Assembly: GCA_025057375.1 (NCBI GenBank)
Contig: JANWWO010000006.1
Location: 1 to 64,000, forward strand
DNA: 64,000 nucleotides
Direction of reading: 5' to 3'
From: Candidatus Absconditabacterales bacterium
GTDB taxonomy: Bacteria > Patescibacteriota > Gracilibacteria > Absconditabacterales > Absconditicoccaceae
Of the stretch, positions 1-64,000 are shown in pieces. The stretch's first letter is position 1. The number at the start of each line of letters is the position of its first letter. Both the position numbers and the translations under genes were made by a program. The notes under the pieces are model-generated. The model was not told the DNA's origin, searched no databases, and worked only from the letters and a program-made list of their open reading frames with translations.

Positions 1-171
1 TTTGTCCGTGCGATGGAGTATGGGATGCCCTGTCAGTCTGGACGAGGGATGGGACTGGAGAGGATACTTGCAATGCTCACAGAACAAAACAATATTCGTG
101 ATGTAATTTTGTTTCCGATGGTGAAACCATTGGATAGTGGCAAAAACAATACAGAAGAAGAAAAAAAATAA
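1..171 (+). CDS. lysS: Lysyl-tRNA synthetase, C-terminal end (partial)
   Basis: The reading frame is open from the window edge to TAA at 169-171. It encodes the last 56 residues of a class II aminoacyl-tRNA synthetase. AMEYGMP followed by GMGLERILAML is motif 3, which carries the ATP-binding arginine, and NIRDVILFPMVKP is the usual LysRS ending. The enzyme charges tRNA-Lys in the cytoplasm. AMEYGMP and the ending favour LysRS over the related AspRS and AsnRS. The start lies outside the window. Confidence 0.85.
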   Translation, partial: FVRAMEYGMPCQSGRGMGLERILAMLTEQNNIRDVILFPMVKPLDSGKNNTEEEKK

Positions 172-180
172 TGAATGATT

Positions 181-219
181 GTATTTTTTAGTATTTTTTA
201 GTATTTTTTAGTATTTTTG
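181..219. repeat. 10-bp tandem repeat, about four copies
   Basis: The unit gtatttttta occurs three times perfectly from 181, followed by a partial copy gtattttt. It lies ten bases after the lysS stop. It is T-rich and could act in termination, but no hairpin precedes it. Confidence 0.85.
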
Positions 220-245
220 GTTTTTTTATTATTTTCCTATATAAC

Positions 246-758
246 ATGTATATTACAAAACTTATGAAATGAGATAACATAACTGAAACATTTGAAATAC
301 TCAATGATACCTATACAATGTTGCAACAAAAAAAATGTCATATCGTATGTTTTGCAACATGATGATTAACATTTTCTTATACATATCTTACACAATTAAT
401 TAAGGATAGTGCTCGTGCATTTGACATATATAATACTGTCAGTACCAAAAAAGAAACAGGTACACTATATCCATTATGAAATCTAACATTACTTCCGATG
501 GAAACTATTATATATCCCGCGTGATCGTATCAAGCTCACAAACAACCATATACAAAAGAAGAGTATACTGTATTTATTGATGATGCATTCAAAGCTGAAT
601 TTGATTATATCAAATCACAATATATGATTTTTGATTTATCAGATATTACACAATGTAAGATTGGTTGTCATTCTGTAAAATTTTATATTGATATTATTGA
701 ACAGTTAGCTGTCGAAAAATACAATGATAAAGAAATCGCGGTCGTGATAAAATATTAA
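246..758 (+). CDS. Hypothetical protein, 170 residues
   Basis: With TGA read as glycine the frame is open from ATG 246 to TAA 756-758. The product is soluble-looking, without a signal peptide or membrane span. A near-N-terminal hydrophobic stretch, HIVCFATGGLTFSYTYL, resembles a nucleotide- or cofactor-binding strand-turn. The C-terminal half is acidic and helix-forming (VFIDDAFKAEFDYIKSQY). I recognise no family. A later in-frame ATG at 498 is an alternative start. The next reading frame downstream looks degraded, so this gene may sit in a decaying region. Confidence 0.55.
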
Positions 759-781
759 TATTGGCACTTGACTAGAAAACA

Positions 782-931
782 ATGATAAATAAATATGCTA
801 TATTATACACAACAATTTCAAAACGTGAAAAAATTAGTGCCCATGTTGTGAGCGGATATGACCAGGATGCCAATATGCGAATGTTTGTCGTTACACAGAA
901 ACACAATCAATACGTATTACAACCGCTTTAG
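782..931 (+). CDS. Short hypothetical protein, possibly a broken gene
   Basis: A 49-residue frame (ATG 782, TAG 929-931) reads MINKYAILYTTISKREKISA at its start and looks protein-like. Protein-like sequence continues in another frame just past the stop (EKITDFHKKGLQMIVGG, about 938-990). This suggests one frameshifted gene of about 100 residues. I recognise no family. Confidence 0.3.
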   Translation: MINKYAILYTTISKREKISAHVVSGYDQDANMRMFVVTQKHNQYVLQPL

Positions 932-1433
932 AGAGAAAATAACTGATTTTCACAAAAAAGGATTACAGATGATCGTAGGATGAGTCTATGAACTTGATGA
1001 AACATGTTGTTGATGAAAAAAAGTAAAGTGTTCTCATGAAAAGAAAAAAAGATGAAGATGAACAATAACATACTCACAGAGTATGTAGCATCCAGTAGCA
1101 CATCTATAACGTGTCAATATATACTGATTTTCTGACTGTCAAAAAACAAGGTTACAAGCCATCATAACATGAAAAATAGATCCATTTCTCCCTACACGTG
1201 AAAGCATATGAACGCAAATAGAAGAAAACTACTCTTGCATGTATCAAAAAATTGTGTACAATGATATTCCTTTCTTGACAAGACAGAGTACAAGGAAGGA
1301 CATAAATTATTTTTCTTCTTTCTCTTTGTGAAAAAATTATTGATTTCACATGTGACACGTTTGTTCTTTGTTAGATGTTTGCTAGTCTAGAGCCTTAAAA
1401 AAGTACGTCTCTTTTACGTCTCTCCTCATTCCC
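932..1433. other. Stretch without a convincing intact gene
   Basis: Apart from the out-of-frame continuation of the short ORF that ends at 931, no frame on either strand under code 25 gives a recognisable protein. The sequence is AT-rich with poly-A patches, as in decayed intergenic DNA. Confidence 0.5.
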
Positions 1434-1997
1434 ATGCTCTCCACCCACGCCCAAACTCTCGCCCACAAGTACCTCACCGACACCCTCCTGCACTGCCAAC
1501 ACGTCGCTGGCTGTATGCGTTATTTTGCCAAAAAATCATGACTGACGGATGTCGAGCAAGACTACCGATATACGGTCGGACTTCTGCACGACGTCGATCG
1601 AGACGTGATCGGCAAAAATGCTGATTTGCATGTAGGAGAAAAATTGGAAGAAATCCTCAAAGAATTGAGATTGGATGAGACACAATATACTCAATTAGTA
1701 ACTGATATCCGCTCCCACTATCCAAGCAAATACACCGACCCACAATACTGAGCGTCCACACCCGTCAGACAGTATCTTTTGTCCGTTGATGAATTGTCAG
1801 GACTCATGTATGCGTATGCAAGGATGAGAGGAGGAAGTTTTGAGTGAATGGACGTCAAAGGCGTGATGAAAAAAATCAAAGACAAATCCTTCGCAGCCTG
1901 AGTGGATCGTGAGCATGTAAGAAATTGTGAGATATATCTCAATAAACCTTTGGAGCAGTTTGTGGCGGAGATGATTGAGGCGATGAAAAACATCTAA
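1434..1997 (+). CDS. HD-domain phosphohydrolase
   Basis: This 187-residue protein has the HD-superfamily order: a histidine in LLHCQHVAGCM (residues about 22-32), then GLLHDVDRDV (about 56-65) carrying the HD pair that binds metal. Later RSHYPSKY may supply further ligands. Small HD proteins of this kind hydrolyse nucleotides or other phosphomonoesters, but the substrate cannot be inferred. Five glycines are TGA-encoded, at codons 37, 103, 137, 156 and similar positions. The stop overlaps by four bases the stop of the convergent map gene. GC content at the start is higher than in the flanks. Confidence 0.75.
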
Positions 1998-2791
1998 TGC
2001 ACCAACCACCTTTCATCAACCAATCACGCAACTACCTCAGCACCATTTTGGGTAATAATGACCGTATACTCCCATTGACATCCCAAATCTCCTTTTTCTG
2101 TATACAAATTTCGTCCATTCGAATAGACTCAAGGTTTGCTATCACGATACGCAGTTGATCGCTGTGCGGTGATAGGTTCGAGTGCAAACACCATTCATTC
2201 TTTGATAACAAAAGAACGGAGACTTACATGTCCATAATTGTGGATATACGGTTTTTCGTGCAATGCGTTCCCAACACCATGTCCTGTCAAATCAAAAATC
2301 ACAGAAAATCAGGCATCTGTCATCTCCCTATGAACCGTCTCGCCATACGCAAACAACGATGATCAAGGAACAAGAGTAGGAAGAGCCATATCCAATGCGT
2401 TTTTGGTTGCACAAATCAATGATGCAGCACGGGGATTCGCCTGAGCTCATCCAATGACAACACTAAATGCCGCATCAGCAATACAGGATTCATAAGTTAC
2501 CCCGACATCAACTTTGAGCAGATCGCCTGGTTTGAGAACCGTATGATCAGGAATCCCATGAACAAGGCAATCATTGAGAGATAAGCAGAGATTGGCAGGG
2601 AATCATTTATAGCCCTTAAACGTACCACGCACATTGTTTTTGGTCAAAAAGCGCTGTGCAAAAGACTCCAACTCGATCAACGCAACCCCAGGCTGACAAC
2701 GAACAAACAATTCCTGATGAAGGTCAGTCAAGATTTTTCCTGCATGGCGAATTTTTTCACATTGCTGAGGAGATTTGATAAGAGTTTTCAT
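1994..2791 (-). CDS. map: Methionine aminopeptidase, type I
   Basis: This 265-residue metalloprotease removes the initiator methionine from new proteins. Recognisable blocks are KSPQQCEKIRHAGKIL at the N-terminus, NDCLVHGIPD (conserved His), GDLLKVDVGVTYESCIADAAF with two metal-binding Asp residues, DLTGHGVGNALHEKPYIHNYG (His ligand) and VFALEPI (Glu ligand). The start at 2791 fits MKTLIKSP; an in-frame ATG 45 bases upstream gives a non-homologous hydrophobic extension. The stop is TAG, after the tail GLVDERWLVH, whose glycine is TGA. It has its own promoter at 2816-2843 and is divergent from the amidase gene. Confidence 0.93.
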
Positions 2792-2815
2792 TGAAAGAAA
2801 AAAATAAATACTGAA

Positions 2816-2843
2816 ACTATACAGGTTTTGCCTCATATTGCAA
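2816..2843 (-). promoter_or_regulatory. Promoter of map
   Basis: On the minus strand TTGCAA (2843-2838) is followed after 16 bases by TATAGT (2821-2816), 25 bases before the map start codon. It is back to back with the amidase promoter. Confidence 0.65.
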
Positions 2844-2860
2844 GATAAAGTTGTTTGCTC

Positions 2861-2888
2861 TTGTATTTTTTCACAAAATTGCTACACT
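2861..2888 (+). promoter_or_regulatory. Promoter of the amidase gene
   Basis: TTGTAT (2861-2866), 16-base spacer, TACACT (2883-2888). The bases before the -35, tttgctc, resemble the TTTTCTC seen before other -35 boxes in this window. The start codon is at 2929. Confidence 0.6.
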
Positions 2889-2928
2889 CTTGTTATCATG
2901 AGATTTTTTTTGCTTCAGTTATGCTCGC

Positions 2929-3795
2929 ATGGTCATCATCGATCGCACCTTTACAACAAGCAATGTTAGCCCTGGGATCAACACCAAAGATTACATCGTC
3001 ATCCATCATACAGGAACAGGGCGTGGCTCATTGGAGGGAGTTATCAAACGATTTCAGACCTGACCTGTAAGCTGTCACTACACGATTGATGAACATGGTA
3101 CGATTGTTCAATGCAATACAGACGATGCAATCTTGTGGCATGCTGGCACATCAACACGAGATGGTAAAACGGGACTCAACAATTTCAGTATCGGTATCGA
3201 ATTGATCTGACCGCTTCCCTGATTTACTGATATCCAACGCCGCCGTCTGAGAGAACTTGTCGTCTCCCTGCTTCGTCGTTATAGTCTGGACGCAACACGT
3301 ATGATCAGACATAAAGATATTAGTCCAGGAAGAAAAGTTGATGTCGATGATAGTTTATGGAATGGACAGTATCAATCTCGACGTCATTATCAACATTCCT
3401 ACCGCGATCTCCTCACAGCAATCCACATGTATGAGCGTCTCTTTCTTGACCAATTCCCCACATCTACCCTCTCAGACTCCATTACTCAAGCACTCCCAAG
3501 AATGTATCTTCCAGACTGACGTCTCAATTTAAAAGAAATCGTGTATTTCTATGCTATTCATCTAGAAAGACGTGCCTCAAATTCTTTATTTCTCTGACCA
3601 CACTCCATGTCATTTTACCAAAAAATCTATGAACAAGAAAATGCAACCAAAATCAAGAACGGAACTACTATTTTTCGTGATATTGATGCTGCTGTTCGTC
3701 GCTGTACCAACGCAGATGGTACGATCAATCTAAAAGAACTGATGTATTTTATAGCACTTGGTATAGAAAGAGTCAAAGACTGACGTACGTGATAA
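2929..3795 (+). CDS. N-acetylmuramoyl-L-alanine amidase (amidase_2/AmpD-like)
   Basis: This 288-residue protein has the amidase_2 order: KDYIVIHHTGTGRGS with the first zinc histidine (about residues 18-32), SCHYTIDEHGTIVQ, ILWHAGTSTRDGKTGLNNF with the second histidine region, SIGIELIG and MIRHKDISPGRKVD (HKDI, final zinc and catalytic residues). Such enzymes cut the lactyl-amide bond between MurNAc and the stem peptide. No signal peptide is visible. The C-terminal ~120 residues contain a pair of similar segments (LNLKEIVYFYAIHLER and INLKELMYFIALGIER) that look like a duplicated peptidoglycan-binding or helical module. The start is chosen at ATG 2929 because homology begins soon after; no upstream in-frame ATG exists. 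Confidence 0.85.
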
Positions 3796-3870
3796 AGAGC
3801 CATATACATTATCTACGTATTACTAATTGTCAATGCATATCTTCTAATCTCTCTGACATTATTAGCTTGT

Positions 3871-4233
3871 ATGAGATATTTTACTCTTTCATCGAATTGT
3901 ATGAATACTTTTGTCTTTCGTCCAGTTTCATCAATACCATGGCGAAAAAAAATGCAGAAAACACTGACTGCTATCAAAATGTATCATTATAAGTCATTGA
4001 TCTTGATGATTGTGTGGTGTATAGTAAATTTTGTTTTGTATGCTATTATTATCAACATCACCTCGACCAAATGATTTTTTCTCTCCCAAGCAGAAAGAAA
4101 AACAGCACAAGAAGAATTTCGCTACAATATAGTCAGATTTACCCTTGTATCCCAGCAAAGAGATGTTCGACAGAGAATACATGGCTCCAACTCAGCAATC
4201 AAAATAACGATTCCTCAACCACAGGCAGAGTAA
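3871..4233 (+). CDS. Small membrane protein of unknown function
   Basis: This is a 120-residue product from ATG 3871 to TAA 4231-4233 with one strong hydrophobic span (SLILMIVWCIVNFVLYAIII, residues about 43-62) after a basic segment. A charged helical C-terminus follows (FLSQAERKTAQEEFRYN). The topology resembles small division proteins of the FtsL/FtsB type, but that is only a shape comparison. The frame is open back to the amidase stop and that extra stretch is also hydrophobic, so a non-ATG start upstream is possible. Confidence 0.55.
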
Positions 4234-4293
4234 TATTCTTGCATCTATTATTACGCACAACACACGCGTGTGTTTTTCTTTACAAAAAAAAAC

Positions 4294-4367
4294 AGCGGAA
4301 GACGGGACTCGAACCCGCAACAGCCTGCTTGGAAGGCAGGAACTCTAGCCAATTGAGTTACTTCCGC
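4294..4367 (-). tRNA. tRNA-Gly(UCC)
   Basis: It forms a full cloverleaf: acceptor GCGGAAG/CTTCCGC, anticodon loop CTTCCAA giving UCC, T-arm GCGGGTTCGAGTCCCGT and discriminator U73 as in bacterial glycine tRNAs. It reads GGA/GGG. A second glycine tRNA, with anticodon UCA, is at 22343. Confidence 0.95.
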
Positions 4368-4382
4368 ATGATCACTACAGTT

Positions 4383-4418
4383 TTTTTACAAATTTTTTGA
4401 GCAATTGCAAGAGAAAAT
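4383..4418 (-). promoter_or_regulatory. Probable promoter of tRNA-Gly(UCC)
   Basis: On the minus strand ATTTTCTCTTGCAA (4418-4405) matches the extended -35 seen elsewhere in the window. Sixteen bases later the -10 is only TAAAAA (4388-4383), 16 bases before the tRNA. The -10 is weak. Confidence 0.45.
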
Positions 4419-4442
4419 GACAGAAACTGCTAGTATATTGAC

Positions 4443-4470
4443 TTGCAATTTGATGAATTATCGATATAAG
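4443..4470 (+). promoter_or_regulatory. Promoter of rny
   Basis: TTGCAA (4443-4448), 16-base spacer, TATAAG (4465-4470). The -10 lies in the first copy of a 21-bp duplication, so a second TATAAG follows 21 bases downstream. Confidence 0.65.
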
Positions 4471-4504
4471 AAGAATATTTTTTGATATAAGAAGAATATT
4501 TTTT
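4463..4504. repeat. Two perfect tandem copies of a 21-bp unit
   Basis: gatataagaagaatattttt plus one t is repeated head to tail. Each copy contains the TATAAG hexamer used as -10 of the rny promoter. Confidence 0.9.
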
Positions 4505-4628
4505 GTAAAAAGTTACGTCATACATACCATAAATCATATGTTTATCTCCAGAACAGTTCCTGACAAAGTTGTCAGTTGAGAATTTTCTTGTCTCACATAT
4601 TTCTTTACTCTCCTTTGTTGTACTATTG

Positions 4629-6152
4629 ATGTCAGGTTATTTGCTTATCACGTTCTTCATCGCAATTCTCACTTGATGAAGCATATGATATGGTATCATG
4701 TATTATCTTTTCCGTCGCACCAGAACATCTTGGCTCGAAAAAATTTCATCCCTAGAACTCAAAGCATCTCGCATTATCCACGAAGCAAACATCTATTCCT
4801 CGACCCTCATCAATGAAGCTCAAAAAAAGATCGAGCAAAAAGAAGAACAGAAAATCAAAGAACGAGAGCATCACGCAAAAAAACTTGATCTACAGCTCCA
4901 AAAAATCTTTGATAAAGAAACGATAATTGATAAAAAACGTGATGAACTAGAAACAAGAGAAAAAAAACTCAAACAAGACTATGATGCTCTTGCAATTCGT
5001 GCACACGATATCGATAAACAACTCGAACTCATTGCATGAATGACACAAAATGAAGCAAAACAAGAAATTTTTAGGCGCCTTGAGTCTATGCTGACCAAAG
5101 AAAAAGCTGATTTTGTCGAAAAATTTTCTCGTATCAAAAAAGAGGAAGCAGAAAAAGAAGCACGTAAGATTATCGCACAAGCACTCCCAAGAGTAGCATG
5201 AGATCACGTCAGCGAATACACTATCACCAGTATAGATATTCCCAATGAAGATTTCAAAGGAAGAATGATCGGAAGAGAAGGAAGAAACATCCAATTTTTT
5301 GAAAAAGTAACAGGATGTGAGTTGCTCATTGATGATACGCCTGGTATCGTCAGGATATCGTCTTTTGATCATGAAAAAAGATATCTTGCTGCAGAAACAC
5401 TCAAAGCATTGATTGTCGAAGGAAAAATGAATCCGTATTTTTTGGAAAAAAAATATAAAGAGTTGTCCGAATGATTCGAGACAATGATGACAGAAAAAGG
5501 AAAAGATGTCCTCCAATCACTGTGATTGGGGATGATGCATCTCTGATTGATGACAATGATTGGAAAAATGAGTCTCAGATACAGTTATGGCCAAAATCTT
5601 CTGTCTCACAGTATTGAAGTTGCAAAAATTTCTGAAGCACTGGGAGTCGAACTTGGTATTGATGCATCACTTGCAAAAAAAGCAGGACTTTTGCATGATA
5701 TAGGGAAAATTGCTGTCCAATCTGGTGAGTCACACGCACTTGTTGGAGGAGATATTCTGAGACAGTATGCCATGGATCCACATATCATCAATGCAGCAGA
5801 GTCTCACCATGGAGAAGTTCCGATGATAAACGAAATTTCCTGGATTGTCACAGCGGCTGATGCAATGTCAGGAGCAAGACCATGAGCAAGATTTTCCTCA
5901 AAGGATATTCTCTTAGAAAAAATGACAGAAATGGAAAAAACAATTATGAACATACCTAATGTCCACAAAGTTCATATCATGCAAGGATGAAGAGAAATCT
6001 ATGTTTTCGTCAATCCTGAAACAACAAAAGATGAAGACCTTGATGACTTTTTGCGTATCGTTGCTACCACAATTGAAGAAAAACTCGATTATCCATGAAT
6101 CATCAGAGTTTCAATGATGAGAGAAAAAAGACTTATGACATTTTTGAAGTAA
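4629..6152 (+). CDS. rny: Ribonuclease Y
   Basis: This 507-residue membrane-anchored endoribonuclease starts mRNA decay. An N-terminal membrane helix (YLLITFFIAIL, residues 4-14) leads into a long charged coiled coil (about 35-150). A KH domain follows (MIGREGRNIQFFEKVTGCEL, from residue 213) and then an HD domain, with HSIEVAKI near 330 and LLHDIGK near 354 supplying metal ligands. The C-terminal IRVSMMREKR block is typical. Length and order match the family (about 520 residues). ATG 4629 is chosen because it alone includes the membrane anchor; TGA codons for glycine lie between the anchor and the coil. It is preceded by its own promoter. Confidence 0.95.
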
Positions 6153-6308
6153 TACTACCAAAGATATCAAGAGCATTGAGGAACGATGTATAGCATAAGA
6201 AAGACTAATAAAAAAGAATGCAAATCCCCTCAATGTGTTATAAATATACTATGACTCATGGGATAATCATCTATCATATCATTGTTATGTTTTAGCTTTT
6301 TTGTTTGT

Positions 6309-7121
6309 ATGTATCCGTTTCTTACGTTAGGAGAAATAACAATATCGCTCGTATGAATTGGCGTTGTTCTCTCCTGTTGCTATTTTCTCAGCATTATGTA
6401 CACACGATGCAAACGTTTTCATCTTGATTATACACTCTTCCTTTTTTACGCACCTCTCCTGTTGGTTATTCCCTATCTAAGTGCAAAATTGCTTGGCTAT
6501 CTCTTGCTTTTTCGCTTCAGTGAACCATTCTCGTTGGATATCATTCTCTACATACTCAACCCTCATGGATGACCCTTTAGTTTTGTTGGTCTTGTGCTTG
6601 GCTTTACTATATTTCTTGCATTTTTTCTTACACGTCCCTATATCCGTTATGCTCAAGAAAAACGACTCTATGCATTCATGAGAGCAAGTGTCCTCAGTAC
6701 CATTCTCGTCTGATTTTTTCTCATCTTTGGCGATACCTTTATGGGAAAAGCAACAGAATCATGATTTGCTATCCACCCCTTTACCGAAAGTGCAACATCG
6801 CTCGCCAAATTTGACAAAGTATACCCTGTCTGACTGATTCTCTCATTTTGGGCATTTGTTGCCTTCGCTATATCACAAGGCATTAGTCTCATAACCAAAA
6901 AATATCACTGACGATTATTGGCTTCTCTCTTCCTTTTTTCATGGATCTTTGTTTTTCCCTTCCAACATTATCCACAATATCTTGTATGGGATCGATGATG
7001 GATTAGATTGGATATCAAATATTATTTTGTCACATTAGCATGAGTATTTGCACTAATTTTGTGGCTTTTGCGTCGTCACTTTGATCCGCCCCATGACAAC
7101 ACATCCCTGTCGTCACGATAG
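6309..7121 (+). CDS. Divergent prolipoprotein diacylglyceryl transferase-like membrane protein
   Basis: This is a 270-residue polytopic membrane protein with about six to seven hydrophobic spans. The N-terminus MYPFLTLGEITISLVGIG matches the first transmembrane segment of Lgt. FGDTFMGKATESGFAIHPFTES, around residues 139-160, corresponds to the Lgt region with G.FINGE...HPSQLYE. Lgt transfers diacylglycerol to the lipobox cysteine of prolipoproteins. The usual HGGLLG motif is replaced by GGPFSFVGLVLG, so catalytic competence is uncertain. It ends TAG and is followed 57 bases later by the deacetylase gene. Confidence 0.55.
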
Positions 7122-7178
7122 TCTATCATCGTTTTTTTTCTTCTCGCCTTATATATTTATTTTGTGAATAATAATTGT

Positions 7179-7895
7179 ATGATATATCAATATTGATCAT
7201 ATATTTGTGCATTTGGTCCTCATCCAGATGATGTTGATATAGGCTGCGGAGGGACGATCTGGCAAGCAACTCAACAAGGTAAAAAAACGATCATCATCGA
7301 TTGTTCCTCATCCCTGTATGCAACACGTGGGACTGAGCATGAGAGACGTGAAGAAGCACAAAAAGCCTGATCTATCCTTGGTGCACACGAAAGAATCAAC
7401 CTGATGATGCAGGATTGTCATTTTGCTGACACACATGATCAGAGACATCGTATCGTGACAGTTCTCAGACAATATAAACCAGAAATTGTACTCGTTCCTC
7501 ATCATCGCGATAGACATCCTGATCATGCAATTTTATCAACTATCGTGTACAACGCATGCTTTTTGTCATGATTGACCAAATATATCAGTCACGACGATAC
7601 AGATACGCCTCAAACACCTCATAGACCAAGACTCATCCTTGCCTACCAAATCTGGAATGATGCAGACCCTGACATTATCATGGCTATCTCACCACAAGCA
7701 CTTGAAGCAAAATTCCATGCATTCCAATCATTTCATACTCAAAACCCAACCAATCAGCATGCCTTTGATTATTTTCGTTCGAGAGCAACAGTCCTCTGAT
7801 TTCGTATCAAACAACCCTATGGCGAATGATTTTGTGTCATCAATGAAAAACTTGGCATCACAAGCTTTGACCATCTCATCTCAGGCTATCGATAA
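7179..7895 (+). CDS. LmbE/PIG-L family zinc deacetylase (BshB-like)
   Basis: This is a 238-residue enzyme. AFGPHPDDVDIGCGGTI (residues 11-27) is the diagnostic PHPDD motif, with His, Asp and Asp binding and activating zinc. ERREEAQKAGSILGA and VLVPHHRDRHPDHAI (third zinc histidine) follow in the expected order. The family removes acetyl groups from N-acetylglucosaminyl compounds, as in bacillithiol or GPI synthesis; the substrate here is unknown. An intrinsic terminator follows at 8139. Confidence 0.88.
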
Positions 7896-8138
7896 AGACA
7901 AAAAAACCTTATGCACACTGCACATAAATGATAAATAGATAGATTTGGCACAAATAATTGCTACTACTTTTTGACACCAACCAAAAATGATGCTACCAAA
8001 AACGAAAACAGAGTAGTAATGACTACTACCGCTATACTGGACAAGAACCACCCTGATTGGAGTAAAGAAGCATGCAACTGCTATTAAGCAGATGAATACG
8101 CCAATGGTAATAAAACGTTTCTGTATCATACGTATGCT

Positions 8139-8180
8139 TCGAAGAGGAGGGATTGTTTGTTTTCCTCTTCGGGCTTTTTC
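8139..8180 (+). terminator. Rho-independent terminator
   Basis: CGAAGAGGA pairs with TCCTCTTCG across a loop of about 14 bases, followed by ggctttttct. It ends the lgt-like/deacetylase unit. Confidence 0.7.
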
Positions 8181-8283
8181 TATCCTTTTTCACAAAAAAT
8201 CAAAAGATTTTTCGGAGATTGAATATCAATATCAAGAACCAACATATCAATCCATACTTCTTTCGCGAACAAATGATTATTCC

Positions 8284-8311
8284 TTGCAATTTATAGCGGT
8301 ATTGCTATACT
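8284..8311 (+). promoter_or_regulatory. Promoter of der-holB-truB
   Basis: TTGCAA (8284-8289), 16-base spacer, TATACT (8306-8311), 38 bases before the der start. Confidence 0.7.
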
Positions 8312-8348
8312 GAGACACGTTGAATATTTTTTTTATTTCTCGCATGTC

Positions 8349-9821
8349 ATGAGTCATCGTTTTGTTCTTGTCGGATCTGTCAACGCAGGGAAATCGAGCA
8401 TTTTTAATCGTCTTATTTGATCGTATAGAGCAATTGTCACTGATATTGCTGGTACAACAAGAGATTTTATCGATCATCGCCTCATACTTCCGTCATGACC
8501 AGTCATTATCATGGATACTCCTGGTATCGATGTCGATGCTCATCTTGACGAAAAAACAACGCATCGAATACATACTGCTGATACCATCATTTTTGTCCTC
8601 AATGTACAAACATGACGAACAGCAAGAGAGGATGTCATTCATGATGCTATCGTTCGTTCCTGATCAAAAAACAAAACACGAATCGTCATCAACAAAATCG
8701 ACTGCGTCCCTACATCAGAGGTCCTCGATTTTCATAGTGACTGCTATGCAAAAGGCTACACAACAATTATCACTACCCATACCAATGACCGTTCCTGAGT
8801 TGTTCCCCTCCTCAAAGCCTGCGCCGATCGTCTTACTCTCGATCTTACTGACGATCAATCACTCACCGACCACGCCCAGTCTAATAATCAGGAAACAATC
8901 GATCTTGTTGATGATGAAACAAATAACATCATCCACTCATCAGAGATCAAAATAGGAACATCAGTTGATCCTACCTTTTTGAGTCCGACAGCACCACTGG
9001 GATTTGCCTTCTTGGGAAAACCCAATGCAGGAAAATCCTCACTGACCAATATGCTCGCTCAGGCAGCTATCTCACGTGTTGATGCTCACGCAGGAACTAC
9101 ACGCGACTATATTAGCTATCATGGCACACGAGGAAACCATGAATGGATATTGTTTGATACTGCAGGACTACGCAAAAAAGGGAAGAGAAGAGATATCGAA
9201 GCCATTGCCTATGAAAAAACAATGGCAATGATAGGCTATCTCAGACCCATCATCGTGTATGTAATCGATAGCACGGTTGGTCCTGTGGACACTGATTATC
9301 ATTTTTTATCATCTCTTCTGACTGATGGACACTGTCTTGTGTTTTGATTAAACAAAACAGATATCGCAACCAAAGAACAAATCACCCATGCACAAACACA
9401 GCTTCATTTTCGCTATCCGCACTTTCCCATCGTTCCATTATCCGCTCACGATCCATCCTGTCGCCAACGCTTGATCCAAACACTCAATACAGTCAGAAAA
9501 AATCGTTTTATTCATCTCAAAACATCACGTCTTAATAAAGCTATTATCAACTATGAACTCAAAAAAAAACCTACCTTTCCAAAATCAAAAATCTGTAAGG
9601 TTCTCTATATTACACAATCTCATATTAATCCGACCAGACTTATAGTATTTGTCAATCATCGCGAAAGGCTCACTGATGCCTTCAAAAAGCGAATCGAAAA
9701 TGCCATCAGAGAAGAGTATCCACTCCAATGAGTTCCTATTCTTTTTACCTACAAAGAACGCTCATGAGAAAAAAAGAAAACTCCTCCAAAAAAACACCCT
9801 TGATCCACGAAAAAAAACTAA
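8349..9821 (+). CDS. der: GTPase Der (EngA), ribosome biogenesis
   Basis: This 490-residue protein has two tandem GTPase domains, the hallmark of Der, which acts in 50S subunit assembly. Domain 1 has GSVNAGKSS (P-loop), TTRDF, DTPG and NKID. Domain 2, from about residue 215, has GKPNAGKSS, GTTRDYISYHG, DTAG and LNKTD. A KH-like C-terminal domain follows (ILFTYKERS). The linker between the G domains is longer and more acidic than usual. The glycine before the domain-2 LNKTD is TGA. The 3' end overlaps holB by 58 bases. Confidence 0.93.
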
Positions 9822-10780
9822 TCTGACTCGATGCACGATGGACACATACATCAACGCTCCTCACAAGGTCGCGTCGTGGTTTTTTTTTGTTGGTAGGACA
9901 ACCGCATACTGGCGCTGGACGAGCGATGGAATGCTTGGTGCATAGGCACTTTGGACAAGCAGAAATTCATCGACTTCCTGATCATCCACAAGAGAAATCA
10001 CTCCACATCATCAAAGTAGGTGATGATATACAGCAACCTGAGGAACTCACATGAAACGCTTTACCACATGAATGACATCGTTCTCGAATCCATGAAGGAA
10101 TTTATCGTATTATTCCCTGGACCATCAGATCACTTACGCATACAATGGCACGTAGCTCACTCACGGGTATGAGAATTATTGTTATTGATCATATCCAGAG
10201 ACTCAATGAAGCTGCAAGCAACGCATTTCTCAAAATGCTCGAAGAACTACCTGACAATACTATTGTTCTTGGAAGCTGCTGGTGAGTAGATACCATCCTT
10301 CCAACGATCATCTCAAGAGCGACTATCATCCCCTATCCCTGTCCAGATCACTGACACACAACATCATTTCTCTCCTGATTACTGACCATGCATGGACGTT
10401 TAGAGGATCGATCATCCACACGCGCTCGCCTGACGATCAATAACTATGATACGCTCGGATGTAAGACACTGTTTGGATCAATGATTGGCTATCGATACGA
10501 CTGTATCTACGATTTTTTGTGATGATGATGATCAGATACTCCGCTCCTCATTGATCTCATATATAATATCTATGATGCCTATCGCAATAAACATCCTCTT
10601 ATTCTCTCAAAAATACTTGTCACGCTTCCTGAACATCGACGTAATCACTGCTTTGCTGCACTGACACACGTATGCACACCCAACCATCTTGCTTGCTGTA
10701 TCCAAGCACAAAAACGAATAGACGCCAATGTAGCAACAGAACACACACTCGTCTGGCTCGCTACCAAACTCTGTCAGTAA
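9764..10780 (+). CDS. holB: DNA polymerase III delta-prime-like clamp-loader subunit
   Basis: This is a 338-residue AAA+-type protein. FLLVGQPHTGAGRAMECLV (about residues 38-56) is a P-loop-like segment without the catalytic lysine, as in delta-prime subunits that do not hydrolyse ATP. MRIIVIDHIQRLNEAASNAF and LKMLEELPDNTIVLGSC are the Walker B and sensor-1 blocks of the DnaX/HolB family, followed by LPTIISRA. It opens the sliding-clamp loader ring in replication. A run of four TGA codons encodes GGGG near 10519. The chosen start overlaps der; truB follows directly (TAAATG). Confidence 0.82.
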
Positions 10781-11593
10781 ATGTTTTATTTTTCGCATCC
10801 TATGTTTCTGCTCGTTGATAAACCATTGGGCTGGAGCAGTTTTGATGTTGTTGCACATCTCAAACACCGTCTCCCTCCGCTCGCCTGATGACCAAAAAAA
10901 AGAAAAATCTGACATGGATGAACGTTGGACCCATGAGCAACGGGAGTCTTGATCATTGCAACCGATACCGACACCAAAAAATTAGCAACACTCCTCGCAG
11001 GAAGAAAACGCTATCGTGCATCATTTGAACGAGGAAGAATGACAGATACGCGAGATACGTATCCACGAAACTTTGATCAGTACTATCCACCAACACAAAA
11101 TGGACAATGATGGCTCGTCAACACAAAACCTCAATATCCGCCATCACGCTATCAACGAGAATGATGGCTTACATCACTTCATGGACACGTCACACTCCCC
11201 CTTCCTCCCTTTCGTGCAAGCAAACATCATGGACAACCTGTCTATAAACAGGCAAGAAAGCAGTGATTTGATCCTACCATGATCCCTGAGTCCAAAGAAA
11301 GTTTCATCTATCATATCTCTCCTCTCACCTACGAAGGATGAATATGGGCTCTTGATCTTGAGGTCAGTGGAGGAACGTATATTAGATCGCTTGCATGGTT
11401 GGCGTATACGACATTTGGTATTCCTTGCGTTATGACATCACTGGTCAGAACATGAGTTTCCACCATGCGAGGACGACGAACACTCCACACGCCAGGCGAA
11501 ATATATACAACAGACAAGCTCACCTATCGCATTATTGAGGTACCCAGTGACGCACATATATTGACTACTCCACTGCTTTCTCACTCATCCTAG
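10781..11593 (+). CDS. truB: tRNA pseudouridine-55 synthase TruB
   Basis: This 270-residue enzyme converts U55 in the T-loop of tRNAs to pseudouridine. FLLVDKPLGWSSFDVV opens the fold. KIGHGGTLDPGATGVL contains the catalytic aspartate in GTLDP, and VSGGTYIRSLAWL is the conserved GTYIR block. The start is ATG 10781, directly after holB; a second in-frame ATG at 10802 (MFLLVDKP) fits the family equally well. Glycines of the KIGHGG motif are written TGA. Confidence 0.92.
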
Positions 11594-11716
11594 ACAGTCC
11601 ATTCCCTTTCACTATCATAATACCAAAAAAAATATCAAAGCAATGAAGACTGATACCATACCAGTAGCCACCTAAAGATTTTTTCATTGTAAAGTTTTTA
11701 TCTCCTTTTTTTTCCT

Positions 11717-12646
11717 ATGACAACCAAAAATCTTATCTCTCTTGGCAATATCCAACGATTCCATTTCGTTCAGCCTAACGCTGATGAGATTACGTCTGTT
11801 CTTGAATCCTATGATGTCCATGATTTGATCCTCAAAGATAGTATCGACCCTGATGTCCACGAAAAAATTGATATCTATGATCATAGCATTTTCTTCGTCC
11901 TCACCTTCCCAAAATTTGATCATGATACGAAAAAATATATCGCCAATAAAATACTCTTTTTGGTAAGAGATAATCTTGTCATCACCATTGCATCTCATCC
12001 ATCATCACATATCGAGGCAATTGTCTCACAATTTGAACATGATATTCGCGAAAAAGAAGAGGATGAAGATTATATGATCTCTTCCTACTATCTCATATAT
12101 ACGATTCTCGACACACTCTATTCCAAAATACAAAAACTGATTAATCGATGAATAAAACATATCCGTCAATATGAAGATTTCCTCTTTTCATCAAAAGAAC
12201 ACACCAATAACATTATTCTTGAGCTAGGACAAAAACAGAGAAATTCTATCTATCTCAAACATCTGCTCGAATCACATGTAGATATTATGCAAGACTTACA
12301 TACTGCTATGAAAACACCATGATGATGACAGTTTGATGTCTATTTTGAAGATCTTATCTTTAAACTTGAAAAATTGATCAGACAACACAAACAATATCAC
12401 GAGTCTCTTGCCTCATTGTTTTCCTCATTGCGTATCGTTATCGATCTACAAACTGATCATAACGTTGTCAACCTTACACGTGTGACAGTCCTTCTCGGGA
12501 CATTTGCTGTCATCACCTGATATTTTTGAATGAATGTTCGCCTTCCCTGAGCAGAACGGCCATGGACAGCACGACTTCTTGCAGCGATTTTTCTATGTGG
12601 GGCGCTCATCGCCTTTTGGCATTTTACAAAACCAAAGAATACATAA
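11717..12646 (+). CDS. corA: CorA-family magnesium/divalent cation transporter
   Basis: This 309-residue channel has an acidic cytoplasmic N-domain, a long helix and two C-terminal membrane spans. The signature G-M-N after the first span appears as ITGYFGMNVRLPG, and the glycine of GMN is TGA at 12527-12529. A standard translation would stop exactly in the selectivity filter. The loop after GMN is RLPGAERPW rather than the common MPE. The second span is LLAAIFLCGALIAFWHF. It imports Mg2+ (or Co2+/Ni2+). Confidence 0.93.
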
Positions 12647-12678
12647 CGTATAAGCACTCACGTCATTGACTAAGTCGC

Positions 12679-13719
12679 TTACAATGTACGGAGCAAAGAA
12701 AGTATCATCAGTAATTCAGTACGAACACGACCATCATCTCACTCCTCCTTTAATCAACGAACAATAGTCACAATTTCTTCCAGCACAGGCTCAAGGAGAC
12801 GAACCATAATTATACGATCGTCCTCATGAAGAGATGATCATTCAACCCATCAACGCGACTCGAGTAAAGCTATTGTTCTCTGAAGTCTAGTGATCGCTGA
12901 TCTTGATAGAGGCGAACTATCAGGATGCAAAAACAATGATGTACGAAGATACCAATCATATGGCTCTTGAGAAAGCATTGTTCAGGAAGAATGATTGACA
13001 TGATCTAGGCCAATCAACGCATTACGCACATACCCCAAATCCTCACGAAGTCTGGTACGTGTCCCAACTGTCCACTCATCTGAACGCGCAATAGCATCTA
13101 AGGACTGATCGAGTCTGTCAATGAGTCAGAAAGGAACCGATCATGATGACACTCATGATACCCACCATGATTGGATCCATGCTTTATCATGATCGTCAAA
13201 AACAAAAAGTGGACTATCTCGATAACGATCAAGTATCCATATGCGAGATTGCTGGTGATGGAGCGGCGTATCTCATCACGATAGACTCGTCGTATTATCA
13301 ACATGCATGCGTTTTACGCTACTATCGTTATCAGGCAAATCAGTAGTAGATGGCACATCAGCACTTCCATGAGATACTCATGATATTCATACGACATCAT
13401 CGCCGCATAATGACAAACGTTCACACACAAGCAAACGGGGATCTTGCTGCGTCCAATATGCATACCCCAACACACCTCATCAGCACAGAATACAGAAAAA
13501 AAGAAGCTGTATCCCTGATCCAAAGCTTTCTGAGGGTGTCTGCTGTCGAATGACACGTAGCAGAGCATACGGGAATTTCACAAGGGAACGTCGTGATGGA
13601 TTGACCCAAAAATAGAGTGAAAAATCTTTCATCACAAACTGCATGACATGCCCAAATTTGTTACTCGGATGTCATGGAGCAAAAGGAAACCACAAAAAAT
13701 CCAATAAAAACCTGATCAT
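12679..13719 (-). CDS. Predicted membrane protein of unknown function
   Basis: This 346-residue frame runs from ATG 13719 to TAA 12679-12681. There are one or two N-terminal hydrophobic segments (FLLDFLWFPFAPG and IQLLFFCILCGGGVLGYAYW, about residues 70-90). An acidic Ser/Thr-rich linker (about 110-150) and a helical soluble C-terminal domain rich in Arg/Leu/Glu follow. I recognise no family. The frame stays open upstream into the flavoprotein pseudogene, so the 5' boundary is uncertain. It converges with corA, with 32 bases between. Confidence 0.6.
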
Positions 13720-13803
13720 TCACAATATACAAAGCAAAAAAAAGGCTCTGATAAGTATAATCAGGAAAAGAAAAAAAAGCAAATTATTGAAAGGAAGAAC
13801 ACT

Positions 13804-15006
13804 ATTCACGGAGCTTGCGACTGTCGCGGTAGACCATGCCACCTGGGAATTGTAGCCACCAATATACCCATCAATATTGAGAATTTCTCCTGCAAAAAAT
13901 AATCAAGGACACAGACGAGACTGCATTGTTGCAGGATCAAATCTCATCAGTCACTACTCATCCTGCCGTCACAAATTCATCACCAGGCCTTCCTGCCGAC
14001 AATGGGATACATAGCAATCCTTGAGAAAGAAATGTTGCAATACGTAAACGCTCAACTCTCGTCAGCGACGCAAGTGTACGATCACATAATCAAGAAACTG
14101 TCCTCGCTGATTAACCAATGACGCAGGCATCAAAACACAGAAGGCAGTAGCAACATAACGCTGAGGACTCTCTATCTGTTGAGCACGAAGCCGCTGATCT
14201 GCATCCTCGCAGGTCCAGTCTTTTACGGCAAGCACACTATGCAATGGACGATCAGCAGAGACAGTTCCCCAAGCTACCCATAATCAACGATAAATGCAAG
14301 AGGTCATGAAAGTCAAAAATGAGTCAACAAAATAGGTCAGCTCCCTTTTTTTCATGATCGATGAATGCGAGCATGAGGAAAAAAGATGCATGAACAATGA
14401 TGCATCCAGGAATCAGTCGTCAAAAATGAACATAATGAGAGGCCAAACTGCGTGATTGTATGTTACAAAGACTGCGCCCAACTATAGCCATCGCCAGTTG
14501 ATCCAGTATGACGGTAAGCATTTCATCACACACATAACGCAACGGCATTGACAAAGAATAATGATTGTTTCGTAGTGAGAGAAAATCATTTTCACTGACG
14601 CTGAATAGAGAGTACAATATCATGCACAAAGTGCACAAAAGGACAAAACGTTTGGAAAACAGCGATAATATCTACACTTGCATCAGAAACAGGGAAGACT
14701 CTCCCATCTTCCTCAACCTTGAGAGCAACTCATTGATCACGGAATCGTTGCATCGTCTGCTTGGCACTATACTGACGATAAACCATATCCCAGAAAACAC
14801 CTCCACGAGGATAACGGCCAAGCAACTCTTTACGATGAAAAAAGGATGTAAGTCACATTACATCTCCCCCCCCCCTCATGAAATCGATACTTTGGTTCCT
14901 ATTGCTATATTTTTTCGATCACACAAACATGATCTCATCGTCATGCCAACCAGACGAGCCATCAGCATCATACCACAGCAGCTCCACACCCAATAATTGC
15001 AACAGT
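13804..15006 (-). pseudogene. Decayed BaiN/HI0933-type NAD(P)/FAD oxidoreductase
   Basis: Family blocks occur in order but in different frames. They are a degenerate N-terminal IIGCGAA dinucleotide fold (~15000), KVSISGGG (~14880), RCNVT, then LLGRYPRGGVFWDM and EEDGRVFPVSDASVDI (~14800-14690), HTGSTGDGYSWAQSL (~14500), EFVTAGGVVTDEI (~13960) and LFFAGEILNIDGYIGGYN (~13880). At least four frame changes separate them, including an extra T near 13947 and a run of ten G in the SGGGR loop (14867-14876 on the plus strand as C). The gene is inactive or the region is badly assembled. Confidence 0.82.
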
Positions 15007-15063
15007 TTTTTTTATTATCTCTCTCTATATAAAAAAAAGATGGACTGACCCACCTCCCAAACA

Positions 15064-15486
15064 CTATCTCTTTGATCGTTTTTGTCATTTTCTCGCCTTT
15101 CTGTATCCAAACTTCTTTCTTTCTTTTACTCTTGGATCTCTTGTCAAAAATCATTGAGGTTTGATTGTTGACTTGAGCTGATCGTCATTATTCACCAATG
15201 CCCTTGCAAATGCCAATTTGATCGCATCAGAGAGTCATGATATTCATCATCCATGATAAACAAATTCTGCATCATATCTCGTCAATGCATCATCACCAAG
15301 AATTGATAATGGCGCAATTGCATTAAGATACAAATGATGATATCCTTGGAAATGATTCTTGAGAGGAACGGTTGTCTCATCATCGCGATGACGAATAACA
15401 AAATTTCCTGAACCTTGAGGAAATAACTTGATTGTTACTGATGTAGATTTTCTTCTTCAAACGGCATAAACATAACGATTTGACAT
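15064..15486 (-). CDS. rpsI: Ribosomal protein uS9
   Basis: This 140-residue small-subunit protein has a C-terminal tail that reaches the P-site tRNA. YAVGRRKSTSVTIKLF is the N-terminal signature. GGGISGLSDAIKLAFARAL (about residues 84-102) is the central G-G-G-x-x-G-Q-x-x-A-x-x-x-x-I-A-R-A block, and LTRDPRVKERKKFGYRKARKGQ is the C-terminal tail, ending KRSKR. Five of the conserved glycines are TGA. It follows rplM, its usual partner. Confidence 0.95.
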
Positions 15487-15574
15487 GCGAGAACATAATG
15501 AAATAATAAAATAGTGACTTCATTGATGGATATTATGTACGCTTCTTTATAAATTGATTACAAAAAAGGAACAA

Positions 15575-16039
15575 TTATGCATCAATAGGAAGAGATTGAA
15601 GCTTATAATGATCGTATTGTGTATTATTATCCAAAAAAACTTTAAGTCTTTTCATTCTACGATCTCTCAATTTATTTTTTGGAAGCATTCATCTTACTGC
15701 ATAATAAAGAACGTCAAGAGGTTTTTTCTTCATCATGTCACGAAGATTTGTTTCCTTCAGATTCCCTTTATAACCACTATAACGATAATACATTTTTTGT
15801 AACAATTTATTTCCTGTGATCTTAATAGATGCAAAATTTTTTACAACAACAAAATCACCTGTATCTCGCATATCACAATAATGAGTTTTGTGTTTACCCA
15901 AAAGATACATAGCAACACGAGACGCAAGTCTTCCCAATGTGTATTGCGTTGCATCTACAACCCACCACTGGCGATGTTTTTGAAGATCAGCAACAGTAAC
16001 AAGAGGAGTTTTATTGAGATCGTGCGAAGTATAATTCAT
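15575..16039 (-). CDS. rplM: Ribosomal protein uL13
   Basis: This 154-residue large-subunit protein carries the signatures WWVVDATQYTLGRLASRVA (residues about 21-39), DMRDTGDFVVVKNF and YYRYSGYKGNLKE, followed by AVRGMLPKNKLRDRRMKRLKVF. The start at ATG 16039 (MNYTSHDLNKT) is preferred to upstream in-frame ATGs, which add a hydrophobic stretch not found in the family. It is in the rplQ-rplM-rpsI order. Confidence 0.94.
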
Positions 16040-16088
16040 TATATTCAATGATGAAAAAATAAAAAATATTATCACATGCAAAAAGGAG

Positions 16089-16475
16089 TTACGACTGAAT
16101 ACTAACATGAACCTCCTCGGCACCATCACCCTTTCTCATACCAAGTTTGATATCACGAACATAAGAAACGTGTGTTGATTCCAAAAATTTCGGAAGAAGA
16201 ACATCAACGAAATGTTTTCCTGCTTGTTCAGAAAAGATAGTAGCTTTTGTCAGTCTTATTGTTTCTCTTCTTGCATAGACACCATCATTGTTTTTGTACA
16301 TACGAACACAACGTGCAAAAAAATGATTTGCATAGGCTTTGAGCATATACGCTCTCTTTGAAGTCGTAACTATTTTTCCATGAAGAACAAGACTCGTCAA
16401 CATGTTTCTCAAAAGAAGAGAAACTTTCTGGATTCATGAATCATATTCTTTTGTTCTTTTTGTTCTATGTCTCAT
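16089..16475 (-). CDS. rplQ: Ribosomal protein bL17
   Basis: This 128-residue large-subunit protein has the N-terminal MRHRTKRTKEYDSGIQKVSL block, LLRNMLTSLVLHGKIVTT and RAYMLKAYANHF, matching the R-x-A-L-L-R-x-L-x-x-x-L-x-x-x-x-x-I-x-T-T pattern. The first 20 residues are separated from the rest by a TGA glycine, so standard calling would start at the internal MRNML. It sits directly after rpoA, as in most bacteria. Confidence 0.94.
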
Positions 16476-16534
16476 AGCAGAGAATAAATAATAAAATAAA
16501 GTAATAAATCTACATTTACACAAGGGGTGAGTAT

Positions 16535-17530
16535 TTATACGAGAAGTGATTTTCCAATACTACTAAGAGCTACATTAATCTCATCAACAGCCTTTCTTCC
16601 AACTCATTTCATTGTTAATAATTCGTTCTTCTTTTTTTTGACGAGATCTTCTACGTACAAAATATCATTTTTTATTAAGGCGTTTCTTGTTCTTTCAGTC
16701 AATGACAATGCATCAATAGGCATAACTTTGATAGGTTCTTCACTTTGGTAATGATGGAAACGATCATCAAGAGACTGATAATCAACAAACATTGATTTGT
16801 CCAAATACGCGTCTTCATAAATAAATAATTTACCATACGATGCAAGAACTTCTCATGCAAAAGAAAGAATGTCTTTGGCCGAAATAGTGGGATATTTAAC
16901 ATACAGAGAGATAGTAAGTTTATCTTTTGACGATCATGCAAGATCATCAAGCACCTCATCAACACGATACGTAATAGTATCAACCACTCTAAAATCGTTA
17001 TCAATAAGAATAAAATCAACATCTTGCGATTCTTTTTCCTTCTCTCTTGCTTCAAGATATTCAATTGTGTAATATCATGATCATTTTTCTACTCTTATGG
17101 TATATTGATAAGAAACTTTAGGATCAGTAATAGTACACAAAACACAATCATCTGACAAAAGAGTTACGCCTGCAGGCAATATAAGATCTGATGCTTTAAA
17201 TTCTCCTAGTCATGAGATCTTTCCTTGAAGATAAACTTCATTTCCTTGTATTCATGCCAATGAAAAACGGAGCTGTTTAAGTCTTAAAAGAATATCAAAA
17301 ACACTACAATCAATCCCATCAAGAACAGAATATTCGTGAGAAACTCCAGATAATGCAAATCATGTGATACTTGCACCGTAGTCATATCACAAAATTAATC
17401 TCCTCAGTGCGTTTCACAATGTATGACCAAATCCTCTTGGAAGATATGCAATAATACAATCAGTGTGCAGAGGGGATTTTGCGTCTAGATAAACTCTTGG
17501 AGCACCAATATATGATTGAATATGTAGCAT
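16535..17530 (-). CDS. rpoA: RNA polymerase subunit alpha
   Basis: This 331-residue subunit dimerises to nucleate RNA polymerase. The N-terminal domain has GFGHTLGNALRRLIL (residues about 38-52) and YEYSVLDGIDCSVFDILLRL-like contacts. The C-terminal domain has IDALSLTERTRNALIKNDI and ELLTMKGVGRKAVDEINVAL, the helix-hairpin-helix part that binds UP elements and activators. Eight or more TGA glycines break it under the standard code, including the one in GHTLGNALRR. Confidence 0.95.
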
Positions 17531-17561
17531 GAAACTGTATCAAAAATAAAAGGACCCACCG

Positions 17562-18173
17562 TTACGCTCTCGCATAAAATTCAATCACTTTCAAAATATC
17601 AAATGATGACGTCTCTGGATCGATAATAGGCATCGATTGTAAAACTACTTCATGTTTTGCTTTATTATGAGAAATATAGACAGGAGGAATAACAGAACTT
17701 ACTTGTTGATATAAACCAGAATCTTGATATTTTGCTTGAAGTGTAAGTGTTTGTCATGGCATGAGAAATGTTGACGGAATATTATGCTTTTTACCATCCA
17801 AAAGCCAGTGACCATGGGTAATCATTTGTCTTGCCTGCATAATGGTTGCTGCAATTCATGATCTAAAAAGGACAACATCACATCTTCTCTCTAAAAACTG
17901 CATCAATGAAACATCGTGACTCAAATTATTGTTTTTTGCATACGATTTTGATGTGAATTTGACCAATTTTGCAAACTGTTTTTCTGTCAATCAATATGTT
18001 TTTTTCAATGCTTGTTTGTTATACAAAAGTTTTGCATAATCAGACAATCTTTGCATTGCAGCTCAATGTTGACCTGGCACTTTTTCATTTTTTGCAAGGT
18101 CGTATTTTTTGGAGAAAAAGATATTTTTTTTCAATCTTCTGCATATTCTGCGCTTTGGTCACGTATATCTCAT
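17562..18173 (-). CDS. rpsD: Ribosomal protein uS4
   Basis: This 203-residue primary 16S rRNA-binding protein starts MRYTGPKRRICRRLKKNIF with TGA as the fifth codon. The S4 RNA-binding domain starts at LMQFLERRCDVVLFRSGIAA (about residue 105), followed by ARQMITHGHWLLDGKKHNIP. The N-terminal cysteine knot is reduced. It follows rpsK in the alpha-operon order. Confidence 0.94.
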
Positions 18174-18209
18174 GGATGCTAAAAAAAAATAAATAGATAA
18201 AAACAATGA

Positions 18210-18593
18210 TTAGTTTCTTTTTGGTCTTGGTCATCTACATCATGCATGTGCCAATGGGGTCGCTTCTTTTATTTTCTGAATCGTAATTCATCATACTTCA
18301 TTAATTGCTTTGAAAACACCTTCTCTTCCCAATCCCACTCCTTTCATAACCAGAACAAGAGAGACAAGTCATGCTTTTTTGGCATCCTCCAAAATTGTTT
18401 TTGCTGTCAATTCTGCGGCGTAAGGAGTTTTTTGTTTTGCTCATTTGAATTTAAGGAGTCATGTTCCTCATCAAAAAACTTTATTTCCTTCATAATCAGT
18501 CAACGTAATAATAGTATTATTTGACGTTGTTGTTACATAAAGAATTCATTCAGTTATTTTACGTCTTATTTTTTTTGGTTTCGTTATAGCCAT
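18210..18593 (-). CDS. rpsK: Ribosomal protein uS11
   Basis: This 127-residue protein of the 30S platform has GILYVTTTSNNTIITLTDYE at the N-terminus (first G is TGA). It continues with TPYAAELTAKTILEDAKKAG, LVMKGVGLGREGVFKAINEV and the C-terminal HAGCRGPRPKRN, matching the universal H-N-G-C-R-P-P-K-x-R-R. A GGGT run is encoded by TGA TGA GGA. Confidence 0.95.
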
Positions 18594-18655
18594 TAAGAAA
18601 TAGTAAATAAAAAGTCACGAAATGGTACATTCTACAAACACTATATAAGAGACTA

Positions 18656-19030
18656 TTATTTTTTGAGGATTGGTCTCACCCTTGCTCTTCCTAATAGTTT
18701 CATAGCCGTCTTAGCATTCTTTTTTGTATTTTGTCATCTCACAGGAAGTCAAAGATTGTGTCTCATTCATCTATAACATTTAATTTCTTTGAGCCTTTTG
18801 ATATTTGTTTGGACCTCTCTTCTCAAATCATTTTCAAGCACCATATCTTTAAGATAATCAGAAATGAGCTTTTCTTCCTCAAAAGAAATATCTGCAACCT
18901 TTTTCATAAAAGGAATATTAAGTTTATCAAGAATCTTACGAGATAATGCACGTCCAATTCCATAAATAAAAGTTAATCAAATCCAAATTGACTTATTATC
19001 TGGAATCACATGTCACAATAATCTTAGCAT
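18656..19030 (-). CDS. rpsM: Ribosomal protein uS13
   Basis: This 124-residue protein of the 30S head contacts P-site tRNA. GHVIPDNKSIWIGLTFIYGI and IGRALSRKILDKLNI form the helix-hairpin-helix region. YRGMRHNLGLPVRGQNTKKN is the conserved C-terminal motif, with three glycines as TGA. The start is ATG 19030 (MLRLLGHVIP), equivalent to the usual MARIAGVNIP. Confidence 0.95.
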
Positions 19031-19060
19031 ACGATAGAAGAAAAACTAAAAACGAAATAA

Positions 19061-19192
19061 CTAACCCTGTCTTTGATTGTGCTTTCTTGATGTAGGACAG
19101 TAGATATATAACTTAGCAATTCACGACTTTGATCTTCTTCTAATAAAAACACAATCTTTACACCTTTTTTTTAGAGAAGTCTTAACTTTCAT
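19061..19192 (-). CDS. rpmJ: Ribosomal protein bL36
   Basis: This 43-residue zinc-ribbon protein reads MKVKTSLKKRCKDCVFIRRR, with CKDC supplying two zinc ligands and YCPTSRKHNQRQG the remaining Cys and His and the typical end. One serine-glycine junction is TGA. It is a few residues longer than the usual 37-38, with the insert between the two zinc half-sites. Its place between infA and rpsM is canonical. Confidence 0.95.
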
Positions 19193-19231
19193 AATAACAA
19201 TAACAGAGAGTAAAAAACAAAAAACAAGACA

Positions 19232-19510
19232 TTATTTAAGCCTATACACAATACGTCATTGAGTCACATCAGTTTCATTAAGAATCACTTTTACTCTATC
19301 TCACGGAAGCAGCTTAATCTTTCACTGTTTCATTTTTCATGAACATACAGCACGAACAACAATATAATCTTCAGACTTTACTTGTTGCGTCTGTTCAACT
19401 GTATCAGAATCTTGAGACGGAATCATAGGATTTACGAGAACCAAAAACTTTCCTCATGGCAACGACTCAGATACTACTCACTCAAATGTCAAATCATAAT
19501 TCACAGCCAT
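19232..19510 (-). CDS. infA: Translation initiation factor IF-1 with an inserted loop
   Basis: This 92-residue OB-fold protein binds the 30S A site. EGVVSESLPGGKFLVLV is strand 1-2, SGKMKQGKIKLLPGDRVKVI the core, and TDVTQGRIVYRLK the end. Ordinary IF-1 has about 72 residues. The extra ~20 lie between strands 2 and 3 (NPMIPSQDSDTVEQTQQVKS). Five conserved glycines are TGA. Its ATG directly follows the rplU stop (TAAATG). Confidence 0.93.
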
Positions 19511-19825
19511 TTAGGATATAATATCAGTAATTAAAATTTTTGTTTGGAGAGGTCTAAATCACTTATTTCTAAAATATCTTGTCTTTCTTTTAAATTTCAC
19601 CACAGATACTTTTGGTCACTTAATTGTTTCATGAATAGTAGCCTTGACTGATGCTCATGAAACATAAGGATGCCCAAGAGAAATAAGTGAGGTATCATCA
19701 AACAATGACACTACCGTATCAATTGATATCGTCTTATTATCTGCGACGTCAACAGCGTCGACGATCAACTCATCTCCCTTTTTTACGATATATTGGTGTC
19801 ATTGAAAGTGAATAATTGCATACAT
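19511..19825 (-). CDS. rplU: Ribosomal protein bL21
   Basis: This 104-residue large-subunit protein shows MYAIIHFQGHQYIVKKGDEL at the N-terminus, matching the usual MYAVIxxGGKQYxVxxGD. VVSLFDDTSLISLGHPYVSG and KFKRKTRYFRNKGFRPLQTK (K-R-R-K-x-Y-x-x-x-x-G-H-R) follow. Four TGA glycines. It is the first gene after the promoter at 19871-19898 and is joined to infA. rplU next to infA is not the standard arrangement. Confidence 0.93.
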
Positions 19826-19870
19826 GCTGATTCATGAGGAAAGAATAAAAAACATAATGATAACATTTCC

Positions 19871-19898
19871 TATATAAGGAAACAGACAAAAAAAGCAA
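19871..19898 (-). promoter_or_regulatory. Promoter of rplU-infA and downstream ribosomal genes
   Basis: On the minus strand TTGCTT (19898-19893), 16-base spacer, TATATA (19876-19871), 46 bases before rplU. Confidence 0.55.
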
Positions 19899-19916
19899 GC
19901 TATAATAGAGAAAAAA

Positions 19917-20180
19917 TTATCCTATTTTCCCCATCCACGCAACAATCGATGCTCTTTTTCTTGTTGTCTTATAGTGATTTGACACAATCGCCCTCATTCT
20001 TTGATATCTTCTTGAAGAAGGAAAATCATATGATACAGACTTCCTATACCATTTAGTTCCATAATGCTTCATTTGTTTTGCTTTTTGGATGATATGGGAA
20101 GCAAATAGTTCTTTCTTATAAAATGCAATCATTTTTTCATTTGTATTGAGATCTGGCGTTTGATAAACAGTAAATCACAT
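19917..20180 (-). CDS. Small basic protein of unknown function
   Basis: This 87-residue protein starts at ATG 20180, whose second codon is TGA (MGFTVYQTPDLNTNEK). It is strongly basic, especially from residue 45 on (KSVSYDFPSSRRYQRMRAIV and KTTRKRASIVAW). It lies among ribosomal genes, between tRNA-Leu and rplU. Charge and context suggest an RNA-binding or ribosomal role, possibly a diverged bS21-like protein. That is inference; I see no family signature. Confidence 0.7.
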
Positions 20181-20255
20181 TAATATAGACAAACAAAATA
20201 AAAAAACAATGGTTTAATTATATCGTAATATATGAGAGCAAAGAAGGGAACAAAT

Positions 20256-20340
20256 TGCCAAGGACCGGAATCGAACCGGCACTCCTTATTAAGGAAACGG
20301 ATTTTAAGTCCGTCGCGTCTACCGACTTCGCCACCTTGGC
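20256..20340 (-). tRNA. tRNA-Leu(UAA)
   Basis: Class II tRNA with a long variable arm. Acceptor GCCAAGG/CCTTGGC, discriminator A, anticodon loop giving UAA, T-arm GCCGGTTCGATTCCGGT. CCA is not encoded. Confidence 0.95.
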
Positions 20341-20415
20341 ACAAACAAAGGAATATGCACAACATCATATCCACACGTTGCTTGTTACAATCCACTAAAC
20401 AACTACAAAATGTAC

Positions 20416-20754
20416 CTAACGGGAAACAATTTGTGAGAAAACGGAAGGGAAACGAACAGCGATTATTGCCAAAACCTTTCTATTAAGAATAATATTGTTT
20501 TGACGTAGATTCCCCATACATGAGGCATAACTTAATCCGAGTGAACGTGTCGCCGCAGATATTCTTTCAATCCACAACGATCTGAAATCTCTCTTTTTTT
20601 CTTTTCTTCCTCTATATGCATGCTGTCATTGTTTAACCAATGCTAACCTAATCTGCTTATAAACACTTGATCTTCCTTGAGAAAAACCTTTGGCAGCTTT
20701 TCTAAAAGCCGCATGCCTTCTTTGTCTTCTCAATCAATTAGTAACTCTTACCAT
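20416..20754 (-). CDS. rplT: Ribosomal protein bL20
   Basis: This 112-residue large-subunit assembly protein has the signatures RRHAAFRKAAKGFSQGRSSV and KEKKRDFRSLWIERISAATR. LGLSYASCMGNLRQNNIILN and NRKVLAIIAV follow. It closes the infC-rpmI-rplT operon. Glycines after MVRVTN and LVKQ are TGA. Confidence 0.95.
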
Positions 20755-20841
20755 ACGTGTAAAAACAAAAATAAAGATATAAATACTCTACTATATTACA
20801 ACTAACAACCGACAACAACTTCTCACACACAGCGAGAACCG

Positions 20842-21045
20842 TTATGTTCCAGGAAGCAGTTGTTTCAATTTTTTTGCAAATGCAGTTGTAATAAAAATAC
20901 CATATTTTTTTACTCTTGGCGCTTTGCCTTTTCCAGTAACACGATGATTAAGTCATCATTTACGACGAGAATACCCATGAGCAGTAACCTTAAATCTTTT
21001 TGCACTTGATTTATTCGTTTTTAGTCTATTTTTTGAAATAGCCAT
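20842..21045 (-). CDS. rpmI: Ribosomal protein bL35
   Basis: This 67-residue basic protein starts MAISKNRLKTNKSSAKRFKV, matching the family opening MPKxKTxxxAxKRFKxT. RRKGGLNHRVTGKGKAPR follows, with two consecutive TGA glycines. It lies between infC and rplT in the conserved order. Confidence 0.94.
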
Positions 21046-21070
21046 ACAGAGAAATAATAAGAAATAAAAT

Positions 21071-21613
21071 CTACTGAAGAACCACAGATGTATAGATACC
21101 AAACTTTTCTATTCTCGGTTGAGGAAATTGGGACTTAGCGATATCTGCTATACACTCAACTGCCTTATTCATTTTTTCAATTGCCTGTGCTTGATAATTC
21201 CGCTCTCTTCACTTAAGCTTCATAATTAATTTGAGCGTATATCACTCATGCAACAATTCTCTTGCTTTTTTCATTTTTACCTCGATATCATTGAAAGATG
21301 TCGTATATCACAATTTAATTTCCTTAACTCATTTGGGCTGGGAAGCAATTCTTTTTTTTTCTTTTTTTTTCATGTCAAACAAATATTTTCCATAATCAAT
21401 AATCTTTGCTGTAACAATTTTTTTCTCTCAATCGCGCTGAAAACGTACCTGCACAAGATCAAGTCACTGATCTTGAGCCAAAGCAAGAGCTTCGTTTCTA
21501 CTATATTCTCACAGTTTATTTCATTCATTATCAATAACAATCACAACATCAGCTCTGATTTGCTCATTCCTAAAAATATCGTGAATTTTGGGAGAAGATA
21601 CTTGCTGTAACAC
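21071..21613 (-). CDS. infC: Translation initiation factor IF-3
   Basis: This 180-residue factor prevents premature subunit joining and checks the start codon. The N-domain is IFRNEQIRADVVIVIDNEGN through LALAQDQGLDLVQV. The linker DYGKYLFDMKKKEKK leads to the C-domain, EIKLGYTTSFNDIEVKMKKA and LKLIMKLKGRERNYQ. There is no suitable ATG; GTG 21613 is my choice, and infC often uses rare starts. Two runs of nine A encode the linker; the frame stays intact through them. Confidence 0.9.
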
Positions 21614-21645
21614 TGATGCAACAAAAAAAAAGATAAAAAAAGGAT

Positions 21646-21719
21646 TACTCCCGACGGGATTCGAACCCGTGATTTCCGCCGTGAGAGGGCAGCGTCCTAA
21701 ACCACTAGACCACGAGAGC
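21646..21719 (-). tRNA. tRNA-Glu(CUC)
   Basis: Cloverleaf with acceptor GCTCTCG/CGGGAGT, anticodon loop CTCTCAC giving CUC, T-arm ACGGGTTCGAATCCCGT. Reads GAG. CCA is not encoded. Confidence 0.93.
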
Positions 21720-21726
21720 GAGACAC

Positions 21727-21800
21727 TACCCCCAGAAGGACTCGAACCTTCAACCTACAGCTTAGAAGGCTGTTGCTCTATCCAATTGAGCTATGGGAGT
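21727..21800 (-). tRNA. tRNA-Arg(UCU)
   Basis: Acceptor ACTCCCA/TGGGGGT with one G-U pair, discriminator A, anticodon UCU, T-arm GAAGGTTCGAGTCCTTC. CCA is not encoded. Confidence 0.93.
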
Positions 21801-21813
21801 ATACAAACAAAAA

Positions 21814-21887
21814 TGGATTCTAGGGGATTCGAACCCCTCGCCTCCTCGGTGCAAACGAGGCGCTCTAGCCAAATGAGCTAAGAACCC
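21814..21887 (-). tRNA. tRNA-Ala(UGC)
   Basis: Acceptor GGGTTCT/AGAATCC containing a G3-U70 pair (the alanine identity element), anticodon loop TTTGCAC, discriminator A. Confidence 0.94.
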
Positions 21888-21904
21888 ACATATACAAACG
21901 GATT

Positions 21905-21987
21905 TGGGGAGAACAGGATTTGAACCTGTGTAGGGTCGCCCCGTCAGATTTACAGTCTGATGCAATTGACCGCTCTGCCATCTCCCC
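21905..21987 (-). tRNA. tRNA-Tyr(GUA)
   Basis: Class II tRNA with a long variable arm. Acceptor GGGGAGA/TTCTCCCC, anticodon GUA in CAGACTGTAAATCTG, discriminator A. Confidence 0.95.
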
Positions 21988-21996
21988 ATTTTTTAC

Positions 21997-22239
21997 TTAC
22001 CTATCGAGATAATTCATCGATTGCGTATCAGTGACCGATGCAAATTCAAGCAATCAGACCATCAACAAAACACCTACTCAAATCAAAAACATTCATACAA
22101 GAAGATAGAAATTTTGCGTTCATCTAAATGTTTTTTCTGCCCACGACAATACCCCAAACAATTCGACGAGATATCTTGAAAAATAGATCAGAGACAATCA
22201 CTTCACAAAGACAAAAAGTCAAAGAATGAAGTTTATCAT
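21997..22239 (-). CDS. Small two-span membrane protein
   Basis: This 80-residue protein is visible only when TGA is glycine (ATG 22239, TAA 21997-21999). An N-terminal hydrophobic segment (MINFILGLFVFVKGLSLIYF) and a second span (FYLLVGMFLIGVGVLLMVGL, residues about 43-62) flank a charged loop (SWAEKTFRGTQ). Four glycines of the second span are TGA, consistent with real coding. It lies between tRNA-Gly(UCA) and tRNA-Tyr and probably shares their transcript. Function unknown. Confidence 0.7.
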
Positions 22240-22342
22240 AGTTATTACACAAGCAAGACAAAAAGGTAACAATACTCGACACTTCTAAAAAAACGGCGCA
22301 AACAAGATATCACAAAAAACGAACCAAACAAACGAGAGCAAG

Positions 22343-22416
22343 AGCGAGCAACGGGACTCGAACCCGTACGAGCAGAGCTGAAGTCTGCTATGCTACACCA
22401 ACTACATCATGCTCGC
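22343..22416 (-). tRNA. tRNA-Gly(UCA), reads UGA as glycine
   Basis: Full cloverleaf of 74 bases. Acceptor GCGAGCA/TGCTCGC, anticodon stem GCAGA/TCTGC with loop CTTCAGC, so anticodon UCA (plus-strand tga at 22379-22381), and T-arm ACGGGTTCGAGTCCCGT. It has the bacterial glycine identity set G1-C72, C2-G71, C35 and U73, and shares its T-arm with tRNA-Gly(UCC). It has neither selenocysteine-tRNA features (long variable arm, 8-bp acceptor) nor a tryptophan-type discriminator G. It decodes the in-frame UGA codons seen across the window. Confidence 0.95.
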
Positions 22417-22481
22417 AAAAAAAATTAGGCAAAAACTGCTTTTTTAGCACAAAATACGCGTATGCACCTTTATGCTTCGTG

Positions 22482-22510
22482 TGTATATAGATTTTTTACA
22501 TAAAAATCAA
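22482..22510 (-). promoter_or_regulatory. Probable promoter of tRNA-Gly(UCA) and following tRNAs
   Basis: On the minus strand TTGATT (22510-22505), 17-base spacer, TATACA (22487-22482), about 65 bases before the tRNA. Confidence 0.45.
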
Positions 22511-22554
22511 GACATAATTATACAAAATGAATATTCCTTATCTCAGACAATCAA

Positions 22555-22586
22555 TAAGAAAAAGGTCACCACATAGTGTGATGACT
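22555..22586 (-). terminator. Probable terminator of the giant secreted-protein gene
   Basis: GTCATCACA and TGTGGTGAC pair across ctatg with one mismatch, followed on the minus strand by ctttttctta. It lies about 215 bases after the stop at 22801; the bases between show no gene. Confidence 0.55.
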
Positions 22587-22800
22587 CTCTTAATAATATG
22601 AAAACACTACACCATCTCTGCCATACGCAACACTATCATACGCTCAATATGTATTATCAAAACAACCAACGAAGAATAGTATATCTTCTGTTGAAGATTT
22701 TCTCATTGGAGGAAACATGAATCGTCATGACACAACGAGACTCAAAACAAATATTATTATTCTCATATGGTCTCCCTAGACATCAATTATAGTCTCTACA

Positions 22801-25800
22801 TTACCTTACACGAGCTTGGAAGGTAATAACAACAGTATTGCTTCCAACCTCCATTGGGCAGATTCATGCCAATCACAAGAGGCGCCCATTGGTCGTATTC
22901 CCACACCCTCGAACAAATTGGTTGGATCATCATACATCTCTCAATGCTCATTCTGCCAGAATTGAACCATTAGGTTGACGAAGAGACCAACGAGTTGATC
23001 ATGGAATGTACTCCAACGTCGGAGGAAGAACATCAGTCACAGTATACGTGAAAATTCTGCGGTCAGTAATATTTCTTCGTCCAATCTCGTACGTAATTAT
23101 ATCACCAACACGCGGACTTGGAACGGAACGCGATTTAGTAATAACAAAGGGAGGTATCCCAGCTATCACCTCAGCATCACGACATTGCTGCTGAGATCAA
23201 ATCTCAATACATGCTGTTGCACGATTACGGAAAGACACAAGATTTCACCCTCTCGTATTGATTACTCATTGAATTGTAACCACATACTCTGCTCAAGGCA
23301 AGACATCAACCGTCCATATCCTCTGGAAAGGGTTGTCCGATCATCATGGTCATGCCTGAGAAAAATCGGATCATCACAATCAATTTGATCAACTCCATGC
23401 CAAAGGCGTATACCCAAGAGGCAATACATCAAGAAGATTGAGGGTTACTGTCTGCGTTCCATCATTACGGAACCACAATCTATAATCTACTCTCTGCCCA
23501 TCTGCAACAATGATACTTTGCGCTGTAAAATCACTGCCACTTGTGACATTACGTTGTTGTTTGACAAATTGGAAAGGATAAGGACCGACTGCTGTGACGG
23601 TATCAATAATATCTTGTCCATCAGCACGGAGTAATCATGTATTGATATAGGTCCCAAACGTCTGATCAATTACTCATGTAATAATCACAAATCATGATTG
23701 ACCTGGCATTAACGTACCAAGATTTCGGGTCAAACGACGATTAATTTGATCAAACTGTCCTCACCCAAATTGTGTGGGCATAAATCAACGAGGAAGCTCA
23801 TCAATCAATTGGACATTTGTCGCAGGAAGCAATGAACGGTTGATATATGCCAAACGATAAATAAGCGTTGTTCCTGTCATGACCTGTAGCTGTTGATCAC
23901 CAAACGCCGTACCCGTCAGTCTCTGTGTTTTATCAAGAGTCAAAGACGAAAAGAACGCTATCACACTTGCCTGTCCTTGATTTCCATCAACATCAGTCGC
24001 ACGAACCGTATTTCTCAATTCTGTCCCTGTTGCACTCACTGTTCAAGTCAAGAGTAAACGAATTGATGCTCAAACAGGAATATTTGATGCACGTCGACGA
24101 AGTGGTTCCGTTTGAGTAACTGGATGCCCTGACGATGAAGATGCAAGGAGCGTAAATAATCATGCATCGACCACATCCACAATATCAAGTGACGCGATCG
24201 CTGCCTGACCACTATTCCCAATAATAAGCTCATAAACTATGGTATCATTGAATGCAATACTTATCGATCATGTCGTAAATGCTCCCCCACGTGTCACATT
24301 TCTTTGGAATTTGGAAACAACGAGCGACCCACGAGGTCTGGGATCAATAAGAAGTGTCGCAGAACCACTCACTGGTGATTGACAATCTAACTGTGCAAAT
24401 CCTGTATTGATAAGACGCTGACCTGACAAACTATCATCAAGCAATATACGATACGTCCCTGTGATAACAACTGATGAACGAGGAGTAAGCGCACCTAGGC
24501 GTCCTCTCACTCATCTACCACCAAAATCAATGGTCATCCATGATGGTTCTATACTCACCATCTCAATACCATAAGGAAGAAAATCAGAAACCATCACATT
24601 CCATCCTGTCAGTGGTGTATCATTGGTTACAATCAAACGGAACTGCCCAAGTCATCACACTGGTGTTGATCCAGAAAGAAACTGTTTAGTGAGTGTGAGA
24701 CGTGGCTGTTCAAGCTGTGCATCAAGCATAATCTCTGCATCCTGCGTCATCGATCCATCACGAAAACGGACAATATTACGAATCACTGAACTACAGATTG
24801 GTTCACCACGACTGAGTTCAAATTCACGAACAATTTGCCCCTCAATAGTAATTGTACACGATTGATTACCAACAAGTGTTGGAATAGCCCAAGTTGTGGT
24901 AGCCTGATCAAAAGTAATACCAGCACACGTACTCGTTTGCGACCCAAAAGCAAACTGTGAAGGAAACTGCTCTGTAATACGGACATTTGTAAGAGATGAT
25001 GTTCCTGAATTGGTGATAAGCAACTGATACGCTACACGATCTCCACTTGCAAACCTCACCAATCATCCAGTAAATTGTCATCATGCTGGGATATTTGCAG
25101 TGATATTTCTTTGCGTTTTTCTGACCATCAACATTCCTGGATCAACAACATTCACCGTAATTGCAGGACAGGTCATAATGTTCATAAAATGAGTATATCA
25201 TGATGTTTGTGGTGTGAGATTGACAACAAGATTTGATTGCACACGCCCCGTCGCTTGAAATGTTCAAATAGGCAATGTTCCCAATCCATTAACAACAAAT
25301 GTATACAGATGTGAGGAACGAAGGGTTTGGAAGATATTGGGTGTTTGTAATTGATCTGACGGAATTGTTATGGTCAATGGATTAAGTGGAGAAGGCAACG
25401 TCAACGTCATTGATGATGTATACCATCAGGTGAACTGCATCGTCACATTTTGGGTTGATCCTCTTGTAACAGTAACCGAACGTGATGGTGGATTTGATCA
25501 GGCGATGGTTGCGTCGGTACACTCGGGGATAACAGTAATCGTAGCAGAACAATCAGCAGGGAAATCTGGTGTTGACTGTCTTGCAGTTATTTCATTACCT
25601 TGTGCATCAAAGAACCTCACAACCAGTCTCATATCCATCGGTGTCGGATTGAGACGCAAATCACGACTTGTTGCATTGACCGTCAATGCTTGATTGACAC
25701 GAATCCCCGTAAAGAAAATATTGACTGACGCTGGTGATATCTGTCCTGTTGCCAAGATATGATCTGTTCATTGGACATACAATCTTGCATAAGCAACATA

Positions 25801-28800
25801 GTTCCTTCGTGAACCCTGTCCTTGTGATCACCCAAGCATGGCAACCACATCAAAAACATTTTCATTACCACCAGCTGACGCTGTATAGGAAACAAAAGGC
25901 TTGGATGGTTCTAGCCCCAGGCAGACTGGCTGTTCTGCATACAAAATACGCGTACTACATTGCTCATAGAATGGAGGATTGAATCATACTTGTGCGTCCA
26001 ATGGGGTATTCCCATCCATACAAACAACATCATAAAACATCCCTTGTGTAAACCCTACTAGTCCATTATTTTGGAAAAGTGTCGGAAGCAGTCATGGTGC
26101 AGTATAGCTAAATCACGTTGATGGGAAAACTGTAAATCAGTCAGAATTACGATCAAGAAAAATTTGTTGGATAGGAGCATTGGGAGAACCTGCAAGTGGT
26201 GCTGTTGCTCTGATCAAGATTCTTGGGTTACTAACATTCCTTGCATCACAGACGACAGAAAATCTATTTCAAGGTACAAAACTCGTCTGAACTACTCAGT
26301 TATTTGAAACGATAGGTTTGTTGATACAAATTGGTCATTGAACTGGAATATCCATCGTACAGTTTGGAATTGGCTCGACTTGAGCGTTATTGAGGCCAAG
26401 ACGATAACATCATACATTTCATAATCCCTGTGGTCATGGAACAGAGAGAAATGTTCCTGTGCCTCTTTGGGTATTTGGAGATCAATTCACCATCAAAGGA
26501 ATTGTTTGAAGCATCCCATTGACAAGACGAAATCATGCAACAACACGATCGGTTTGGTTAGTTGTTTCACAGTACACTGCCAGTGACTGTCCTATCACCG
26601 CAGGATTGGGAGCCACTCTCATAATACATGTTGGTAGTCCACCAATCGTAATTCTCGCAATACTCGTATAGGCAAGCTCACGAACAAGCGGTGGTCTTGT
26701 ATCATTTGTAGGAGAAGAGACAATGTGAGGAGAACGCGTATCACAACGGAACTCATAGGTATTTCATGGCACAAGACGAGGACGGACCAATGCAGGCAAG
26801 AAACCCTGAAAAGAAAATCTCACTGACGGTGATGAGAGAGGAGGACTTGGAATGAGGTCAGTTGCTATTTTTTCCCATTGTTCAGATCACTGGATTCTCA
26901 TAAAAAGATCAAATCTATCACCATACCATCAGTCACATGTGAAGGGAATAGACTGCGGAATAGCGTCACTTGGATATGTTTGTGAAACCTGTCCATTGAT
27001 CAACATCCTATCTCCTTCTGGTTGGACAGGAAGAGACACATTACATGCTCAAGGAGCTGGATTTGTCGCTGTGGGTGGTCTTTGTCGATCACTTTCAACA
27101 TTTGGATTCCCAAAATTCCACTCTACCTCAAATACAAGAGGATTGGCAAGAATATCATTTCTGGTGAGACGATTTTGTGTCAACGAGACAAGCTGAGCAA
27201 GCGACGTCGTCCATGTATATCTTGCCTGCGTTCTCTGCTCTGCTGTCAATTGCTGAGTATGCACCACAACTCATCAAGGAATTGATCAAGCAACCAAGCG
27301 GATTCTGATCCAATTGGGTGGACGTTGCCCAAGAAGATTGACAAGACTAAATTGTTCAAAATTTGCATTTTGTGATCCATCATCCCAGACAATAAATGTT
27401 CTTGGAAGCTGTGTCTGAGGATCACGAATTTCAAGTGCACAGGCAACAGGCAAATCCTCCACACGAAAATCGAGCGGACAATCAATAAATGGTCTTTGAG
27501 ACTGAAATTGAGGAGCAATTTGTGAGGCAGGAATATTATTTCTTATGGTATATATTGCTCTCATCGAACCAGCCTGCGTAGGCGTAAATGACACAGTAGG
27601 CAAAAAAGATGCAGGAGAAAAAACGACTTGGTTATCCGTAAGCCTGAGAATACGAAACTGCGTGATCGTGTACCATGAGAGAAATCATTGTGCAAACGTT
27701 TGGTTGGGCTGGAAGGTTACGGGAGTATTGATCGTCATCACCGTGGACGTCGGCTGAACAAATGAAGGAAGAGGACAAACGGGTGTCTCAAGCGTACACA
27801 CAGCAGAACATCCATCACCATCAATCGTATTACCATCATCACATTGTTCACCTGGATCGACTGTCCCATCACCACAACGAGTGGGTTGTGACTGGATAAG
27901 CACGGGGATAGGACATTCGACTGCCTGATTTGGTAAGGCTGGATTGATCACAGTCACGAGTCATGTTTGCGTCCCTAGCTGTGTCAATGTCACTTGACGA
28001 GAAAAAGATGCAGATTGAGGACTGATGGGCCCATCAATCAACGTTCCTTGGACACGAAAGCGAGTAAAGACAAAAGGCGAGGGCGTCGTAGCAGAAAATG
28101 TCACCTGCGTAGAGCCATTTTGTAATGTTGCAGGGTTGGGTGTCGCTGACGCAGTGATTAATTCACAACGAGGAAGCACAGGAACGTCTGAGACAATGAG
28201 AGAAACCTGGCATTCTGCGGCCAATGATGGATCTCCACGATTGACGATACGAAAAATACCAGTAAATGTCCCAGCTGTAGGGAAAGAAAATGACTGACTG
28301 GTAAATTGGTTTCTGACTGGATCGAGTGGCGTAAAGCTTGGATCGGTCGCACGTCTAAAGCCATTGATCCCAAACGTTGCTTGATGCTCTGGACGAACCA
28401 ATCCAGAAAATTGTGCTGATCATCAGGCCGTGATCGTTGCAGGAATAGCTTGCCCGATAAAATGGATGGGACAAGAAGGGGTAGGAAGAGGTGTATTTAT
28501 GATTTGACAGGTAGAAGAACACGTCTCTCAGGGAGCGAGAGAGATGCGATTCCCTTGTGCGTCGAGTTTGAAATTTCATTCACATTGTTCATTGATGAGA
28601 TTTATATTTCTTTGATCCCAAAGAACAAAAAGCGTCGGACTAATACGAATCCCATCAAGACCATCCCTACAAGCAGAAGGATTGATAGCGTTTCAGACTG
28701 GAACAAATGATGAAAAATTTGTCGTAGGAGATACACAAGTTGTCGTATTTGCGAATGATGCATTATCAATCACACCATCACCACAACGAGCCACGTATGC

Positions 28801-29445
28801 TGAGTGACATGTGTGAAGAACTTGAGGTCTAAATTGATCTATCGCAACAACTGAAAAGGGGTATATCACCTGATTTCATCACAAAGGAGTTGCTCTCAAA
28901 AACGTAGATGTTGATGCATTTCATTGGTGAAACGTTCTATATACTCACTCCATAACAGCTCCATAACGAACCTCTGTTCTTGAAGATCATGGTGTAGGAG
29001 AAACTTGATTTTGTCACACAAAAGACTCTACAAGGCCATTTGTCACTCATCCAGTATTTACATTTGACATCAACATAAAAGACGATGGCATCGTTGCCAA
29101 TATTCTTGTAGTAAACAACGTATTATTTACCGTTCATGTTCTCAACATAATACCTATTTGGGGATGTCACCCAACTGCTGTCCCAGGCACAAATCACCAC
29201 ACATATTCTGGTGTATATGACTGTCCTTGATATAATCATCTATAGAAAATGTCTGGCTGAAGTGCATCTGTCTGAGCTGAACACAAAGGTAGATATGTTT
29301 GAGAATATACAGATAAAGTAATACTCTGTGCCTGAACATCTTGATTGGTCGGATATACAGACTGTCCATAGGATATCGTCACACCAAACAATCCCATCAT
29401 GACAATAATCCATATACTCTGGATATAGATAATACGAGTATTCAT
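22801..29445 (-). CDS. Giant secreted protein with DUF11-like and DUF4215-like modules
   Basis: One open frame of 2214 residues under code 25; I checked the frame for TAA/TAG throughout. The N-terminus is a signal peptide ([18 protein letters not shown], cut near residue 29). [10 protein letters not shown] (~residue 215) and [20 protein letters not shown] (~520) are Cys-rich DUF4215/myxococcus-type repeats. The C-terminal third (~1430-2214) holds beta-sandwich modules of the DUF11 type, each opening with a similar phrase ([35 protein letters not shown]) and containing [12 protein letters not shown]-like strands. No sortase motif or C-terminal membrane anchor is seen. It is likely an exported cell-surface or adhesion protein. 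It has its own promoter and terminator. Confidence 0.88.
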
Positions 29446-29546
29446 ACGAGAAACACGAAAATTAAAAAGATCATACTACGTCACAAAAAGATGTTTTTTG
29501 TACAAAATTTGTACGAAATAAGAAACATATTTTATACTACATATAG

Positions 29547-29574
29547 AGTGTAACTATTTTTTTGAAAAATGCAA
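29547..29574 (-). promoter_or_regulatory. Promoter of the giant secreted-protein gene
   Basis: On the minus strand TTGCAT (29574-29569), 16-base spacer, TACACT (29552-29547). It leaves a leader of about 95 bases, which contains an inverted TTTGTACAAAATTTGTAC-like element near 29500. Confidence 0.6.
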
Positions 29575-29599
29575 ATTTTGAGCTTCAATCCGCATCCGT

Positions 29600-32500
29600 C
29601 TATCATTGTCATGAATTCCCAGTTCACCTATTCCCTCATTGACTATTATTCCGTCATTGCCCGTTCCCTCATTGATTATTGTTTTTCCCACTATTTCATC
29701 ATGATTGACTATTTTGTCACTCACTATACTGTCATACAGATGATGCACCTGCTCATGCGACAGAGATACTTTGTGTTTGAGCCATTCTTGAGCTTGCCTT
29801 GGTTTCCATAAGATTGATAGTCAATGCTCATCCTACATCAACTCACTGCACTGTTTCTTTATCATCTTTCTCAAGTGTCAGTTTAAGATCTTCCATCAAG
29901 AATGTCTCATTGAAACATCTTGCGCAAAATCACAACTTGAGATTTCGATGTACTTCAGTAAAAGAAATAGTTTTGCTAGTTCAATCTGCCTGTATTATTT
30001 GTATATCATTTGATTTTCACAACAAAAGATTGCGAATATCAGCAATATCTATTGTTCATGAAACTCACGTTGCCTGTGTAATCATATCCACAATATGATT
30101 TGTCAGTGCTGTATTTTTTGATGTCATTTCTGTCACCATGTATGTTCTCAGAGCAGGATCAGTAATTGGTCAACTTTTTTCTCCATCAGCAAGCGTAGGA
30201 TTGACAAGTGTTTTTTCTGCAAGTCTATGTTGTCAATATTCCTTATCTTGTAAATTATTATATCAAACGGTAAACCCAAAACTATTTTCATTTGTTTGTG
30301 CTTGATATGTTGTTTTTCATTGCATACGAGAAGCAACGTCTTGTCTAATTTGACGCAAAGTACTCAGAGATGAAGAACTAATTCCATGTCATTCTTTGAG
30401 TAAACGATCATTAAAAACAGCATCTCTCTTAGTAAGAATAACATCTGGTTGTAATCAAAAAGCATAACTTCCATTTCATACATATCTGACCTCATGTGAA
30501 ACAGGTGTCAAAACTTCATTTCGCAAAGCAATATACTCCGCACGCTCTTTTTCTTTGGTTCGTGTGCTTGTCCTTGAATCATAACCATGATTTTTCATTG
30601 CCTCTATTTCCGTTTTTACTGTCTGAAAAAAACTATTTTTTCCCAGTAACTGCAACAGTTTATCATACGCATTGGTCAATGACGATGGATTGCTCACATT
30701 TGCTTGATCAAGAGCATTTGTAAAAGCTTTCAATTCATTAACATGTTGTTTAAAGAGATTTGCAAAAATAGATGGATCAGATGCAAGACATGTCTCAATA
30801 CTCTTTTTTGCTTTTGTGATTGAATCTGGATGTAAATTGTACATAAATGTCTCAGTTTTTTTGTACCCATAATTAATAGACATTGTTTCGTTCGCACCCA
30901 ATTTATCAACTGTTCGTGAAAAACGTCAGTTAGTATCTTTTTTGAAGGTAATTTTTTCGTTTGTTTTTCGTGTCACATAGCCGTTCGCATCAAGTCACGG
31001 TGTTTGTCATGGAACAGGAATACCGGTAAACTTGACTTTGATTATTTTATTTATATGATCAACAACAACGTCGTTTTGATCAAGAGGCAAACCGTACATA
31101 CCGCGTTTTGCTTTCAACTTACGAATCGCCTCAGACAAGCATGCAGGAGTAATTAATTCACGTTTCATTTCAGGTCCAGGAAGGTTGTCTCACACAAATC
31201 TTTTTTTCCATCAATCTTGAGCAGTGACTGTTCCATACAACATATCATCCTGAGAACGATTGGTCACTTCGTCTCAAATATTCATTACGTATCATCACTG
31301 ATCATTTCTAATAAATGACGAAAAACGTATCGGTAATGATGCAGGAATCGAAAAATGAGTCCATACAGCATCTCATGCTGATGTATTTTCTGCATCAGAA
31401 AGTTTGATAAATCATTTCCCGGCAATTTTGTGAGATAAGACAAGATTCATCGCATCTGCCTCAACGAGTGATCTTGGGATCAGAATTCTTGTGTGTTCCA
31501 CATGAGATGTATCGAATTCTTTTTTTATAGTAATTTTGTGCTCAGGCCTTAGTTTATTATTGCTATCAAGATATTGTGTATTCTTACGAGAGCTTGGTGG
31601 ATTCCAGTCTTCAAATTTGACTGCAAGCATATCATTCAGAAACGCAACCTTCTCTTCTATTGTTTTGTACAAAAAGGGAAGTTTTTCGTTTCATACTCAT
31701 CTATCAAGTCATCATCTAATCTTGTCTTGATGTCCTGCATCATGGACTTTAATAACTCATTTATGACGCTTAAAACTCACAGCAGCACTAAGAACCGTAA
31801 CAGGTAACGATGCAGCTTTCCCAACAAATTCTCCCAATGATTTTAGGAATCATGGAAACGATCATCGAGTAAATGACGCTCCAATTGAAACTCCTCCAAA
31901 ATACCATTTTCCATCAACCATCTGCATTTTGTCATGCATCCATCACAATGATAATTCTTCTTTAATCAATGAGACCATCATTGCTTTTTTTGATGGGCTA
32001 TCTTGAACTTTATCAAAATCAAAATGATTGAATAGATGAATCATATTATCAACAAGAGCGGTCAGTTGTTCTTGTTCTTGTGCATATTGAGGAAATTTAT
32101 TTTTGATATTGTTCATCACATTTCTTCTACTAGCAAGACTAAGTGGTTGTTTTTCTCTCACAATTTCGTCGATAATTCCTCACACTTGTTTATCAAGAGC
32201 ATTTTTCAAATTGGCAAACTGTCCATAAATCGCATCAAGTTTATCTTGTCTATATCCTGCCCCAAAAGAAATACCATAGGGAGAGACATCCATCCCCACT
32301 CTTGCATATCTTGATGCCTTATCACCCAAACTATTGGTAGCTTTGGGGTTGAGTTGCCGTTCTTTTCACACAAAAGCACTCAAATATGCACCCAAATTAA
32401 CTCACTGTGTCAAACTAAATGTAGCGGATCATCAGGCTCTCACACCTCGATACAATCAATTTTTTTGTTGGAGAAATGTAGGTCAAAAGGTAATTGTTCC

Positions 32501-34618
32501 AGAATCAGTATTCCAAACGGATGCACCTCGATCAAAGGTAAGTGATTGAATCTGTTCTGCCATACCATCAATTCCTTTTTTCCACAGATTGATCGATCAT
32601 CCTGTCCCAATTCCATAGACATTTCTTCTATTTTTTAGGGTCATCTCTTCTTTATCAACAAGATTACCATTTTCATCAACCTCCTGCTCCATACCTTTTA
32701 CCACAAGTTTGCCATTTGGTTCAAAGTAATATTTATTTTCGAGTGCAGCAGTAATAATATGAGCCCTGACTGCTTCTTCAAGTCTCAATACTTGGTCTTT
32801 GGTCATATTTACCTTGTTTGGATTGCTCTCCAATGCGCGCTTCACAGCAGCATCAATGAGATTTTTGTGTTTTGCAAGCAACGCATCAAGGTCCTCATTC
32901 AACTCATTTTCAAGAACAATCTCCTCTGGATTTTGCAAAAGTTTATTATTCTCATCAAATCTACCATCTCCATATCTGAGGACGGGATTGAGCTCTCCAG
33001 GTTTATCATGCACATATTTTTGCATCAACAAAACAGCTGCATGATTTGTTGTGAGTAATTTCTGGAGATTAGCCAGATTCAAGTCTCTTTTCCCACCATT
33101 ACGACATATTTCATTTCGTAAGACATAGCGAATATCTTCAAGTCACTCTTTGTACGCATATCTTCCTATAGCTTCAAGAAAATTGAGCATCACTTCTTTT
33201 GTTGCGTCTTGTTTGGATAGTCATTTTTCTCACATCACTACGGGGATCGCTTCTTTAAACTTCTGAACAATCGCAGGTCATGAAACTGTATTTCAATCTC
33301 TATGATCAGCAACGCCATTATTGTCATCGTCTGCTGCCGATAGTGCAAGAAATCTGAATGTTGAATCCACATCTCATGATGACATATATGTTTGTATTCT
33401 TGAATCCTGAAAAAGTGACATACGATTACGCAAATCATCAGCATCTTTCCCAAGTGCAGCAGCCAAAACAAGTTGTTTTTCCAGAGATGGAGTGAGTGTG
33501 GGTGTTTCATATGTTGCTCAATACAGCTCTATAATTGTTGCACGATCAAGAGGCGGTGTTGAATAACGTGGATCTGTATAGGTAGCAATAATTGATTCCC
33601 GATGTTTTTGTACATTCTTACCTTGTGATTGTTGTTTCATCAACTCATCATACTTTGCTTTTTTTTGTGCGTCTGATGATGAAGCATTTACAGGATCACG
33701 AAGTCGTTGCTGATATGCATAGTCTACACCTGCTTTGATTTTCTGATGCAAATCTCCACTTAGTCTTGCATAATCTCCTGCATTCGCGAGTTTTGTATAT
33801 TTCTCAACTGTTTCTTTGGGCTTGTTAGACATTGTTGCAAGAGCCAAGTCAACTGCTCATTTTCTCACCTCTTTTACTTCGGGTGTCATTTGATCCACAT
33901 ATCTTGTGTTATCTTGACGGAACTGAGACACTCCTTCTTTTACTCACATATCAAGTTCTCATCTACTAGATGCGTCTTTAAACTGTCACCACACCATTGA
34001 CAACCATGGATATTTCTCTGTTGCCTTTCCCTTGTCAACAACAGAAAATTGCTGGCCCAATCTCAAAAGATAACGAGAATCTTTTTTTCTAAGTAGTCAA
34101 TTACTATCTGTTGTTATTCCAAGCTCATTGTTGTCTATTTTTTGTTCCCATTGCTCCAATGTAAGTGGAATATCTCCATTATTTCTAATTTGTTTGACGA
34201 TCTCAATAATGATATTCCCCAATGTATTTTGATCTCCATTTCATCGCACTCACAATGCTTTGAGTCATGTACGAAACTCTTTAATTTCTTGTTTATCTTC
34301 TGGTGTTGGAGTAAATCCAAAATCCCAATCATCACCATCTGATAACGCACGCAATGATTTACGCCATGATTCTACCTTTCCATCTCACGGAGTCAATCAC
34401 AAAATCTCATACCTCGCAAGAACCTCATCTCTTAGTTCTCCTGTCTTTTTTTTGACTTCTTCTATAATTGCTCATGGGCTTTCTGTCTCTTCCTTTCATT
34501 TTTCAGCTCTGCCTCACCAATCAGCTTTGTCTTTGTCATCCTGTCATGAAGAAGAAGCTCATTCACGCACGTTAATCAATGATGATCATGATTCTTGATA
34601 TAATAAAAAACGCACCAT
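29600..34618 (-). CDS. Very large protein of unknown function with Gly/Asn/Gln-rich tail
   Basis: A single frame of 1672 residues (ATG 34618, TAG 29600-29602) with no TAA/TAG inside. Most is predicted helical and charged, with KKKTGELRDEVLARYEI early and FDENNKLLQNPEEIVLENEL and RALESNPNKVNMTKDQVLRL near the middle. No signal peptide or membrane span is clear, though the region just upstream in the same frame is hydrophobic. The last ~60 residues are low complexity (GGNSGKNNNQGGNGQGRNNS and similar), largely TGA-encoded glycine. No family recognised. The location between a giant exported protein and a divergent unknown gene suggests a shared surface or host-interaction role. Confidence 0.8.
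29602..29740. repeat. Degenerate short repeats encoding the Gly/Asn/Gln tail
   Basis: Variants of cattgac, tattatt, ccctcattg and ccgttccctcattgattatt recur through this stretch on the plus strand. On the coding strand they read as GGN, GQG and NNS units. Confidence 0.7.
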
Positions 34619-34817
34619 TCACAAGAAAAAAATAAAAAAGGAACATATTCCCCATAATAATACCTATTCTCTCCAAAAAAGCAAAAAAATACACACTGAC
34701 AGATAATAACTGTTGACTTTTTTGTATTTTCATGCAATTGCCATTCATGGTCCAACTGTTGCCACGTTATATATAGTAAAAAAGTCAAGGCTTTCATCCT
34801 GAATGTATAAGAAAAAG

Positions 34818-34844
34818 TTGCAATAAGAATCAAAAAAATATACT
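34818..34844 (+). promoter_or_regulatory. Promoter of the 625-residue protein gene
   Basis: TTGCAA (34818-34823), 15-base spacer, TATACT (34839-34844), 44 bases before ATG 34889. The spacer is one base shorter than in the other promoters. Confidence 0.55.
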
Positions 34845-34888
34845 AACAAAAAGATACATAATTTTTTATCCACTCACATAAAACTCAT

Positions 34889-36766
34889 ATGACACTCTAC
34901 AATCCAGAACAATCAGATCGTAGATATGAATGATGACAGAACGATATAATGGATTCACAAGTTCTTGATAAACTAATTACAGACTTAAAAAACATTAAGA
35001 AAGAAAAGAATGAATGAGCTGTGTTTGCTCACATACGAACGTTGATTGCCGACAGTAATAGTCCTGCAGGCATATTATTAAAAAAACATATAACGCCAGG
35101 CGACATTATGAGGATAAGGAACAACGATAAGAAGATCATCAAAAAAATTAAGGAAATCCAAAAAGCAGAACGCGCCGAAGAAACAGCACAATCCAAAGAA
35201 CAACCCTCCAATGTCGCAACAAACGTGGCAAAAAAATGAACAGAATCAAACAACAACCAAGTATCACAGGTAGAAGCCAATTCACCAACAATCAACAAAC
35301 AGTTATTGCCCCATAATAAAATTGACAATGAGAATAATAATAAAAGAAACAGTGGAACACGCATCAATCTGCCAATGTTGTGAGAAATAAGTTTTACACA
35401 ACAGGATGTAAAAGATTTTTTTGCTAATCTTTTTGCATGACGAGCAAAAGATAATGATTCCAGTTTATGATGAGTATGGCATCGACTTGCATGAAGACTC
35501 TGATATGATTGGAGTCAAGAAAATGCTTGATGAAACAAAACAGAAACATGACAAGAACACATACAGCAACAACAACTCAACCAGGCACTTGAAGCAATAC
35601 AACCAACCGTCCAAATCCAATTCCCACAGTGAGTACAGGGACCAAACTGAACCACAATCAAAGAATATCAAGGAAAACTATACACCAAACCACTCACAAA
35701 TCAACAATCATGAGATCGAACACCACTTACAACAATCACATGATCAGATGGCAAAACATATACTCCTACAAAAGAATGAGGCACACGAAAAGCAATAGAA
35801 AAACCGAACAATGGCGTGAAGATTGACGAGCAACAACAAAAAGAACTCATCGAATCACTCAAAAAAGATGATGCAAAACTACCTACCACCATCGAATGAT
35901 TACCAAAAACTGGAACATTTACTCCACCACTGGACAAAATAAAAATCCACGATGGCAAACTATACAATTGTAGCGACGCAGACGAAAAAAACCGAACAGT
36001 AATACCAGACAATACAATCGAAGCAAACGGAAAAAGCTTTACACTTACATTTGATAATATCAATAAAACACGAATTGCAACAGAAAAAAACAACACACCA
36101 ACAGCATGAGAAACAGACTTTTTTTCTGCTGAACAAAATAAAGTATTAATGGAGGGTATTAAAAAAATCACAGAGACAAACAACAAACTGTCTATTGATT
36201 GACAAGAAGTAACATTCACCAAACAAAGTGATGGAACGTATACCTGATCGTTTTTTAATTGGAAAAAAATGAAAAAAGTCAATATGGAAATCACAAATAC
36301 AAAAGACGCAACTTGAAACGAAACACGAGAAAGTAAAATAACAATAGACGCAAATGCAAAAAATGACGAGATAATTAAATGATTTATGGATGGGAAAGAT
36401 GATGATCTCAGTAAGATTCCCGTGAAACCAGAATTTTTCTCCAATCCAGATTTTGTGAAGGCATTTTGTGACGTTGCAAAACGTACGGAGACATGAGACT
36501 GAACAACCACATTCAATCTCCTCAAAACACCACAAGCACAAGAATGGATAAAAAGTATGATTACGAGACTCAAAACAGAAGCAGATAAGTCATGATGACC
36601 TGCAATATTAGCTCCACTAAAAAATCAAATTCCAGCAACCATTCCACCCATCACCAGCGTCACAATGAATGGAGAGAATATCGCTATTTCGTACAAAGAC
36701 TGAAACACCAACAAAACCATCACCATCACCAAAGACCAAGCGGCAGTTTTGGCACCAAAGAAATAA
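34889..36766 (+). CDS. Large hydrophilic protein of unknown function
   Basis: A 625-residue frame (ATG 34889, TAA 36764-36766) appears only with TGA as glycine. Composition is rich in Lys, Thr, Asn and Gln. An N-terminal helical part (QVLDKLITDLKNIKKEKNEG) precedes a disordered linker (residues about 115-165). LGEISFTQQDVKDFFANLFA, a Gln-rich stretch (QEHIQQQQLNQALEAIQPTV) and a Thr-rich region with YQGKLYTK and LYNCSDADEKNRTVIPDNTI follow. No signal peptide or membrane span is seen. It is divergent from the 1672-residue gene, 270 bases away. Confidence 0.8.
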
Positions 36767-36849
36767 GTACACCATACACCATCCCTTACTCTCCCTGCAT
36801 TTCCTCTTGCAAAATACCAAAAAAACTATACATATCCCATACAAAAGAT

Positions 36850-36930
36850 GCTGAGGTGGTGGAATGGTATACACGTACGCTTGAGGTGCGTATGCCGTAA
36901 GGCTTGAGAGTTCGAGTCTCTTCCTCAGCA
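36850..36930 (+). tRNA. tRNA-Leu(GAG)
   Basis: Class II tRNA. Acceptor GCTGAGG/CCTCAGC, discriminator A, anticodon stem TACGC/GCGTA with loop TTGAGGT giving GAG. CCA is not encoded. Confidence 0.93.
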
Positions 36931-36990
36931 TTTTTTTGTTGTAGCAAAAAACATATACCAATACATCCTCCCACCAGCACAAAAAAAACC

Positions 36991-37040
36991 ATTCCATGAT
37001 AGTTTTTTAGGATCAATTCCATGATGGTTTTTTAGGATCA
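36991..37040. repeat. Two tandem copies of a 25-bp unit
   Basis: attccatgatagttttttag plus gatca is repeated with one mismatch (tagtt/tggtt). The second copy covers the stop codon of the methyltransferase gene and the first copy duplicates that stop. Confidence 0.9.
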
Positions 37041-38054
37041 ATATCGATACACAACACGTCTTCCAACTGATTGCTTGGGACGACTATACACAAAAGATGT
37101 CATCACCACCCCCAAGGGTGTCAAAATATGTGACCATCGCTGATCTAACACATCATGATCCAAAGCAGTATACCATGGAACACAAAAGACCAGCGGGCAA
37201 TCTGGATGATTGGTTTGAATCTGAGGAACTCGACGACGGACAAAATCACCTACGTCACGTGCAGCTTCCCAAATACGATGCTGATGATGACGAGATGTGA
37301 TAATAGGACCGAGCCATCACTCTGTCACCACATGGGTCGCGAAACGGGCCAGTGGTTTATTTTTTGCATCAGTTGCATCATGGTACCAAATACTCCATGA
37401 CAGATCAACAAACGATGGATGACGATCCACTCGCCATTGCATCGCACGTTTACACGCAGTCACATGAGCAATGTCGGAACCAAGAGCGTGATAGCCACGA
37501 GCAAGCGCAAGCATCGGGATCGTCCCCGATCAGACAAAAGGATCATAAATGGTCACCGATGACGATGGACGTAACGCAAGAGCGATTGAAAGTAGTATAG
37601 CTCACACTTTTGCAGGAAGCATTCCCATTGTCATACTACGAAATGGTTTCTCAAAATCGATAGCCTCATACAAAGCGATCGGTTGTCGATGCGTCACAAC
37701 CCCCACCATCGATCACCACTGAACGAGCTCAACCCCCTTAGTCATAACCTCACGATCCGTATGCATCAAATCGACCTGTTTAAATCTACGAACCTCAGGA
37801 CACGCACGTTTGATAGCGATACCAAAGTCTTTTGATGCTGTCCCGATCAATCAACAATTACGTCATTGGCTATATGCCCATGCTAATGCGTCATTGAGAG
37901 AAAAAAAACACTGACCATACTTGATGACTGATCCGTACTGGTCAGGATACACAAGAGGATCACACGTATGGATCGAACGGTGGGACGAATGCACAACTCA
38001 TCATTCGAGCACAAATGCCTCAATATGAGAACAAATAATAAAAGCGGTGGACAT
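37032..38054 (-). CDS. SAM-dependent RNA methyltransferase (Trm11/TrmG10-like, UPF0020)
   Basis: This is a 340-residue protein. IYDPFVGSGTIPMLALARGY (about residues 170-189) is SAM motif I, whose first SGT-preceding glycine is TGA (37532-37530). ALGSDIAHVTACKRAM follows with the acidic ribose contact. VVTEGWLGPI near residue 245 corresponds to motif IV in Trm11-type enzymes. FRSMTMGMLPAKV just before motif I fits RMKPAKV-like sequence of the family. The N-terminal third replaces the THUMP domain. Likely target: a guanosine or adenosine of tRNA; not determinable. Its ATG overlaps the atpC stop (TAATG), so the two are translationally coupled. Confidence 0.78.
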
Positions 38055-38515
38055 TAGTCATTCCCATAAATGTAAGAATACAGAGCAAGTTGAGCCTTGA
38101 CGTGTTTGATTTCATCCAAATGACTATTGATATCTTCGATGTCTCCTCATGCTCTGAGAGAGATCAGATCTTTTTCGAGTTGCATAAACCTCTGTGATAA
38201 TGCAGCGCGTGATTCACGAAGAGAATAGTAAGCAACACTAACAGCCAGAGAAATAGTGTTATCGACAACATACAAAAGTCATTTTCAGACAGTACATCTG
38301 AGGATGCCGTCTTTGACTATTCACATCACTGATGCATCTAATCACGCTACATCACTACAAGTAAGAAGACTAGGTTCAACAATTGTTGTAAATGGTTCAT
38401 GACCGGGCAAAATAGTAATATCTCATATGACTGTTCCCAAAGAAAACATGGAAACCGTACACGAAAAAGCAATACCATTGGATGCAATAAGCGAGACGTT
38501 CATACGAGAATTCAT
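38054..38515 (-). CDS. atpC: F-type ATP synthase epsilon-like subunit
   Basis: This 153-residue protein has the epsilon beta-sandwich start (MNVSLIASNGIAFSCTVSMF) and the signature GDITILPGHEPFTTIV (residues about 36-51; usual G-x-x-G-x-x-P-x-H). A C-terminal helical hairpin follows (SLRESRAALSQRFMQLEKDL). Epsilon couples rotation to the catalytic head. No other ATP synthase gene is adjacent, which is unusual. ATG 38515 is used; ATG 38503 (MNVSL) would also fit. It has its own promoter at 38555. Confidence 0.8.
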
Positions 38516-38554
38516 ATTAAGAAGAGCAAACAATGGTAAAATAAAACACAACAC

Positions 38555-38582
38555 ACTATACTTTTTTTTGGAAAAAGTGCAA
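38555..38582 (-). promoter_or_regulatory. Promoter of atpC and the methyltransferase
   Basis: On the minus strand ATTTTCTCTTGCAC (-35 TTGCAC 38582-38577), 16-base spacer, TATAGT (38560-38555). Confidence 0.7.
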
Positions 38583-38691
38583 GAGAAAATCTTTGCTATC
38601 AAGTAATGATGCATTTCGCTTGCAATCGTACAAGAAACAATCTCAAAACCATCTAATACAAAAATAAGCTACATGGCAATGACTCAAAAGA

Positions 38692-40827
38692 CTATGACCT
38701 AAATCGGTAGACTTCCGAACGAACTGTTTGAGCCAATGGACCACTAATGTATCATTCGATGACATACGGCATCACCCCCTCCCCATACAGAGCAAGCAAG
38801 CAAGAATAGCCACCGATAATTATCCATTGTTTTTCATGCTGAGCGAGTGAAATGATTTTTTTGTGACCACAAGAGACATTTTCTGCCTCACAGAGGAGAT
38901 GAATGGATGAAAGCGTTTTGATCTGTGTCCGTAAACGCTGCGATTGATTTTTGTCAACAGAAAGAATAAAAAGACGATCATACTGCTGACAAAGCTGAGG
39001 GAGTAATGATGTATTCATAACTGGCAAAGAAGGTGCTGTCCATGTCGTTGGTCATGGCCAACAGTGATTCGCTTTAGTAAGTGAGCAATACACCACAGAA
39101 GGCTGTCCGTCACGTCAATCAATGAAAGAATGATGTTTGGTTAGATGAGATTCAAGTTCAGAAAAATCACTAAAACGAGGATGATACTCAAGCGTATACC
39201 ATAAATCATCGGTTGGTGAATGATGAGGAATAAGCGTCATCGGAACCATGTCTGACTCATGCCATTGCTGATAAATCAATCCAAGACGATGTGCATAATC
39301 ATCACCTCAAGGACACATACGAAGATCAGAGCAAAGATTGGGAAACAATCCAAAACAACGATCGGCATGAGCAATCGTATGATCATCTCGCTGGAGCGAA
39401 CGTCGATGAAGAAACGATGTGTCAGGAGGATATGATCAGGCTCGACATGATCGCATATGATTCCACTGGCCTACTAGTACCCACCAATCCTGAAGAAACC
39501 ATTGCCATGACTGATATGCGTGATGATCCATCATACGAAGTAACCATACAGCATCTTCCAGTATAGACCCAATCTGATACATATCAAGGGTTCGTTTACG
39601 AAATGTATTAAAACTACTATACCACCAGTCAGCATCAAGAAACACAATTATCATACGAGGATCAAGCGTATGAATACGTGCATACACATCATAGTGTGAT
39701 GCAAGAACAAGAGAACAAGACGACATCGATGGACGGTTAAGAAAAGCAAGAATGCGTTTTTCTGATTGAGTACGTGCATCAAAAACCTTGCGTCATAAAC
39801 GGTGATGAACACATCGCTTGATACACCAGGCCCACTCGTCCCATGTCCAACGATCAACAGTTGCACTCCACAACGACCACTGCTCAGGATCAACGCGTTG
39901 ATCAGGATTGAGCCACCCAATTGAGAGATCAGTACATGAACTCAAACAATCGGCAATAACAGTCAATTTGGGAGTGTGAGCACACACAAAACACAAAGGG
40001 CGATCGCCACGAACAGCAAGAAGTGCACCAAGCGTATCAGACAACGATCATGAAGGAGAGAAAAATTTGGGAACTGACTGAGGTGATGGAGCTGATGTAG
40101 CTATACGTGTACGACGGACAGAAGGAAGTGGCGTTTCAAGACGAGGGAAAGTAGTATGTACATTGGAAGAGGGAAAGCGATCCTGCAGAGAAGGAAGAAG
40201 AAAACGTGCGAGGGGTGGACGATCAGACAATGATACAACCCCAGCAAGAAACGATGGATAGGTTGCAAAACAATCCGCTACCGTGTTACGAGCCCACAAA
40301 GCAAGAGCAAGTGCACGAAGACAGTCTGTTGCTGCATCATGATGACGATCACCATCAATCCCACAACGCACTGCAAGAATATCACGAATTTCAGCATAAA
40401 GAGGATCACGATCCAAAACAATAGATAGTTGATCCAAAGCGTAGGATGTTTGATGAGGAAGAGTCAATACGGCACAATCATAGGTATCTACACGATTATC
40501 AGGAAGAGGAATACCAATAAATGTCTGTCGCCATAGCCGGTCAAAATCAATATTATGCCCGAGAATAAAGGGATCATGAATAGGCAACAAAAAATCCTGA
40601 ATAGCAGGGAGTATATCAGCAATACTAGGCGCACAATCAAGAAGAGACTGATCAATCGTCGTAATATGATGAGCAACAGCACACATTTCACGCTGTGACG
40701 ACAAATAACTTGACCACACTCTCCCCGTTCCCGTCAGACAATCATAATGCAGCAATGCAAGTTGGACAGGACGATCATGACGATGATTGAGCCCTGTCGT
40801 TTCAAAATCTATCACAAGCACCTGCAT
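38692..40827 (-). CDS. DnaQ-type exonuclease fused to an uncharacterised C-terminal region
   Basis: This is a 711-residue protein. Residues 1-190 form a DEDDh 3'-5' exonuclease: VLVIDFETTGL (ExoI, D-E), GHNIDFDRLW (ExoII, D) and HHDAATDCLRALA (ExoIII, H-x-x-x-x-D). After a Pro/Ser-rich linker (~215-260) comes a ~430-residue region. It includes LCFVCAHTPKLTVIADCL and RMIIVFLDADWWYSSFNTFR, and CSDLRMCPGGDDYAHRLGL. This could be a degenerate helicase, as in DinG-like exonuclease-helicase fusions, but no P-loop is seen. The start at ATG 40827 (MQVLVIDF) is chosen over the upstream ATG at 40857, which adds a hydrophobic stretch and nearly abuts the promoter. Confidence 0.75.
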
Positions 40828-40867
40828 CAGGAAGACAAAAAATAAAAACAACAACACACAATATCCC

Positions 40868-40895
40868 TCTATACCTATTCTCTGACAAAATGCAA
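40868..40895 (-). promoter_or_regulatory. Promoter of the exonuclease-fusion gene
   Basis: On the minus strand TTGCAT (40895-40890) preceded by tcgctc, 16-base spacer, TATAGA (40873-40868). Confidence 0.65.
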
Positions 40896-40938
40896 GAGCG
40901 AAACAAGAAGCTATTTATACATATCATCTGATTTAACC

Positions 40939-40966
40939 TTGCAAATAAGAGTAATTTGGATATACT
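40939..40966 (+). promoter_or_regulatory. Promoter of the membrane-protein/monooxygenase unit
   Basis: TTGCAA (40939-40944), 16-base spacer, TATACT (40961-40966), 34 bases before ATG 41001. Confidence 0.7.
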
Positions 40967-41000
40967 GATGCTAGGTTTTTTTATTTTTGATCATACACCT

Positions 41001-41858
41001 ATGTCATTTAGCTGAGCATTTGAAGCAGTATTCAAAGGCTTCGATATCAGTGTAGACAAAGAACTCGTTGATCAATTATCACTCCAAGGAGCTCAGGGAT
41101 TTGTTTTGATAAAAAAAAGTTGATATTTTCTTATATTTTCGTGACTTGGCACATGAATATCACTCATAACCTCATATCTAGGGGTTTTGACTGCTCTGTT
41201 TTTTCTCTCAGCCATCGATCGATGAGCTCGCAGTATTCTTGCTCTCATTGTCACATTTTTTTTTCTCTGACGATTGATATCTCTCGCCCGTTTTCTCTAT
41301 CGCCACAAAAAAACCTACCATACAGCAATAATTCTAAATGCATGAGTCGTCAAGCAAAGCATAGACTATACCGATGATGCATTTAGAGACATCATCGACC
41401 GAACATCAAGTCTTGTAATCCTCAATGGATTATATTGTATATTTGCAGTCATCATCCTGATTGTTATGCGAGACAACTTTGATACAATATCAATTCTCCT
41501 TCTCCTATGAACAATAGCATTCATGATACGACAACAATATGCTTTAGGGCAACTTCTTTTGCTCTGTATTGATTTAGCAATGGATTTTTTACTCTTTACC
41601 GAAAGCGTCATCAAATTTTATGACCAACAATCATTTGGTGTATCATCATCCACCATTGCACTAACAGACCTCAAGTCAATCGCAAGCCAAAAAACGTCAC
41701 TTGTCCAGTCATTTCTTGATTTTGGGACAATTACTTTTACCCTATCAGGAACAGATTCTTTGGGAACAATCGTCATGCCGTACATAAAATCACCAGAAAA
41801 TGTAGAACGTGCTATCAACATTATCCAAAATAGACAATGAACACCACTGAGATCATAA
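41001..41858 (+). CDS. Membrane protein with a PH-like C-terminal domain
   Basis: This 285-residue protein has two membrane segments in the N-terminal third (LTALFFLSAIDRGARSILAL and LIVTFFFLGRLISL) and two near the middle (LNGLYCIFAVIILIVM and ISILLLLGTIAFMIR). The C-terminal ~100 residues (IALTDLKSIASQKTSLVQSF, LDFGTITFTLSGTDSLGTIV) look like the bacterial PH domain of the YdbT type, which typically has the pattern D-I-x-x-V-x-x-x-x-G-x-L-x-x-x-F-x-F-G-T-I. Function unknown. The monooxygenase gene follows 41 bases later. Confidence 0.7.
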
Positions 41859-41899
41859 TCCCCACTACCTATACCATATTTTAAATCACTTTCTCGTTC

Positions 41900-43537
41900 A
41901 TGAATACTGTGATTATTGGCTGATGAATTACTGGACTACTTGCCGCATGTGCAGCACGCCCCTATGCAACATCTATTACCCTAATTGATAAACATCCAGA
42001 TGGTCCTCCCTGTGATGAAGGACGACTACTCCTTTGCCCCGATACCTGTGCTCATCTGTCAGATATAGGCATCCTCTCTACGCTCACTACGATCATGACT
42101 CCACTCACTACATGGACATGTACCGTCGGTGGTATGAGTTATCCTGATCAACCAGCAGGACGATGAGACTATCCTTATCCCCTTATTGTAGAAGAAAAAA
42201 AATTATGGGAAGCGTTATACAAAACACTTGGCTCACCACCAATCGAGCGTGGCACACCAACGAGTATTGTTACTACCACACAGACACTTATCTATACACG
42301 TCCTGACTCTGACCAAGGAAACAAACCATGACTCCCATCAAACCAAACAACTCATCAGTATGATCTTCTTCTCTGATGTGATGGGGCAGCAAGCTGGGTC
42401 AGAGAACAACTCTTTAGATCGAATACGAGCAGAGATGTCGTCACATTGTGGTCATCACAGTCACTTCTCACCATCAATCGAGGGACAAGCACAGCACGAA
42501 CACCATGAACAGCAAAAGTCATCGTAGGAGATAAAACAGTAGATGAATACCGATGCATCAGCACTACCCAACTTATCCACAATCACTATAGCTACGAACA
42601 AAAAACATTGACGACTGACCATTATAGCTGGCTTACCCGCCAGTGAGCAACCTATGACCATACACCCCTTTGGACCAAACAATCCTGATCTCATTATGTC
42701 ACCAACCCTGTGCTCAATAATATTGTATTGTGCGGAAGTGCTGTGATGGATTTACCGTTACTAGGATGAAGCAATGCCAACATGCGACAACTTATTCCTC
42801 GTATTCCGTGGAGATACTCTTTTGCTCGTTCCTCATCTCATCCTCTCCGAACAACATTGGGAATCGAAATCGCTCATAGCGTCAAAGAAATATACAACAA
42901 CTATACAGCTATCCTCACCACCATGATGCAATCATCATTCCATGATCGATGGGCAAAAATAGTCTATATCTGGACCAAAAAAACACCATGACGAATCGCT
43001 CGTTTATATAGCACAATGGATACTCGACATCCAGAAGTGGGAAGTTATAACACCCAATATCCGCTCCTTATCGAAGCCCTCAGCTCATCTCCACGTATTC
43101 GAATACAGTGATGGCAATTTTTTCACTGACCACATCCAGGAACACTCGCCCCTGCAGGCCATCTCGTCCTTCGTGCAAACGAACCCAAAGTATGACGATA
43201 TCAGCTTCTCGCCGATCACAAACCTATCATTCTCATTTTTCAAGGAGTGTGGTGATCAAAAGCTGATGCACACAATGCAAAAACACAGCGATCACATTAT
43301 GTGGGAGATATAGCACACGTCTATTGTATTACCAATACCTATCAACTCAGTGACGATGATGATGAGTTCTGCCTTGGCGACCATGATAGTCATTTCCATC
43401 GTGCCTGTGCCGCTTCATGACCATGCGTCTACTGTATTTATCCTGATGGAATTATTGGACGAAGGAGTCTTGGGTATCGTTTTCATAACTTTCAGGAATG
43501 GCGACAACACTACCGAAAAACAACAGCATCATCCTAA
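41900..43537 (+). CDS. FAD-dependent aromatic-ring monooxygenase family protein
   Basis: This 545-residue flavoprotein starts MNTVIIGGGITGLLAACAAR, the FAD dinucleotide fold; two of the loop glycines are TGA (41921-41926). YDLLLGCDGAASWVREQLF (~residues 155-173) matches the G-A-D-G-x-x-S-x-V-R motif of PHBH/UbiH-type hydroxylases. The usual GDA-H-x-x-P-x-x-G-x-G-x-N motif is rewritten as GSAVMDLPLLGGSNANM. The C-terminal ~120 residues (PIILIFQGVWGS, CVYCIYPDGIIGRRS) resemble the thioredoxin-like tail of phenol hydroxylases. The substrate is unknown. Confidence 0.7.
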
Positions 43538-43539
43538 GA

Positions 43540-44100
43540 CGAGACGATAGAGATATGTCTGTGCGAGAATAGTCACACTCATACCATCACCACATAGATC
43601 ACGTAGCCATAATCCTTTGACTTTTTTACCACGATGTCCTAGCAATGCTCATGAAGATGTCACAAAATCAATTTTGGTCCATGAGAAAGGCAGAGAATCT
43701 CAGTCGATCATTGCATGATACAAAGCCGGAAGGACTGAAACACAATGCGTAATAGGTCATCATCCCAGATAGTGTGTCAGAAGAGGACGCCACTGACGTG
43801 CACATGCTCATATCACAGGATATTTGTACCATGGGATCATGTCGTGCAATCCAAGCAACCCCCACATCGCCGATACAATCACGCAATAACGGTCAGCAAA
43901 GCTTTTTCCCTATGGCGTCATCGTCTGATAGTCCCATGCCTGATATACAACCCCTGTATATCTCTGAATTGCTGGAAGCAGATTCGTATCACAGGGCATC
44001 TCAGGAGACAAAAGACACTGATGAAAAAACGGCGTGTCGCTGATCCGGCAGTCCCTCACCGAATTTTTGTTTCTGATGGCGGAATAAAAAAAAGAATCAT
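43540..44100 (-). pseudogene. yaaA: Broken yaaA-family (peroxide stress/DNA-binding) gene
   Basis: The start MILFFIPPSETKIRGG (ATG 44100) is typical of the YaaA/DUF328 family. Continuing homology (FFHQCLLSPEMPC and LPAIQRYTGVVYQAWDY) is one frame off, so a frameshift lies near 44020-44030. Further on an in-frame TAG (43910-43912) interrupts the protein, which then resumes as GKSFADRYCVIVSAMWGLLG, LHDMIPWYKYP and FVTSSGALLGHRGKKVKGLW. Two lesions make it a pseudogene unless the sequence has errors. The exact end is unclear. Confidence 0.72.
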
Positions 44101-44122
44101 ACCACAAAAAAAACAAAAAATG

Positions 44123-44845
44123 CTATGATGTTTTGGACTGAGAACGACGTACTTTTTTTGACGATGAAGAGAAACCGTGTTGTTCCTGCACATGCATTTC
44201 TGCCATACGATACGCCACACATAAATTGTAACATAATTCTGCCAAACGGAACAAAGTAGAACGAGAAAATATATCCCATAAACTCGTTCCAGGGACACAG
44301 GCTTGAGCATCATAGCGACACGAGACTCCGTAATGAGGATCACCTCCCCATTGAGGCAAGGCATTCTTATACACAAAATCAAAGACAATCGTTGTTCTTC
44401 CCAGACGTTTGGTATGAAAGATCAATGCTTTGTGATCTGTAGATGAAAGACGCAAGTGAGGATCGTAGGTATGTGTCGTTGTATTTCTGATAAACTGAGC
44501 TGTAATATAGAAGTCCTGTCGCTGATCTCCGACAACATACTGACATCGAGCAAGGAAGTCTGGCGTACGATTCAAAATTTCGATAAACGTTGCAAATATC
44601 CCTCTATATGCTGAGACCAAAAGAAGATATCCAAAAAAATTTGTTTTGTCTGGATTTTGGGAGACTTCTTCCAGTCTTTGCGAAATAAGACGGGTATTGA
44701 GAGTAAATCACCATACAGTTTTTGGCATAGAGGTTTGATCAGGAAGAGGAATGGAGGGGAGTTGAGTCTCCAAATAGATACCTGTATGCAAAAAACGATA
44801 CCATCAAACAATGAGCTCAAATCCCAATAAGCTTTTTGGTTTCAT
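44123..44845 (-). CDS. Hypothetical protein, 240 residues
   Basis: Frame from ATG 44845 to TAG 44123-44125, with TGA glycines at LIVGWYRF and TVWGFTL. It looks soluble: NFFGYLLLVSAYRGIFATFI, then beta-rich QDFYITAQFIRNTTTHTYDP and TTIVFDFVYKNALPQWGGDP, ending in a Ser/Lys-rich tail. No family recognised. Located between the yaaA remnant and rpoD on the same strand. Confidence 0.65.
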
Positions 44846-44880
44846 ATTAAAGCAACAAAACAAAAGATGAAAAGTGGCGG

Positions 44881-46128
44881 CTAGTAATAATCGTCGTCAT
44901 CATCATTTTCAAACGCATATTCTACCTCATTCTCTTCTTTCTTTTTCTTTTTGAAACTGTCAGGATTAAAGAGGCGTTTTTGCATATCATCTTCAATCCC
45001 AAGCATTCTTTGGAGTCACTCATGTTCTCTAAGTTTTTGGATAACCTTTTGTTCTACTTGTCTGATTCTTTCTCTCGTAACATTGAATTCTTCGCCAACT
45101 TGCTCAAGCGTATACCTTGGTCCATCAATCCCATACCTCATCTTGATAATCTTTGCTTCTCTATCATCCAACATCCCCAAAATCGCATCAAGGTTACTTC
45201 TCAAAGCACTTGCTTCCGCAACTTGATCAGGAGTTTGTGTTTTTGTATCAGCAATCATATCACCAAGTTTATCTCTGCTGTTATCATCACCAATTTCACG
45301 ATCAAGCGAAATATTCCCATAAATTACCTCTTCCAATTTTTTAACTTTTTTCATAGGAAATCAGAGTTTATCGGCAATTTCCTGTGAAGTAGGCTCTCTT
45401 CCCAATGATTGGAATAAAGTTGAATACGCTTTATTGTATGAGTTCATCTCATCAATAAGATGCACTGGAATTCTCACATGTTTAGACATATCAGCAATAG
45501 CTTTTGTGATGGATTGTTTAATCCATCGTGTTGCATAGGTCGAAAACTTGAACTCTCTATCAGGATCAAATTTTTCTATTGCTTTGATAAGACCAATATT
45601 TCCTTCTTGAATCAAGTCAGAAAAACTCAACCTTGACCCAAAAAATCTTTTTGCAATAGAAATAACGAGCCTGAGGTTGGCCTCAATAAGTCTTTTTTTG
45701 GCCTGTTCATCTCATCTTTTGATTCTTCTGGCAATATCTTTTTCTTCATCACTAGTCAAAAGAGGGATATGAGCAATATCGCTAAAATAAAGTTTAATAT
45801 AATCTGTGAATTGTTTTTCACCCGAACGCTGCTTGGTTTCATAGAGCGTAATTGATCATGTCTTGAGTCATCATTGGCTTTCTTGAGCCTCTGCCACCAA
45901 CAATTCTTCGATCGTGATGATTCTAATACTCAGTTTGTCACATAAGGAATAAAATTTATCTAACATCTTTGCCTTAGAATCCATATCATCAATCTCAGCA
46001 ATAATATCTTCTTCCAAAATAGACCCATTATCAAAGCCTTTTTCTAGCAAAACTTGCAACTCTTGTGACAATTCATTAATATCATCGAATAGTTTTTTCC
46101 ATAATAATTCTTTTGCTTTGTTTGCCAT
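44881..46128 (-). CDS. rpoD: Principal sigma factor, sigma-70 family
   Basis: This 415-residue factor has an N-terminal acidic region 1-like part (residues 1-90), then region 1.2 ([20 protein letters not shown]). Region 2 ([52 protein letters not shown]) melts and reads the -10. Region 3 ([13 protein letters not shown]) and region 4 (EREA-type [37 protein letters not shown]) follow, the latter for -35 recognition. The tail is poly-Asp (DDDDDDYY). Presumably it reads the TTGCAA-N16-TATACT promoters found here. Start MANKAKELL at 46128. Confidence 0.94.
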
Positions 46129-46298
46129 ACACAGATAGAAGAATAATAAAAATACAGCCATACGGTATTCCTCGTTCACGAGGCATCAAAAATATCAAAA
46201 AACAATACGTCCGTAGTTCGTTTCAATCACGAATATGCACCTTATGATCTAGTACAAAAAAACCACGCACCACAACTATTTACGAATCTATTAATACA

Positions 46299-46931
46299 CT
46301 ATCTTTTACTTTTTTTGGAAGTCTTTTTAGTAGTCTGGGGATCACCAAGCTTATGAGGATAAATAATCTCATCAATAATTCCAAACTCAAGAGCCCTTTG
46401 CGGAGACAACCAAGTATCTCTTTCCATATGCTGGTACATAAAGTCATATGACTTCCCTGACCTATCAGCCAATATCCCTGTCAGGATTTTTTTAAGTTCA
46501 AGTCATTCTTCAACAGCAATTTGCATATCAGTAATCTGTCATCTTGTTCAACCCAATGGTTGATGAATCATAATTCTACTATGAGGCAAAGCAAATCTCT
46601 TTCCCTTAGTTCATCAGACAAGAAAGATACTGCCCATCGATGCGGCCAATCAAACAGCGACTGTCGATACATCACATTTTATATGCTGCATAGTATCATA
46701 AATGGCCATTCCTGAATACACATCGCCTCAGGGAGTGTTAATATACATCGTAATATCTTTTGTAGGATCTTGTTTTTCAAGAAAAAGCAATTGGGCAACG
46801 ATAATATTGACCATCGCAGGATGAACTTGTTCTCAGACAAAAACAATTCTGTCCTCAAGCAACCTGGAATACAAATCATACGCTCTCTCACCCTTATGGG
46901 TTTTTTCGATTACAGTAGGTAGGAAGGTCAT
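46299..46931 (-). CDS. clpP: ATP-dependent Clp protease proteolytic subunit
   Basis: This 210-residue serine protease forms the ClpXP/ClpAP barrel. [20 protein letters not shown] opens the fold. [18 protein letters not shown] leads to the catalytic Ser in [20 protein letters not shown], the catalytic His in [10 protein letters not shown], and the catalytic Asp in the [20 protein letters not shown] region. Glycines of PGGDVYSG and VGLAASMG are TGA. The C-terminus has a Lys/Ser-rich extension. Confidence 0.95.
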
Positions 46932-47099
46932 AAACAAAAAAAGAAATAAACAAAAAAAATTGACAACTTTCTCGTGTCTTCCATGATTTTAATCAGGATA
47001 CACAAAGGATATAGTGATATTGTCAGTAAAAGCAAGTCAAAATTATACAGGAAAACACGAAGCATAAAATATATAAACAAACAAGCACTCTTCTTTTTT

Positions 47100-47990
47100 T
47101 TAAGTTATGACTTCACGATATGGATAAGGAATTTCGATATTATTGGCACGAAGTGACTCAATCATATGCTTCCTTACAAGACTATTCAACTTCAAAATTG
47201 GTGTTTTGGACTGCTTAGGAGCTCTATAACACGATACCGCAAGAATAATCGCTCAATCCTTTATGCACTGAATATACGCAAATGTTTGATCTTTATTGGT
47301 AAAATCGGGGAAAGAATTGATAACTTCTTTGAGAATCGAACAGGCGCGTACACAGTCAGTATCACGAGCAATAGCAACCTCATAATCCATCCTGACCAAA
47401 GGATCTTGAGAAATATACTTGATCGGCGTTTTGACCATTACATGATTGGGAACAAGCAATCTTGTTTTATTGAGAAGCCTGAGAATGCTATATTTAGGAT
47501 TGATACTTTCCCGTTTAGCTGTTTGATTAATACTTCCTTGAAAAGAATATGTCTGACCGATTTTGATACGTGGATTGGTAATCAAAAGAATTGCACCCAC
47601 AAGATTGGTAAATGTTTTTTCCATCGCAAACCCTATACCAAACGACAATCATCCCATCAATAATGTCATATTGAGACCAAGTACATTCATCGTCACCATC
47701 CCAATTACAAACCAGCCTATAATACTGACCACACTGCCAACCGTATCAGCAATCTTTTTTTTGTAGCGATCCTCTTCAACATGATGATCAGGATTGTAAA
47801 CAAACTGCTGTATTCTCGCTACACATCGCCCTAGTAGCAAACGTCAAAGAAAAATGATCACCAGAGCAATCACAAGAGGATAAATAATGGTAGTCCGCAA
47901 CCAAAAAGCAATAAGAGCAACCTGATTTGGTTCTTGCACAATCATATCTCAGGTCATTAGATACAGCAAAAAGATAAAAATACAACTCAT
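47100..47990 (-). CDS. MscS-family mechanosensitive channel (1)
   Basis: This 296-residue protein has N-terminal spans (CIFIFLLYLM, TTIIYPLVIALVIIFLGRLL) and the pore helix and beta domain: VVSIIGWFVIGMVTMNVLGL, then GGLSFGIGFAMEKTFTNLVG corresponding to the MscS TM3 G-x-A-x-G region. ITNPRIKIGQTYSFQGSI and RLLVPNHVMVKTPIKYIS complete the beta domain, and the C-terminal alpha-beta domain ends IEIPYPYREVIT. Such channels release solutes under osmotic downshock. It is directly downstream of a second copy (25 bases). Confidence 0.87.
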
Positions 47991-48015
47991 AGAAACTGCC
48001 CACCGCAAGTCTATG

Positions 48016-48882
48016 CTATGATGGAAGATAAGGCTTGTCGTGAGACACAATAACACGATGAGGATAAGGAATAACAATTCCATTGACTTTACAATAACTG
48101 AGAATCACATGATTGACATAGCCAATCAATTGATCCTGAACCCATCCATTACGAGGATTGACAAAAAAATGACACACTAAGGTAATACAGCTCTCATCAA
48201 ACGATGCCACGAGCGTTTGCGTCTTGGTTGGATTAAGGATAAAAGGACAGGAATTGACACCTGCAGTTACAACAGAACATGCCTTGGCAAGATCAGAATC
48301 ATAATGAACACCTATTGTAGTTGTCAACTTCACAATTTCCTCTGCACTATAAGTTTGGATAGGGCAATCAATCAATAAAATATTGGGTACAATGACTTGT
48401 TTGAGATCAAACGTTCTAATTGCCGTCGTCCTAATAGTAATTTCTTCAATTGTCCCAAAATATTCTTTGGGTCCATGGATAATAACCACATCACCAAGTT
48501 TTATTTCTTTCATCGTCAACAAAAAAATTCATGCAATCATATTGCCAAGCACCTCTCTAAACGCAAGTCAGACACCAAAAGATATTCACCCCAAAATAAG
48601 TCATACATCAAATCCAATAATCTGAAATGCAACAAAAATAATAATAATAATCAAAAAATAATAGACGATATCTTCGACAAGATTGGCGATTTGTTCACTT
48701 CCAGGAGACAGCGACTCTTCATTACCCGAATCAGATAATCATCCCTGTGATGATATAATTTTTTTTTTGACCAAAATAGCAATATGCTTTGCAAAAAAAA
48801 TAGCCACCGCAACAAACAATCATGCAAGGAACAACTTCCCTACGAACATAATATACGGATTTGAGGAAAAAATAGACATCAT
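48016..48882 (-). CDS. MscS-family mechanosensitive channel (2)
   Basis: This 288-residue protein has the same architecture as its neighbour but only moderate sequence similarity. It has an N-terminal span (IMFVGKLFLAGLFVAVAIFF), a second (VYYFLIIIIIFVAFQIIGFD), the TM3 segment GGISFGVGLAFREVLGNMIA, and the beta domain MKEIKLGDVVIIHGPKEYFG and TFDLKQVIVPNILLIDCP. It ends VNGIVIPYPHRVIVSH. Five of the TM3-region glycines are TGA. It heads the two-gene unit. Confidence 0.87.
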
Positions 48883-48996
48883 AACCACTCGCCATAAAAC
48901 AAAAATAAAAACTCCTTACTCTCTCCCATACCACACGCCCTCAGAAAAAAATGATTTTTTTGATGCTCGATAAGGAGCTCACCATAATCTCACCAT

Positions 48997-49051
48997 AATA
49001 GTACTGATCTTACGCGCAAAAAAAAAAAAAGACAAAAAAGACAGTACTATT
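48997..49051. repeat. Inverted repeat with 10-bp arms
   Basis: AATAGTACTG (48997-49006) and CAGTACTATT (49042-49051) are perfect inverted arms around a 35-base loop that contains a run of 13 A. It lies upstream of both the mscS unit and the plus-strand genes. Confidence 0.8.
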
Positions 49052-49117
49052 GTTCTTGACTTTTAATATTTTATCAATACAATCATAATCTCTCGTGTAA
49101 GAAAAATAAAAAACAAA

Positions 49118-49261
49118 ATGTCAATAAAAACAACATATATGAACTTCCAATACTCGCAAAAAACAATTCTTCTGAATATCATTATCATACCAACAATCAA
49201 CACCACGAACTATCTCAACCACGATAAAGAAATCAACCCTCTTATGAAACATACTCAATAA
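49118..49261 (+). CDS. Possible small protein, 47 residues
   Basis: ATG 49118 to TAA 49259-49261: a Thr/Asn/Ile-rich peptide without a recognised motif. No TGA codons and no clear ribosome-binding site. Kept only as a possibility. Confidence 0.2.
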   Translation: MSIKTTYMNFQYSQKTILLNIIIIPTINTTNYLNHDKEINPLMKHTQ

Positions 49262-49317
49262 GAATAAACCTATTCTATACATCTCTCCCTTCGTCTTTTA
49301 TATCATCGTTCTCATGA

Positions 49318-49641
49318 ATGACAAGCACAACATCATATCAAGCTCGTTATATCGACTCTCTTTTAGAAAAACTTGAAGCAGTCGACGTGATGTTTTATAC
49401 CATCCGTCAGACACGACTTCATAGTGAACGTACACTAGAAGTCATGAGATTGATCTACAGCATGACAATGACAAGTATCAAAAAAATCTGGCCTTATATC
49501 AACTATTATCATCAATCACTCATCCATCAAGGAGTAAAAAGCTATGAAGAAGAAATTAAAACACTCTTAGACTCCAAAGCAGAATTTCAATCACTCGGAC
49601 AACACTGCCTTCGTCCACTCAATGAAGAAGTATCATTATAG
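49318..49641 (+). CDS. Hypothetical helical protein, 107 residues
   Basis: Intact frame from ATG 49318 to TAG. It looks all-helical (SLLEKLEAVDVMFYTIRQTR, SYEEEIKTLLDSKAEFQSLG), soluble, without a signal peptide. No TGA codons occur in it. No family recognised. Confidence 0.55.
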   Translation: MTSTTSYQARYIDSLLEKLEAVDVMFYTIRQTRLHSERTLEVMRLIYSMTMTSIKKIWPYINYYHQSLIHQGVKSYEEEIKTLLDSKAEFQSLGQHCLRPLNEEVSL

Positions 49642-49715
49642 TGGACAGTATCTTATTTTGAGACTCTATCGACACAAGAAATCTACAACGAAAAAAACAC
49701 ACATAACTGATCACT

Positions 49716-49856
49716 ATGATATCCCAATCTTCATACAAAAAACGAATTGATCGTCTCCATCTGTCTATCTATCAAAATACACTATCAAAACATAATACAC
49801 TCTCTCTTTACCAAAAACTCACACACCTTTTCCCTACACATAATATCAGAGCATAA
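49716..49856 (+). CDS. Possible small basic protein, 46 residues
   Basis: ATG 49716 to TAA 49854-49856: MISQSSYKKRIDRLHLSIYQ and a hydrophilic remainder. Could be a small gene linked to the 107-residue protein upstream. No homology seen. Confidence 0.25.
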   Translation: MISQSSYKKRIDRLHLSIYQNTLSKHNTLSLYQKLTHLFPTHNIRA

Positions 49857-49875
49857 AAAATCTCTTTATTTTCTC

Positions 49876-49903
49876 TTGCAAAATCAATAAGTTTTCTTAT
49901 ATA
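49876..49903 (+). promoter_or_regulatory. Promoter of the plus-strand tRNA array
   Basis: ATTTTCTCTTGCAA with -35 TTGCAA (49876-49881), 16-base spacer, TATATA (49898-49903), 60 bases before tRNA-Gln. Confidence 0.65.
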
Positions 49904-49963
49904 AAAAGTAATTTGTACTATCAATAAGTGATTGTCGTTGAAATCAAAAAATATTATTTTTTA

Positions 49964-50034
49964 TGGGGAATCGTCTAACGGTAGGACACCGGACTTTGAC
50001 TCCGTTCGTCTAGGTTCAAATCCTAGTTCCCCAG
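49964..50034 (+). tRNA. tRNA-Gln(UUG)
   Basis: Acceptor TGGGGAA/TTCCCCA with U1-A72 and discriminator G, both typical of glutamine tRNAs. Anticodon UUG. CCA is not encoded. Confidence 0.95.
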
Positions 50035-50059
50035 TTTCTTGTGGAAACAAAAATTATGC

Positions 50060-50131
50060 TGCGAGGTAGGGAAACGGCATCCCGCTGGGCTCATAACCCG
50101 GAGATAGGTGGTTCAATTCCACCCCTCGCAC
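50060..50131 (+). tRNA. tRNA-fMet(CAU), initiator
   Basis: Anticodon CAU in the stem TGGG/CCCG; the three consecutive G-C pairs next to the loop mark initiator tRNAs. Acceptor TGCGAGG/CCTCGCA has a weak first pair. The bases after position 73 read CCA. Confidence 0.85.
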
Positions 50132-50183
50132 CCAACTGTAATACCGATAATACATGTCGTCACAGTATAATTATTGAGTCTGA

Positions 50184-50256
50184 TCAGGAGTAGCTTAATT
50201 GGTAGAGCTTCTGACTCTGAATCAGACGGTTGTAGGTTCGAGTCCTACCTCCTGAA
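50184..50256 (+). tRNA. tRNA-Gln(CUG)
   Basis: Acceptor TCAGGAG/CTCCTGA, anticodon CUG in TCTGACTCTGAATCAGA, T-arm GTAGGTTCGAGTCCTAC. CCA is not encoded. Confidence 0.9.
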
Positions 50257-50310
50257 TGTCTATATGCTTGGTAAGTAGATATCATGTATATATCATGATA
50301 TATATATTAT

Positions 50311-50392
50311 GCCGAGATGATGGAATTGGCAGACATGCTTGGCTTAGAACCAAGTGCCTTACGGTGTGTGGGTTCGAGTCCCACTCTCGGTA
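50311..50392 (+). tRNA. tRNA-Leu(UAG)
   Basis: Class II tRNA. Acceptor GCCGAGA/TCTCGGT, anticodon UAG in GCTTGGCTTAGAACCAAG, discriminator A, followed by an encoded CCA. Confidence 0.94.
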
Positions 50393-50412
50393 CCATTATT
50401 AGCAACTTTCTC

Positions 50413-50440
50413 TTGCATTTATTGGTAAAATATTTATAAG
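50413..50440 (+). promoter_or_regulatory. Promoter before tRNA-Asn-rpsT
   Basis: TTTCTCTTGCAT with -35 TTGCAT (50413-50418), 16-base spacer, TATAAG (50435-50440), 38 bases before tRNA-Asn. Confidence 0.65.
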
Positions 50441-50478
50441 ATAATAATTATTTTCTAATAAAGTACTATCTTTTCTAA

Positions 50479-50551
50479 TCCGAGGTAGCTCAGTCGGTAG
50501 AGCAAGTGGCTGTTAACCACTGGGTCGTGGGTTCGAGTCCCACCCTCGGAG
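50479..50551 (+). tRNA. tRNA-Asn(GUU)
   Basis: Acceptor TCCGAGG/CCTCGGA, anticodon GUU in GTGGCTGTTAACCAC, discriminator G, encoded CCA. Confidence 0.95.
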
Positions 50552-50593
50552 CCATTCTCACATATGTATTTTATCTTCTCATGCTGCCATTTC

Positions 50594-50860
50594 ATGCCAG
50601 TTACAAAAAGTGCAAAAAAAGCTCTTGCTCAATCCCAAAAAAGAAGAGTTGTTAATGATAGATATAGAAAAGATCTCGAAGTTGCAATTAGTATTTTTCG
50701 TAAAAAAGTAAGAAAATGAGAATCTGTGTCTCTTGATGATGTAAATAAGATCTATTCTTTGGTAGACAAAGCGAAAGCAAAAAATCTTTTGCACCGTAAT
50801 ACTGCAGCAAGAAGAAAATCTCGTTTCATGAAAATGTACCAATCTACTCTTACCAAATAA
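50594..50860 (+). CDS. rpsT: Ribosomal protein bS20
   Basis: This 88-residue three-helix bundle binds the 5' domain of 16S rRNA. The opening MPVTKSAKKALAQSQKRRVV matches the usual MANxKSAxKRxxxxxxRRxxN, and the C-terminus KGLLHRNTAARRKSRFMK-like segment (here KAKNLLHRNTAARRKSRF) matches the conserved IHKNxAARxKSRL. One glycine (VRKGESV) is TGA. It lies inside the tRNA array between tRNA-Asn and tRNA-Thr. Confidence 0.94.
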
Positions 50861-50877
50861 TTTCTGGTTTGGTCTGT

Positions 50878-50950
50878 GCCAGCTTAGCTCAATAGGTAGA
50901 GCAATCGCCTTGTAAGCGATAGGTTATCGGTTCAATTCCGATAGCTGGCT
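50878..50950 (+). tRNA. tRNA-Thr(UGU)
   Basis: Acceptor GCCAGCT/AGCTGGC, anticodon stem ATCGC/GCGAT with loop CTTGTAA giving UGU, encoded CCA. Confidence 0.94.
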
Positions 50951-50975
50951 CCATTCTCTTTTTTTTCTTTTTTAT

Positions 50976-51047
50976 GGTCTCATCGTCTAGTGGTTAGGAC
51001 AGGGGACTTTCAATCCTCTAACCGGGGTTCGATTCCCCGTGGGACCG
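50976..51047 (+). tRNA. tRNA-Glu(UUC)
   Basis: Acceptor GGTCTCA/TGGGACC, anticodon UUC, discriminator G, encoded CCA. With tRNA-Glu(CUC) at 21646 it covers both glutamate codons. Confidence 0.94.
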
Positions 51048-51081
51048 CCACTACTTATTAGTTTGATATATTTATTGTCAT

Positions 51082-51155
51082 GGAGTCGTAGTTCAGCTGG
51101 CTAGAACGCCCGCCTGTCACGCGGGAGGTCGCGGGTTCGAGCCCCGTCGATTCCG
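51082..51155 (+). tRNA. tRNA-Asp(GUC)
   Basis: Acceptor GGAGTCG/CGATTCC, anticodon GUC in CCCGCCTGTCACGCGGG, discriminator G, encoded CCA. Confidence 0.95.
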
Positions 51156-51169
51156 CCAGTTTTCTTTTT

Positions 51170-51243
51170 GGGTGATTAGCTCAGTTGGCTAGAGCATCTG
51201 CCTTACAAGCAGGGGGTCAGAGGTTCAAGTCCTCTATCACCCA
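51170..51243 (+). tRNA. tRNA-Val(UAC)
   Basis: Acceptor GGGTGAT/ATCACCC, anticodon stem CTGCC-type with loop CTTACAA giving UAC, discriminator A, encoded CCA. Last tRNA of the array. Confidence 0.95.
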
Positions 51244-51419
51244 CCATATCTAATCCTTATCATTTACCCTTCTTGTCTCTTTCATGAGTCATTTTGTGTC
51301 TTATCCTATGATCACATTTACGCTCAAAGTGTCCCTCATTCACTTTGTGATTTTTGTGAGTCAAGGATTGATATCAAAACGACAGATATAAAGTAGACGC
51401 TACAATATATTCTCATAAT

Positions 51420-51448
51420 TTGCAAAACAATCAATCCTTGACTATACT
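51420..51448 (+). promoter_or_regulatory. Probable promoter of the 743-residue protein gene
   Basis: TTGCAA (51420-51425), 17-base spacer, TATACT (51443-51448), 75 bases before ATG 51523. It overlaps the terminator hairpin, so RNA would start within or just after the hairpin DNA. Confidence 0.5.
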
Positions 51449-51468
51449 TATTAGTCAGGGATTTTTTG
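51434..51468 (+). terminator. Terminator of the tRNA array
   Basis: ATCCTTGACT pairs with AGTCAGGGAT (one G-U) across tacttatt-type loop, followed by TTTTTTG. Confidence 0.65.
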
Positions 51469-51522
51469 TTTAAGACAAACAAGGGGGGAAAACAATATTT
51501 TTATTGTTTATGATATTTAAAA

Positions 51523-53754
51523 ATGAATCACGTTATGGAATTACCACAAACAACAACAAAACAATATTCTGCCCAGGAAATTGATCAAATCCATGGAGCG
51601 ATCAATATTCTCATTGCTCGATATCAATTTTCTCACTGACTCAATACTATCGTTACGCTTTCTGCCAAAGATGTTTTAAGCTGTCTTAAATGAGCATATG
51701 ATAATGCAAAAAAATCTATTCACACCATGGTTGCAAAACAAAAATATGTTGCAACACCTGTTGACTATAAGCCAGAAGATGTAATCAAATCGTGGAATGT
51801 TTTGGAACAATTATGAGTTCGCAAAATTCAGATATTGAAAATATTGTCACTCGTGTGAAACGAAGTTTCAGTGTGAAACAACACACTTGCACAAATAAGA
51901 AAATTAATTGCAGAAACGTTACAAAAACGTCTTCCAGACTCATTTTCATGAGAAGACAACGAACAAAAAGGCTCTATTGCAAAACATATTCTTGTTCGTT
52001 TATGAGATAATCATTTTGACGCATCATGACGTATCCTTTCTCTGGATGAGAAACATGATCTTACGTATGAATCAATCAAAAACAATGACAATCTTCCCTC
52101 TTTTTGTTGACTTTCCTATCTCCAAGCAATTTTGTACAAGGCTATATACAATGCAACACTCTTGTGGAATGGACAAACTAAAAAAAATCTCAACATTTTG
52201 TGAATTCCAATCGAGGAATGACAAAGTATTGACGACGCAATCAATACTCATGTTGCTATCAATTCTCTTGAGGATTTTGTATCCAAAATTAAAACATTCC
52301 TTGTCACCGATAACGACAATCGTCACAATCAACGTATCAAAGCATCAATGATCAACATCCTCTATATGACCTACGCTATTCATGGACAACACAATATCGG
52401 TGCTATCAAACACGCACTGGAAACAATGAGAGATACAATCAAAAAAAATATGACTACTGACCCCAGTCGATGTGTAGACTTTCAATCGCAGACAGATCAA
52501 AACATCAAGTCAGTCAAACATTTTTTCTCTTATACTCACAGTCAATGACGAATCACTACAGCTGATAGAACCAAAGAAACATCGTCTGTGTATATCAAGG
52601 CATTGAGCCAAGAAACATATGCAACATTGGAAATGTTCCAAGATTTGCTTGGAATTCGTTTTGAAATCAATTTTGATGCAATCCAGCAACATTATTGATT
52701 GGATACCAACACAGTTATTGTAATGGTAATGAGACATTGTTTAGAAACAATCAAAACCAATAGTGTAATCCAATCGATGGAACTTGCTGATAAAAAATTG
52801 ATACAACCATCAGGGTCGTTTGCAGGAGTTGAATGAATTTTTGAAGAATTACAGAAACACGTTTTTGGGTGAGCAGCAAATTTGTTTACCCTCAGATGAA
52901 GAGGAAAATCAGATGCAACAAAACAACCATGATTTGTAGATCCAGCAGCATCATACAAAGTACCAAACACAATCACATCAGCAGAACAAATGATATTACA
53001 TCTTGCTTATGCAGCGTCTGGGAAATGATCATGACGCTATGAAGACGCAAAAATAGCGTGAAAATCAGAAGTGCCACAAGAGACTGATGGATCAGTAAGG
53101 CAGATACTTATTGGAATAGAAGCACAAATTATCAGACAAAAGAAACCAGATGATTTGGTTCATCCAAATGAAGCACATGATGCATCGCATTTTGTGTTGG
53201 ATTTATGAGATAAGGGATCGTGTTTGATGACAAGAACGAGCGGATCCTTTTCAGCCAACGATATGTATCACGACATCAATCATACTGTCCAAAAAATGCA
53301 GAACATATTACAAAATAAAAACGAATCAGCAGAGAAAAAAAACAAAATCAAAGCGTTTTTGGAACGAGTAGAAAATCAAAAAATTGATGCCATCAATGAT
53401 GCAACTATCATGAGCAAAAAAGTAACAGCAAAAATCCTCAACTACCTTATCCACACAAACAAAGTTTGGTGTGCATACTTTGACAATTATACATGAGCAA
53501 AACTCCAGTATGAAGCAAAAGATTTTGATAATCCAAGCAATCTTGCTACACATCACTTTGTCCATGCTGAGTATCAAAAAAGACATTTGAAAGAGACGTG
53601 ATTTGTGGATGGTAGCCGAAAACATGTATGTTATCATCCATCATTGGTTGAAAAAACATCAGAAGAATTACAACAAATTGCTGTTGCGTGATATGCTATC
53701 AAAGCAGAGTTGTTGCAAAACGATCTCCAAAAATATTTGATGACTGATAGGTAG
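51523..53754 (+). CDS. Large soluble protein of unknown function
   Basis: This 743-residue frame (ATG 51523, TAG 53752-53754) is broken by about 20 TGA glycines under the standard code. It is mostly helical and charged, without a signal peptide or membrane span. One patch, KETSSVYIKALSQETY followed by MFQDLLGIRFEINF (about residues 335-370), resembles the K-x-x-x-S-x-x-x-K and D-L-x-G-I-R elements of RelA/SpoT-type nucleotidyltransferases. The rest does not confirm that, so I leave the function open. It is preceded by a tRNA-array terminator and followed by convergent prmC. Confidence 0.75.
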
Positions 53755-53856
53755 TAAGAATGTCTCCATGGTTGAAGAGTTTTTCTGTCTTTATTTGTCT
53801 ACAAAGATGGTGCGAACAATTGCATATACTACCCAAACGGTTGGCTATATTCACCC

Positions 53857-54816
53857 CTACTCCATCGAAAGAATAACAATATTCGCATGGAAGGTATGAT
53901 GCACCGTTTGCACCAAGTAGGGAAACTCGCGTACAAGGATCTCTGCCTGCCATGTCATCATCTCACAAAACATAATCGTTCTGACAGGATTGATTGTTTT
54001 CCATTCGCTTCGCTGTCTGAGTTGGCGACGGTAGAGGTCCAGTCCATCATCTCATCCGATAAATGCATGGTGTGGTTCCCATTCTCTTACCGACAACTCA
54101 TCCGACCCAAAAAATGCTTGATCAGGAATATAGGGGAGATTGGCAACAAAAATATGAATGTGCTTTGATTGTGTCATAGTGTCCCATTCGTGGTGAAGTG
54201 TATTTTTGTTAGACATTGTAACGTCCAATCTGTGTTGGACATTTTTTGGAAATACACAATCAGATGATGCAAGAAAATCGCACAAATCTGCTTTTTGGAG
54301 GTGAAAGCGATGCTGATACTTTTTAGAAACCAGCCTTTCTATATTCTGTCTTGCAACGACCAAACATTTCTCATCGATATCGGTCATCATCACACAAGTT
54401 GCACGATGTTCTGTCTCACAATCCACACTCACACCAAGCACACCCGATCCTGTTCCAATATCATACAGACAAAACTGGTCAGTGCTGTTTTTTTTGTATT
54501 GATCATGAATTCGATCACGAACAGCAATAATCATATACTCTGTTTCGGCACGGGGAATTAATGTTGCAGGCGTAACAACAAATTTCCTACCCAAAAATTC
54601 ACATCGTCACACGATATATTCAATAGGCTTGTTTTTATCACGAAAATCGCTATAATCAGCAAGAATTTTTCTCATTGTTTCTGAATCAATCGTATCGTCT
54701 TGATGCACAATACAATCAGTCAAATCTCGACCACAATGATGAGAGACAATACGTTTAATGATAGATTTATGGGTTATAGCTGGATCAGCAAGAAGATCGA
54801 AAAGACAAGTATGCAT
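53857..54816 (-). CDS. prmC: Release-factor glutamine methyltransferase PrmC
   Basis: This 319-residue enzyme methylates the GGQ glutamine of release factors. The N-terminal helical domain is followed by KPIEYIVGRCEFLGRKFVVT and LIPRAETEYM, the canonical P-R-x-E-T-E block. SAM motif I is YDIGTGSGVLGV, with acidic TDIDEKCLVVARQN. The catalytic motif is VANLPYIPD; the usual NPPY is NLPY here. A long low-complexity insert (VFPKNVQHRLDVTMSNKNTL) precedes it. With UGA reassigned, RF1 is the expected partner, since RF2 would compete with the UGA tRNA. Confidence 0.88.
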
Positions 54817-54855
54817 AAGGAAAAAAAAATAAAACTCTTTTAGATAATAAAGGAA

Positions 54856-55212
54856 ATGGCAAAAAAAACAAGCAAATTCACCAAAACAAGGATTTTACAT
54901 ACGATACTTCCAGAGTTTCATAATTTTTTGCGTCATTTTGAAATAGCAGATTGTATTGCAAGAATTATTCCTGCGAGAATAGCAAGAAAACAAAAAGGAA
55001 GTAGTGAACGGCGCGTGACGTTACAATACAATACACCCAGTGGCTGGAAACTATTGTGCAAAAAATGATCAACTGCCCAAGAAATGTTTGTGATTTGTCA
55101 TCAGGGAACAGAAAAAGAGTTTGTGGAGCGATGTCGTGTATGTGGTATAGCAGTGGATCATATCGTCTTAGAAGAAAAAAACTCAACTGACTTGAATAAA
55201 ATGAACTCATAA
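54856..55212 (+). CDS. Small protein, possibly DUF2103-like
   Basis: This 118-residue basic protein has AGGA shortly before ATG 54856. ILHTILPEFHNFLRHFEIA, CIARIIPARIARKQKG and YNTPSGWKLLCKKGSTAQEM suggest a compact RNA- or metal-binding fold. Cysteines at residues about 37, 69, 81 and CRVCG near 100 could form a zinc site. The I-x-x-I-x-P-G-R-I-like phrase recalls DUF2103, a predicted metal-binding family; I am not certain. Divergent from prmC. Confidence 0.6.
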
Positions 55213-55386
55213 TCACCATACAGATCCTCAAAAAATATAATAGCTACTGTATATATATCCACAATCAGCATAACAAATAGTAAATAAACAAACTATTTCT
55301 AGGCTTTTTTAGTATACACCATACTGCCTCGTCTTTTTTAGTACATTAGCATTTATTAGTATATTATTACTTCCCTCACAATTCAC

Positions 55387-55415
55387 TTGCAAATCACCTC
55401 CAAAGTCACTATATA
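55387..55415 (+). promoter_or_regulatory. Promoter of lepA
   Basis: TTGCAA (55387-55392), 17-base spacer, TATATA (55410-55415), 31 bases before ATG 55446. Confidence 0.65.
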
Positions 55416-55445
55416 CAAGGTATTGTCTTTACTTTTTCCCCGTTA

Positions 55446-57389
55446 ATGGCCATTCGTAATTTTTGTATCATTGCTCATATTGATCATGGTAAGTCGACGC
55501 TTGCTGATCGTATGCTCGAAATTACTGCGTCAGTCAAAAAAGTGTCAAATGCTCAAATGCTGGATAGCATGGATATCGAGCAAGAACGTGGAATCACCAT
55601 CAAACTCACCCCTGCCAGGATGTCGCGAAAAAATACCGAACTCAATCTCATCGATACTCCCTGACACGTTGATTTCCAATACGAAGTCTCTCGTTCTCTT
55701 GCTGCTGTCGAAGGAGCTGTTTTGCTTATAGATGCATCCCAAGGAATTCAAGCACAAACACTCTCCACTCTGTACGCCGCCATGGAACATAACCTCACCA
55801 TCATTCCCGTTTTGAACAAGATTGATCTGCCTGCTGCAAATCCTGAAAGAGTCACGGATGAGATCGAGCATTTGCTTGGCATTGATCGTCGTGAAATTAT
55901 CAAAATTTCTGCTAAAACAGGAATGAATGTTGATCAGGTTTTGGACGCTATTATCGAGAGAATACCTGCTCCACGTATTGACCCAACACAAGGGGACAAA
56001 GCCCTCATTTTTGACTCGATTTACGATCCCTACAGGGGTGTCGTGGTCTACGTCAAAGTCGTCAGTGGTTCTTTTTCCAAAGGAATATCATGTCAACTGA
56101 TCCATTCGGACACTGAAATGTCGCCTACCGAAGTTGGGGCATTGACTCCTCGCTACTTGCCGACTCAAACCCTCACTGCCGGACAGATTGGCTACATCGT
56201 TACTGGGAAAAAATCCGTCCGTGATGCACAAATTGGTGATACGATTGTCACCTGACTGCCTCCCAAAATAGGATGGACAGATCGTTTGACCTATGCCATT
56301 CCATGATTCAAAAAAGTCAAACCTTTTATCTATGCGTGAGTCTATCCGGTTGAGACAAATGAGTATGATAAACTTGCTGATGCATTTGGAAAATTGGTGC
56401 TCAACGATAGTGCAGTAGATTGTAGTCCCGAAAATTCTGGTGCGTTGGGATTGGGTTTTCGTTGTGGATTTTTGGGGATGTTGCATATGGATATTATCAA
56501 AGAAAGACTAGCAAGAGAATATGGTGTAGAAACAGTGTTTACAACACCGACCGTGTCCTATATCATCAAACTCAAAGACACTGCCTGGAGAATCTTGCAG
56601 GGAAAGGATAATTTGATTAAATTGCGAGAAAGTGGATTGTGGCGTGAGGTTGACCGCATCTGTGGACGTGAAAGTAAGCAACGAACCAAAGACTTGTTTT
56701 TGACGCAAACAGGCGATACATATGCATTATGGACAGTGGTCACCTCCGGTGCTGATATGATAGACAAATCACAGATTGAATCAATGTATGAACCCATGAC
56801 TGAGACAGAAGTGGTTGCCCCCAGTGAATATACAGGGGCCATTATGGCATTGTGTCAAGACCATAGAGCCACCCTCAAAGCAATGGAGCATATTGATCAG
56901 ACAAGAATAATTTGGCGTTATTACTTCCCACTAGGTGAGCTCATTATCGATTTTTATGATAAACTCAAATCTGCAACCAAAGGATATGCAACGATGAACT
57001 ATGAAGCAAAAAATTACACTGAGAGTAATTTGGTGAAACTTGATATTCTCATCAATGGCGACGTTATCGAAGCATTCTCAATGGTCGTCCATAATGACAA
57101 AGCATACAGTGTAGGGAAAGATTTGGTAGAGAGGTTAAAAGTGCTGATTCCACGCCACCTTTTTGCTATCCCCATCCAAGCAGCAATCGGAACCAAAATC
57201 ATCGCTCGTGAAACTATTCCTGCAATCCGTAAAGATGTCCTGAGCAAATGTTATGGAGGTGATGTTTCCAGAAAACGTAAATTGCTCGAAAAACAAAAAG
57301 AAGGGAAAAAGAAAATGAAAGCGATGGGGAATGTCAACATCCCATCAGATATATTTCTCAAAATGATACAATGATGAGGCCAATCATAA
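55446..57389 (+). CDS. lepA: Elongation factor 4 (LepA)
   Basis: This 647-residue ribosome-bound GTPase promotes back-translocation or assembly quality control. G-domain motifs are [15 protein letters not shown] (G1), ERGITIK (G2), [14 protein letters not shown] (G3) and PVLNKIDLP (G4). The invariant glycine of DTPGH is TGA at 55662-55664. LepA-specific C-terminal sequence includes [20 protein letters not shown] and [20 protein letters not shown], ending [20 protein letters not shown]. The last residues IQGGGQS include two tandem TGA codons before TAA. Confidence 0.97.
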
Positions 57390-57444
57390 ACAATATATAG
57401 GTCACAGTATTCATTATTCACGTAGAGATTCGGGGAATTTTCTC

Positions 57445-57472
57445 TTGCAATACAATCAAATTTCACTAGTCT
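57445..57472 (+). promoter_or_regulatory. Possible promoter of secD
   Basis: ATTTTCTCTTGCAA with -35 TTGCAA (57445-57450), 16-base spacer, weak -10 TAGTCT (57467-57472), 56 bases before secD. Confidence 0.5.
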
Positions 57473-57527
57473 CATGTGACACTTATTTTTTGTCTCTTTT
57501 TTTTTATTTTGTGATTATACCACCAGT

Positions 57528-59708
57528 ATGGGACGCTCACTTTTTCGTTATCTTTGACCATTACACGCCTCCAACCCTCTTGTGTGGATTGGAATTGTTT
57601 TGTTGATCTCAATTTTTTCTATTTTCTTTTTGGGAAGAAATCCGCAAACAGGAGCTTTTCGCCTAACACTAGATGGACTATCCCAATTTAGACTCGGTAT
57701 GGATATTGCAGGATGAGTCGAGTTGATGTATAAACTCGACTTTTCTGAATATCGTTCAATCTACCGCGATCTGGCTAGTTTCCAACAAATAAGACAACAA
57801 ACAATTTCTATTATCCAAAACACTGTCGAAAACAGAGTGAATGCGCTGGGTGTATGAGATGCAACAGTTGTTGTACAAACAATTGATGGCGATGATTATC
57901 TTGTTGTTTCATTGGGATGAATGCAAGATTATGAACAAGCAAAAGAAGTAATTGGGAAAACAGTTCAACTTAGATTTGCTACCCCTGCACAGCCCAATCC
58001 TGCAGAAACAGAACGTAGACGTCTTTTGATGAGTTCATTGGTAAATCGTACCGAATCTGTCACAGAACTCGTTACACTCGCATCACTTCCTGATGCAATG
58101 GTCGGAACAGTCACTGGTGTTGATCTCACGCGTCTGCCTGTGATCTATAGTGATAATCGAGATCGTATTGCTAGAATGACTATTCCTGGCAAAATATTTC
58201 TTGAAGGAGTTTATAGTGTGGGGCTTGGATCAAACAACGAAATCCAAATGAATTCATGATTTGTCCTCGCTGATATCAGTGCAAGAGAGTCCTTCCAAAA
58301 AGAGACTATCAGATGATCTGACGTTATCGCAGTACTTGATCGTGCATCAATTCCATGGCGTGAAGAATCTCTCCAAACATCATTTACCTCAACTGGTGTA
58401 CAATATCGTGAGGGACGTATCCAATTCCCTCTCGAACAACAATTCTCATGACAAGATGCACAACTTGTTCGTGCTATCAGTATTTCACTCAGTGGCATCA
58501 CTCTGTCAGATGAAGAAAAAAATCGCTACCTAACTCTTTTCCTTAATCGTCAAACAAATCAAATCAAACTTCCATTTGATGTTATATATAGCGAAGTATG
58601 GGAATCTGTTCCCAACCTTTCTTTACGTTTTCCTGGCTATAATGCATCACTCTCAGGACAATATATTCAAGACGGAGATACACTTTTTTTAATCAATAGC
58701 CTAGCAAACAATCCTGCAACACAACCACTTTGGAGAGTTATTGTTTCAGATCCTGTCTCACAAAAACAATATACCATGCTTGAACAACAAATGAGACAAG
58801 GTCGGAGACTAACCCTTTCAGAAGTTTTTGTCCCCTACAATCCTCTCTGGGAAACAGCAGTTGACTCAAGAACAAACGAGATCCTTGATGCGAGATTTTT
58901 TCAATCAGCGATGGTCAGTGTTGACCAACTCTGACAACCAGTTGTCATAATCAACTTCAATGACAAAGGAAGAGAAATTTTTTGTAATATCACCGAACGT
59001 TTTGTTGGGCAACAAGTTGCTATTTTTGTGGGAGACACAACCCAACCTCTCACTGCACCCACAATCAATGAAAGAATTTGTGGCGGACAAGCTCAAATAT
59101 CGTGATGATTTGATAGACAAGGAGCACAAAAACTTGCAGCTGACCTTAATGAATGAGCATTCCCAGTTCCTATGATTCTTGAAACAGAAAATATCATCAA
59201 CCCAACATTAGGAATCAATGCGCTTCGTTCTGCTCTGCTTGCATGATGAATTGGGAGTCTTATTCTCTTTGTATTCTTTTTCCTCTTCTATCCTGTACGT
59301 TTCGCCCTTGTTGCAGGATGAACAATCATTATCTACATGATCATCCTCCTTGGTATGCTCAAGATATTTGATTATCCATTTTCTCTTTCAGGAATTGCTG
59401 CTATTCTTATCGCCCTTGGAATGGCAGTCGATGCAAATGTTCTGATTTTCGAAAGGCTGAGAGAACAACAAGGATCCATCACATGGTCTCATATTACCAA
59501 GGCTGTCAATGATTCACGATCTGCAATCAAAGATGGGAATGTGTCAACATGATTAATTGCATTTATCCTTGCAGCATCGTGAATAGCCCTGCTCCAATGA
59601 TTTGGAACGATGCTTATCATCACTATTATCGTTACCCTTGCAGTTAATGTCTCTGTTTGTAAAGCATTGCTTGGTATTATGTATCACCAATGAGATCAAC
59701 CTACATAA
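57528..59708 (+). CDS. secD: Protein translocase subunit SecD
   Basis: This 726-residue membrane protein helps preprotein export use the proton gradient. An N-terminal span (VWIGIVLLISIFSIFFLG) and the LGMDIAGGVELMYKLDF motif (D-L-x-G-G) open it. VENRVNALGVGDATVVVQTI begins the periplasmic P1 domain. The C-terminal membrane half has NIINPTLGINALRSALLAGG, a polytopic region and GMAVDANVLIFERLREQQGS, the diagnostic TM4 motif. Glycines of IAGGVE and LGVGDA are TGA. The periplasmic domain is larger than usual. No secF follows; the next gene overlaps the secD end. Confidence 0.93.
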
Positions 59709-60934
59709 TATTCACCTTGCTTGTCGTCCCCTTATCATTGATAGGTGGGACTTTTTTCCTCAAAAACGACTACTACATAATCACCCCCATCATATTGCCC
59801 ACTATTTATATATTTTATTTTTTTCTTTTTTCTCTTCGTAATATGAGTCTACTCACATTTTTCATTATTGTGATCGCAGTTGTCTTTCTCCTGATGGGCA
59901 TTGACCAGATAAAGAGAAAACAAATAACAATTATTCATCTGATTGTCTATATTGGTTGATCTATCTGTCTGGGACTCTTTGTCCTCTTTCCCAATCTCTT
60001 GGTCTGGGTAAGCAAAATTTTTGGGGTAGCAAAATGATCGGATGTTATCGTTTATACGAGTATTATCATACTCTCGTATATAGCAATTTCTCAATCTAAT
60101 GCATTGATCAAAGAAAAAGTGGCACTGACAAAATTGATCGCTTCAATTGCAAGTGATGGTCTTGCTAATAAGCGAGAACGTCTTGATCCTTCACTCAAAA
60201 ATCGTCATTATCGTTTTGCGTTTTTGGTGAGAGTATATAATGAAGCTCCTGTCCTGTGATCTTGTCTTGATATGATCTATGCTGCGGGGCACCGCCTCGT
60301 TATCTGCGTCAATGATGCTTCCGTCGATCATTCTCTCGCTATTATTGCCCAGAAACAAAAACAATATCCTGACATGCTCCTGCTTGTGGTCTCCAATCCT
60401 ATCAATAGAGGTCCGTGAGCAGCGAATGTAACCTGATTAACGACCCTCAAACGTTATGCTGCTGAACTTTCATATGATCGATTGGTTATGTTTGATCCTG
60501 ATGGACAGATGGATATTGCTGATGTGGCAGTCTTCGATGCTGCTATCCAAGGAGACAAAGGGACAGTTGATGTGTATTTTGGATCAAGATTTATATGAGT
60601 TGATCCGACCAATATGCCAATGATAAGAAAAATCGTCGTCAAACTATGACGTTGGGTAACACGTACACTATATGGTATCGACGTCTCTGATCAGCATTGC
60701 TGATATAGAGTACTCTCAAAATATGCTGTTTCTCGTATTACGCTGACAGCAGACAATCGACACTATGCCAACCAACTGGTAGAAGAGGTCGTCACTCATC
60801 GTCTCCGTTTTCGCGAAATCCCTGTTCGTATTTCCTATACCGACTATTCTCTTTCCAAAGCTAGTGGCCAACGCAGTATCAATGCACTCTTGCTCTGATT
60901 CCAAATGCTATATCAAAAATTCTTTTTTAGATAA
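59690..60934 (+). CDS. Glycosyltransferase family 2 with N-terminal DUF2304-like membrane region
   Basis: This is a 414-residue protein. The first ~145 residues hold about five spans, the last part (LTFFIIVIAVVFLLMGIDQI, LGLFVLFPNLLVWVSKIFGV) resembling DUF2304. The GT-A domain starts FAFLVRVYNEAPVLGSCLDM, with VICVNDASVDHS and the metal-binding DPDGQMDIADV (~residue 269). It ends THRLRFREIPVRISYTDYSL, typical of dolichol-phosphate-mannose/polyprenyl-phosphate hexose synthases. It probably makes a lipid-linked sugar or extends a surface glycan. ATG 59690 overlaps secD by 19 bases. Confidence 0.83.
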
Positions 60935-61025
60935 TACGCCATACAACTCTCTCACCAAATATATATGAACAATCGCATACCTGTACGCATCCAGCAATAT
61001 ACGATAATATTTTTTCACGCCTCTC

Positions 61026-61057
61026 ATCCTCACACACTCATCAATGAGGATTTTTTC
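61026..61057 (+). terminator. Terminator after the glycosyltransferase gene
   Basis: TCCTCA pairs with TGAGGA across a 12-base loop, followed by TTTTTTC. Confidence 0.6.
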
Positions 61058-61067
61058 TTTTCTTCAC

Positions 61068-61095
61068 TTGCATTATCCACGACAATCACTATACT
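61068..61095 (+). promoter_or_regulatory. Promoter of cca
   Basis: TTCACTTGCAT with -35 TTGCAT (61068-61073), 16-base spacer, TATACT (61090-61095), 31 bases before ATG 61127. Confidence 0.7.
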
Positions 61096-61126
61096 TTTTT
61101 CTCAGCATTTTATTATCTGCTAATTT

Positions 61127-62779
61127 ATGAACCTATCATCTCTGCATCGTCTCGATCAGCATTGTCATACACTTGCGTCATTGACAGGACAGATGATCTA
61201 TATCGTAGGCGGATGTGTGAGAGACCTCCTCATTGGACACACCACGATGCTTGAAGATATCGACGCTACCTGTGCCTGTGATCCTCATCAGCTCTATCAT
61301 CGTCTCAGAAAGCATCAATTGCCTGGTTTTTTTTGGACAGAGAAATTTGGGACATTATCATTTAGGAGTACAGATAACGCCACCACATACGAGATTACCC
61401 CCATGAGATGTGAAACTGGCTATGACGACGCACGTCATCCTACACACGTTACGCGAACTTCTCGCCTGCTTGATGACGCAGTCAGAAGAGATTTTTCTGT
61501 TAATTGTCTGTATTATACAACATTTGAGAGTCCTCTCACTCTACTTCCTGACGAAGTAGATGATTCGCCGTGCCGCATAGAAGAGGGAGTCCTTATCCTT
61601 ACTGATCATGCACAGATCGATGCCTTTACCTCAGACCCATATAATTTTTGTTATATCAATCACCTCACAGGTACGATCCGCGTGCTCATTGATCCCTATG
61701 CATGATTGGAATGCATCTCTCCACTCCGTTTAGCATGCGTTGGCAATCCCCTGGATAGATTATATGAAGATTCATTGAGGATCATTCGTGCATTAAGGTT
61801 TGTGTCGATTTTTGCATTTCAGACATCCAAAGGCTGTGATATTCATAAAGAGACCTGGACAGCACTCAAACAAACATTCCACCTCGTTCCCCATATTGCC
61901 AAGGAAAGAATCCATAATGAAATACTCAAAGTCTTGGACCAATGATCAATGTTTTGTTTCGTTTCACTATGTGACGAACTCAATATTCTCAAATATCTTT
62001 TCCCCTCCTTATATGCCTGCAAAAATATCCATCAACCTGTAAGATATCATCCTTTTGATGTTTATGCTCATACGCTGTTGTGTCTGCATGCTGCCGATGT
62101 TCGCTCACTTGATCCCTATGCCAAACTTGCCTTGGTCTTCCATGATGTCGGAAAAGTAGATCAATATTATGCCTATGGAATAGTGGGAGACAAAAATGAA
62201 GCATCAAAAATTCCTGCACGAAACCATAGAAATACATCGAGTGTCCTTGCTCGTCCAGATCTTGAACGTTTAGGATTTAGTCGCAAAGAGATCGATCGTG
62301 TCTGTCGATACATTGATCATCATCACGATGCAGAACAAATTCTTGCAAGTAAAGAATCCAAACATCATCTCAAACTAAAAAAACTCCTAACAGACTGTGG
62401 TGAAGCCCAGATGGTAATCAATCTCTGGCGTTTATCTCAGTGTGATAGGATTTGACAATATAACATGCTCCAACGTGATACTTACAAAGAGCTTGATTAT
62501 CTCGTGACGCTGACGGAAAATATCGTGAAGCAGGAGGGCATCCATCATCGCAAAGACCTCGCTATCAATGGTCATGACCTTCTTGCTCGTGGTTATCAGG
62601 CATGACCTGAACTTGGTCAACTCCTTGATCAATGTTTTCACTATGCACTCGAAGATTGGCATACAAGAAATACACAAGAAGCTCTCTTTGCCTATTGTGA
62701 TCAGCTTACAAAAAAAAAAACAAACACCATGTCCCAAACAAGCACATCCTCTGAAAACAATGAAAAAAAGCCTGTATAA
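61127..62779 (+). CDS. cca: CCA tRNA nucleotidyltransferase / poly(A) polymerase family, with HD domain
   Basis: This 550-residue enzyme adds or repairs the CCA end of tRNAs. MIYIVGGCVRDLLIGH (residues about 23-38) is the nucleotidyltransferase G-G-x-V-R-D motif and MLEDIDATCA holds the metal-binding D-x-D. DDAVRRDFSVNCLYY and YEDSLRIIRALRFVSIFAFQ (R-x-x-R-A-x-R-F) follow. An HD domain has FDVYAHTLLCLHAA and ALVFHDVGKVDQY. The tail is Ser/Lys-rich. It is needed here because many tRNAs in the window (all minus-strand ones) lack an encoded CCA. Confidence 0.93.
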
Positions 62780-62787
62780 TATCCGAC

Positions 62788-63186
62788 CTAGGAAGACGCA
62801 CGAGACGGCAATACATACACAGCACCATCTTTTTCGAGTTGAGTCAGATAAGAAACAATTTGGTCAGATGTTACGAACCAATGAGATATTTTAGTATCAC
62901 ACGCTTGATGACGCAACGCATCTTTATGTGTGATAATGGCAAAAGATGAAGTATGATCAACAATCACATAACTCAATGATCATCATGCAAGAATTGCTTT
63001 GATGTAATGAGTTCAGATATCATACTCTCAAGGAAAATCAATCAATGATTTAGTACGGTGATCATAGACCATTGCCTCACCCACCACAGGAGAAACAGTC
63101 ACCATACCAGAGACTGGCTCATGATGATACGCAACAGATCAGTTGAGAATTATTGCTCACGATTCGTGGAATGTTAGCGGCGTCAT
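62788..63186 (-). CDS. Small protein resembling part of a metallo-beta-lactamase-fold protein
   Basis: This 132-residue frame (ATG 63186, TAG 62788-62790) converges with cca. VYDHRTKSLIDFPGEYDIGT, then IKAILAGGSLSYVIVDHTSS and FAIITHKD, recalls the central P-G-E-Y-E-I-x-G part of UPF0173-type MBL proteins. The metal-binding H-x-H-x-D-H motif is absent, so it is at most half of that fold and probably not a hydrolase. Function unknown. It has a good promoter of its own. Confidence 0.65.
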
Positions 63187-63235
63187 AAAAAAAACTGAGA
63201 AATAAAAAAAACGATAATAGGAGATTTCTGTTGAA

Positions 63236-63264
63236 AGTATAGCAAGTTTTGTAAAGTATTGCAA
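63236..63264 (-). promoter_or_regulatory. Promoter of the MBL-like gene
   Basis: On the minus strand ATTTTCTCTTGCAA with -35 TTGCAA (63264-63259), 17-base spacer, TATACT (63241-63236), about 50 bases before the start codon. This is the best match to the shared consensus. Confidence 0.75.
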
Positions 63265-63419
63265 GAGAAAATAATGGAAATGTCAGAACACAAGCCAGTC
63301 TCATGGGAACCACACATAAGCGAGCAAGAGATAATCAAATGATTCCTCCATGCAGCCATACACACATTCTCCTCCCCATCATGACAAACATTCACATCCT
63401 CTGGCGACATTCCTGGTTT

Positions 63420-64000
63420 TTACCGAACACTATAAATATCACCAACTGTTTTGATCGATTGCGCATCAATAACACTAGCACCTGAGCATTCGAGCAATCT
63501 TTTGGGCAATGATGATGGTTTAGTTACATACCCACGCAATCATACCTCACCAATCCATACACGAGGGACAATGGTTTTGTGGTGGATAGCGCTTGCGAGT
63601 GCAGCAATAAAAGCAAGATCCAATCCACTATCTCTATAAACAATCCCTCCAGGAATATGCACATAAACATCATGACTACTCATAGGCAACTTACAATATT
63701 TTTCTGCTATTGCACAAAGCATATCGCATCTTTTTGCATCAATTCACACATAATGACGAAGAGGAAATCTGCCCGTTGTTTTTGTCAGCAAGACTTCAAT
63801 CTGGACTGGCATTGCACGACCATTATCAATACCAATACTAAAAGCCAATCATGGTCATGCAAAAATTTTTGGATCTCTTCGCAAAGCTTCAGGCACCATC
63901 GCTTCAAGTCATGTCGCAGTCATCACAAACAAGCCAAGACTTTGGTCAGTCCCAAATCTGTTTTTTGACATTCTGACTATCCTTTTTTCATCACCATCCT
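63420..64000 (-). CDS. radA: DNA repair protein RadA (Sms), C-terminal part (partial)
   Basis: The frame is open from the window edge to TAA at 63420-63422, giving about 192 residues. VRMSKNRFGTDQSLGLFVMT contains the RadA-specific KNRFG motif, followed by ATGLEAMVPEALRRDP. The Lon-protease-like domain includes MPVQIEVLLTK, RHYVGIDAKRCDMLCAIAEK, HDVYVHIPGGIVYRDSGLDL and IGEVGLRGYV. RadA is an ATPase that aids recombination and branch migration. The N-terminal zinc finger and RecA-like core lie beyond the window. Confidence 0.93.

Follow-up and report, generated by a model that had tools for sequence, protein, structure and literature searches.

The locus considered here raises the question of how UGA, a stop codon in the standard code, is read in a bacterium that encodes a tRNA with the anticodon UCA, and whether NCBI translation table 25 describes the code of this organism in full. 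The analysed stretch of DNA (the window) comprises 64,000 nucleotides; the source genome is a draft of 1,129,355 bases in 21 contigs with an estimated completeness of 97%. The reading that we favour, with a probability of about 0.96, is that the gene encodes a dedicated tRNA-Gly(UCA) of Absconditabacteria (SR1) that would translate UGA as glycine in a lineage that lost release factor 2 (RF2), while CGA and CGG are most likely tryptophan codons in the same genome.

Codon meanings in the source genome

To assess codon meaning, E. coli K-12 proteins encoded in ten stretches of that chromosome were aligned to every reading frame of the whole source genome, in which TGA, CGA and CGG had been masked; antisense E. 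coli ORFs were left out of the count. Of the 499 aligned TGA codons, 291 faced a glycine residue in E. coli, and tryptophan was not among the five commonest residues. Glycine was the best single reading of TGA (delta logL 485), the residue profile resembled those of GGA, GGT, GGC and GGG, and TGA made up 31% of these glycine codons. The first-pass annotation had noted that glycine positions are spelled by an in-frame TGA dozens of times, and this observation holds. For instance, the gene for LepA (EF-4; 55446–57389, plus strand; 647 aa with TGA as glycine), identified by Pfam and by alignment to E. coli LepA, carries in-frame TGA at invariant glycines, among them that of the G3 motif (DTPGH), spelled NLIDTP(TGA)HVDF. 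A TruB-like protein of 270 aa (10781–11593, plus strand; ORF, Pfam and alignment) contains 10 in-frame TGA codons, and alignments of TruB and of the RpoA, RpsD and methionine aminopeptidase homologues in the window likewise placed TGA at glycine positions. Two giant ORFs on the minus strand near the UCA tRNA (22801–29445 and 29600–34624; 2214 and 1674 aa) have 75 in-frame TGA codons each; the former contains DUF11-type and cysteine-rich repeats, and the latter gave no NCBIfam match.

NCBI table 25 changes the meaning of UGA only and retains CGA and CGG as arginine codons. In the source genome, however, tryptophan was favoured over arginine by 78.6 logL units for CGA (79 aligned codons) and by 16.7 logL units for CGG (nine aligned codons). 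Most of this evidence lies outside the window, within which only 10 CGA codons were alignable. CGA was found at the tryptophans of the IleS motifs WDCHGLP and WTTTPWT, of NQGW in release factor 1 (RF1) and of WWQYFV in glycyl-tRNA synthetase (GlyRS), and CGG at the tryptophan of FGEMEVWALEAY in RpoB. The genome also encodes tRNAs with the anticodons CCG (L038:5323-5395, plus strand) and UCG (L046:6389-6462, plus strand). Both have G73 and lack A20, unlike tRNA-Arg(GCG), and G73 is likewise present in the tRNA-Trp of the genome. These tRNAs would fit tryptophan, matching the alignments, and CGA and CGG are most likely tryptophan codons, so that the code is best described as table 25 plus CGA/CGG as tryptophan. 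The alternative that table 25 is used exactly as defined could draw on the standard use of this table in annotating SR1 genomes (PMC4463531), on the nine aligned CGA codons that do face arginine and on ARAGORN, which calls the UCG and CCG tRNAs arginine tRNAs from their anticodons. Against it stand the likelihood differences, the spelling of invariant tryptophans of IleS, RpoB and RF1 as CGA or CGG, the G73 without A20 in both tRNAs and the fact that the tryptophan assignment has already been published for Absconditabacteria (PMC8629427). We regard strict adherence to table 25 as very unlikely. The earlier statement that the code is settled as code 25 goes too far: its UGA part is strongly supported, and it is incomplete with respect to CGA and CGG.

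The UCA tRNA and its orthologues

The tRNA gene occupies positions 22343–22416 on the minus strand, a strand assignment that we add to the first-pass annotation. The Rfam tRNA model matched exactly this interval (59.2 bits, E 3e-10), and ARAGORN reported a tRNA at 22342–22416 with the anticodon tca, which it labelled tRNA-SeC from the anticodon alone. The anticodon UCA, which would read UGA, lies at 22379–22381 (tga on the plus strand). The 74-nt sequence, GCGAGCA TG ATGT AGTTGGTGTA GCAT A GCAGA CTTCAGC TCTGC TCGT ACGGG TTCGAGT CCCGT TGCTCGC T, forms a class I cloverleaf, as had been proposed, with all seven acceptor pairs, a short variable loop, a D-stem ATGT/GCAT, an anticodon stem GCAGA/TCTGC and a T-stem ACGGG/CCCGT. 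The anticodon loop is CUUCAGC, with G37, and the 3′ CCA is not encoded. Thermodynamic folding of the lone strand did not return a cloverleaf (z –0.96, no significance); structural support was taken instead from the covariance-model score and from covariation among orthologues.

The glycine elements named in the first-pass annotation (G1-C72, C2-G71, C35 and U73) were all recovered from the sequence, and G3:C70 completes the usual glycine identity set of bacterial tRNAs. G1:C72, C2:G71, G3:C70 and U73 also serve as the criteria for glycine tRNAs in PMC8629427. The noted likeness to tRNA-Gly(UCC) at 4294–4367 (minus strand; ARAGORN and alignment) was borne out as well: the T-arms differ by a single base (ACGGG vs GCGGG), and the comparison gene shares G1:C72, C2:G71 and U73. 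The identity elements support glycylation of the UCA tRNA, though they are no proof of charging. A parent of this tRNA did not emerge from comparison with other tRNAs, the best identities being 0.55–0.61 to several of them against a background of 0.52 ± 0.09, and the viral contigs scanned contained no exact match to this UCA tRNA or to the second form described below.

Among 192 genomes of the same class, high-similarity matches were confined to the source genome's own family (f1). A single pattern recovered an intact UCA tRNA in 64 of 67 related loci, drawn from two overlapping genome collections; these represent 20 distinct sequences, all of 74 nt. The acceptor stem was fully paired (7/7) in all 20. 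Pairs 4-69, 5-68, 6-67 and 7-66 were variously G-C, A-U or another standard pair, and always remained paired, whereas 1-72 (GC), 2-71 (CG) and U73 were invariant in 20/20 and 3-70 was GC in 19/20. The anticodon loop was (C/A)UUCAGC throughout, and G37 never changed. Given the 64 intact loci, the 20 sequences and the substitutions at both partners of several pairs, the UCA tRNA is not a chance resemblance; invariant identity positions combined with a covarying stem are what a functional tRNA maintained for a single synthetase would show, as judged from these comparisons. Synteny was also maintained: the gene is followed downstream by a cluster of tRNA genes for Tyr(GUA), Ala(UGC), Arg(UCU) and Glu(CUC) (21646–21988, minus strand; ARAGORN), and the same four genes adjoin the UCA tRNA in most orthologous loci. 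A scan of named genomes with a 37-base pattern of the UCA tRNA returned 37 stretches, whose titles included ‘candidate division SR1 bacterium’, ‘Candidatus Absconditabacteria’ and the complete genome CP006913.1 RAAC1_SR1_1. Some were titled Gracilibacteria or Peribacteria, probably as loose MAG labels. This distribution places the host among the Absconditabacteria (SR1).

Release factor, synthetase and the decoding of UGA

A search for release factors revealed a single gene of the RF-1 family in the source genome (L001:1384-2457, minus strand). Its product passed the curated cut-off of the RF1 model (447 vs 423 bits) and failed that of the RF2 model (252 vs 370 bits), identifying it as RF1. 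No RF2 above the curated cut-off was detected in the genome at its estimated 97% completeness; prfB, whose absence the first-pass annotation had proposed as a check, is indeed missing, which leaves RF1 as the sole release factor detected. The catalytic GGQ motif of RF1, which aligns to the GGQ of solved RF1 structures, is itself spelled TGA-TGA-Q, and therefore the only release factor could not be made unless UGA were read as glycine. An RF2 above the cut-off was lacking in all 65 genomes from families f1, f14, f22 and f24 and was present in 115 of 127 other genomes of the class. GlyRS is encoded by one gene of the dimeric family, and the alpha chain of the alpha2beta2 enzyme is absent from the genome. 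The GlyRS gene, too, has in-frame TGA within conserved motifs, which require TGA to mean glycine.

A tRNA with a UCA anticodon might also be a selenocysteine tRNA (selC), as the anticodon itself and the ARAGORN label would suggest. Such a tRNA has a long variable arm, an 8-bp acceptor stem and SelB as its partner, whereas the UCA tRNA has a class I fold in which the variable loop is short and the acceptor stem counts 7 bp. No SelB scored over the cut-off in the source genome (the best match, at 191 of 242 bits, is most probably EF-Tu) and TGA is found at hundreds of conserved glycine positions; these two observations refute the selC reading, to which we attach a probability near the bottom of the scale. 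Least probable, to a vanishing degree, is a reading of UGA as tryptophan, the commonest bacterial UGA reassignment, known from mycoplasma code 4, for which it could be said that the UCA anticodon differs from the anticodon of tRNA-Trp(CCA) by a single base: the alignment profile described above already refutes it, and U73 and C2:G71 are glycine-like, with G73 in the tRNA-Trp of the genome. Mycoplasma code 4 likewise involves a lost RF2 and a newly acquired UCA tRNA; both features are common to the two systems, while the amino acid and the tRNA identity elements differ.

Translation of UGA as glycine by the UCA tRNA, as claimed in the first-pass annotation, is strongly supported by the TGA profile, the absence of RF2 and the conservation of the orthologues, and sequence data could not make it more certain. 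In the mechanism that we propose, the single dimeric-type GlyRS would charge the UCA tRNA by way of G1:C72, C2:G71, G3:C70, C35 and U73, and the UCA anticodon would then read UGA, so that glycine is inserted. With RF2 lost, no competitor for UGA would remain, and RF1 would terminate at UAA and UAG. The UCG and CCG tRNAs, with their tryptophan-like features (G73, no A20), would read CGA and CGG.

The wobble position adds a further aspect. U34 tRNAs of split codon boxes, the UCA tRNA included, would normally need modification by MnmE/MnmG. With E. coli queries, no homologue of MnmG was found in the source genome, and MnmE matched only an EngA-type GTPase. MiaA is present, and G37 of the UCA tRNA cannot take the MiaA modification. 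U34 of the UCA tRNA could wobble to UGG, and the gene content found offers no means by which UGG would stay a tryptophan codon, a point against the favoured reading. The modification states of U34 and G37 in this tRNA are given here as predictions.

Known systems and a second UCA tRNA form

UGA as a glycine codon was described for SR1 by Campbell et al. 2013 PNAS (as cited in PMC8629427, PMC4463531 and PMC13092985), so that the reassignment in the Absconditabacteria lineage has been published since 2013, and our finding is real, but not new. As far as these citing papers relate it, the tRNA-Gly(UCA) of SR1/Absconditabacteria comes from the same lineage as ours, has the same anticodon and the same set of glycine identity elements and gives UGA the same meaning, with nothing essential different. 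For a BD1-5 bacterium (Gracilibacteria), proteomic support for UGA as glycine has been presented (PMC4032931) and loss of prfB reported for BD1-5 (PMC6851277); Gracilibacteria resemble the source genome in the meaning of UGA, in the lost RF2 and in a UCA tRNA with GCG...CGC and U73. Shulgina & Eddy 2021 (PMC8629427) assigned CGA and CGG to tryptophan in Absconditabacteria on top of UGA as glycine, and the Absconditabacteria of that study are like the source genome in this assignment, with UCG and CCG tRNAs that have G73 and no A20. CGA is relatively frequent in the source genome (79 aligned positions vs 133 for TGG), a resemblance to those species that the same study describes as ‘more advanced’.

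Codon alignments indicated that families f14, f22 and f24 also read TGA as glycine. A second UCA tRNA form, with GCG...CGC and U73, was present in 11/11 f14 and 4/5 f22 genomes searched. The body of this tRNA (L206 in G091; L316-L328), found in families that are Gracilibacteria-like, a name that we infer, is unlike the SR1 form: it has A37, a D-loop without GG, a T-loop TTC(A/G)AAC and an encoded CCA, whereas the f1 form is distinguished by G37, the D-arm ATGT/GCAT and synteny with the Tyr-Ala-Arg-Glu cluster. The two forms are 53–54% identical, compared with a background of 52% ± 9% among the tRNAs of the source genome, and within each clade its own form is highly conserved. Our first pattern (T-loop TTCRANTC), followed by Rfam and ARAGORN on the best loci, had missed the f14 tRNA, and it had missed the f22 form too; the idea that f14 reads UGA as glycine without a UCA tRNA was dropped when a looser pattern found the tRNA in all 11 f14 genomes. 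In f24, no UCA tRNA was found in the 373 kb examined of a genome of about 1.0 Mb. The f24 genome G141 uses TGA as glycine at lower frequency and retains CGA and CGG as arginine codons, which may represent an earlier step in this recoding. As a separate observation, a tRNA-like gene in another genome (L221; G034:C8:46962-47140) combines a normal acceptor, D- and T-arm with an anticodon arm that extends over about 80 nt and is read by ARAGORN only as an intron-bearing tRNA-Thr(AGU).

It is conceivable, at somewhat less than even odds, that two unrelated UCA tRNA bodies serve the same meaning of UGA in related lineages of the class, the reassignment having occurred more than once or the tRNA having been replaced after the loss of RF2. 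The divergence between the f1 and f14/f22 bodies could reflect either replacement or double recruitment, or else very fast early divergence; genes of 75 bases carry little signal. The observation of two bodies is possibly new.

Codon reassignment is rare in bacteria, and the source genome would combine two reassignments at once, from stop to glycine and, most likely, of two arginine codons to tryptophan. A gene caller that applied table 25 only would place arginine at real tryptophans, for example in IleS and RpoB. If a proper phylogeny confirms them, these distinct tRNA bodies would inform the question of whether recoding at the cost of a release factor can recur or be rewired.
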